This document shows, piece by piece, positions 1 through 38,135 of a stretch of DNA of 38,135 bases. Source of the DNA: Bacteroidia bacterium (lineage in GTDB: Bacteria; Bacteroidota; Bacteroidia; NS11-12g; UBA9320); the NCBI GenBank assembly GCA_017857855.1, contig JAFMCI010000017.1, positions 1 through 38,135 on the forward strand. The letters run 5' to 3'. The position numbers and the translations under genes are program-made. How positions within the stretch are numbered: position 1 is the first letter of the stretch; every line of letters starts with the position of its first letter. The notes beneath the pieces were generated by a model. That model was not told where the DNA came from. It saw only the letters and a program-made list of their open reading frames with translations, and searched no databases.

Positions 1-530
1 CCATCCCAGCCAAATGTTAGGTAATAATCTTTCTTTTTCCAAACATAATGATGTATTTGATAATATAAAGCACCCATCCAATGCCTATTATCAAATTCAC
101 CGTAGGTTATGTCTCTATTGTATTCCGAGCTATCATAAAGACCGAATAAGACAAGACTATCATCACTATTCATTTGAATAGCTCCAAAATACATGTATCT
201 GCCACTGTCAAGTAATAAGTTCCAAGTAAAAATTCTGAACCTATTGTCATCTGGACGTAACGCAGATACGGTTTTTAGTGAGTTAAAGTCATAATCAAAT
301 GAATTAGGCACTTTGAGTGCTTCTTTGAGGGTTTGCACAAAATAAAAGCAACTTGTAATACGCTCTGCCTTATCTGTGCCATTTATAATATTATTACTTA
401 AGCCTTCAAGTTGAATCTCAAAGTTACGAATACTATCAACGTATAAAGAATCCATTTCTGCATTCAAATGACGCTGAGCATTTGCACCATAACACCAAAA
501 AATTACGGAAAAAATAAAACCTATACGCAT
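1..530 (-). CDS. partial secreted protein of unknown function (C-terminus outside window)
   Basis: An open frame reads from an ATG at 528-530 leftward off the window edge, about 176 codons without a stop. The N-terminus is a typical Sec signal peptide: a short basic start, a hydrophobic core (IGFIFSVIFWCYG) and a likely cut after ANA-Q. The mature part is acidic and aromatic-rich, with stretches such as FRIFTWNLLLDSGRYMYFGA and, near the edge, YYLTFGWDG. From memory this pattern resembles a widespread uncharacterised secreted protein of Bacteroidetes, but no function is known to me. It lies 52 bases downstream of the thiolase gene on the same strand and could be cotranscribed with it. No promoter-like box was found just upstream. 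Confidence 0.75.
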   Translation of the reverse strand, partial: MRIGFIFSVIFWCYGANAQRHLNAEMDSLYVDSIRNFEIQLEGLSNNIINGTDKAERITSCFYFVQTLKEALKVPNSFDYDFNSLKTVSALRPDDNRFRIFTWNLLLDSGRYMYFGAIQMNSDDSLVLFGLYDSSEYNRDITYGEFDNRHWMGALYYQIHHYVWKKKDYYLTFGWD

Positions 531-582
531 AAATTGTGTAACGGCTTTACATTGATTTTCGTGCCCTTTTGATTGATCAATA

Positions 583-1761
583 CTATATATTTTTTATAAC
601 CATGGCGCTGGCTCCGCCTCCACCATTACAAATCGCTGCCGCTCCTATTGTTCCTTCATTCTGTTTTAGTACATTGATAAGGGTAACCAAGATACGTGCT
701 CCAGAAGCTCCTAATGGATGCCCTAGTGCAACGGCTCCACCATTCACGTTTACTTTGGATGGGTCCAATTCAAGAATTTTATTATTAACCAATGCAACAA
801 CTGAGAATGCTTCATTTAATTCAAATGCATCTACATCAGCTAGACTACATCCTGCTCTTTCTAATGCTATAGGCAATGCTTTGGCTGGTGCTGTTGTAAA
901 GAATTCTGGTTCATGTGCAGCATCAGCAAAGGACAATACCTCAGCAATAGGCGTTAAACCAAGCTCATTCATTTTTTCTTCACTTACCAATATTATACAA
1001 GCAGCACCGTCATTTATGGTACTTGCGTTAGCTGCAGTTACGGTGCCATCACTTCCAAACGCTGGTCTTAGTGAAGGAATTTTATCGAACATGACGTTGG
1101 TGTATTCCTCATCATCATACATAAGAATTGGATCACCTTTACGTTGTGGAATTGGAACGGGAATTATTTCATCTTTAAACTTACCCATTTCAACTGACGC
1201 AGCCGTTTTTTTATATGAATTTATAGCGTACTCATCTTGTTCTTCTCTGCTAATGTTATGAATTTTTGCGGTATTATCAGCCGCAGATCCCATCATATAA
1301 TCATTGTATACGTCCCTCAAACCATCATGTGCCAAACCATCTATAGCCGTAAAATTACCATATTTATACCCTGCTCTTGAGCCTGGCAAGTAATGTGGTA
1401 CTTGACTCATATTTTCCATACCACCAGCTACCACAATGTGGTTATGCCCAAGCATAATAGAAGAAGCTCCAAGTGATACCGATTTCATACCACTTGCACA
1501 CACTTTATTGATAGTAGTACAAGGTGTTGTATTAGGTAGTCCCGCAAAAATAGCTGCTTGCCGAGCTGGCGCTTGTCCAATTCCTGCTTGAAGTACGTTA
1601 CCAAAAAAGACCTCATCTACATCATTAGGTTTAACTCCAGATTTTTCTAAGGCTCCTTCTATAGCAATTGCGCCCAACTTAGGTGCGCTTATTCCGCTTA
1701 ACTTACCATTAAAACTACCCATTGGGGTACGAACTGCTGCTACTATGTATACTCGTTTCAT
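583..1761 (-). CDS. acetyl-CoA C-acetyltransferase (thiolase)
   Basis: A full-length thiolase of 392 residues, the usual length of the family. It joins or cleaves acyl-CoA and acetyl-CoA (acetoacetyl-CoA formation or 3-ketoacyl-CoA thiolysis) in the cytoplasm. The N-terminus has the family start MKRVYIVAAVRTPMG. The nucleophilic cysteine is C88 (in VCASGMKS), the catalytic histidine H348 (GHPLGASG) and the second cysteine C378 (CNGGGGASA), so all active-site residues are present. The sequence does not settle whether it acts in fatty acid or amino acid breakdown or in the synthetic direction. No other beta-oxidation gene is next to it. A promoter-like box lies only six bases before the ATG. 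Confidence 0.96.
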   Translation of the reverse strand: MKRVYIVAAVRTPMGSFNGKLSGISAPKLGAIAIEGALEKSGVKPNDVDEVFFGNVLQAGIGQAPARQAAIFAGLPNTTPCTTINKVCASGMKSVSLGASSIMLGHNHIVVAGGMENMSQVPHYLPGSRAGYKYGNFTAIDGLAHDGLRDVYNDYMMGSAADNTAKIHNISREEQDEYAINSYKKTAASVEMGKFKDEIIPVPIPQRKGDPILMYDDEEYTNVMFDKIPSLRPAFGSDGTVTAANASTINDGAACIILVSEEKMNELGLTPIAEVLSFADAAHEPEFFTTAPAKALPIALERAGCSLADVDAFELNEAFSVVALVNNKILELDPSKVNVNGGAVALGHPLGASGARILVTLINVLKQNEGTIGAAAICNGGGGASAMVIKNI

Positions 1762-1767
1762 TCTGCA

Positions 1768-1775
1768 CGAAAATA
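1768..1775 (-). promoter_or_regulatory. candidate -7 box (TATTTTCG) for the thiolase
   Basis: On the minus strand the octamer TATTTTCG differs from the Bacteroidetes -7 consensus TAnnTTTG at one base. The same octamer precedes the gene starting at 3052 and coxB. It ends six bases before the ATG, so a transcript would start at or almost at the start codon. No clear -33 TTTG was found. Confidence 0.4.
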
Positions 1776-1807
1776 GACTTTTGAAGTCATATCCCCATGT
1801 ATGTCAA

Positions 1808-3052
1808 TTAAAACAATTGTTGTTTAAATCCTATGCGAAGCCCCGTAGCGTATTGATTTTGAGAGATTGGAGAGGGCTTTTTTAGGGTGGAATTTAAAGT
1901 GTATTTAAATTGTGGGTTGATAAATAATTCCAGACGCTCACCTACATATTGACTAAGGGTAATACCTACCTCACTACCTATTCCAAATTTAGTAAAGATT
2001 TCTTCTTTTCTATTAAGCCAATAATAGTAATCTGTCTCAAAATCATAAACCAACGCATTTACGTGGTCCATTTTTTGAAAGTTTAAACCTAAATCCATAG
2101 TTAATCTTGACTTTTCAAAAGACCTTAGATTAATATTTAATCCTACCGGAATTTCTATAAATGAATAACTATTGGTGTAAGGGATATTGTTCTCTCTATT
2201 TTGCGGATCGAAACGCTCATAGAGTGGGCACGTCCCCATAAATTTTGCCGTTTCATAATTCGGATTTTTGAGATCAGCTGTCCTCACCAATATTTGTTCG
2301 CCATAGTTAGCATAATGCAATCCTGAAAAAACACTAATCTTATCGTTTAGTATTCTCCCTACGTCAATACCTATGGTATAAGAAGTAATAGGCTTATCTG
2401 TTTGATTACGTGAAGTTTCAGTAAGACCAAAGGTATAAACATGCTCATCATCTTGAGCCATACCCGCTACCTGAGATGCATCATAACTAAAGGTTCTATA
2501 ATTGAGTGTAGGTGTAAAGCTAATACCGACATACCATTTACCTTCTTTAGGTAACATATCTGGATTTATCAGATAGTCACTCTCTATCTTGGCATAATAT
2601 TTTTGTAACTGCTTACTTTGAATCAAGGAGCTAATATTCACATTGTCAATTAAAGTAAGGTTAAACAATTCCTTAGCATAAGTAGAATTTGCTTTTACTT
2701 CTATATTGTCAGCAGGCTGTAATGTAGTTCTTTTAGCGGGCAAAGCAGATATAACTTGTTTTTTAAGATTGTCAATCAGGCTTGAACTTTGGTCTAGAAG
2801 AGAAGGTCCTACAAGATTCGGTTTAGGCATTATAACCGTTTGCGACTTTTTCAGTTCTTTAGCGGCATTCTCTGTATGCCATAGTTTACCAATATGAAAA
2901 TCAAAATCACGGAATGATTTACCTGTTACTAAGCTGTAAGTTTGAAAGAATAACAAAGCAATACCAAGCATTACTGCTGGCACTACAGCCCAATAAACCA
3001 ACTTTGACTTACCGTTTACTATTTTTTTGATATTACTTAGACCGACAAACAC
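1808..3052 (-). CDS. envelope protein with N-terminal membrane anchor and C-terminal beta-barrel-like domain
   Basis: A 414-residue protein. Residues 1-18 are basic and presumably cytoplasmic. Residues about 19-42 form one strongly hydrophobic helix (YWAVVPAVMLGIALLFFQTY). A low-complexity linker runs to about residue 165. From there to the end, alternating aromatic and polar strands (WYVGISFTPTLNYR, ISVFSGLHYANYGEQ, FIEIPVGLNINLR, ATGLRIGFKQQLF at the C-terminus) resemble the PorT/OMP_b-brl type of outer membrane beta-barrel domain. Similar proteins in Bacteroidetes have an N-terminal helix in place of a cleavable signal, some next to sigma factor genes; none is visible here. The function is unknown. 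It has its own promoter-like box and is monocistronic or followed by the thiolase. Confidence 0.8.
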   Translation of the reverse strand: MFVGLSNIKKIVNGKSKLVYWAVVPAVMLGIALLFFQTYSLVTGKSFRDFDFHIGKLWHTENAAKELKKSQTVIMPKPNLVGPSLLDQSSSLIDNLKKQVISALPAKRTTLQPADNIEVKANSTYAKELFNLTLIDNVNISSLIQSKQLQKYYAKIESDYLINPDMLPKEGKWYVGISFTPTLNYRTFSYDASQVAGMAQDDEHVYTFGLTETSRNQTDKPITSYTIGIDVGRILNDKISVFSGLHYANYGEQILVRTADLKNPNYETAKFMGTCPLYERFDPQNRENNIPYTNSYSFIEIPVGLNINLRSFEKSRLTMDLGLNFQKMDHVNALVYDFETDYYYWLNRKEEIFTKFGIGSEVGITLSQYVGERLELFINPQFKYTLNSTLKKPSPISQNQYATGLRIGFKQQLF

Positions 3053-3067
3053 ACTTATTATTGGCTA

Positions 3068-3075
3068 CGAAAATA
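3068..3075 (-). promoter_or_regulatory. candidate -7 box (TATTTTCG) for the anchored barrel-like protein
   Basis: The minus-strand octamer TATTTTCG lies 15 bases before the ATG at 3052. It is identical to the boxes before the thiolase and coxB and one base off the TAnnTTTG consensus. The short leader leaves little room for other signals. Confidence 0.4.
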
Positions 3076-3147
3076 GAAGAATATGTCATTATTGATCCAG
3101 AGTTAAAAATGGTTTTACGGAAAAATGAGAATCCGAACCCTTTTAAA

Positions 3148-3777
3148 TCAAGGTTGAAGTCTTTTTATACTCCAACTATTATTCTCAAAACAATAAAGAA
3201 TGCGGTCATGCAACCGATTTTCTCTTCCCTGCCAAAATTCAATTTCTACAGGTTTTATCTCATATCCTCCCCAGTGATTTGGCTTAGGAATTACTTCATT
3301 TTTGAACTTTTGAAGGTAGAAATCTAACTTAGCATCCAAATCTTCTCGGGATGCTATCTCGCTGCTCTGCTCAGAAACCCAAGCTCCTATTTGGCTTCCT
3401 TTAGGTCTTGAATCAAAATATTCGCTGGATTCTTGTTCACTTATTTTAGATGCTTTTCCTCTAACAATAACTTGTCTCTCTTGGGCAATCCACGGAAATA
3501 GAATCGTACAATTTACATTTTTTTCAAGCTGAATGCCTTTGTGACTGCTGTAGTTGGTAAAGAAGACAAAATGACTTTCTCTCAAATCTTTAAGCAGCAC
3601 AACTCTAGAATCTACCGCATTATTATGAACCGTAGAAAGCACCATAGCATTCGCCTCTGCAATTAGAGGCTCTGCAACTGCCGCTGCAAACCACTCTTCA
3701 AATAAGGTAAAAGGTTGAGAAGGTAAATTCGCTTCAAGTAAAGCGTCCTTTGTGTAATTTTTTCGAAGGTCTTTCAC
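3148..3777 (-). CDS. pdxH: pyridoxamine/pyridoxine 5'-phosphate oxidase
   Basis: A 209-residue protein of normal PdxH length. It oxidises pyridoxamine or pyridoxine 5'-phosphate to pyridoxal phosphate with bound FMN, as a cytoplasmic dimer. Family marks are the N-terminal MKDLRKNYTKDALLE, the FMN-contact region with SRVVLLKD, and the C-terminal substrate-binding motif FWQGRENRLHDR (FWQGR at 181-185, RLHDR at 188-192). The start codon is GTG. It overlaps the ffh stop by one base (TAGTG), so the two genes are almost certainly cotranscribed and probably translationally coupled. The functional link to ffh is not obvious. Downstream, a possible weak stem (GGTT-CGGA/TCCG-AACC, 3111-3139) may end the transcript. 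Confidence 0.97.
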   Translation of the reverse strand: MKDLRKNYTKDALLEANLPSQPFTLFEEWFAAAVAEPLIAEANAMVLSTVHNNAVDSRVVLLKDLRESHFVFFTNYSSHKGIQLEKNVNCTILFPWIAQERQVIVRGKASKISEQESSEYFDSRPKGSQIGAWVSEQSSEIASREDLDAKLDFYLQKFKNEVIPKPNHWGGYEIKPVEIEFWQGRENRLHDRILYCFENNSWSIKRLQP

Positions 3778-5096
3778 TAGCGTCTGAATGGCATTTTTGC
3801 AGGTCTGCCTCCCCCATTATTCATCATCTTCATCATTTTGCGCATTTCATCAAACTGCTTAATCAGTTTATTTACTTCGGTAACAGAGGTGCCACTACCC
3901 TTTGCAATGCGTGTTTTTCTACTGCCGTCTAATGTCTCAGGATTTTGTCTTTCATACGAAGTCATACTTTGTATAATAGCTTCAATACCTTTAAAACTAT
4001 CATCATCTATATCAATATCTTTAATCGCCTTTCCTACACCTGGTATCATCGCCATAAGATCTTTGATATTCCCCATCTTTTTTATTTGATTCAACTGCTT
4101 CAAAAAATCCTCAAAATCAAATTGATTTTTTCGCATTTTCTTTTGAAGCTTAGCTGCTTCCTCCGCATCAAATGTATTCTGTGCTCGTTCTACAAATGAA
4201 ACGATATCACCCATACCCAGAATTCGACTCGCCATTCTGTCTGGATAGAAAACATCTAATGCATCTAATTTTTCACCTGTACTTACAAATTTGATGGGCT
4301 TATTTACAATAGATTTAATAGAAATGGCGGCACCACCTCTAGTGTCACCATCCATTTTAGTTAAAACTACTCCGTCAAAATCCAACTTATCATTGAATGC
4401 TTTTGCAGTATTAACAGCATCTTGACCCGTCATGGCATCCACCACAAAAAGTATTTCTTGTGGTTTTAGCTCAGATTTAAGATTACTTATTTCTGTCATC
4501 ATTGCCTCATCTATACTTAAACGACCAGCAGTGTCAATAATAACCACATTGTGCTGATTCGCTTTAGCATGCTTAATCGCATCTTGAGCAATACTTACTG
4601 GATTTTTATTTTCTTCGTTCGCAAATACACTTACCCCGACTTGCTCACCTAATACTTTGATTTGATTTATAGCTGCAGGTCTGTATACATCGCAAGCTAC
4701 CAATAATGGATTTTTGCCCTTTGATTTAAGGTGACTAGCCAACTTTCCCGAAAAAGTAGTTTTTCCCGAACCTTGTAATCCAGCAATTAATATGATAGCT
4801 GGACTGCCTGTTAAGTTGATAGGTTTAGACTCTCCACCCAAAAGCAGCACAAGTTCATCATTTACAATTTTTGTTAATAGTTGGCCAGGCGCTACGCTTG
4901 TTAATACATCTGCTCCTATCGCCTTATCTTTTACTGTATTGGTAAAATCTTTGGCTATTTTGAAACTAACGTCAGCATCTACTAAGGCACGTCTGATCTC
5001 TTTTACCGTTTCGGCTATATTTAGCTCAGTAAGTTTTGAATGACCTTTCAGGGTTTGAAATGCTTTGTCTAGACGGGATGATAAATTTTCGAACAT
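3777..5096 (-). CDS. ffh: signal recognition particle protein Ffh (SRP54)
   Basis: A 439-residue SRP GTPase that binds signal sequences of nascent membrane and secreted proteins together with 4.5S RNA and delivers ribosomes to FtsY. The N domain is followed by the G domain with the P-loop GLQGSGKTT (106-114), DTAGR (188-192) and [10 protein letters not shown] (246-255). The methionine-rich M domain follows, ending in [19 protein letters not shown]. All nucleotide-binding motifs are intact. It is the first gene of a two-gene unit with pdxH. A promoter-like box (TAAATTTG) lies 19 bases before the ATG. No gene for 4.5S RNA was recognised in the window. Confidence 0.98.
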
Positions 5097-5115
5097 GCTT
5101 TATTAAAGTGTGGCG

Positions 5116-5123
5116 CAAATTTA
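5116..5123 (-). promoter_or_regulatory. candidate -7 box (TAAATTTG) for ffh-pdxH
   Basis: The minus-strand octamer matches the Bacteroidetes -7 consensus TAnnTTTG exactly and lies 19 bases before the ffh ATG. No exact -33 TTTG is present at the usual distance. Confidence 0.5.
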
Positions 5124-5229
5124 CCTAAAAAAGAACTTGGACAGAATATAACATTCAAATTGTTCCTGTTTTGGATTTAGTATCCCAATTCTTCTCACTT
5201 TTTAAATGATTAAAGTCCTTGATTTATAA

Positions 5230-5237
5230 TATTTTTG
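5230..5237 (+). promoter_or_regulatory. candidate -7 box (TATTTTTG) for the TPR lipoprotein
   Basis: An exact TAnnTTTG match 12 bases before the ATG at 5250. The in-frame TTG at 5235 lies inside this box. This argues that translation starts at 5250 and not at the longer frame start. Confidence 0.5.
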
Positions 5238-5249
5238 CCTTTAGAAATA

Positions 5250-5954
5250 ATGAAATATTTAGTCTTTTTATCCGTAATCTTTATTGCCGCATGTACATCT
5301 AAGTCTGACCGCCTCAAAGAAGCTGAAGCTTTTTATGCACTTGCTTTAGAAAACAAAGATCCTTCTTTGGCTCGAGTGGCGCTATGCCAGATCATGCTCA
5401 TTGATTCTAATATCCCCGCATACCAAGACTCCTTAGCAAGACTCTACATTGCGTCAAGCAACTTTGAAACAGGTTTGAGATACGCCGAAAAAGTATGTAA
5501 GAATGGCCCTTGTGAGAACATCCTAAAAGAAAATATGGCAGCAGCCTATCAACAACTTGGCAAGAATGATGAAGCCGAGAAATTAATTCAAGGTTTAATC
5601 GCTGACACAAAAGAAAATAAATACTTGTTCCAACAATTACTGATTTATTTTAACGCTGGAAAGACTACCTCGTTTGACAGTTTAAGTAGTGCTATGCTTC
5701 AACAAATAGAAACCGATTCGAGTATGGCTAAAACTATCGTACCCATAGTAGCTCCATCGTCTGGCGGAGATCAGATGGTTCCTATTAAAGCAGCAGTTTA
5801 TTTTCTAATTGGAAATAATGCACTGAATACTACACGTGACATTAATAAAGGAGTAGAATACATGCAGCGTAGTTTAAAAGAATTCGCTCCCTTTGAAATG
5901 CCTCGCTATGTTTTACAACAAGTAGAACAATTAATGGCCCAGCAAGGGCGCTAA
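5250..5954 (+). CDS. TPR-containing lipoprotein
   Basis: A 234-residue protein starting MKYLVFLSVIFIAACTSK, a lipoprotein signal with lipobox IAAC. The mature protein should be lipid-anchored in the cell envelope. The rest is helical, with tetratricopeptide-like pairs: a conserved-looking unit at about residues 64-117 (LARLYIASSNFETGLRYAEK, then AAAYQQLGKNDEAEKLIQ) and a final unit near 175-215 (AVYFLIGNNALNTTRDINKG). TPR proteins scaffold protein contacts; the partner is unknown. The ATG at 5250 is chosen because it gives a clean signal peptide, while a TTG 15 bases upstream sits in the promoter-like box. It is a single gene converging on the cobalamin adenosyltransferase gene, with five bases between them. 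Confidence 0.85.
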   Translation: MKYLVFLSVIFIAACTSKSDRLKEAEAFYALALENKDPSLARVALCQIMLIDSNIPAYQDSLARLYIASSNFETGLRYAEKVCKNGPCENILKENMAAAYQQLGKNDEAEKLIQGLIADTKENKYLFQQLLIYFNAGKTTSFDSLSSAMLQQIETDSSMAKTIVPIVAPSSGGDQMVPIKAAVYFLIGNNALNTTRDINKGVEYMQRSLKEFAPFEMPRYVLQQVEQLMAQQGR

Positions 5955-5957
5955 GCC

Positions 5958-5981
5958 AGTTATTTCTTTTGCCAAATAACT
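5958..5981. terminator. possible bidirectional stem-loop between convergent genes
   Basis: AGTTATTT (5958-5965) and AAATAACT (5974-5981) form a perfect 8-bp inverted repeat with an 8-base loop, spanning the five-base gap and the 3' end of the minus-strand gene. It is AT-rich and thus a weak stem. The position between convergent genes is the main support. Confidence 0.3.
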
Positions 5982-6490
5982 TCTTGTTTGCCGTCTAAGC
6001 GAAGGTACTCTCTGCTGAGTACAAATAAATAATCACTTAGTCTATTCAGAAATCGTATGTGAATGAGATATTCATCATTTTCGAGCGTCACCACTCTTCG
6101 CTCGGCACGACGGCAGATACATCGGGCTAAGTGGGTATGAGCACTTAACACATTACCTCCGGGTAATATAAAGTTTTTGAGTCTGGGCAATCCTTCGTTT
6201 AAGCGATCTATCTCTTTCTCAATTAGTAAAATATCCTCTTCTGAAACAGTTGGTAATTCAAAATCCAGATTCCCTTCCGAAGCTAAGACACTTCCTATAT
6301 TGAATAATTTGTGTTGTATGTCTTGCAAAAAGTCCACATAAACGGTATCTTCCCCTGCAACTATACCAATTGCTGAGTTCAACTCATCAACAGTGCCGTA
6401 AGCTTCGATTTGTGCATTATCTTTACTTACTCGTGTTCCTCCCACTAAAGATGTTTGTCCTTTATCCCCTGTTTTGGTATAAATCTTCAC
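5960..6490 (-). CDS. PduO-type cob(I)alamin adenosyltransferase
   Basis: A 176-residue protein that transfers adenosyl from ATP to cob(I)alamin, making coenzyme B12. The ATP-binding N-terminal motif TKTGDKGQTSL is at 5-15, followed by RVSKDNAQIEAYGTVDELNS. The corrinoid/ATP helix motif RRAERR is at 127-132, and NRLSDYLFVLSR at 149-160. All are standard for the PduO/MMAB family, and the length is typical. It is the last gene of the minus-strand operon, 19 bases after the ABC ATPase. No B12 enzyme (methylmalonyl-CoA mutase, ribonucleotide reductase class II, etc.) lies in the window, so its client is elsewhere on the chromosome. Confidence 0.95.
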   Translation of the reverse strand: MKIYTKTGDKGQTSLVGGTRVSKDNAQIEAYGTVDELNSAIGIVAGEDTVYVDFLQDIQHKLFNIGSVLASEGNLDFELPTVSEEDILLIEKEIDRLNEGLPRLKNFILPGGNVLSAHTHLARCICRRAERRVVTLENDEYLIHIRFLNRLSDYLFVLSREYLRLDGKQEVIWQKK

Positions 6491-6509
6491 TATGTTTTCT
6501 TATTTTAAT

Positions 6510-7193
6510 TTAGATAACACTTAACTGGCTTGCAAGTTTGCCATCACGCATACGAATTGTTCTTTTTGCATATTGCGCAATATCTTCTTCGTGTGTAACC
6601 ATAACTACTGTATTGCCTTCATCATGTATTGCTTGAAATAAGTGCATGATTTCAGCACTACTTTTACTATCCAAATTTCCCGTCGGCTCATCTGCTAAAA
6701 CGATACTTGGATTGTTTATTAATGCTCGAGCTATGGCCACACGTTGACGTTGTCCGCCACTTAATTCATTTGGTTTATGGTCACCTCTATCGCCAAGTCC
6801 CACTTTTTCAAGGACAGCTTGCGCTCTTTCTAGTCGTTCTTTTTTGGCTACGCCGGCATACACAAGCGGCAATGCAACATTTTCCAATGCTGAAGTTCGT
6901 GGCAATAAATTAAATGACTGAAATACAAATCCTATTTCCACGTTTCTCACATTGGCTAATTCGTCGTCAGTCATCCCGCTCACATCTTGTCCGTTTAATA
7001 AATAGATACCAGAAGTGGGAGAATCCAAACAACCAATTACATTCATAAGCGTGGATTTCCCAGAACCAGACGGTCCCATTAATGCAACATACTCTCCCTT
7101 TTCGATATTACACTCTAATCCGTTTAAGGCATTAATAGTGGTGGTACCCATTTGATATTTTTTGAAGATATTCTGTAACTCTATAAGCGCCAT
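6510..7193 (-). CDS. ABC transporter ATPase, LolD/MacB type
   Basis: A 227-residue ATPase of the family that powers LolCDE lipoprotein release, MacB-type efflux and FtsEX-like mechanotransmission. Walker A is GPSGSGKST (40-48), the Q-loop FQSFNLLP is near 91-98, the signature LSGGQ at 144-148, Walker B IVLADEP at 164-170, and the H-loop VMVTHEE follows. All catalytic residues are present. The usual partner permease (FtsX/MacB fold) is not adjacent, so the partner must be encoded elsewhere. The ATG overlaps the gatC stop by one base (TAATG). In Bacteroidetes such ATPases are often separated from their permeases, so the substrate cannot be named. Confidence 0.94.
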
Positions 7194-7483
7194 TATTTTG
7201 TGATTACTTTAGGAACTTTAAAATAATCAGAATCAGCAGATGGTGCATTTTTTAACGCATCATTTTTAGTCATGCCTACCTCAGCCAAATCTTCTCTTAG
7301 TATATTTTGTTCGTTATTTAAATAGATTAAAGGTTCAACACCCTCTGTATTTACTTCACGAAGTTTATCACAAAAGACAATAATGCGACCTAAATCTGCT
7401 TTTATTGCTTCTTTATCTTCCACATTAAATTCTAAACGGGAAAGGTGCGCCAAATCAGCTATTTTTTTATCATCTATTATCAT
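7193..7483 (-). CDS. gatC: aspartyl/glutamyl-tRNA amidotransferase subunit C
   Basis: A 96-residue protein, the small subunit that holds GatA and GatB together in the GatCAB complex, which amidates misacylated Glu-tRNA(Gln) and/or Asp-tRNA(Asn). Family marks are the N-terminal [12 protein letters not shown], the middle [11 protein letters not shown] and the C-terminal YFKVPKVI. GatA and GatB are not in this window, so the complex is encoded at scattered loci. It overlaps plsC by four bases (ATGA) and the downstream ATPase by one base, so all are one transcript. Confidence 0.95.
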
Positions 7484-8220
7484 AAACCATTCATTTCTTT
7501 AAACTTTGCTTCAATAATACCATACACTTGCTCGGCAAGTACTAATTCATCTCCCGATTTTAGATTTTCGGTAGGAATAGGTCGATGAATATGCATTCTC
7601 ATGCGTCCTGGTGTACCGGCAGGTATCCATTCACCACAAGGGAGTCTTTTCCAATTATCTGGCAAGGTAACCGGAACGACCTCAATACCATGCTCTATGG
7701 CCATTTTAAATGGTCCTAGTTTAAAATCTCTCATTTTGGGCACTTGTGGGCCAATGCCTCCTTCAGGAAAATTAAGCAGGCTAATTCCTGATTTTAATTT
7801 TTTGTTCGCCAAATAATAGGCGCGTTTTGCTCCTTCTTTAGAAGATCTATCCACTGGCATATCTAGCGTTCTAAAGAAAATGCCAAATAAAGGTATTCGC
7901 GATAATTCCTTTTTAGCCATAAAACTAAAAAAATAAGGCATTTGCGTATTTACCGAGACAATGTCAAAATAGGAGAAATGATTTGGCGTAAAAATATACG
8001 TTTTATCCAATTTCAATTCTTCATCCTTGGTTGTTTTGCCATAGAGCCCTGTTACAGCCATTAGCATTCTTCCCCAAAATCTACGCAATTTGTGGGCTTG
8101 TGGATACCATTTTGGCTTGGACAATAACACCACAAACAAGGGATATAGCACTAAGAATATCAGGATAAACCATATAAAAAAATAGATAGACCAAATATAT
8201 CGAGGCAGCTTGCTTATCAC
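7480..8220 (-). CDS. 1-acyl-sn-glycerol-3-phosphate acyltransferase (PlsC-type)
   Basis: A 246-residue membrane acyltransferase of phospholipid or related lipid synthesis. A long hydrophobic helix lies at about 8-34. Motif I is NHFSYFD (H81 and D86, the catalytic H-x4-D). The acceptor-phosphate motif is FPEGG (151-155), where the family more often has FPEGT. The VPVTLPDNW stretch is the last conserved block. The start codon is GTG at 8220, which overlaps the upstream stop in a GTGA tetramer. The change in the FPEGT motif may mean another acyl acceptor than lysophosphatidate. Confidence 0.9.
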   Translation of the reverse strand: MISKLPRYIWSIYFFIWFILIFLVLYPLFVVLLSKPKWYPQAHKLRRFWGRMLMAVTGLYGKTTKDEELKLDKTYIFTPNHFSYFDIVSVNTQMPYFFSFMAKKELSRIPLFGIFFRTLDMPVDRSSKEGAKRAYYLANKKLKSGISLLNFPEGGIGPQVPKMRDFKLGPFKMAIEHGIEVVPVTLPDNWKRLPCGEWIPAGTPGRMRMHIHRPIPTENLKSGDELVLAEQVYGIIEAKFKEMNGL

Positions 8221-8621
8221 CCTTTAAGGTATTCTGAAAGTTTATGTACTTGTACATTTAAAAAATCAGCGAGAAGTTTTTCTGCCATCATTTTCATCAT
8301 AAAATTCAGATCAGCATTAATAATCGCTTCTACTTCTGAGGTGTTTTCATCTACGAAAACTATATTCCATTGTATGTCAAATTTAAACGGCACCTTATTT
8401 TGCGGTACCATTACTATTTTAGTTGGGCTAGTTCTTTCCGTTATGGCGAGCTCTACAACTCCTATTCCTTCAATATCTAGTTTAGCTGTATCGGTTGTCG
8501 CCTCAAATGACCGAACCTTACTTGGCATAAGCACCTGGTAATTTGCGGGCACAGACAAGTAGTCAAATACTTCGATACTTGCCTTACTTATCGTGGATTT
8601 ATTACTTTTTATTTCTACCAT
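8217..8621 (-). CDS. SRPBCC-family (START-like) protein of unknown ligand
   Basis: A 134-residue cytoplasmic protein. Its order of strands and helices, from the N-terminal KSTISKASIEVFDYLSVPAN through repeated strands (AKLDIEGIGVVELAITE, FKFDIQWNIVFV) to a long C-terminal helix (MAEKLLADFLNVQVHKLSEY), fits the SRPBCC/START fold that encloses hydrophobic ligands. No catalytic residues are evident. It lies directly before the acyltransferase with a four-base overlap, so a role with lipids or in handling a hydrophobic molecule is a reasonable guess, not shown. Confidence 0.75.
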   Translation of the reverse strand: MVEIKSNKSTISKASIEVFDYLSVPANYQVLMPSKVRSFEATTDTAKLDIEGIGVVELAITERTSPTKIVMVPQNKVPFKFDIQWNIVFVDENTSEVEAIINADLNFMMKMMAEKLLADFLNVQVHKLSEYLKG

Positions 8622-8623
8622 TT

Positions 8624-9145
8624 TTATTGTTTATACATCATATTGGTTCCTATAAAAGCCGCCATTAGAATTGAAATAATTAATCCTGACACTAAGCTAC
8701 TACCTATACTAATCATGACGTAACCCATAGGCTTATATTGGGCAGCTATTTGTTGTTTAACCGTTATGAGCTCCATTGGTTTATCTGCAGGCTTTATGTT
8801 CTTATCTTGCTCCACTTTAAGTGTTGCTTGCTCAAATGATTCATTCACTTTAGCCTGATAAAAAGAGCCATCCGGAGCATACAATGCAAGAAATGCTATA
8901 ATCATAACGCCAGCACGTACAATTGAAATCAACAAACCACTAAGTAGGGTTCTAGCAAGGCTTATTTGTCCACCCAGTAACTTTTTAGTAAGAATTAAAC
9001 CTGCTCCTACACAAATTACTAGAACCGCTAGTTTACTTATATACATAGCAGCAGCATTGGAGTCAACACTTCTAAAAAACAGAAATTCCAGCAATGCACA
9101 CAGTAGCCCTGCCAGAATTCCAAAAATCCAAATTGATTTCTGCAT
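8624..9145 (-). CDS. DUF4199-like integral membrane protein
   Basis: A 173-residue membrane protein with four predicted helices: about 4-25, 33-53, 66-90 and 143-168. A hydrophilic loop at about 92-140 (VNESFEQATLKVEQDKNIKP) is rich in charged residues and probably faces one side as a small domain. The layout fits DUF4199, a Bacteroidetes family of unknown function. The gene sits 15 bases after the PUR-like gene and two bases before the SRPBCC gene, inside the seven-gene operon. Confidence 0.8.
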   Translation of the reverse strand: MQKSIWIFGILAGLLCALLEFLFFRSVDSNAAAMYISKLAVLVICVGAGLILTKKLLGGQISLARTLLSGLLISIVRAGVMIIAFLALYAPDGSFYQAKVNESFEQATLKVEQDKNIKPADKPMELITVKQQIAAQYKPMGYVMISIGSSLVSGLIISILMAAFIGTNMMYKQ

Positions 9146-9160
9146 TATTTAAGTAAAACC

Positions 9161-9457
9161 TTAACCTTCGTTGCTATCTCTTCTTGTAAATTCATCAAAA
9201 TCGTACTCCGGCATTAAATCACTCTTAACGTAATTTACCGTTTCTGTAAATGCTTCGTTGAATTTATTAAAATCTTCTTTGTATAAGAATATTTTGTGCT
9301 TCACATACCCACCATCTTCAAATTTACGTGTACTTTCTGTGATGGTAATATAATACTCTTCCCCTCGCGTTGCTTTTACATCAAAAAAATACGTACGCTT
9401 TCCCGCTCTTACCTTCTTAGAGAATACTTCTTCTCTGTCAAAATTTGACTCCGCCAT
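9161..9457 (-). CDS. PUR-alpha-like nucleic acid-binding protein (DUF3276)
   Basis: A 98-residue protein with the PUR-repeat pattern: N-terminal EEVFSKKVRAGKRTYFFDVK, then EEYYITITES and a KIFLYKEDFNKFNEAF strand-helix, ending in an acidic tail. DUF3276 proteins of Bacteroidetes are small single-repeat relatives of eukaryotic PUR-alpha that bind single-stranded DNA or RNA as dimers. The role in the cell is not known. It is the first gene of the operon that runs to 5960. No exact -7 box was found in the 69-base gap upstream, only a near match (GTCATTTG). Confidence 0.9.
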   Translation of the reverse strand: MAESNFDREEVFSKKVRAGKRTYFFDVKATRGEEYYITITESTRKFEDGGYVKHKIFLYKEDFNKFNEAFTETVNYVKSDLMPEYDFDEFTRRDSNEG

Positions 9458-9526
9458 TGTTATTATTCTGTACCTTAAGAGTACAAATGACGTAAATTTT
9501 TAGATTATTTTAACTATTTTTTTATT

Positions 9527-11314
9527 TTACACCTCGGTTGAATTCACTATTTGCTTTTCAAACAAAGCAGCGTATACTCCATTTTTAAGCAATAAAAATT
9601 CATGGTTACCTTGTTCTACAACCCTTCCTTGATCTAAAAAAATGATTTCACCGCAATCCTGAATAGAAGATATTCTATGACTAATATTAATAAACGTTTG
9701 CTCTTTCCCCCATTTTTTCAAGCCGTTTTTTATACTTACCTCTGTTTTGGTGTCTACCGCCGAAAGACCATCGTCTATGAGTAGAACAGTTGGATTTTTA
9801 ACCAATGCCCGTGCAATCGCGGTTCTCTGTTTTTGACCACCACTTAAGGTGATTCCTCTCTCTCCCAAGATAGTCTCTAATCCATTGGGGAAGCCCTTTA
9901 TTTCTTCTGTTAAACTAGCCGTATCCACTGCTAGTTCCAAATTAGAAGCCTGCTCTGGAGAAGTAATACCAAACAAAATATTGGCTTTTAGTGAATCTGA
10001 GAAAAGGAAGATATCTTGAGCAACATATGCAAACATCGTTTTTAGACTCTTTCTACTGTAATCCTTCAAACTAGTGCCGTCTAATCTAATTTCTCCTTCT
10101 GTAGGCTCATATACACCCATCAATAATTTTGCGATAGTGCTTTTGCCACTTCCGGTAGTTCCTATGATTCCAAACTTCGTGTTTGCTTCAACTTTAAAAG
10201 ATACATGACGAAGCACCCATTCATCTGATTCAGCATACCGAAATGACACATTATCAAAAACAATATTTTTCTCCAATTTGGCAATGGTTTTTGTACCTAA
10301 ATCCTCATCAGCGGGTATATTTAAAAATTCTTCGATACGGGACTGAGATGCCGCTCCTTGTTGCACTAATGACGTTACGTAACCAAGACTGGCTACTGGC
10401 CAGGTTAACATATTAACATATAATATATACTCCACAATATTACCTAAGCTAAACCGCCCATCCACCACTGCATTGCCTCCCACATAAATGGTAATTAAAA
10501 CACTTAAACCAACAAGACCCATAACGGCAGGCATAAAAACACCATTAATTCTTACTAAGGCCATGTTATCGTCCCTATAACCCTCATTTAAAGTATCAAA
10601 ATCTCTAGCAAAATCATTTTCTCTGCCGTAGGATTTTACTACCGCTATCCCCGCAAACGTTTCTTGGGTGTACGAAGTAATTATGGATAGTTTTTTTTGA
10701 ATTATGTCACTTTTTTTATTGATCGAATCGCTAACTAGATAGATGGTTATAACCAATATTGGAAGTGGGATCAACACCCATAACGTAATAGTTGCATTTA
10801 CTGAAAACATAAGCCCTACGACCATGAGAATCATAAAGGTCAAATTAAGCGCATACATAATAGCAGGGCCAGTAAACATTCGTACTTTAGAAACATCATC
10901 ACTAATTCTGTTCATGAGATCTCCAGTATAATTTTTAGAAAAAAAACTCTGCCCCATTTGTTGATAATGTTTAAAGATGTCATTCTTTTGCTCGTACTCT
11001 ATCTTTCGAGACATTATTATAAGCGTCATGCGCATGTAATACATACACCAGCCCTTGAGCAAGGCAGCTACTAAAATCAATACGCCAGACAATACCGCTA
11101 ATTTTGCGGATGAATCAAAATACGCCGGTAAATACTTACTGTATTCCGGTAGTTGATTATTGTTGAGCAGCCCAATAACACCATCTACCGATTCTCTCAC
11201 AATAGGTGGTATTACAATCGCGAACAAATTTGAAAGGATTATAAATAAAAGACCCGACATTAAGTATTTACGGTACTTTACGAAATATTTCTGTAGTGAG
11301 AGAAGCTCTTTCAA
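9527..11314 (-). CDS. ABC exporter half-transporter, MdlA-like, with Asp in place of the catalytic Glu
   Basis: A 595-residue type I ABC exporter half with an N-terminal six-helix membrane domain (about 18-315) and a C-terminal ATPase. Walker A is GTTGSGKST (385-393), the signature LSGGQ is 490-494, and the H-loop histidine is H546. After the Walker B aspartate D514, the usual catalytic glutamate is replaced by D515 (IDDGLSAVD). This pattern is known from the degenerate subunit of heterodimeric exporters such as TM287/288 and from MdlA. The partner half is not next to it. The substrate is unknown (drug, lipid or peptide export are possible). It is transcribed alone and divergently from leucine dehydrogenase, with an exact promoter-like box 42 bases before its ATG. 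Confidence 0.92.
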   Translation of the reverse strand: MKELLSLQKYFVKYRKYLMSGLLFIILSNLFAIVIPPIVRESVDGVIGLLNNNQLPEYSKYLPAYFDSSAKLAVLSGVLILVAALLKGWCMYYMRMTLIIMSRKIEYEQKNDIFKHYQQMGQSFFSKNYTGDLMNRISDDVSKVRMFTGPAIMYALNLTFMILMVVGLMFSVNATITLWVLIPLPILVITIYLVSDSINKKSDIIQKKLSIITSYTQETFAGIAVVKSYGRENDFARDFDTLNEGYRDDNMALVRINGVFMPAVMGLVGLSVLITIYVGGNAVVDGRFSLGNIVEYILYVNMLTWPVASLGYVTSLVQQGAASQSRIEEFLNIPADEDLGTKTIAKLEKNIVFDNVSFRYAESDEWVLRHVSFKVEANTKFGIIGTTGSGKSTIAKLLMGVYEPTEGEIRLDGTSLKDYSRKSLKTMFAYVAQDIFLFSDSLKANILFGITSPEQASNLELAVDTASLTEEIKGFPNGLETILGERGITLSGGQKQRTAIARALVKNPTVLLIDDGLSAVDTKTEVSIKNGLKKWGKEQTFINISHRISSIQDCGEIIFLDQGRVVEQGNHEFLLLKNGVYAALFEKQIVNSTEV

Positions 11315-11345
11315 AGGGTCGTGATTTTCGGAATGAATTTAAATA

Positions 11346-11353
11346 TACTTTTG
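11346..11353 (+). promoter_or_regulatory. candidate -7 box (TACTTTTG) for leucine dehydrogenase
   Basis: An exact TAnnTTTG match on the plus strand, 41 bases before the ATG at 11395. It is separated by only three bases from an exact minus-strand box for the ABC exporter. Confidence 0.5.
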
Positions 11354-11356
11354 CTG

Positions 11357-11364
11357 CAAAGTTA
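11357..11364 (-). promoter_or_regulatory. candidate -7 box (TAACTTTG) for the ABC exporter
   Basis: An exact TAnnTTTG match on the minus strand, 42 bases before the ATG at 11314. The two divergent boxes are so close that RNA polymerase could not occupy both promoters at once. Confidence 0.45.
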
Positions 11365-11394
11365 AGATTCATTAACGAGATAAAGTTAAAATAA

Positions 11395-12495
11395 ATGAGC
11401 ACAGCGACAACAATAATTCACGACAAGCAACTAGGGATATTTGCCGAAGTTAAATCAACTAATCACGAGCAAGTAGTCTTTTGTAACGACAATGCTAGTG
11501 GCTTGAGAGCAATAATAGCGATACATAATACTGTTTTAGGCCCTGGTCTAGGCGGTACGCGTATGTGGAACTATGCTACAGAAGCAGAAGCTTTAAATGA
11601 CGTTCTTCGCTTATCTCGCGGCATGACTTACAAAGCAGCCATATCAGGTTTAAACCTAGGTGGTGCCAAAGCCGTAATTATCGGTGATGCCAAAAAAGAC
11701 AAATCAGAAGCATTGATGAGAAAATTCGGTCGCTTTGTAGAAAACTTAAACGGTAAATATATAACAGCTGAAGACGTTGGAACAACGACTAAGGACATGG
11801 AATATGTAAAAATGGAAACGGATAGTGTTGCTGGATTGCCTGAAAGTATGGGCGGCGGTGGCGACCCTTCTCCTGTAACCGCATATGGTGTGTATATGGG
11901 AATGAAAGCAAGTGCCAAAAAAGCATACGGTTCAGATAGCTTAGCAGGAAAACGCATTTCAGTACAAGGTATTGGAAAGGTTGGGATGCATCTTGTTGAG
12001 CTAATACATAATGAAGGTGCTATAATAACTGTGTCTGATATAAATGAAGAAAGCCTGCAATATGCGGCAACGACTTATGGCGCTAAAGTAGTGAATGGCG
12101 ATGAGATCTATACTCAAGATGTTGACATATTTGCTCCATGCGCATTGGGCGCTATTCTTAATACCGAAAATATTAATGCGCTAAGATGTAGCATTATAGC
12201 TGGAGCGGCTAACAACCAATTAGCGAATGAAGATGAACATGGAACTTTGATTAAACAAAAAGGTTTGTTATATGCTCCTGATTTTTTAGTGAATGCTGGA
12301 GGTTTGATCAATGTATATTCTGAAGTAATAGGTTACAACCGAGAAAATGCAATGCGTGATACTGAAAAAATATACGATACCACGTTAAATATCTATTCCG
12401 TAGCAGAAGCTCAAAATATCCATACACAACAAGCAGCTACCATGCTCGCTCAAAAACGAATAGACGACATACTTAGCGTACGTTCAACATACTAG
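11395..12495 (+). CDS. ldh: leucine dehydrogenase (Glu/Leu/Phe/Val dehydrogenase family)
   Basis: A 366-residue NAD-dependent branched-chain amino acid dehydrogenase that deaminates leucine, valine or isoleucine to the 2-oxo acid, reversibly. GPGLGGTR (49-56) and MTYKAAISGLNLGGAK give the substrate-binding K80 and the catalytic K92, with the same 12-residue spacing as in Bacillus leucine dehydrogenase. TAEDVGTT supplies the next active-site segment. The Rossmann motif GIGKVG is at 192-197. The length is normal. Substrate choice between leucine, valine and phenylalanine cannot be fixed from sequence alone. A GT-C-like membrane protein gene follows two bases after the stop. Confidence 0.95.
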   Translation: MSTATTIIHDKQLGIFAEVKSTNHEQVVFCNDNASGLRAIIAIHNTVLGPGLGGTRMWNYATEAEALNDVLRLSRGMTYKAAISGLNLGGAKAVIIGDAKKDKSEALMRKFGRFVENLNGKYITAEDVGTTTKDMEYVKMETDSVAGLPESMGGGGDPSPVTAYGVYMGMKASAKKAYGSDSLAGKRISVQGIGKVGMHLVELIHNEGAIITVSDINEESLQYAATTYGAKVVNGDEIYTQDVDIFAPCALGAILNTENINALRCSIIAGAANNQLANEDEHGTLIKQKGLLYAPDFLVNAGGLINVYSEVIGYNRENAMRDTEKIYDTTLNIYSVAEAQNIHTQQAATMLAQKRIDDILSVRSTY

Positions 12496-12497
12496 TT

Positions 12498-13946
12498 TTG
12501 ATTAACTGGCTTTCCAAATATGAGAAGGTTATACTTGCTTCAGCAAGTCTCTTAGTAGGCGTATTCCTATTTTATCTAGCAACCATTTCACCCGGGGTAG
12601 AAGGTGGTATGGACTCCTATAATCACTACCTGATTGCCAAGAATACTTGGTCGCATCCCTACTTGTTCCTAGACCAGTGGGGTAAACCAATTTATAACTT
12701 AATGGCAAGTCCTTTCGTTCAATTTGGGATGCTGGGAGCAGTAGTTTTCAACATTATTTGTCTTTTATTAAGTGCTTTTTTTGCGTACCGTATTTCCCAA
12801 AAAATAGCGCCTAAATTTGCATTTATTGCTTTATTAATGACGCTTTTTAGTCCTGTATTTTTAGATAATATTATATCTTCCTTAACAGAACCTTTAAGTG
12901 CATTATTGGTCACCTTATCTCTGTTCTTACTCGTAAATAAGCGATATTCACTTGCTGCTTTACTGGCTGGATTTCTACCTTTTGCAAGATCAGAAGGTTT
13001 TATAATTTTAGGCGTTATTTTAGTATTCTTGCTACTTAAAAAAGAGTTTAGATCTATTTCCTATATACTCATAGGAAGTACTTTCTTTAATACACTAGGC
13101 TGGATTATTGAAGGTGAACCTTTTTGGATTATCACTAAAAATCCTTACATTTCATTTGCATTATCCGGTGTGAACGTATGTGGCTCTGGAGGTTTTTCTC
13201 ATTTCTTATATGCTGGACATTACACCTTTGGACAGGTAACATGTATTTTACTTGTAGTGGCAACTTTATTTTTGGCGTGGGACATTTTAAAAGATGGGAT
13301 AAAACAGCACTTAGAATTGTTGCTGGTGCTTGCTGTATTTATTTCTTATTTTCTCGCGCATGTACTCATCTGGTGGTTGGGTATGATGGGCAGTTGTGGA
13401 TACATTAGAGTAATGACTGTTATAGCACCCATGGTGGCTATTTTAGTTTCATTTGCTTTGCAAAAACTAGTACATCTGCGTCTTATACAACAGCTCAAAA
13501 ATCTTAAATTGTACACTAACCTGTTCTTACTTTTTTTAGTTATTAACACCATTTATGTGCCCTACAGATATTATGCTTACAAGTATCCACTTGCCATTTC
13601 AGCTGAGCAAGAGCAGTATGTAAAAGTGGCAGATTGGTATGAAAAAAAAGGATTGAAAAACAGAACTAAAATTATTCTTTACCCGTATTTTAGTATCATA
13701 GCCAACATTGATCCTTATGATAAAAATCAGCTATTGGAATTTTGGGAATCTAGCTTTCAATACAGCGAAAAAGGAGATATTTTGTTTTGGGATTCACACT
13801 TCGGACCGAACGAATGTAACACCCCTCTAGCGAGACTAGAAGATGATCCTCAATGGAAGAAAATACATAGTGTTATCCCCCGTTATAAGATTTCGACGGT
13901 GAATGATGTACCCTTTGAAATACACGTATTCGAAAAAATAGAATAA
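12498..13946 (+). CDS. multi-pass membrane protein, GT-C glycosyltransferase-like
   Basis: A 482-residue membrane protein with about ten or more hydrophobic helices up to about residue 370 and a soluble C-terminal tail. After the first helix, the outer loop contains GGMDSYNHYLIAKNT (D39, H43) and FLDQWGKPIYN. An acidic residue in this loop and the WGKP block recall GT-C transferases that use polyprenyl-phosphate sugars, such as the PMT/ArnT and GT87 groups. The assignment rests on topology and this loop only. The start appears to be TTG at 12498, two bases after the preceding stop; the next ATG would remove the first helix. A terminator follows directly. The acceptor and sugar are unknown. 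Confidence 0.7.
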   Translation: MINWLSKYEKVILASASLLVGVFLFYLATISPGVEGGMDSYNHYLIAKNTWSHPYLFLDQWGKPIYNLMASPFVQFGMLGAVVFNIICLLLSAFFAYRISQKIAPKFAFIALLMTLFSPVFLDNIISSLTEPLSALLVTLSLFLLVNKRYSLAALLAGFLPFARSEGFIILGVILVFLLLKKEFRSISYILIGSTFFNTLGWIIEGEPFWIITKNPYISFALSGVNVCGSGGFSHFLYAGHYTFGQVTCILLVVATLFLAWDILKDGIKQHLELLLVLAVFISYFLAHVLIWWLGMMGSCGYIRVMTVIAPMVAILVSFALQKLVHLRLIQQLKNLKLYTNLFLLFLVINTIYVPYRYYAYKYPLAISAEQEQYVKVADWYEKKGLKNRTKIILYPYFSIIANIDPYDKNQLLEFWESSFQYSEKGDILFWDSHFGPNECNTPLARLEDDPQWKKIHSVIPRYKISTVNDVPFEIHVFEKIE

Positions 13947-13980
13947 AAGGTACAAATAGAGCGTGTACCTTCCCGTTTTT
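13947..13980 (+). terminator. rho-independent terminator after the GT-C-like gene
   Basis: AAGGTAC (13947-13953) and GTACCTT (13965-13971) form a perfect 7-bp stem with an 11-base loop. They are followed by CCCG and a run of six T. It starts directly at the stop codon and sits just before the nusB promoter-like box. Confidence 0.55.
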
Positions 13981-13984
13981 TAAT

Positions 13985-13992
13985 TAGGTTTG
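13985..13992 (+). promoter_or_regulatory. candidate -7 box (TAGGTTTG) for nusB
   Basis: An exact TAnnTTTG match 17 bases before the nusB ATG, just after the preceding terminator. Confidence 0.5.
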
Positions 13993-14009
13993 CCCCCGCA
14001 TTTTGTTCA

Positions 14010-14948
14010 ATGATAAACAGACGATTAATAAGAATTAAAGCTTTCCAAGCGTTATTTGGTGAGTACGGTCAAGAGCAGTCACGACCTAGTATAGTCGTAA
14101 ACCAAGTACAAAAATCAATACACGGATTAGGAACCAATTTTCTTGCTGTTCTATCGTTCGGACCAGAATTTTGTCACTTTATATCTTCAGAACACAACCC
14201 ATCTGAATTTAAATTTAAACCCACAGAGACGGATATTAAGTCTTTTCAGCTTTTTACTGAAAATGTATTTTTTAAAGATCTTGAAGAAGAAAAAAAGATA
14301 AGTACGTATCGCGCAAGACCGACTTTAGATTGGCAACAAGAAAAAGACATTATGTTTCTTATTTACAAGGAGTTGAAGAAAACTACCGAGTACGAAGAGG
14401 CCATTAGTGGTGAGTTAACTCCAAAGGTACAGACGGATTTCGCTCTTTTTATTTACAAGTATTTGATGCTCCATTCAGTTGAGTTTGAGCAACTGATGGA
14501 AGATAAGAACATTGTTTGGTATGATGAAAAAATTCCAATACTAAAAAGTGTAGAAGGTCTTCTGTCTGAATATGAAAAGTCTAGTGCTATAGTTTTGCCA
14601 GAACTTTTTAAAAATGAAGATGAAGATCTTCAATTATCAGAAGATTTAATCCTAAAATACTTTGAGTTTAGAACCGAATTAGAAGAAGGTCTACAAGAAT
14701 TTACGCCAGGATGGGACAGCGAACGAATGACTAAAATAGATCATTTATTGATGATAATGGCCTTGTTGGAGTTTAAACATATGCCTATGATACCTGTTAA
14801 AGTAACCTTGAATGAATACATTGAAATTGCCAAAATGTATAGCACACCCAAGAGCTCAAAATTCGTAAATGGGACACTAGATAAAATCTTAAAAGATTGG
14901 AATAGTAAAGACTTAATAAAGAAAAAAGGCCGAGGACTTATCGGATAA
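14010..14948 (+). CDS. nusB: transcription antitermination protein NusB (long Bacteroidetes form)
   Basis: A 312-residue protein. NusB, with NusE (S10), binds boxA RNA and supports antitermination in rRNA operons. The N-terminus has the family start INRRLIRIKAFQALFGE. The classical C-terminal half is at about 220-308 (RMTKIDHLLMIMALLEF, then IPVKVTLNEYIEIAKMYST, then FVNGTLDKIL). Between them lie about 150 extra residues that classical 140-residue NusB proteins lack; such long forms are usual in Bacteroidetes as far as I know. The role of the insert is not known. It is followed by the DUF1573-yajC-coaE group, which has its own promoter-like box. Confidence 0.92.
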   Translation: MINRRLIRIKAFQALFGEYGQEQSRPSIVVNQVQKSIHGLGTNFLAVLSFGPEFCHFISSEHNPSEFKFKPTETDIKSFQLFTENVFFKDLEEEKKISTYRARPTLDWQQEKDIMFLIYKELKKTTEYEEAISGELTPKVQTDFALFIYKYLMLHSVEFEQLMEDKNIVWYDEKIPILKSVEGLLSEYEKSSAIVLPELFKNEDEDLQLSEDLILKYFEFRTELEEGLQEFTPGWDSERMTKIDHLLMIMALLEFKHMPMIPVKVTLNEYIEIAKMYSTPKSSKFVNGTLDKILKDWNSKDLIKKKGRGLIG

Positions 14949-14960
14949 AGACTAATCTGT

Positions 14961-14968
14961 TAATTTTG
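14961..14968 (+). promoter_or_regulatory. candidate -7 box (TAATTTTG) for the DUF1573-yajC-coaE unit
   Basis: An exact TAnnTTTG match 37 bases before the ATG at 15006. Confidence 0.5.
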
Positions 14969-15005
14969 TAACCAATATAGAATGACTTAACCCCTAATTT
15001 AACAA

Positions 15006-15446
15006 ATGAAAAAAATAATCTTATTAGCACTTACAATCATTACCATTGGCGCTTGTAGCCCAGGTACAAAAGACACCTCAATGGATGCCTCAGTTATCGA
15101 AACCGATGGAGCCGTAAATGAGCCGGCATTTGATTTCAATGGAGTTACCGCATGGGATTTTGGAAAAATAATAGAAGGCGAACGCGTTGAGCATACATTT
15201 AAATTCAAGAATACTGGAAAAGCAAATTTAGTTATTGCTAGTTGTACTGCAAGTTGTGGATGCACCATACCAGAATGGCCAAAAGAAGCCATTGCACCTG
15301 GTGAAAGCGGAGAAATTAAAGTTGAATTCAATAGCGCTGGCAAAAGTGACATGGTAACTAAAGACATTACCATTATGGCAAATACAAATCCCGTAAAAAC
15401 AGTACTTCAAATCAAAGTTTTTGTAGAGAAAAAAACAGCAGAATAA
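15006..15446 (+). CDS. DUF1573 lipoprotein
   Basis: A 146-residue protein with a lipoprotein signal (MKKIILLALTIITIGACS; lipobox IGAC), so it is anchored in the envelope. The mature domain is the immunoglobulin-like DUF1573: WDFGKIIEGERVEHTFKFKN, then the hallmark SCTASCGCTIPEWP and APGESGEIKVEFNSAGK. The cysteines in SCGCT are conserved in the family; whether they bind metal or form disulfides is not known. It lies one base before yajC, so it is translated from the same mRNA and could act near the Sec machinery, but no direct link is established. Confidence 0.92.
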   Translation: MKKIILLALTIITIGACSPGTKDTSMDASVIETDGAVNEPAFDFNGVTAWDFGKIIEGERVEHTFKFKNTGKANLVIASCTASCGCTIPEWPKEAIAPGESGEIKVEFNSAGKSDMVTKDITIMANTNPVKTVLQIKVFVEKKTAE

Positions 15447-15447
15447 T

Positions 15448-15735
15448 ATGGAAATGACAACTATGCTGCTTTTTTATGCAGCCTTCATCGTAATACTTTA
15501 CTTCTTTTTTATTCTTCCAAATAAAAAAAAGCAAAAAGCACTTAAACAATTTATCACCGATCTAAAAAAAGGCGACAAAGTTGTTACCACAGGAGGTCTT
15601 CACGGTAAAATTGTGGAACTAAAAGAACTAACGGCAATAATAGACGCCGGTAATAATATCAAACTAAAAATAAACAGAGCTGCAATTAGCATGGAAGCTT
15701 CTATGCTATTATCCAATGACGTCTCTGAAGACTAG
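15448..15735 (+). CDS. yajC: preprotein translocase accessory subunit YajC
   Basis: A 95-residue protein with one N-terminal membrane helix (about 5-24) followed by the YajC signature: ILPNKKKQKALKQFITDLKKGDKVVTTGGLHGKIVEL. YajC associates with SecDF and SecYEG in the inner membrane and aids protein export. SecDF is not in this window. It lies in a tight run with the DUF1573 lipoprotein and coaE. Confidence 0.95.
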   Translation: MEMTTMLLFYAAFIVILYFFFILPNKKKQKALKQFITDLKKGDKVVTTGGLHGKIVELKELTAIIDAGNNIKLKINRAAISMEASMLLSNDVSED

Positions 15736-15739
15736 GAGT

Positions 15740-16363
15740 ATGCAACATCTTAGAATAGGCATAACGGGTGGCATGGGCGCCGGAAAATCTACAATGTGTA
15801 AGATTTTTGGGCAACTCGGTGTATCCATTTACGATGCCGATTCTCGCGCTAAATTTATTATGAGCAACAACCAGGAGCTCAAAAAAGCAATCACTGAAAA
15901 TTTTGGTTGGGATGCCTACACGCGCAAGGATGAATTAAACCGTGAATACTTAGCTAAAGTTGTCTTTAACAACGAAGAAAAACTAGAATTACTCAATAAC
16001 TTGGTTCACCCAGCTGTCAAAAATGATTACGAACAATGGGCTCAAGAGCACAGAGATGAACCATACTCGTTAAAAGAAGCTGCTTTATTATTTGAAAGCA
16101 TGAGTTATAAAACACTTCACAAAGTAATCGTAATCGCTAGTCCTATTGAAACTAGGATAGAGCGTATAATGAAGCGTGACCACGTGAAGCGTGAAGATAT
16201 TTTAAAACGCATTCAAAATCAATCAACTGATCGAGAACGTATGAACAAAGCTGATTGGGTGATTTACAATGACGGTGTTCGTTCTTTAATAGAACAGACA
16301 TTAGAAGTACACCGTGAGATATTAGCCATTAGGGAATCTGAAGTTTTGCCCTTTAAATCATAA
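15740..16363 (+). CDS. coaE: dephospho-CoA kinase
   Basis: A 207-residue kinase for the last step of coenzyme A synthesis, phosphorylating the 3'-hydroxyl of dephospho-CoA. The P-loop is GGMGAGKST (10-18). YDADSRAKFIM follows as the substrate-binding segment, then NLVHPAV and the lid arginines RIERIMKRD. The ATG at 15740 is preferred over an in-frame ATG at 15716 inside yajC, because it starts directly at the conserved strand (LRIGITGG) and avoids an overlap. The stop of yajC is five bases upstream. Confidence 0.95.
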   Translation: MQHLRIGITGGMGAGKSTMCKIFGQLGVSIYDADSRAKFIMSNNQELKKAITENFGWDAYTRKDELNREYLAKVVFNNEEKLELLNNLVHPAVKNDYEQWAQEHRDEPYSLKEAALLFESMSYKTLHKVIVIASPIETRIERIMKRDHVKREDILKRIQNQSTDRERMNKADWVIYNDGVRSLIEQTLEVHREILAIRESEVLPFKS

Positions 16364-16367
16364 AACC

Positions 16368-16865
16368 ATGAGCAAATCACTAATCTTAAATCATGAAGAA
16401 ATTTCGCTAAAGCTTGATCGAATAGCATGGCAAATACTGGAGCATCATTACGGAGAAGAAACTATCGTATTGATTGGATTGGTCGACAGAGGAAGTGAAG
16501 TTGCTGAAAAAATAAAAAATCGTCTTGAAAAATTCGGATCTACTAAAATACTATTTAGTACTATTAACCTAGACAAGTCCATCGGGTTAGCATCAAAAGT
16601 CACCATAGAAAACCCTAGTTTAATTGCCGGAAACCCAGTTATATTAGTAGATGATGTATTAAATTCAGGTGTTACTTTATCCGCAGCCTTAAGAGAAGTA
16701 CTTAACCACTCACCCAAAAGTATAAGAACTGCTGTATTGGCAAATAGAGATCATCATAAATTCCCTATACAAGCCAATTATGTGGGTATTTCGCTGGCTA
16801 CAACACTTCAAGAAAACATTTCCTACCAAGTTACTGATGACCAAATGAGTGTTTGGCTTGGATAA
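16368..16865 (+). CDS. PRPP-dependent phosphoribosyltransferase, PyrR-like
   Basis: A 165-residue type I phosphoribosyltransferase. The PRPP-binding motif is VILVDDVLNSGVTL (91-104); the N-terminal block IVLIGLVDRGSEVAEKI corresponds to the pyrophosphate loop region of PyrR-like proteins. PyrR proteins bind pyr mRNA and/or make UMP from uracil. No pyrimidine genes are nearby, and the gene follows coaE by four bases, so the regulatory role of PyrR is not supported here. Uracil or another base salvage is possible. The final TTLQENISYQVTDDQMSVW is not a block I can link to a substrate. Confidence 0.85.
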   Translation: MSKSLILNHEEISLKLDRIAWQILEHHYGEETIVLIGLVDRGSEVAEKIKNRLEKFGSTKILFSTINLDKSIGLASKVTIENPSLIAGNPVILVDDVLNSGVTLSAALREVLNHSPKSIRTAVLANRDHHKFPIQANYVGISLATTLQENISYQVTDDQMSVWLG

Positions 16866-16929
16866 GTTTTAACATCATTTTTTTTCGGAAGTTTAAGGGT
16901 ATTTCATATGTGTAGAATTTTAATAACTC

Positions 16930-16937
16930 TACATTCG
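16930..16937 (+). promoter_or_regulatory. candidate -7 box (TACATTCG) for dapD
   Basis: A TAnnTTCG box, one base from the consensus, ten bases before the dapD ATG. A leader of only a few bases would result. Confidence 0.35.
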
Positions 16938-16947
16938 CAGTACTTTT

Positions 16948-17763
16948 ATGACCGAATTAAAAAAAACCATTCTTAAAGCATGGGAAAACAGAGAATTACT
17001 GCAAGACCTTGACGTCCAAAAAAGCATTCGCCAAGTTATTGAGCTAATAGATAAAGGACAATTAAGATGTGCTGAGCCAACGATAAATGGCTGGCAGGTA
17101 AATGATTGGGTTAAGAAAGCTGTCATTCTATATTTCCCTATTCAGAAAATGCAAACCATAGAAGTAGGGCCTTTTGAGTTTTATGATAAAATGGCGCTTA
17201 AAAAAGATTATGAAGCGCAAGGTGTACGCGTAGTACCCCATGCTATTGCACGTTATGGTGCATTTCTAGCCAAAGGAGTCATTATGATGCCCAGTTATGT
17301 GAACATAGGTGCCTATGTAGACAGCGGAACCATGGTGGATACGTGGGCTACGGTGGGCAGTTGTGCTCAAATCGGTAAAAATGTACACCTAAGTGGGGGC
17401 GTAGGCATTGGTGGGGTTTTAGAACCCGTACAAGCCGCACCTGTCATTATAGAAGATGACTGCTTTATTGGAAGTAGATGTATTATAGTAGAAGGTGTAC
17501 ACGTGGAAACCCAAGCAGTTATAGGGGCCGGAGTAACCCTCACTATGAGTACAAAAATTATTGACGTAACAGGCCCGGAACCAATAGAATATAAAGGCAG
17601 AGTTCCTGCACGTTCAGTGGTTATTCCAGGTAGTATTCAAAAAGAATTTGCAGCCGGAAGCTATGGCGTAAATTGTGCACTTATAATTGGTACACGCAAA
17701 GAATCTACCGACAAGAAAACTTCATTAAATGACGTGCTTCGCGATTTTCAAGTGCCTGTGTAA
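16948..17763 (+). CDS. dapD: 2,3,4,5-tetrahydropyridine-2,6-dicarboxylate N-succinyltransferase
   Basis: A 271-residue trimeric acyltransferase of the succinylase branch of diaminopimelate and lysine synthesis, using succinyl-CoA. An N-terminal helical domain (WENRELLQD, then GQLRCAEP) is followed by a left-handed beta-helix of hexapeptide repeats (VNIGAYVDSGTMVDTWATVG, GKNVHLSGGVGIGGVLEP) and the C-terminal block GPEPIEYKGRVPARSVVIPG. Length and order are standard. In this organism it implies meso-diaminopimelate in peptidoglycan made by the succinylase route. A glycosyltransferase gene starts directly at its stop codon. Confidence 0.97.
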   Translation: MTELKKTILKAWENRELLQDLDVQKSIRQVIELIDKGQLRCAEPTINGWQVNDWVKKAVILYFPIQKMQTIEVGPFEFYDKMALKKDYEAQGVRVVPHAIARYGAFLAKGVIMMPSYVNIGAYVDSGTMVDTWATVGSCAQIGKNVHLSGGVGIGGVLEPVQAAPVIIEDDCFIGSRCIIVEGVHVETQAVIGAGVTLTMSTKIIDVTGPEPIEYKGRVPARSVVIPGSIQKEFAAGSYGVNCALIIGTRKESTDKKTSLNDVLRDFQVPV

Positions 17764-18813
17764 ATGAAAATAGGTTTTGACGCTAAACGATATTTTAGTA
17801 ACAGCACAGGCTTGGGAAACTATGCACGCTGGCTTATCAATTCGTTACCACAAGACCAAATAGAATCCATACTTTATCAGCCTAAAAGCACAGGAAAATC
17901 AAGCCCTGCTCCTGTTTCATTCCCCAAAAGTTGGTACAAATGGGTTCCTTCCCTGTGGCGGAGTAAATTTATATGTAAACAATTACAAAACGAGCACTTA
18001 GATGTATACCACGGACTAAGCAATGAACTACCGTTTGGCATACACAAGCTTAAGCTTAAAACAGTGGTAACCATCCACGATCTTATTAATCTTAGATATC
18101 CAGAAAACTATGGTGTTATAGATCGTTTTATTTACAAGAAAAAGTTAGATTACGCTCAAAAGTATGCTACTAAAATTGTAGTACCAAGTGAGCAAACCAA
18201 AAAGGATTTACTCTATTTTTTTGATACAGATCCCAACAAAATTGAAGTTATTCCGCTCAGTCTCCCAAAGCCACGTGCAATTGAAAAAACAGTGGATTTG
18301 TCAGATTATATCTTGTGTGTAAGTGGATTTAGCAAACGAAAGAATCTAGAAGCTCTTCTGGAGGCATATAAGCATGTGCCTGGCAAAATACGTTTACTCT
18401 TGGTAGGAAAGGGAGGTGACACAACGAGCCAGATTCAAAGAAAATCAAAAGAAGATAACAGAATCGAAATAAGACAAAATGTTACCGATAAAGAGTTATC
18501 TCAATTATACTCAGATGCACTATTTTGTGTTTACCCTTCGCTATTCGAAGGTTTTGGATTACCCATATTAGAAGCTTTTTTACACGGCAAAACAGCTGCA
18601 ACCTCTAATATAAGTAGCATGCCAGAGGTAGGGGGCGATGCCGCAACTTATTTCGATCCACAAGATGTGTGCAGTATTAGGGATGCTATTGAATTTCTGT
18701 TAATCCAAAGTAATAGAAAACAGAAAGAATTAGAAATCCCAAATCAACTGGCACTTTTCAATTCTAACTACCTGATCGACAAATATATTAAGCTCTACAA
18801 AAGCCTTTTTTAG
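17764..18813 (+). CDS. GT4-family glycosyltransferase
   Basis: A 349-residue GT-B glycosyltransferase. The N-terminus MKIGFDAKRYFSNSTGLGNYAR is the acceptor-side pattern of the family, with a VTIHDLINLRYPE block. The C-terminal domain has the linker ILCVSGFSKRKNLEALLEAY and the EX7E motif EGFGLPILE (E262 and E270), which binds the nucleotide sugar. A cytoplasmic enzyme that adds a sugar to a lipid-linked or soluble acceptor is likely; the sugar cannot be told. It starts immediately after the dapD stop, so both share a transcript, which may be just an economical arrangement. Confidence 0.92.
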   Translation: MKIGFDAKRYFSNSTGLGNYARWLINSLPQDQIESILYQPKSTGKSSPAPVSFPKSWYKWVPSLWRSKFICKQLQNEHLDVYHGLSNELPFGIHKLKLKTVVTIHDLINLRYPENYGVIDRFIYKKKLDYAQKYATKIVVPSEQTKKDLLYFFDTDPNKIEVIPLSLPKPRAIEKTVDLSDYILCVSGFSKRKNLEALLEAYKHVPGKIRLLLVGKGGDTTSQIQRKSKEDNRIEIRQNVTDKELSQLYSDALFCVYPSLFEGFGLPILEAFLHGKTAATSNISSMPEVGGDAATYFDPQDVCSIRDAIEFLLIQSNRKQKELEIPNQLALFNSNYLIDKYIKLYKSLF

Positions 18814-18841
18814 TAATTGCACAAAACTTTCTTGACTTGAT

Positions 18842-18854
18842 ATGACTAGGTCAT
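18842..18854. promoter_or_regulatory. short palindrome, possible operator
   Basis: ATGAC and GTCAT flank TAG, a perfect 5-bp inverted repeat. It lies 25 bases upstream of the exact -7 box at 18880, where an activator or repressor site could sit. It is short enough to arise by chance. Confidence 0.25.
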
Positions 18855-18879
18855 GACACATCTAAAGAAAATAAGAGTT

Positions 18880-18887
18880 TAGATTTG
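18880..18887 (+). promoter_or_regulatory. candidate -7 box (TAGATTTG) in the coxB upstream region
   Basis: An exact TAnnTTTG match 248 bases before coxB. Transcription would begin about four or five bases downstream, where a perfect stem-loop starts. Confidence 0.45.
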
Positions 18888-18891
18888 TCCC

Positions 18892-18979
18892 ATAATGTTA
18901 TTTGAAGTTGTTTGTAAACATTAACATTATTTTAGTTTTAGTTTTTGGTTTCAAAAAGAGGGAAATTTCCCTCTTTTTG
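18892..18979 (+). ncRNA. candidate small RNA or leader/attenuator RNA
   Basis: ATAATGTTA (18892-18900) pairs perfectly with TAACATTAT (18922-18930), and the loop holds a smaller stem, TGTT (18909-18912) with AACA (18917-18920). A U-rich linker follows, then a strong palindromic terminator (18952-18979). An exact -7 box ends at 18887, so the predicted 5' end coincides with the first stem. The result is an RNA of about 88 bases with a capped 5' end and a terminator. It could be an independent small RNA or a leader that controls read-through into coxB. No known family was recognised. Confidence 0.4.
18952..18979. terminator. perfect palindromic terminator, probably active in both directions
   Basis: CAAAAAGAGGGAAA (18952-18965) is followed at once by its exact reverse complement (18966-18979): 14-bp arms with no spacer. 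In RNA the GAGGGA/TCCCTC core would form the stem with a small AU loop, followed by five U. A run of A before the stem makes it symmetric. Confidence 0.7.
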
Positions 18980-19013
18980 TGTTTCATAACCCTTTCATTT
19001 TCAATTCTATTTA

Positions 19014-19054
19014 TACCAATTCTAAAAATATTTTACAATGTGGAATAATTGGTA
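19014..19054. promoter_or_regulatory. inverted repeat upstream of coxB, possible operator
   Basis: TACCAATT (19014-19021) and AATTGGTA (19047-19054) are perfect inverted copies separated by 25 bases. The second copy ends 31 bases before the coxB-proximal -7-like box. Centre-to-centre spacing is 33 bases, about three helical turns, so two regulator subunits could bind the same DNA face. Confidence 0.35.
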
Positions 19055-19085
19055 AAACTCTGTTATATTTAAATAAAATTCAAGG

Positions 19086-19093
19086 TATTTTCG
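19086..19093 (+). promoter_or_regulatory. candidate -7 box (TATTTTCG) for coxB
   Basis: The octamer lies 42 bases before the coxB ATG. It is the same octamer as those before the genes starting at 1761 and 3052 and one base off TAnnTTTG. Confidence 0.4.
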
Positions 19094-19135
19094 CAGCGCT
19101 AAAAATTATTCAATTAATACCATCATAACGTATAA

Positions 19136-20914
19136 ATGATATTTCAAACCAACAACCGATTAAAGGGGTTATTCCTATTTCTAGGACTCTTTATTATTCA
19201 GTATTCATTTGCATTCGAAAACAACTTGAAACGACCTATAAATGGTCAAGATGGTTCTGTGGAGCGAATTGAAGAGGGAAGTAAGCTGTTTAATGCCAAT
19301 TGTGCATCGTGCCATGCTTTAAATAATAAAGTAGTTGGTCCTGCACTTGCAGGTGTGGTTGACAAGTACAGTGAAGATTACACTTGGCTTTTAAGCTGGA
19401 TTAAAAACAATCAGAAATTAGTAAAGAGCGGTGACGAAAGAGCTAATAAAATCTACGCAGAATATAATGGCGCTGCCATGAATATATTCGAAAACCTATC
19501 TGATGATCAAATTACAAGTGTTTTGATGTGGATAGACAACGGAGGTGATGGAGGGACTATCGCTGTTGACGCTTCTGTAACTCAAGAAATTGCGCCGGTT
19601 AGCGATGGGTTATTTAGTAAAATTAACTGGATAGTAGTTGTAATGTGCTTGTTGGTTTTTGCCGTTATTTTAATGATTCTTGGAATACTTGAATTGGTAT
19701 CTAACATCACCGGAAGAGAAGTTATAAATTGGAATAACATTAACGCCTACATGATGTTGGTATTCTTAGTGGGTTTTTTCGGTTTGGTAATTTATGAATA
19801 TAGCATACACAATCAATTCAACCTTGCCAATTTCGAATCTGCCTCTGAGCACGGAATTGAGATGGATAGAATGATGAGATGGACCTGGATAGCTACACTT
19901 CCAGTGTTCTTTGTTACTCAATTCCTTTTATTCTTCTTCTCATTCAAATACAGACAAAAACCTAATCACAAAGCATACTTCTTATCTCACAACAACAACC
20001 TTGAGTATGTATGGACCTTAATCCCGGCGATTGTTTTAGCTGTGTTGGTTTCTGGAGGATTTAAAATGTGGAATAAAGTATTACGTTCTGATCCAGATGG
20101 TAAAACACAACAGATAGAAGTATTTGCCTACCAATTTGGTTGGAATGCTAGATATCCTGGAGCAGACGGAGAATTAGGTAAAGCAAACTTTAACCTTATC
20201 AATGGAGTTAATCCATTAGGTGTTGCTAACAGAGAGCACGCTGTTGAGCTTATTAAAGAACTTGAAGCAGACATATTATCTATGGACACCGCTCTCATGA
20301 GGCTTCCTAAAGAGCTTGCAGTACTAAAATCTGGTTTAGGTGGGCTTGTAGACGATGAACGAAAAGACCAATTAAATAAGATCAAAGCATATACTTCTGG
20401 TGACAAAAAAGCAGACTTAGAATTATTGATTAGAGCTAGACACACTCAAATAGACAGACTTAAAAAAGCGCTAGCAGCAGAAGGTGGAATGTTTGACGGT
20501 AAAGGAGATGATGACCAAGTAGTTGGTGAAATTCACTTGGTTAAAGATAAGCCCGTAAGATTGAGATTTAGAGCAAGAGATGTGATCCATTCTGCTTACT
20601 TGCCATACTTCAGAACACAGATGAACGTAGTACCAGGATTACCTACAGAGTTCACTTTCACGCCTATTAAGTCTACTAGAGAAATGCAAGCAATTAAGGG
20701 AGATCCAGAGTTTGACTACTATTTAGTATGTAACAAAATATGCGGTAACGCACACTTTAACATGAAGATGAAAGTAGTAGTTGAAGATCAAGCTTCTTAT
20801 GATAAATGGATGGCTGAGCAAGCTGCCCTTTTTGTTAAGAAACCAGAAACACCATCATTACCTACAAGTGTTTCAGACTCTACTTCGACAATTGAAACTG
20901 TAGCATTAAACTAA
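19136..20914 (+). CDS. coxB: cytochrome c oxidase subunit II fused to an N-terminal cytochrome c
   Basis: A 592-residue protein that accepts electrons from a c-type cytochrome and passes them via CuA to subunit I. Residues 1-26 form a signal peptide (ending SFA). Residues about 40-136 form a class I cytochrome c domain: heme attachment CASCH (C56, C59, H60) and probable axial M115. Four membrane helices follow (about 165-187, 203-221, 248-269, 291-310); four are usual in Bacteroidetes subunit II. The cupredoxin domain starts at VFAYQFGWNARYPGADG. It is interrupted at about 362-460 by a charged helical insertion, then resumes at GEIHLVKDKP. CuA ligands are H485, C532, C536, H540 and M543 (CNKICGNAHFNM). 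Ordinary subunit II proteins lack both the N-terminal cytochrome and this insertion. It is the first gene of the oxidase cluster. Confidence 0.95.
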   Translation: MIFQTNNRLKGLFLFLGLFIIQYSFAFENNLKRPINGQDGSVERIEEGSKLFNANCASCHALNNKVVGPALAGVVDKYSEDYTWLLSWIKNNQKLVKSGDERANKIYAEYNGAAMNIFENLSDDQITSVLMWIDNGGDGGTIAVDASVTQEIAPVSDGLFSKINWIVVVMCLLVFAVILMILGILELVSNITGREVINWNNINAYMMLVFLVGFFGLVIYEYSIHNQFNLANFESASEHGIEMDRMMRWTWIATLPVFFVTQFLLFFFSFKYRQKPNHKAYFLSHNNNLEYVWTLIPAIVLAVLVSGGFKMWNKVLRSDPDGKTQQIEVFAYQFGWNARYPGADGELGKANFNLINGVNPLGVANREHAVELIKELEADILSMDTALMRLPKELAVLKSGLGGLVDDERKDQLNKIKAYTSGDKKADLELLIRARHTQIDRLKKALAAEGGMFDGKGDDDQVVGEIHLVKDKPVRLRFRARDVIHSAYLPYFRTQMNVVPGLPTEFTFTPIKSTREMQAIKGDPEFDYYLVCNKICGNAHFNMKMKVVVEDQASYDKWMAEQAALFVKKPETPSLPTSVSDSTSTIETVALN

Positions 20915-20952
20915 CAAAACAAAATCAAGCGGATTAACGTTAAATAAAAGAA

Positions 20953-22845
20953 ATGAGCACAGCAACAGCACACGCACACACTGACGATCATCACCACCAC
21001 GAAGAAAGCTTCATCTCGAAGTACGTATTCAGTATGGATCACAAGATGATCTCCAAGCAATTCCTTATTACAGGTATAATAATGGGGGTTATTGGTATGG
21101 CAATGTCTATAGCATTCCGTTTACAACTTGCTTACCCAGACACTAGTTTCCCTATTTTGGAATGGTTATTTGGCAGTAAATGGGCGCCAGACGGCCATTT
21201 AGATGCAGGATATTACATGGCATTGGTAACTATGCACGGTACCATAATGGTATTTTATGTACTTACTGCTGGTCTTAGTGGAACATTCGCTAATCTTCTT
21301 CTTCCTTTACAAGTAGGAGCTAGAGATATGGCTTCTCCATTTATGAATATGCTTTCCTATTGGTTATTCCTACTAAGTAGTGTGGTATTACTTTCTTCAT
21401 TATTTGTAGAAACAGGACCTGCTTCAGGTGGATGGACGATTTACCCTCCCCTTAGTGCATTGCCTAAGGCTATGGCTGGTAGCGGAATGGGGATGACACT
21501 TTGGTTAGTAGCCATCGTTATTTTTATCGCATCATCATTGCTAGGAGGTATTAACTATGTAAGTACTGTGCTTAATATGAGAACAAAAGGTATGTCTATG
21601 ACTAGATTACCACTAACGGTTTGGGCGTTAATGCTAACAGCTGTTCTTGGTATCCTTTCTTTCCCGGTACTTTTAGGAGGTGGTTTACTACTGCTTTTTG
21701 ATAGAGGTTTTGGAACTTCTTTTTATTTATCAGACATTTACTTAGGTTCTGCAGGTGCACTTGAGCACACAGGTGGTAGCCCCGTATTATTTCAGCATTT
21801 ATTCTGGTTCCTTGGTCATCCTGAGGTATATATTATTATTATGCCGGCTTTAGGGATAACTTCAGAAATTATAGCCGTAAACTCACGTAAGCCAATCTTT
21901 GGATATACCGCAATGGTTATCTCATTATTAGGTATTGCCTTCTTATCATTTATCGTGTGGGGACACCATATGTTTATAACAGGTATGAATCCACTTCTTG
22001 GTGCTGTATTCTTGGTAACTACCTTGATTATTGCTGTACCATCCGCTGTCAAGACATTTAATTACTTAGCTACCTTATGGAGAGGTAACATACGTTTTAC
22101 CAATGCCATGATGTTTGCTATAGGATTAGTTTCGTTCTTTATTTCTGGTGGTCTTACAGGTATATTCTTAGGAAATGCCGCGCTAGATATACAATTACAT
22201 GATACTTATTTCGTAGTGGGTCACTTCCACATTGTTATGGGTTGTGCCGCTATATTTGGAATGATTGCAGGTATCTATCACTGGTTCCCAAAAATGTTTG
22301 GACGTATGATGAACAAACCACTGGGTTACATCCACTTCTGGTTAACTTTCATATCTGCTTACTTGGTATTTTTTCCAATGCACTTTATGGGATTAGCTGG
22401 TGTACCTCGTAGATATTACGCATTCACACTATTACCTGAATACAATGTATGGGCAGATGTAAACGTATTAATGACGTTAGCTGCGATTTTAGGTGGTATT
22501 GCTCAAATTGTTTTCTTATACAACTTCTTCTCTAGTATCTTTATTGGTAAAAAGGCAACTCAAAATCCATGGGAAGCCAATACATTAGAGTGGACAACAC
22601 CTGTAGAAAGAATACATGGAAACTGGCCAGGTGAAATTCCAACTGTTTACCGTTGGGCTTATGACTACAGTAATCCAGCTCACGAAGCTGATTTTATGCC
22701 ACAAAATATTCCGGATGAGCATAGCGCAGAAGAATTATTCGAAAAGAATACCTCTGTTGATCCAGCACGTAAAGATTCTCCAGTAAAAGAAACTGTAGAT
22801 TTCTTTACCCTACTTAGAAATTGGTATAAGCCACGAACGGTTTAA
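20953..22845 (+). CDS. coxA: cytochrome c oxidase subunit I (A1-type heme-copper oxidase)
   Basis: A 630-residue catalytic subunit that reduces oxygen to water and pumps protons. Heme a ligands are H95 (MHGTIMVFY) and H426. CuB ligands are H289, H338 and H339, with the cross-linked Y293; the heme a3 ligand is H424 (VVGHFHIVM). E291 in GHPEVY and D125 (ARDMASPFMN) mark the D channel, and K367 the K channel, so this is an A1-type oxidase with both proton paths. About twelve helices plus a histidine-rich N-terminus (AHAHTDDHHHHEE) that could hold metal. The gene lies 38 bases after coxB. A strong terminator follows. Confidence 0.98.
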   Translation: MSTATAHAHTDDHHHHEESFISKYVFSMDHKMISKQFLITGIIMGVIGMAMSIAFRLQLAYPDTSFPILEWLFGSKWAPDGHLDAGYYMALVTMHGTIMVFYVLTAGLSGTFANLLLPLQVGARDMASPFMNMLSYWLFLLSSVVLLSSLFVETGPASGGWTIYPPLSALPKAMAGSGMGMTLWLVAIVIFIASSLLGGINYVSTVLNMRTKGMSMTRLPLTVWALMLTAVLGILSFPVLLGGGLLLLFDRGFGTSFYLSDIYLGSAGALEHTGGSPVLFQHLFWFLGHPEVYIIIMPALGITSEIIAVNSRKPIFGYTAMVISLLGIAFLSFIVWGHHMFITGMNPLLGAVFLVTTLIIAVPSAVKTFNYLATLWRGNIRFTNAMMFAIGLVSFFISGGLTGIFLGNAALDIQLHDTYFVVGHFHIVMGCAAIFGMIAGIYHWFPKMFGRMMNKPLGYIHFWLTFISAYLVFFPMHFMGLAGVPRRYYAFTLLPEYNVWADVNVLMTLAAILGGIAQIVFLYNFFSSIFIGKKATQNPWEANTLEWTTPVERIHGNWPGEIPTVYRWAYDYSNPAHEADFMPQNIPDEHSAEELFEKNTSVDPARKDSPVKETVDFFTLLRNWYKPRTV

Positions 22846-22856
22846 GATGAAATACG

Positions 22857-22887
22857 AAAAGCCATTCACCTCGTGAGTGGCTTTTTT
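22857..22887 (+). terminator. rho-independent terminator between coxA and ctaA
   Basis: AAAAGCCA-T-TCAC pairs with GTGA-G-TGGCTTTT around a CTC loop, a 13-bp stem with one G-U pair, followed by a T run (22882-22887). It lies right after the coxA stop and should end or reduce the coxBA transcript. Confidence 0.8.
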
Positions 22888-22916
22888 GATTAATCACCTA
22901 AAGAAATAAGCTAACC

Positions 22917-23930
22917 ATGGGACATAACGCATACTTAAAATTAAACTGGCTTTCCATTTTCTTTATCTTCTTGCTCTTTGTTATAGGCGGGTTAGTAAGA
23001 AGCACCGGAAGTGGCATGGGATGTCCAGACTGGCCAAAATGTTTTGGCGAGTACGTCCCTCCTACTTCCGAAAGTGAATTACCTGTTAATTATGAAGATT
23101 TCTTTACCAATCAGCGAGTTCAAAAAACAGAACGTTTTGTATCTTTACTAAAAAAAATTGGTTTAACAGATAAAGCCGCAGAAATAGAAAATAACACTTC
23201 CTTAAATGAATCACATCAATTTAATGTTTTAAAAGCCTACGTAGAATATATCAACAGACTATGGGGAGCTGTTACAGGTATTATCGTTTTTGCGTGTTTC
23301 CTTTTATCAATCCCATATTTACGGAATAATAAAAAGGTGTTCATTTTTACTACCCTTGGATTTATCTCTGTTTTTTTGAATGCTTTGCTAGGTGCAGTAG
23401 TTGTGAATTCCAATTTGATTGGAGGCATAGTTACAGCTCATTTTATTGCTGCCTTTGCATCTATCTGTTTTTTTATTATTGCTAGACATTTTGCACAACC
23501 TTTCCCATCAAGTATTTTAACAAGTGGTCAGAAAAGAATGGCTTTTTTTCTAATGATTTTGATAGCCATACAAGTAATTTTAGGCGCAGAATTAAGAGAG
23601 CTTTATGATGTATTAAATCATGTTTTAAATTTTGGTGAAAAAACGAACGCATTAGCACCCACATTTCAATACCACGGTTTGTTGGGTATACTCACTGCAA
23701 TAATGGCTATTTACCAGCTTATTAAGATCCCAAAAACCTACAAATCAATTAAATATGTAAAGTGGATTGCTATACTTGCCGTTGCTCAATTAGGCTTCGG
23801 TCCTATGGCATTACTACCCGAAACTGCATCCATTTCAAAACTATTCCATATTAGTTTTGGAGCAGCCATATTTGTATTACAATTTTATATTTGCACCGCT
23901 TTTATAAGCACATCAAAATCAGAGAGATAA
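22917..23930 (+). CDS. ctaA: heme A synthase (COX15/CtaA)
   Basis: A 337-residue membrane enzyme that oxidises the C8 methyl of heme O to the formyl group of heme A. Eight helices in two repeats are visible. The outer loop has the cysteine pair C36 and C42 (GCPDWPKC), family-typical. Histidines in the helices are H175 (IVTAHFIAAF), H253 (QYHGLLG) and H311 (LFHISFG). The position of the first heme-ligand histidine, in the ExxHR motif, is asparagine here (EYINR, E110 to R114). From memory this change is shared by other Bacteroidetes. The gene is followed by ctaB after five bases and is the first after the terminator; no clear promoter box was found in the 29-base gap. Confidence 0.94.
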   Translation: MGHNAYLKLNWLSIFFIFLLFVIGGLVRSTGSGMGCPDWPKCFGEYVPPTSESELPVNYEDFFTNQRVQKTERFVSLLKKIGLTDKAAEIENNTSLNESHQFNVLKAYVEYINRLWGAVTGIIVFACFLLSIPYLRNNKKVFIFTTLGFISVFLNALLGAVVVNSNLIGGIVTAHFIAAFASICFFIIARHFAQPFPSSILTSGQKRMAFFLMILIAIQVILGAELRELYDVLNHVLNFGEKTNALAPTFQYHGLLGILTAIMAIYQLIKIPKTYKSIKYVKWIAILAVAQLGFGPMALLPETASISKLFHISFGAAIFVLQFYICTAFISTSKSER

Positions 23931-23935
23931 CCGAG

Positions 23936-24829
23936 TTGAAATCAACTGTAATACACACCGAATCCATAGGCATCAAAGCTAAGTTAAGCGACTACAATCA
24001 GTTGATTAAATTTAGATTGACTTTTACAGTAGTGCTCTCCTCTGTTTTAGGCTATCTAATTGGTATGAGTGGCGGAGTTAATTGGACTGAATTGTCTGCA
24101 CTAATCATTGGCGGCTTTCTGGTTGTTTCTTCTTCTAATGGATTAAATCAAATCGTAGAAAAAAACTACGATATATTGATGACACGCACAGAAAATAGAC
24201 CGTTAGCCCAAAATAGAATGGGCGTATTAGAAGCCGCTGTTTTTTGCACTATCACAGGTATCGTAGGTGTTTATTTACTAGGAACGTTTCTTAATCAATA
24301 CGCTGCTATTTTAGGTGTCGGATCATTAATTAGTTATGCCTTCATCTACACGCCACTCAAAAGAGTATCGAGTGTGGCTGTGTACATAGGTGCTGTGCCG
24401 GGTGCTATTCCACCTTTACTGGGTTGGGTTGCGGCTACAGGTAAATTCTCTGCTATTGCCGGTATTCTGTTTTTAATTCAATTCATATGGCAATTCCCGC
24501 ACTTCTGGGCAATTGCATGGATACTTGACGACGATTATAAAAAAGCAGGTTATAGACTGTTGCCATTAAAATCAGCAAGATCAAAATCATCTGCAATGTT
24601 GATTGTTTTATCTTGTGTTTTATTAATCCCTGTTAGTGTCATTCCGTACCTTATTGGAATGGCAGGATTATACAGTGCGATTATAATTACCGCTAGCTCT
24701 TTAACCTTAACTATTTTGGCTATTCAACTATATAAATCACTGTCGATGGCAGACGCAAAAAAATTGATGTTTGCATCTATTATTTACAACCCTTTGGTCC
24801 TTATATCGTTATTAATAGATAAGATATAA
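23936..24829 (+). CDS. ctaB: protoheme IX farnesyltransferase (heme O synthase)
   Basis: A 297-residue UbiA-family membrane enzyme that adds a farnesyl group to heme B to make heme O, the substrate of CtaA. Motifs are the first aspartate-rich loop NQIVEKNYDILMTRTENRPL and the second, DDDYKKAGYRLLPL. About nine helices are seen. No ATG is available near the N-terminus. The TTG at 23936, five bases after the ctaA stop, gives the natural start (MKSTVIHTESIG); a longer frame starting inside ctaA at 23891 is less likely. It forms the heme A pathway pair with ctaA. Confidence 0.93.
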   Translation: MKSTVIHTESIGIKAKLSDYNQLIKFRLTFTVVLSSVLGYLIGMSGGVNWTELSALIIGGFLVVSSSNGLNQIVEKNYDILMTRTENRPLAQNRMGVLEAAVFCTITGIVGVYLLGTFLNQYAAILGVGSLISYAFIYTPLKRVSSVAVYIGAVPGAIPPLLGWVAATGKFSAIAGILFLIQFIWQFPHFWAIAWILDDDYKKAGYRLLPLKSARSKSSAMLIVLSCVLLIPVSVIPYLIGMAGLYSAIIITASSLTLTILAIQLYKSLSMADAKKLMFASIIYNPLVLISLLIDKI

Positions 24830-24835
24830 ATTAAC

Positions 24836-25417
24836 ATGAAAGAAGAAGTAGAGTACACCGGCATTCATCCTAAAAAATTCAGTCTTTGGCTGCTTTTACT
24901 CGGAATTTTAATGCTTTTTGCTGGATTAACCAGTGCATACATCGTAAGACGAGGTGATGGTAATTGGTTTGATTTCCCGATACCCACCGTTTTTTTATAT
25001 TCAACAATCATAGTTTTACTAAGCTCACTGAGTATGTGGTACGCATACAGATCTGCTAAAAAAGACGAAATTGGCGGAGTAAAACTGGGTTTAGTCATCA
25101 CTATTTTGTTAGCCATCGCTTTTACATTATCTCAATATTGGGGATGGTCTGTTATGGAAGAACAAGGTTTATATTTTGTAAATCCAAAAGAAGGAGAAAA
25201 AGTTTCGGCCTCTTTCTTAATTGCCATTGCGGCTATACATTTAGTTCACATTTTAGCAGGAATACTATTCCTGATTTCAACTTACATAAAGACTTTAAAT
25301 GCCAAAGTTCACAAGAAAAACTTATTAAGTATTGACATGTGCAATACTTATTGGCACTTCGTAGGTCTTTTGTGGGTTTATTTGTATTTGTTTTTATATT
25401 TTGCACCCGATTTTTAA
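24836..25417 (+). CDS. coxC: cytochrome c oxidase subunit III (short form)
   Basis: A 193-residue membrane protein of the heme-copper oxidase subunit III family with five helices. Its start, YTGIHPKKFSLWLLLLGILM, and the end, CNTYWHFVGLLWVYLYLFLYF, carry the family WHFVxxxWxxL signature. Subunit III stabilises subunit I and its oxygen and proton paths. A second, longer subunit III gene follows after three bases, an arrangement seen in many Bacteroidetes. Confidence 0.92.
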   Translation: MKEEVEYTGIHPKKFSLWLLLLGILMLFAGLTSAYIVRRGDGNWFDFPIPTVFLYSTIIVLLSSLSMWYAYRSAKKDEIGGVKLGLVITILLAIAFTLSQYWGWSVMEEQGLYFVNPKEGEKVSASFLIAIAAIHLVHILAGILFLISTYIKTLNAKVHKKNLLSIDMCNTYWHFVGLLWVYLYLFLYFAPDF

Positions 25418-25420
25418 CCA

Positions 25421-26308
25421 ATGTCTACACAAACAATAGCACAATCAAGCACTTGGGGAGGAGGAAACTCTCCATTTAAGGTAAGTTACGGTAAACTCAT
25501 GATGTGGGTTTTCTTACTATCTGATGCATTTACATTCTCTTCATTGTTAACAGCCTATGGAGCTATACGCTATAGCTTTTCATCTACGGATACATTTATT
25601 GAAGATGTTACTCCAGCAAAGCTTGAAGCAGACGGAATTCCTATGAGAGATGGTAGAATTGATTTTACCTTCGCTGATAACTTAATAGAAAAATATACAC
25701 CAGATGCTGCCGCTCATACTTCACATGGGGCGGAAGCACACGCTGATCATACCGATTACTTTGTTCAAAAAATGGGTGAAACGGGTATTTTTAGTGAAAG
25801 TCACTGGCCATCACCAGATTTAGTATTTAATCACTTTCCTGGTTTTGGTGTTATCGATTTTCATGGTATGCACTTACCGCTGATCTTCGTGTCTTTAATG
25901 ACGCTTATCCTTATTTTGAGCTCAGTAACTATGGTACTGGCAGTGGAAGCTGGTCAACGTGCAGATAAAGACGCAGTTAGTAAATGGATGCTGTGGACCA
26001 TTATAGGTGGTTTTATGTTCTTAGGTTGTCAAGCTTGGGAATGGACACAGTTTATAGGAGCCGGATCACGCATGTACAGCAATCCGTACGGACCTCCTAC
26101 ATTTGCAGCCCTATTCTTTGGTGTGACAGGATTTCACGGTTTTCACGTATTTTCGGGTGTAGTGCTTAACATCATTATTTATGTCAACAACCTTATGGGT
26201 ACTTACGAAAAAAGAGGCCATTACGAAATGGTAGAAAAAGTAGGTTTATACTGGCACTTTGTTGACCTTGTTTGGGTTTTCGTTTTCACTTTCTTCTACT
26301 TAATCTAA
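25421..26308 (+). CDS. cytochrome c oxidase subunit III (long form)
   Basis: A 295-residue relative of subunit III with about five helices and a long polar loop at about 60-145 that carries several histidines (AHTSHGAEAHADHTDYF). The core motifs are FLGCQAWEWTQFI, FFGVTGFHGFHVFSG and the C-terminal YWHFVDLVWVFVFTFFYLI. The gene follows the short subunit III gene, so both are probably in the mature complex. The histidine-rich loop could bind copper or protons near the membrane surface, but this is a guess. Confidence 0.92.
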   Translation: MSTQTIAQSSTWGGGNSPFKVSYGKLMMWVFLLSDAFTFSSLLTAYGAIRYSFSSTDTFIEDVTPAKLEADGIPMRDGRIDFTFADNLIEKYTPDAAAHTSHGAEAHADHTDYFVQKMGETGIFSESHWPSPDLVFNHFPGFGVIDFHGMHLPLIFVSLMTLILILSSVTMVLAVEAGQRADKDAVSKWMLWTIIGGFMFLGCQAWEWTQFIGAGSRMYSNPYGPPTFAALFFGVTGFHGFHVFSGVVLNIIIYVNNLMGTYEKRGHYEMVEKVGLYWHFVDLVWVFVFTFFYLI

Positions 26309-26332
26309 TTTTAACCTTAAAAAATTACAATT

Positions 26333-26689
26333 ATGTCTTCACATTCAAATCATAACGCAGATATACACGACGAAGTAAATTACGATCCTACTGTATGGGT
26401 ACCGCATACGCACAGCCACGGTACTAAAGATATCTGGCTTAAATTCTGGATACTTTTAGGCCTTACAGTAATAGATGTTGCTTTCTATTTTGTTATGCCT
26501 CCATCTATGGCTAGAAACATTATTTTCATAGCGTTAGGTATTGTAAAAGCCATTTACATCGTAGGCACCTTCATGCACATGAAGCATGAGAAATTAGGTT
26601 TTGCTTCTATGATTATAATTCCTATGATGTTCATTATTTTCTTCATAGCTTGGATGCTATTTGAAGGGAATTTCTGGGGAACTATTTAA
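26333..26689 (+). CDS. cytochrome c oxidase subunit IV (CtaF/COX4-pro type)
   Basis: A 118-residue membrane protein with three helices (about 36-55, 61-80, 88-108). Its family mark is IVKAIYIVGTFMHMKHEK in the second helix. The N-terminus is histidine-rich (VPHTHSHG). This small subunit helps assemble CuB in subunit I in other bacteria. It lies between subunit III and SCO. Confidence 0.9.
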   Translation: MSSHSNHNADIHDEVNYDPTVWVPHTHSHGTKDIWLKFWILLGLTVIDVAFYFVMPPSMARNIIFIALGIVKAIYIVGTFMHMKHEKLGFASMIIIPMMFIIFFIAWMLFEGNFWGTI

Positions 26690-26698
26690 TAAAGACAT

Positions 26699-27358
26699 AT
26701 GAAAAGAGTAGGTGGACTAATTATAGTTGGTATAATTATCCTTATACCCGTTCTTATTGCCTTTTATTGGCAGTCAAAGGAATTTAAATACACAGAATTA
26801 CCCGTATATTCTACCGATGAATTAGGAGAAAAAGTACCTTATTACATAGACAGCTTCTCTTTAATTGATCAGAATGGAGAAGTATTTACACGTGAAGATA
26901 TTGGCGATAAAGTTTATATAGCTAATTTCTTTTTTGCATCTTGTCCAGAGGTATGTCCAACTATCAATGGGCATCTTAAAATTGCATCACAAAAATTAGA
27001 AAATAGCACGGATGTACTATTTATATCTCATACAGTAGATCCATATAATGATACGGCCGAAGTACTTCGAGAATATGCCAATAAGTTTGAAGTAAATGAC
27101 GATCAGTGGAAATTCTTAACTGGAAGTAAAAGCACTATTTACCGATTAGCCAGAGATAGCTATAAAGCGGTAATTCAGGAGGTTCCTGATACAACTGATT
27201 TTATACATAGTGAAAAAATAATGTTAGTAGACAAAGATTTTCACGTGAGAGGAATTTACGACGGACTAGAAATTACCGATATCATGAAAATGATAGAAGA
27301 CGCCCGTTTCTTATTAAAGACATATAAAGACCAAGAAAAAGATGAAGCTAAGCGATAA
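26699..27358 (+). CDS. SCO1/SenC-type copper chaperone
   Basis: A 219-residue protein with an N-terminal membrane anchor (about 5-24) and a thioredoxin-like domain outside the membrane. The copper-binding CxxxC motif is C82 and C86 (SCPEVCP) and the distal histidine is H170 (DFIHSEK). These are the three ligands of SCO proteins, which deliver copper to or reduce the CuA site of subunit II. The gene ends 17 bases inside the next one, so translation is probably coupled. Confidence 0.95.
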   Translation: MKRVGGLIIVGIIILIPVLIAFYWQSKEFKYTELPVYSTDELGEKVPYYIDSFSLIDQNGEVFTREDIGDKVYIANFFFASCPEVCPTINGHLKIASQKLENSTDVLFISHTVDPYNDTAEVLREYANKFEVNDDQWKFLTGSKSTIYRLARDSYKAVIQEVPDTTDFIHSEKIMLVDKDFHVRGIYDGLEITDIMKMIEDARFLLKTYKDQEKDEAKR

Positions 27359-27878
27359 AGCATTTTTTAGGATTGCCATGGTGGTATCAGTGGTAGTATT
27401 TCTACTAGTGGTTGTACTAAACAAACGTATACTCAATCCACCAAACGAGTTTCCTGCTTTTATTTACAAGTTACCTATGCTGCACGCATTTATAAATGCA
27501 ACATGTGCGGTATTATTAATTCTCTCGCTTAGTGCTATCAAAGCGGGCAACATAGCAAAACATAAATTGCTCAACATTACAGCATTTTGTTTATCTGCCG
27601 TTTTCTTATTAAGCTATGTAACCTATCATTTCTTTGTACCGGAAACCAGCTACGGTGGCGAAGGGGCTATGAAATACGTATATTACACCATTCTTATTTC
27701 TCATATATTTTTAGCAGCTATCGTTTTACCAATGATTTTATTGGCATTTTGGTATGCGTTAAATAACAATATAGTGAAGCATCGAAAAATTGTTCGTTTC
27801 ACCTATCCTATTTGGCTATATGTGGCAATCACGGGAGTTTTAGTTTACGTACTTATTTCCCCTTACTACTCTTTCTAA
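27342..27878 (+). CDS. DUF420 (CtaM-like) membrane protein
   Basis: A 178-residue membrane protein with five helices. Family marks are LPMLHAFINATCAVLL, LLSYVTYHFFVPETSYGG and the end TYPIWLYVAITGVLVYVLI. DUF420 proteins are oxidase assembly factors; CtaM of Firmicutes is needed for a functional heme A oxidase. Histidines in LHAF, YHFF and ISHIF are placed within helices and could hold heme or copper. It overlaps SCO by 17 bases, in line with a joint role in cofactor insertion. Confidence 0.92.
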   Translation: MKLSDKAFFRIAMVVSVVVFLLVVVLNKRILNPPNEFPAFIYKLPMLHAFINATCAVLLILSLSAIKAGNIAKHKLLNITAFCLSAVFLLSYVTYHFFVPETSYGGEGAMKYVYYTILISHIFLAAIVLPMILLAFWYALNNNIVKHRKIVRFTYPIWLYVAITGVLVYVLISPYYSF

Positions 27879-27883
27879 CTAGT

Positions 27884-28615
27884 TTGAAGTCGACCTTACA
27901 ACGGATCTTACAAAGAGTATTGGGATACGATGCTTACTTGTGGTATTTCACACTTTACAAACTTCGTACGCTGAAATATGATAAGCACGAAAATGATTTT
28001 TTTTATTTTCTTAATATGTTACAAAAGAACCATATCGCTTTAGACATTGGTGCTAATCTCGGTTTAATGTCTTATCACCTTGCCAAAAACACCAAAGAGA
28101 CCTTTGCATTTGAACCCATGCCAAATAACTACAAAGTGGTAGAAAAGGTGAAAGCCAAATATAATCTTGATAATTTACACTTACTTACTAATGCGCTCGG
28201 GAATGAGAACAAATCAATTCAACTGGTTTTACCCGAGGTAGATGGGGTCAAAAAACAAGGGCTTAGTCATGTAGTAGACGCAAAAATGACTGAGTTTAAT
28301 GACGGGAGTATTTTTGAAACAGAATGCTTAAAACTGGATGATCAACCGGAGTTAAAAAATAAAAAAATTGATGCTATAAAGATCGACGTAGAAAACTTTG
28401 AGTATGAGGTTTTCTTAGGAGCAGAAAATATTTTAAAAACCGACAAGCCCGTTATTTACTGTGAGCTTTGGGATAATAAAAACAGATTAGATTGTTTTGA
28501 CTATCTGCAAAGTTTAGGCTATAAAACGATGGTATTGCAACACGGTAAGTTAGAAGCAATACAAAGTAACCCTAGTCACATACAGAACTTCTTCTTTATC
28601 CATAAACACCCTTAA
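27884..28615 (+). CDS. FkbM-family methyltransferase
   Basis: A 243-residue SAM-dependent methyltransferase. The SAM motif is DIGANLG (54-60), followed by FEPMP (76-80) and the FkbM block IDAIKIDVENFEYEVFLG. FkbM proteins methylate hydroxyls of sugars or polyketides. The TTG at 27884 is preferred as start because a longer frame would overlap DUF420 by 67 bases. It sits inside the oxidase cluster, five bases after DUF420 and ten before the small CPMC gene. Its substrate is unknown and its presence in a respiratory operon is unexplained. Confidence 0.85.
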   Translation: MKSTLQRILQRVLGYDAYLWYFTLYKLRTLKYDKHENDFFYFLNMLQKNHIALDIGANLGLMSYHLAKNTKETFAFEPMPNNYKVVEKVKAKYNLDNLHLLTNALGNENKSIQLVLPEVDGVKKQGLSHVVDAKMTEFNDGSIFETECLKLDDQPELKNKKIDAIKIDVENFEYEVFLGAENILKTDKPVIYCELWDNKNRLDCFDYLQSLGYKTMVLQHGKLEAIQSNPSHIQNFFFIHKHP

Positions 28616-28620
28616 CTTCG
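28613..28620 (+). promoter_or_regulatory. candidate -7 box (TAACTTCG) for the CPMC gene
   Basis: A TAnnTTCG box five bases before the ATG at 28626, overlapping the end of the FkbM gene. The same octamer lies before the barrel gene at 30454. If used, the mRNA would be leaderless. Confidence 0.3.
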
Positions 28621-28625
28621 TGACC

Positions 28626-28841
28626 ATGAAAAAGATACTATTTATTCTATTTCTCCTATCGGCCGTAGCGTTAACCGCCGATGCACAATGTCCTATGTGC
28701 AAAGCTTCCGTAGAGAGCGGAATGAAAGATCCGAATTCTAAAGGAAGAGGCCTTAATGACGGCATACTATACTTATTAGCCACTCCGTATATCGCCATCG
28801 CCGTTATTGGTACTGTTTGGTATAACAAGAGAAGGAAATAG
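28626..28841 (+). CDS. small exported CPMC membrane protein
   Basis: A 71-residue protein. Residues 1-19 form a signal peptide (MKKILFILFLLSAVALTADA), then the mature N-terminus has QCPMCKASVESGMKDPNSKG, a CxxC motif, and a C-terminal helix (GILYLLATPYIAIAVIGTVWY) ending in RRK. The protein should expose the CPMC site outside the inner membrane. The ATG at 28626 is chosen over a GTG six bases upstream. Similar small CPMC proteins occur in other Bacteroidetes, from memory, without assigned function. The location after SCO and DUF420 suggests copper or thiol handling in oxidase assembly; this is inference. Confidence 0.8.
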   Translation: MKKILFILFLLSAVALTADAQCPMCKASVESGMKDPNSKGRGLNDGILYLLATPYIAIAVIGTVWYNKRRK

Positions 28842-28844
28842 GTC

Positions 28845-29213
28845 ATGAGTTCTATACCATCCTTCTTTGGCGGTAAATGTCCGCAATGTCACAAAGGCAA
28901 AGTCTTTACGCACAAAGCATCAAATCTCAAACATTTTAGAGAGATGCATGATCACTGTCCTAGTTGTAATGTAAAGTTCGAATCAGAACCTGGTTTCTTT
29001 TGGGGTGCTATGTACTTTAGTTATGCATACAGCGTAGCCTCATTTATCATAATCGGTTTTTTCTTTTTTACCTACAGTGACGATGTAAATTTAGGATATT
29101 ATATAGGTACTGTAATCGCATTTACCGTACTTACCTCTCCTATTTCTTATCGCATGTCACGCCTGATGATGATGTACATCGCAGCGCCATATCGCAGGTT
29201 TAGGGGTAAATAA
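28845..29213 (+). CDS. DUF983 zinc-ribbon membrane protein
   Basis: A 122-residue protein. The N-terminal half has two CxxC pairs (CPQC near residue 12, CPSC near 38) that form a probable zinc ribbon. Two membrane helices follow (about 58-76 and 84-101). DUF983 proteins occur near oxidase assembly genes in many bacteria; the function is not established. It is the last gene of the oxidase cluster, three bases after the CPMC gene, and converges on recA. Confidence 0.88.
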   Translation: MSSIPSFFGGKCPQCHKGKVFTHKASNLKHFREMHDHCPSCNVKFESEPGFFWGAMYFSYAYSVASFIIIGFFFFTYSDDVNLGYYIGTVIAFTVLTSPISYRMSRLMMMYIAAPYRRFRGK

Positions 29214-29214
29214 A

Positions 29215-29245
29215 AAAACCTCCCGTTTTAAAGACAGAAGGTTTT
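29215..29245. terminator. possible stem-loop between DUF983 and recA
   Basis: AAAACCT (29215-29221) and AGGTTTT (29239-29245) form a 7-bp inverted repeat with a 17-base loop between two convergent genes. A runs and T runs flank it on each side. The long loop makes it weaker than the other terminators. Confidence 0.4.
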
Positions 29246-29265
29246 CCCGTTTACTTTATTTTCAA

Positions 29266-30297
29266 CTACTTTTTACCGGCGGCTAAAGCCACTGGTTCTA
29301 CGCCGTTTATTATATCCGTAATTTTTTGCTCTATTTCTTCCATCATTTCTGGATTGTCTATAAGCAATTGTTTAACTGAATCTCTACCTTGTCCTAACTT
29401 GGTCTCGCCATAGCTAAACCAAGAACCACTTTTTTGTATGACGTTATTTTCAACTCCAAGATCTACTACTTCTCCTGCTTTTGAAATTCCTTGGCCATAC
29501 ATGATATCAAACTCTACGACCCTAAACGGTGGAGCTACCTTATTCTTGGCTACTTTCACTTTTACACGATTTCCGATAATGTCTACCCCATCTTTTATAC
29601 TACCCGTACGACGAATATCCAATCTTACAGAAGCATAAAACTTAAGTGCATTACCTCCAGTAGTTGTTTCTGGGTTACCAAACATAACGCCTATTTTTTC
29701 TCGTAACTGATTGATAAATATGCAAATACAACCTGTTTTGTTGATTGTACCTGTAAGTTTACGTAGTGCTTGAGACATTAAACGAGCGTGTAGACCCATT
29801 TTAGAATCTCCCATATCTCCTTCTAATTCTGCACGAGGTACAAGCGCAGCTACCGAGTCAATTACAATAACGTCAATAGCACCTGAGCGTATCAAGTTAT
29901 CAGCGATTTCTAACGCTTGCTCTCCATCATCTGGCTGAGAGATTAGTAATTCATTGGTATCGATACCTACTTTTTCTGCATAAAATTTATCGAAAGCGTG
30001 TTCTGCATCCACAAATGCACAAATACCTCCTAGTTTTTGCGCTTCGGCGATGCAATGCATAGCCAAGGTTGTTTTACCTGAAGACTCCGGGCCATATATT
30101 TCAATTACTCTTCCTTTAGGAAAACCGCCTACACCTAAGGCTATATCCAATCCTAGAGAACCTGTAGAAATCGTGTCTACTTTTACAATGTTCTCATCAT
30201 CCATTCTCATCACTACTCCTTTACCATAGGACTTTTCAAGCTTGTCAATGGTGAGTTTAAGTGATTTCAGTTTTTCTTCGTTTTCGCTTTTTGACAT
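29266..30297 (-). CDS. recA: recombinase RecA
   Basis: A 343-residue recombinase for homologous repair and SOS induction. Walker A is GPESSGKTT (69-77), the Walker B region is [10 protein letters not shown], and the DNA-binding loops are intact: L1 at [18 protein letters not shown] and L2 at [19 protein letters not shown]. Length and order are normal, with the catalytic E in FVDAEHA. It is transcribed alone and divergently from the barrel gene. A promoter-like box with TTG at a 20-base spacing precedes it. No LexA site was recognised. Confidence 0.99.
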
Positions 30298-30321
30298 TAT
30301 TATTATCTAAACTATTAAACC

Positions 30322-30352
30322 CAAATATATACTAATGGTTCTCAAAAAACAA
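30322..30352 (-). promoter_or_regulatory. candidate recA promoter (TTG-N20-TATATTTG)
   Basis: On the minus strand an exact TAnnTTTG box (30322-30329) is preceded at 20 bases by TTG (30350-30352), which fits the Flavobacterium-type promoter (TTG, 17-23 bases, TAnnTTTG). The box lies 24 bases before the ATG. This is the best two-part promoter in the window. Confidence 0.6.
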
Positions 30353-30413
30353 CAATTGGAAAATGTGTTGATATAAATCCTTTATCTCCCCAAAACATAT
30401 ACTACACTAAACG

Positions 30414-30421
30414 TAACTTCG
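30414..30421 (+). promoter_or_regulatory. candidate -7 box (TAACTTCG) for the barrel gene
   Basis: A TAnnTTCG box 32 bases before the TTG start at 30454. The same octamer lies before the CPMC gene. Confidence 0.35.
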
Positions 30422-30453
30422 TTGCATATTTACAACGTAGATCATTCATTATT

Positions 30454-32070
30454 TTGAAAAAAATCGCCCTTTTCATTGCTTGTTTTACTGGGTTAGCCAC
30501 AGCCAAAGCACAGATTACTTCTGGAGATACCAGCGTTATTATAGTAACCGCTTATGTGCCTGATGTACAAGAGACCAAAAAAATAGATATCCTTCCGAGT
30601 ATGGAAGACCCTAAAGTAAAACCTCCTGTTTATGAATACGTTTTTCCGAACGTAGCATACAAGCCTAAGTCGGTTTATTCTCCTATAGATCCTATATTTA
30701 TTAAACCTGAAGAGAAAGAAGATCTTTTTGATAACTACCTAGAAGTAGGCGGTGGAAATTACTTGACTTCTTATCTAAACGCAAGTATTCACAATACTCA
30801 GGACAAGTATTACACCTACGGACTAAATGTAAAACACCACGCCGCTAACGCATCTAAAGATCCCAATCAAGCCCTGTTTAGCCAAAATCAAGTGACCGCA
30901 TTTGGCAGTAGAGAAAAAGGAAATGACTTATTTGGAGAAATTGACTACCAAAGAAATGTAGTGCACTACTATGGCTATTTAACAGATACTTCTGAAAGAA
31001 AGCTAGAGGACATTAATCAAATATACAATGACATGAATGCCCACGCACAATGGTCCAGACAACAATCAAAAATAAATAGTAGATTAAATTTAAAAAACAA
31101 CTTAGATATTGGCTTTAATCTTTTTGATAAATTGGGTGAAAGTGAGAACACGTTTAGGGTAATTAATAAAAATGACTTTAGTGCAGGAAAAGGCAGACTT
31201 CATTTAGATTTAGGTGCTACGTACACGCAACTTACCGAAACTGCGAAGTATAACCGTATTTTTATCGACTTTAAACCTCATTATGAATTAACCTATAAAA
31301 AATGGAATTTAGATATAGGTGCCAACTTGAATTACTTCTCTGATTCTACTACTAATGTTATTAAACCTGCACCTTATATTAAAGCAGAAACTTATTTGGT
31401 TCCCAAAATTCTGAGATGCTATGTGGGCATAAACGGAGACTTTCAAAAGAACACCTTAAAATCATTGAGCTATGAGAACCTATTCCTTGGTAATACTATT
31501 GAATATGCCAATACTTATGTCTTGAAATTTCAAGGTGGAATGAATGGCAGCTTCAAAAGATTTGTTGCGTTTGGGGTCAATCTTTCTCAAGAGTTTATAA
31601 CGGATCAATACTTCTTTGTTTCAGACACCAATACACTGCGTAATTTTACTACTGTTAAAGATGACATGAGCCGCTTTACTTTCTCGGGCGAATTAAAATT
31701 TACGGTGAACCAACATGTTGAAATTGGATTTAGAGGAAATGTATATTCTTACAGCCTAACAGCTGAAAAGGAAGCTTGGCACCTGCCCACCTATGACGCG
31801 GCACTATTTTCTACGGTGCGCTTAGCAGATCGAATTTATATACGTGGTGGATATTTTGCAACAAGCGCTAGAAATGCGGTCGATTTAAGTGGAGGAGAAT
31901 TTGTTCTAGCGGCTATCAATGATGTAAATTTAGGTTTTGAATATCGATACAAGAAAAATATTTCTGGTTTTGTACGTGTAAACAACATACTAAACCAACG
32001 ATACGAACTGTGGAATAACTACCGAGCTCAGGGCTTAAACGCACTTGCCGGTATTACATTTTCGCTTTAA
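30454..32070 (+). CDS. plug-less TonB-receptor-like outer membrane barrel protein
   Basis: A 538-residue outer membrane protein. Signal peptide MKKIALFIACFTGLATAKAQ (start TTG), then a proline-rich segment at about 20-95 (KPPVYEYVFPNVAYKPKSVY). From about residue 95, many amphipathic strands follow to the end (LEVGGGNYLTSYLNASIHN, INSRLNLKNNLDIGFNLF). The C-terminal strand YRAQGLNALAGITFSL ends in aromatic-free L, but the ILNQRYELWNNYRAQG block strongly resembles the last strands of TonB-dependent receptors. No plug domain is present, so it is not a classic importer. It is followed by the HU/SPOR, ExbB, ExbD and TonB-like genes. Its function is not established. Confidence 0.82.
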   Translation: MKKIALFIACFTGLATAKAQITSGDTSVIIVTAYVPDVQETKKIDILPSMEDPKVKPPVYEYVFPNVAYKPKSVYSPIDPIFIKPEEKEDLFDNYLEVGGGNYLTSYLNASIHNTQDKYYTYGLNVKHHAANASKDPNQALFSQNQVTAFGSREKGNDLFGEIDYQRNVVHYYGYLTDTSERKLEDINQIYNDMNAHAQWSRQQSKINSRLNLKNNLDIGFNLFDKLGESENTFRVINKNDFSAGKGRLHLDLGATYTQLTETAKYNRIFIDFKPHYELTYKKWNLDIGANLNYFSDSTTNVIKPAPYIKAETYLVPKILRCYVGINGDFQKNTLKSLSYENLFLGNTIEYANTYVLKFQGGMNGSFKRFVAFGVNLSQEFITDQYFFVSDTNTLRNFTTVKDDMSRFTFSGELKFTVNQHVEIGFRGNVYSYSLTAEKEAWHLPTYDAALFSTVRLADRIYIRGGYFATSARNAVDLSGGEFVLAAINDVNLGFEYRYKKNISGFVRVNNILNQRYELWNNYRAQGLNALAGITFSL

Positions 32071-32086
32071 GAATTTTTAATACTTT

Positions 32087-32104
32087 TAGCTGAAAATACA
32101 GCTA
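32087..32104 (+). other. small stem-loop between barrel and HU/SPOR genes
   Basis: TAGCTG (32087-32092) and CAGCTA (32099-32104) pair around AAAATA. There is no T run, so it is not a good terminator. It may be an mRNA processing or stability element in the 57-base gap before 32128. Confidence 0.25.
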
Positions 32105-32127
32105 TATAATTATTAATATTGCATCAC

Positions 32128-33198
32128 ATGAATTTGGCAAAAGAAATATCATTTTTACTGTATAAACACAATTGTGTTATACTGCCAGGATTCGGTGCGT
32201 TCTTGATTAATGAAAAACAGGCAGAACGAAGCGCAGTTGCTCAATATGCGATGCCTAAACAGGAAGTAATTAACTTTAATAGACAAATAATCAATAATGA
32301 CGGCTTAGTTGCTAATCACTTAAGCTTACGTTTACAATGTTCCTATGAAGACGGACTTAAAGCAGTCGAAAGTTACATTTCCGAACTGTGGGTTGAGCTT
32401 GAAAATAAACGAAATGTAGAAATAGCTGAAGTAGGTACTTTCTATTATACACAAGAGTCTAAACTCGTATTTGTTCCGCATTATCTCGTTAATTTTAGCC
32501 GTGAATCTTTTGGACTACCTAAATTACGACTGAAAGAACTAGTAGCCGAGCCTAAAACCGGAATTAAGGTTATCCCTGAAAAGCCTTTAATCGTAGAAGA
32601 AGTTAAAATTGCCTCAAAGCCTACAGCAGAAGTTTCAGAAGAATCTAGAAAAAAAGACCCTACACTTGCAAGATCTAGAAGGCTAGCCAGACAAGAATCT
32701 GTAGAGGTTAAAAAACGGGCTAAACAAAATAAAGTACAACCACAACGCTCTAAAAAATCGTCCAGCCTTACTATAATCAATAGTCTTGGATCTTTATTTT
32801 TAATTGGAATTATTGCTGCTTTACTCAATTTTGAAATGAAACTCGCTTCGAATGCTGAATTAGATAGCCAAGTTGCTTCATTATTGGAAACACCTTATTT
32901 ATCATCAGATTCTTTCGAAACTAAAAACCTAAATGTTTCAACAGAAGAAAATGTTACTGCTATTATACCCATTGAAAACAATACCTACGGTATATACGCT
33001 CAAGTAGAATCTATTCAAACCGCTGAACAACTCAAAAGCCAATTAGATGAGATGTATAACGATGTGGCACTTAAAACGAATGAAGATGGCACCTCGAATG
33101 TATTTGTGATTTCTTTTGACAGTGAAGAACTGGCCAATGAATACAAATCACTTCTACAAAATAAAATGAACCATAAACTAGTTATAGAACAAAAATAA
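32128..33198 (+). CDS. HU-CCDC81 and SPOR domain inner membrane protein
   Basis: A 356-residue protein. Residues about 1-135 carry HU/IHF-like CCDC81 domains (the family start MNLAKEISFLLYKHNCVILPGFGAF and a second HU-like unit around EIAEVGTFYYTQESKLVFVP). A basic linker with RSRRLARQ and KKRAKQNK runs to about 212. One membrane helix lies at about 213-234. A SPOR domain fills about 286-356 (YGIYAQVESIQTAEQLKSQL). SPOR domains bind septal denuded peptidoglycan. Computational work on HU-CCDC81 proteins proposed a role in chromosome partitioning. The layout fits a tether from the cytoplasm or nucleoid to peptidoglycan. The ATG at 32128 is preferred over a TTG nine bases upstream. Confidence 0.88.
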   Translation: MNLAKEISFLLYKHNCVILPGFGAFLINEKQAERSAVAQYAMPKQEVINFNRQIINNDGLVANHLSLRLQCSYEDGLKAVESYISELWVELENKRNVEIAEVGTFYYTQESKLVFVPHYLVNFSRESFGLPKLRLKELVAEPKTGIKVIPEKPLIVEEVKIASKPTAEVSEESRKKDPTLARSRRLARQESVEVKKRAKQNKVQPQRSKKSSSLTIINSLGSLFLIGIIAALLNFEMKLASNAELDSQVASLLETPYLSSDSFETKNLNVSTEENVTAIIPIENNTYGIYAQVESIQTAEQLKSQLDEMYNDVALKTNEDGTSNVFVISFDSEELANEYKSLLQNKMNHKLVIEQK

Positions 33199-33199
33199 A

Positions 33200-33898
33200 A
33201 TGAGCATACTATTACAAATAGTGCAAGGTGGAGCCGCAGTTGCAGAAACCGTAGCTGAAACTACTACTGAAGGTGGAGGAATGGACATATTTAGTTTAAT
33301 ATGGAAAGGTGGAATCGTAATGATACCTATTGGCATTTTGGGTGTTATAGCCGTTTACCTTAGCATTGAGCGCTATCTTACCATCAAAAAAGCCAGTGTG
33401 CTCGATTCTCAATTTATGGGAAATATAAAATCTATGGTGACCGAAGGTGACTTAAAGGGCGCTCAACGTTTGTGTGTTACCAACGGAACTCCAATTGGTC
33501 TTATGATAGACAAAGGTCTATCTAGAATAGGTAAGCCATTGAAAGATATTAGCGTAGCCGTAGAAAATGTAGGTAAACTAGAAGTGTATAAATTAGAAAA
33601 AGGAATGGCGCTTCTGGCAACCATTTCTGGAGCAGCTCCAATGCTTGGTTTCTTGGGTACTGTTACGGGTATGATTCGTACCTTTAACCAAATGCAAGAT
33701 GCAGGTCAACAAATTACTGCTGATTTACTAAGTGGTGGTATTGGTGAAGCCATGATGACCACTGTTGCCGGACTTGTAGTAGGTATTTTTGCTTACATCG
33801 CTTACAACTTACTAAGTAGTTTTATTAATAAAGTAGTATATATAATGGAAGCTACCACGGTAGAATTCCTAGATATTATGCACGAGCCAGGAAAATAA
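33200..33898 (+). CDS. exbB: MotA/TolQ/ExbB proton channel family protein
   Basis: A 232-residue inner membrane protein with three helices: about 36-57, 132-154 and 171-195. The TolQ/ExbB signature SGAAPMLGFLGTVTGMIRTF is complete, followed by GGIGEAMMTTVAGLVVGI. With ExbD it forms the proton-driven motor that energises TonB or Tol-type partners. An N-terminal extension before the first helix (AVAETVAETTTEGGG) is acidic and threonine-rich. It starts two bases after the HU/SPOR stop. Confidence 0.95.
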   Translation: MSILLQIVQGGAAVAETVAETTTEGGGMDIFSLIWKGGIVMIPIGILGVIAVYLSIERYLTIKKASVLDSQFMGNIKSMVTEGDLKGAQRLCVTNGTPIGLMIDKGLSRIGKPLKDISVAVENVGKLEVYKLEKGMALLATISGAAPMLGFLGTVTGMIRTFNQMQDAGQQITADLLSGGIGEAMMTTVAGLVVGIFAYIAYNLLSSFINKVVYIMEATTVEFLDIMHEPGK

Positions 33899-33900
33899 CG

Positions 33901-34299
33901 ATGGATTTAAGAAGAAATAGTAAAATCAATACCGATTTCAATGCGTCAAGTATGACGGACATTGTATTCTTATTATTGATTTTTTTCATCATTATTAGTT
34001 CCGTTGTTAAAGAGCCCGCACTTAAATTAGTATTGCCTAAAGGTGTTAATAAAGTAAATCCAATCAATAAAGTAATAGTGGTTTCTATTGATGAAAACTT
34101 GGTTTATGCGATTGACGATAAGAAAATAACAATCGATCAACTGCCGGGTGAACTTGCTGCTGTATTGGCCAGTAATGCGGATGCAACGGTAAGTATACGT
34201 GGAGATAAGAATATACGCTACGACGACGTTATGAATGTAGTGATGATTGCAGACCAAGCAGGTGCCAAGGTTGTACTTGCATTGGACAAAGTAGATTAA
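33901..34299 (+). CDS. exbD: ExbD/TolR family protein
   Basis: A 132-residue inner membrane protein with one helix at about 18-37 and a periplasmic domain. The proton-carrying aspartate is D20 (SMTDIVFLLLIFFI), the hallmark of ExbD and TolR. The remainder (ALKLVLPKGVNKVN, then VSIRGDKNIRYDDVMNVV) is the family fold. It is the partner of the upstream exbB, two bases away. A single ExbD is present; some Bacteroidetes loci carry two. Confidence 0.94.
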   Translation: MDLRRNSKINTDFNASSMTDIVFLLLIFFIIISSVVKEPALKLVLPKGVNKVNPINKVIVVSIDENLVYAIDDKKITIDQLPGELAAVLASNADATVSIRGDKNIRYDDVMNVVMIADQAGAKVVLALDKVD

Positions 34300-34316
34300 C
34301 ACCAACGGATTTAAGT

Positions 34317-35144
34317 ATGATAGATTTTAATAGAACAGAAGATAAGCAAGCGATGGTAGGCACAACTGTGTTTTACATTATTCTTGTTTTATTGCTTTTT
34401 ATTTTAAGTAAGTCATGCACCACTGCGGAAGCAAAAGACGAAGAAGCCGGCGGAGTTGCTATTAGTTTGGGTGAACCAGATCAAGGTGGACCTGATAACA
34501 GTTCTGCGCAAGAAGAAAGTACTCCCCCACCCAGCGTTCCCGAATACACCCCACAAAGCCAGCTCACCAGTGACGATGCCGAAGCTCCTGTGGTTCAAAA
34601 AACAAAACCTGCTCCTAAAGTAAAGCCTAAAACAACTCCCACTGAGCAAACTCCCAAAACAGAACCTACTAAACCAGCGGAACCCGCACCTACCAAAAGT
34701 GCTCCCAAAATAAATATAGGAAAAGATAAATCTGGTAAAGGCGCTGGCGACGATACCCGAAGCGGGGGATACAAAGGCAGCCCAGACGGTACACCAGATG
34801 GCGACCCAAATGGTAATGGTGGAAAAGGTAAATTAGGAACAGGAACTGGTAGCGGACCTACAAGCGGACCCGTTGTGGGATTAATTGGTGGTTTTGATGC
34901 CAAAATAAACCCTCCATCAGGCGGTGTACAAGATAATGGAGTAGTAAGATTATACGTGTGTGTGAATGAAAACGGAACAGTTACTACCGTAAAACATGAT
35001 CCTTTGCGTGGCGCCCCTGGCACTACCACCAATTCAGGATTAATCAACAAAGCTATAAGTTCCATCAAACAATCTTCTTTTAAGAACGTTAGTGGTTCTG
35101 ACGGAGGTTGTGGTCACTTTACGTATACTTTCAAAGTAAATTAG
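34317..35144 (+). CDS. TonB-like energy transducer with glycine-rich linker
   Basis: A 275-residue protein with one N-terminal helix (about 14-32), then a Pro/Lys/Thr-rich spacer (about 68-135, with KPAPKVKPKTTPTEQTPKTE), a Gly-rich stretch (about 138-185, with GGYKGSPDGTPDGDPNGNGG) and a small C-terminal domain (GVVRLYVCVNENGTVTTVKH to FTYTFKVN). This order is that of TonB-type transducers spanning the periplasm. The C-terminal domain is short and has two cysteines (YVCVN and GGCGHF), which may form a disulfide; it lacks a clear canonical TonB block. It lies 17 bases after exbD and nine before folC. Confidence 0.82.
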   Translation: MIDFNRTEDKQAMVGTTVFYIILVLLLFILSKSCTTAEAKDEEAGGVAISLGEPDQGGPDNSSAQEESTPPPSVPEYTPQSQLTSDDAEAPVVQKTKPAPKVKPKTTPTEQTPKTEPTKPAEPAPTKSAPKINIGKDKSGKGAGDDTRSGGYKGSPDGTPDGDPNGNGGKGKLGTGTGSGPTSGPVVGLIGGFDAKINPPSGGVQDNGVVRLYVCVNENGTVTTVKHDPLRGAPGTTTNSGLINKAISSIKQSSFKNVSGSDGGCGHFTYTFKVN

Positions 35145-35152
35145 TCAACAGC

Positions 35153-36403
35153 TTGACCTACGAGCAAACCTTAGCCTATCTCTTTGCCAAATTACCTATG
35201 TACCAACGCATAGGAGCCGTTGCCTACAAAAAAGATCTAACCAATACGCTTGCCCTTTGCGCTGCCTTGGGTAATCCTCAAAATTCTTTTAAAGCAGTAC
35301 ATGTAGCCGGCACCAACGGGAAAGGGTCGACATCTCATATCCTATCGTCTATGTATCAAAACAATGGCTATAAAGTAGGATTGTACACTTCGCCCCATTT
35401 GGTAGATTTTAGAGAACGCATCAAGATCAACGGAGAATTGTGCTCCAAAGAATTTGTAATCCAATTTACAGCGACCATTGCACCACTCATCGAACAACTA
35501 AAACCTTCTTTTTTTGAAATTACGGTTGCTATGGCTTTCAGCTATTTTGCGGAACAAAAGGTGGACATTGCCATCATTGAAACGGGCTTAGGTGGACGTT
35601 TAGACAGTACCAACATCATTCTCCCGCTTGCAAGTGTTATTACCTCCATAGGTTATGATCATAAAGATATGTTGGGGGATACGCTCGAACTTATTGCCGG
35701 CGAAAAAGCAGGGATTATAAAACCAAACGTTCCGGTGGTTACGGGAAATATATCGGAACGTCCGTTACAGGTTATTTTAGCGAAAGCGAAAGAACAGGAA
35801 GCACAACACTTCACGTATCAAACACATTCATTTATTTCTGACTTAAAAGGAAAGCATCAATCGTGGAATATCGGATGTGCGTTGCAAGTAGAAGCCATTT
35901 TACAAGCTCAATTTCCTACCCAAGCAGCAAAAACGGCGTATGCACTGGAACATGTGTGCAGCATTTCTAACTTTGAAGGAAGATGGCAAAAGTTGCATGA
36001 TTCGCCCTTGGTCATTTGCGATGTGGCCCACAACGAAGAAGGAATTGGGTTAATAGCCGATGAAATTCGAAATTTAGGTCTACATGTTTATTTTATATTG
36101 GGCTTTGTATCTGATAAAGAGCTTAATAAAATCGTACCTCTACTCCCACCCGCGCAGTCTATTCACTTGGTAAAACCCCAGGTTATACGAGGTATGGAAA
36201 CTGATGTTGCCGCCGAGGCCTTTACTTCTTTTGGTATTTTGACCTCGCAACATGCAACTCTTTTAGACGCAATAAACGATAGTTTACGACAAATTTCAGA
36301 CTCCGACCATGCCGACTCTTCCCTCCTTTTCATTGGCGGAAGTAATTTTGTGGTGGCCGATTTATTACAACTTAAAGCTGAACATAAACTCCCTTGGACA
36401 TAA
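35153..36403 (+). CDS. folC: bifunctional folylpolyglutamate/dihydrofolate synthase
   Basis: A 416-residue ATP-dependent ligase that makes dihydrofolate and adds glutamates to folates. The ATP motif is VHVAGTNGKGSTSH, followed by the folate loop YTSPHLVDFRERI and TGLGGRLDSTN, then SIGYDHKDMLGDT. The C-terminal domain has CDVAHNEEGI and YFILGFVSDK. The TTG at 35153, eight bases after the TonB-like stop, gives the usual start (TYEQTLAYLFAKLPMYQRIG). A longer frame from 35108 would overlap the TonB-like gene. It may be cotranscribed with the motor genes but has no obvious link with them. Confidence 0.96.
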   Translation: MTYEQTLAYLFAKLPMYQRIGAVAYKKDLTNTLALCAALGNPQNSFKAVHVAGTNGKGSTSHILSSMYQNNGYKVGLYTSPHLVDFRERIKINGELCSKEFVIQFTATIAPLIEQLKPSFFEITVAMAFSYFAEQKVDIAIIETGLGGRLDSTNIILPLASVITSIGYDHKDMLGDTLELIAGEKAGIIKPNVPVVTGNISERPLQVILAKAKEQEAQHFTYQTHSFISDLKGKHQSWNIGCALQVEAILQAQFPTQAAKTAYALEHVCSISNFEGRWQKLHDSPLVICDVAHNEEGIGLIADEIRNLGLHVYFILGFVSDKELNKIVPLLPPAQSIHLVKPQVIRGMETDVAAEAFTSFGILTSQHATLLDAINDSLRQISDSDHADSSLLFIGGSNFVVADLLQLKAEHKLPWT

Positions 36404-36876
36404 TTGAAATATATACCGACGGTAGCTCACTCGGTAATCCTGGTCCAGGTGGTTACGGTATCGTGCTTAAGTATAAAGGATTACGTAAAACAGCCAGCGA
36501 GGGTTTTTCCAAAACGACCAATAACCGTATGGAGCTTATGGCCGTTATCCAAGCACTGCATTTATTAAACGACGCCGCCAACGACAAAGAAATACATATA
36601 TACTCCGACTCCAAATACGTAATAGATGCCGTACAGAAAAAGTGGGTTTTTGGTTGGGAGAAAAAAGGATTCAAAGAAAAAGCAAATCCTGATCTCTGGC
36701 GTCAATTTTTAGCAATATACCCCAAATATAACGTTCATTTTCACTGGGTGAAAGGCCATAGTGGTGTTCCCGAAAATGAAATTTGTGACCAATTGGCAAA
36801 AGCCGCCGCTGAAGGCAAAAACTTAAAAGCCGATGTGGGTTATGGCGTAAGAGCAAATGATACAAGTTTGTTCTAA
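36394..36876 (+). CDS. rnhA: ribonuclease HI
   Basis: A 160-residue ribonuclease that cleaves RNA in RNA-DNA hybrids. The catalytic set is complete: D9 (YTDGSSLGNPGPGGYG), E47 (RMELMAV), D72 (YSDSKYVIDA) and D132 (ICDQLAKAA), with H122 in VKGHSGVPENE. The start is TTG at 36394, overlapping the folC stop by ten bases; no ATG is available before the first strand. It is the last gene of the plus-strand run and converges on proline dehydrogenase. Confidence 0.96.
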   Translation: MDIIEIYTDGSSLGNPGPGGYGIVLKYKGLRKTASEGFSKTTNNRMELMAVIQALHLLNDAANDKEIHIYSDSKYVIDAVQKKWVFGWEKKGFKEKANPDLWRQFLAIYPKYNVHFHWVKGHSGVPENEICDQLAKAAAEGKNLKADVGYGVRANDTSLF

Positions 36877-36915
36877 CTCAACGCTAAACCAATATCAAAA
36901 AGGGTGAAACCAGAT

Positions 36916-38085
36916 TTAGGCTAGTTTTCTGCGTTTTATTTCGGTAATAATCAGTGAGAGTTCTCTCCCGGCTTGTCCTTTTACACTGCTATTTTCTTGT
37001 GCACGACGACTTAAATAAGGCAATACTTCTTTTACCGGGCCATAGGGCAAATACTTCGCTACATTATAGCCTGCGTGTGCCAAGTTAAAACTGATGTGAT
37101 CACTCATGCCATAAAGCTGCGCAAACCAAAATCGATCATCTTTTTTATCCAACTGAGCATCTGCTATAAGTTGTGCAAGCAAATAGGAACTTGCTTCATT
37201 ATGGGTACCTGCCATCACACTCACTACATCTCTATTTTCAAAACACAACCGGAGTGCCTCGTCGTAATCGCTATCTGTATTTTCTTTTGACACTTGTATT
37301 GGACTCACATAGCCTTTTTCGGCAGCTCTCAATCGTTCTTTTTCCATATAAGCGCCACGTACCAATTTAAACCCTATTTTATAATCACTTGCGCGTGCAG
37401 CCGCGATTTGCCGCTGTATTTCGGCTATTCTTCCCGTGCGATACAGCTGAATGGTGTTATAAACAATCACCTGCTCATGATTGAATTCGCGCATATTGGC
37501 AACCACTAATTCGTCAATGGCTTGTTGTATCCAGGTCTCTTCTGCATCTATCAAAATTTTGACTTTATGGTGTGCAGCGAGTGCACAAAGTTGATTCACT
37601 CTAGTAGACAATTCGGCTAAGTCCTCCGTTTGCTTTGCAGTTAAGCTGCTACCTTCAGAAGCCGCTACTAACGCATTAAACGAACCAATTCCCGTACATT
37701 TAAACACGGCAAATGGATATGCAGGTTGATGCGCTGCTTCCAAAATTACTTTTTTGAGCTCTTCAAATGCAGCTATATACGCATGGTTGTCGGCCTCGCC
37801 TTCTACGCTGTAATCTAAGATTGCCCCTATCCCATTGGCATGTAATTCAATGGCAGATTTTGCACTTTCGGTTATCGTCTCTCCTCCACAAAACTGATGA
37901 AATATGGTCTTTTTGATCAATCCATTGATAGGTAGACCTATGGATAACGCGAAATTGGCCAGTTTAGGTCCGTTGTTGACCAACCACGGATAAGAAAAGG
38001 TTTGAAACAAGCGATAAGCTTTTTGCAAGTCGAAGTTTGACTTATGCGCAAATGCACGTTGGGTATCGTCAAAAGATAGCTTCAT
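36916..38085 (-). CDS. proline dehydrogenase
   Basis: A 389-residue single-domain, FAD-dependent proline dehydrogenase that oxidises proline to pyrroline-5-carboxylate. Family marks of the TIM barrel are KILIDAEETWIQQAID, FKLVRGAYMEKERLRA and the substrate-binding end YLPYGPVKEVLPYLSRRAQEN (RRxxEN motif). It is not fused to the P5C dehydrogenase as in PutA, so that enzyme is encoded elsewhere. Electrons pass to the quinone pool, so the protein is peripheral to the membrane. An exact promoter-like box lies ten bases before the ATG. It converges on rnhA with a 39-base gap and no convincing terminator. Confidence 0.95.
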   Translation of the reverse strand: MKLSFDDTQRAFAHKSNFDLQKAYRLFQTFSYPWLVNNGPKLANFALSIGLPINGLIKKTIFHQFCGGETITESAKSAIELHANGIGAILDYSVEGEADNHAYIAAFEELKKVILEAAHQPAYPFAVFKCTGIGSFNALVAASEGSSLTAKQTEDLAELSTRVNQLCALAAHHKVKILIDAEETWIQQAIDELVVANMREFNHEQVIVYNTIQLYRTGRIAEIQRQIAAARASDYKIGFKLVRGAYMEKERLRAAEKGYVSPIQVSKENTDSDYDEALRLCFENRDVVSVMAGTHNEASSYLLAQLIADAQLDKKDDRFWFAQLYGMSDHISFNLAHAGYNVAKYLPYGPVKEVLPYLSRRAQENSSVKGQAGRELSLIITEIKRRKLA

Positions 38086-38095
38086 TTAGTGATGG

Positions 38096-38103
38096 CAAAT
38101 TTA
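38096..38103 (-). promoter_or_regulatory. candidate -7 box (TAAATTTG) for proline dehydrogenase
   Basis: An exact TAnnTTTG match on the minus strand, ten bases before the ATG. It is the same octamer as before ffh. The predicted mRNA leader would be about five bases. Confidence 0.45.
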
Positions 38104-38135
38104 TACAGATTTATGGAGTAAAGGAGGGGAAAGTT

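Follow-up and report, generated by a model that had tools for sequence, protein, structure and literature searches.

A candidate small-RNA gene with its own promoter and terminator upstream of the cytochrome oxidase genes in an uncultured Bacteroidia family

Results

The window analysed here is a stretch of 38,135 nucleotides from an uncultured Bacteroidia bacterium. An open reading frame at 19136-20914 encodes a cytochrome c plus COX2 protein (coxB), and genes for COX1, CtaA, UbiA, COX3 and SCO1 come after it. Upstream lie a THDPS (dapD-like) gene at 16948-17763 and then a glycosyltransferase gene at 17764-18813. In the family to which this organism belongs, CoxB carries an N-terminal cytochrome c domain, while in a sister family (f2) the cytochrome c and COX2 parts match separate proteins. 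A candidate small-RNA gene is found directly 5' of the oxidase genes. A preliminary description of this DNA had pointed to a promoter box, TAGATTTG at 18880-18887, a 9-bp inverted repeat, ATAATGTTA at 18892-18900 with TAACATTAT at 18922-18930, and a 28-base palindrome, CAAAAAGAGGGAAATTTCCCTCTTTTTG at 18952-18979, with the start of coxB 156 bases past the terminator; letters, positions and distance all proved accurate. The features of the locus are as follows.

18843..18857, + strand: direct repeat TGAC-N7-TGAC in an 11-bp register, which overlaps the -33 region and is presumed to be an activator site
18880..18887, + strand: -7 box TAGATTTG (consensus TAnnTTTG), from the sequence and the fixed repeat spacing kept by relatives
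18892..18984, + strand: predicted small RNA of about 93 nt, from the box position rule, the fold and a length table; +1 and 3' end are predicted
18892..18900, + strand: 5' arm of stem P1, from arms that co-vary between species and the minimum-energy fold from +1
18922..18930, + strand: 3' arm of stem P1, on the same grounds
18931..18951, + strand: U-rich linker with its core AGTTTTAGTTTTTGGTT at 18934-18950, predicted single-stranded, from near-invariance and unpaired probability
18952..18979, + strand: intrinsic terminator hairpin of 12 bp, from paired changes in relatives and the arm-swap test
19086..19093, + strand: second -7 box, TATTTTCG, belonging to the cox operon and lying outside the RNA, a TAnnTT[TC]G match before coxB

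Conservation of the intergenic region in the genus (19 genomes, G000 to G018) was first shown by BLAST, and reading the regions then revealed a shared architecture. This consists of TGAC-N7-TGAC, a -7 box, a stem whose sequence changes, a near-fixed linker and a terminator; 16 genomes from two genera retain promoter, 5' stem and terminator together, and the predicted RNA is 85-103 nt long in relatives. A covariance model of the linker plus terminator, built from 22 aligned sequences, finds the element once per genome in 23 of the 38 genomes of the family, with E values of 1.4e-8 or better; 22 of these members built the model and so match by construction, and the last, G026, was found by it. 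With stricter filters, able to lose weak matches, the same model found nothing outside the family at E 1e-5 or better either in the order (108 genomes) or in a sample of the class (395 genomes), and overall no strong match outside the family came from about 450 other genomes of the class. When about 85,000 species were scanned for the exact core and the hits scored with the model, 19 strong members (59 bits or more) were recovered. All match family records and are assemblies of uncultured Bacteroidetes or Bacteroidia, of which two bear the name Chitinophaga pinensis, probably in error; the remaining exact-core matches reach at most 34 bits and share little beyond the searched core. Weak model matches of about 30-37 bits elsewhere in G008, G013 and G014 lack the linker when read. 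A widespread repeat or mobile element was rejected, the element being confined to one copy per genome and to a single family. No open reading frame is conserved among the 16 genomes, and a small coding RNA was rejected on this ground. The preliminary description had recognised no known RNA family, and a search of Rfam (4227 models) likewise gave no family above its curated threshold, including those of the Bacteroides small RNAs. A search of the literature, covering open-access papers and few of the subscription journals, returned no report of this RNA. The element is a new, previously unnamed family of a known kind of molecule.

The promoter is conserved together with the RNA. TGAC-N7-TGAC is present in all 15 genus members read and in G023; the second TGAC begins 26 nt before the box in 13/13 genus members matching TAnnTT[TC]G, and 25 nt before it in G023. 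This spacing stays fixed while the distance from box to linker varies between 46 and 64 nt. In 13 of the 19 genus genomes the combined pattern TGAC-N6-RTGACA-N21-TAnnTTYG has a single exact match, always at this RNA gene, and a decoy with N19 instead of N21 has none anywhere. Upstream sequences in three other genera (g2, g3 and g7) are related, not identical, to the genus promoter. In Flavobacterium psychrophilum TAnnTTTG has been mapped at -12 to -5 (PMC9723704), which places the predicted +1 here at 18892, where the 5' arm starts. The small-RNA promoter has a TAnnTTTG box and no -33 box, with the head-to-tail repeat standing at a fixed distance instead; this replacement suggests an OmpR/PhoB-type activator that would bind in tandem. 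The earlier proposal of a palindromic control site at 18842-18854 is not borne out, as relatives keep only the direct repeat at 18843-18857, and a palindromic operator was rejected. Two near-identical TGAC-repeat sites (TGACACATATATGACAGTAATATTACAAATACTTATGCATTTG and a relative) were seen at G014:C50:3246-3288 and G006:C190:4830-4872, where the repeat is nearer to the box by two bases than at the small-RNA gene. In several genus members an inverted repeat resembling TGTCTAAACGATGACA recurs ahead of an AT-rich TAnnTTTT(G) stretch, at G007:C81:13014, G017:C1:145273, G002:C78:1250 and G009:C2:51954; it is perhaps the site of another regulator.

The window's own sequence says little about the 5' stem. 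Folded from 18888, its pre-terminator part is no better than shuffles (z +0.33), and P1 is weak alone (p about 0.2); folded from 18892, the minimum-energy structure is the stem of the preliminary description, an open linker (96% unpaired) and the terminator. Among relatives, the box-to-linker segment has a negative folding z against dinucleotide shuffles in 16/16 genomes (mean -2.5). We also used an arm-swap test, which sets the 5' half from one species against the 3' half from a different one. Across ten clusters of relatives, the P1 arms of the same species sum to -97.5 kcal/mol, against -56.8 (sd 7.7) kcal/mol when swapped, so that arms from different species pair worse, and 1 of 200,000 permutations was as good. 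Upstream and downstream control segments were negative, and the terminator, as positive control, showed the effect. The sequence of P1 thus differs between species while its pairing is kept. The uniformly negative z and the co-varying arms indicate that the 5' stem is more than chance, and the conservation and compensatory changes that the preliminary description had told readers to look for are both there.

The linker is nearly invariant across the 22 aligned sequences, which span six genera, and its predicted mean unpaired probability over 16 genomes is 0.88. The terminator hairpin is strong; its pairs are kept in relatives with changes on both sides (arm-swap, 0 of 50000), giving the RNA an intrinsic terminator of its own with conserved pairing. 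It is also the only strong terminator between the glycosyltransferase gene and coxB, so the glycosyltransferase mRNA probably ends at this hairpin too. In a gap between RND efflux and GNAT genes (L184 about 5100-5160, G000:C31 about 52100; L180 4829-4892 minus, G012:C32) we noticed a second RNA end, where an almost identical U-rich linker runs straight into a terminator. Its linker reads TTTTTTAGTTTTTGGTT in G000 and has the exact core in G012, with similar matches in G001 and G018; it may be a related 3'-end RNA.

The CoxB protein was matched in 52 of 58 related genomes, and in 22 of the 23 genomes that have the RNA it lies immediately upstream of coxB and in the same orientation. The other is G026, where the RNA lies beside alternative-complex-III genes with no adjacent coxB, none being found in that 73% complete genome; here the RNA (L140 6039) is tail to tail with genes at 6321-11972 that by eye resemble actC to actF. 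In genera g3 and g7 other genes stand between the glycosyltransferase gene and the RNA, and the upstream neighbours differ; in g4 and g8 coxB is present and the RNA absent; and G011, G012 and G017 have neither a coxB match nor a strong model match. In the seven genus genomes that were scored, a TAnnTT[TC]G box precedes the start codon of coxB by 50-72 nt, and the box can also be seen in the other leaders that were read. In G008, 510 nt separate the linker from the coxB start codon. No antiterminator fold is predicted, linker-terminator arm pairing having a probability of 0.05 or less in 16/16 genomes. As to INDEPENDENCE from coxB, the RNA is tied to coxB by position and is not its obligatory leader, because coxB has a box of its own, the gap in G008 is long, G026 has the RNA elsewhere, the neighbours change in g3 and g7, and g4 and g8 have coxB without the RNA.

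Discussion

Comparison among relatives supports a conserved non-coding RNA gene with a predicted promoter and terminator of its own, and likewise supports its independence from coxB. The element is very probably a regulatory RNA. Our preferred reading, to which we give a probability of roughly 0.7, is that of an independently transcribed, Hfq-independent and probably trans-acting small RNA activated by a regulator that binds the repeat. The RNA, of about 93 nt, would consist of three modules: a 5' stem kept by pairing, a U-rich linker that is single-stranded and almost invariant, and an intrinsic terminator. An OmpR/PhoB-type tandem-binding regulator probably binds TGAC-N7-TGAC and activates the promoter; the 5' stem would protect the 5' end of the RNA; and the exposed linker would, most likely, pair in trans with A-rich mRNA stretches.

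The position before coxB in 22/23 genomes is a counterpoint to action in trans and also fits a role in cis. The preliminary description had left open a small RNA or an attenuator, and these two halves have fared differently: the kept unit, the fixed spacing and the co-varying arms argue for the small RNA, whereas the separate cox box, G008 and G026 argue against the attenuator. As a leader of the cox operon, transcription would start at 18892 and either stop at the hairpin or read through into coxB in response to a signal. The place of the RNA directly upstream of coxB, on one strand with it, in 22/23 genomes speaks for such a leader, and a stem, linker and terminator before an operon resemble known transcription attenuators and leader RNAs. 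It differs from these in that the operon downstream is preceded by a promoter box of its own, as judged from sequence, and no alternative antiterminator is predicted in the 16 genomes; together with the 510 nt in G008 and the RNA without adjacent coxB in G026, this makes a leader or attenuator of cox quite improbable, and we rejected it. We consider it very improbable that the element makes no separate RNA and is simply the 3' UTR and terminator with which the glycosyltransferase operon ends. The hairpin is indeed the only strong terminator before coxB, but the upstream gene differs between genera while the element stays, the promoter is conserved at fixed spacing, and a terminator needs neither a co-varying stem nor an invariant linker.

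In the genus, complements of the linker core, counted at two mismatches or fewer, are as numerous as those of a reversed-pattern control, with no excess to back the putative pairing in trans; no genus-wide mRNA keeps a long linker complement. Outside the RNA gene there are three exact complements of the 17-base core, all in 3' UTRs just before terminators (L182 5352-5368; L183 5567-5583 minus; L181 3864-3880), following the stop codons of a SusD-like gene in G007 and G003 and of an OmpA-like gene in G004. Since the G003 and G007 cases are orthologous, these amount to two independent cases, and as targets they are suggestive. coxB was rejected as a pairing target, its start region scoring near the middle of other start regions. 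Hfq was found in none of the 38 family genomes and was detected in five control genomes, and a small RNA dependent on Hfq was rejected because the family encodes none. A more specific scheme, speculative and rather doubtful, is an Hfq-independent hub whose linker pairs with these exact complements before the terminators of outer-membrane-protein mRNAs, for 3'-end control or sponging, and whose promoter would be the chief one served by its regulator. It is also possible, if unlikely, that the RNA is a decoy or a store whose invariant linker mainly binds a protein, an RNA-binding regulator or a chaperone other than Hfq, and does not pair with mRNAs. Near-invariance across six genera, the lack of a genus-wide mRNA with a long conserved complement, and the similar linker before the terminator in the RND-GNAT gap would all fit protein binding. 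However, no candidate protein was found, Hfq is absent, and a single copy of the linker per RNA makes a weak decoy.

The promoter of the proposed trans-acting small RNA is like PhoB-type (Pho box) promoters in having a direct repeat of 11-bp register in place of the upstream promoter box. Its reverse strand reads TGTCAT-N4-xxGTCAT, which comes close to the textbook Pho box, and its orientation is opposite to that in the E. coli pstS promoter. A PstS-type phosphate-binding protein was found in none of the 19 genus genomes and in 13 of 14 control genomes. The comparison with pstS as a route to a Pho regulon was dropped, since a genus without PstS has no pst site to compare. Among known Bacteroidota small RNAs, FopS and GibS of Bacteroides thetaiotaomicron (PMC11697453, PMC7366714) are also short intergenic RNAs with TAnnTTTG-type promoters, and share a conserved single-stranded seed, a Rho-independent terminator and Hfq-free action, features that are here predicted. 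FopS is a multicopy family with its seed at the 5' end (PMC11697453, PMC7366714), whereas this RNA is single-copy per genome, has a 5' stem and is conserved in the stretch that leads into the terminator. The small RNAs of Flavobacterium psychrophilum, Rfp18 among them (PMC9723704), are similar as conserved, independent RNAs of structured fold in aquatic Bacteroidota. Rfp18, which is conserved in Flavobacterium and pairs through its third stem-loop (PMC9723704), is set apart, by description and not by sequence, from an RNA with a single stem P1 and an open linker.

Few Bacteroidota have well-described regulatory RNAs, and our search of open-access papers returned no report of one from this uncultured aquatic lineage. 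In organisms that lack Hfq, this RNA combines a covariance signature with an exposed linker that hardly varies, and its promoter points to a single regulator. If confirmed, it would provide a model for Hfq-free small-RNA action and might connect an environmental signal to the respiratory locus.
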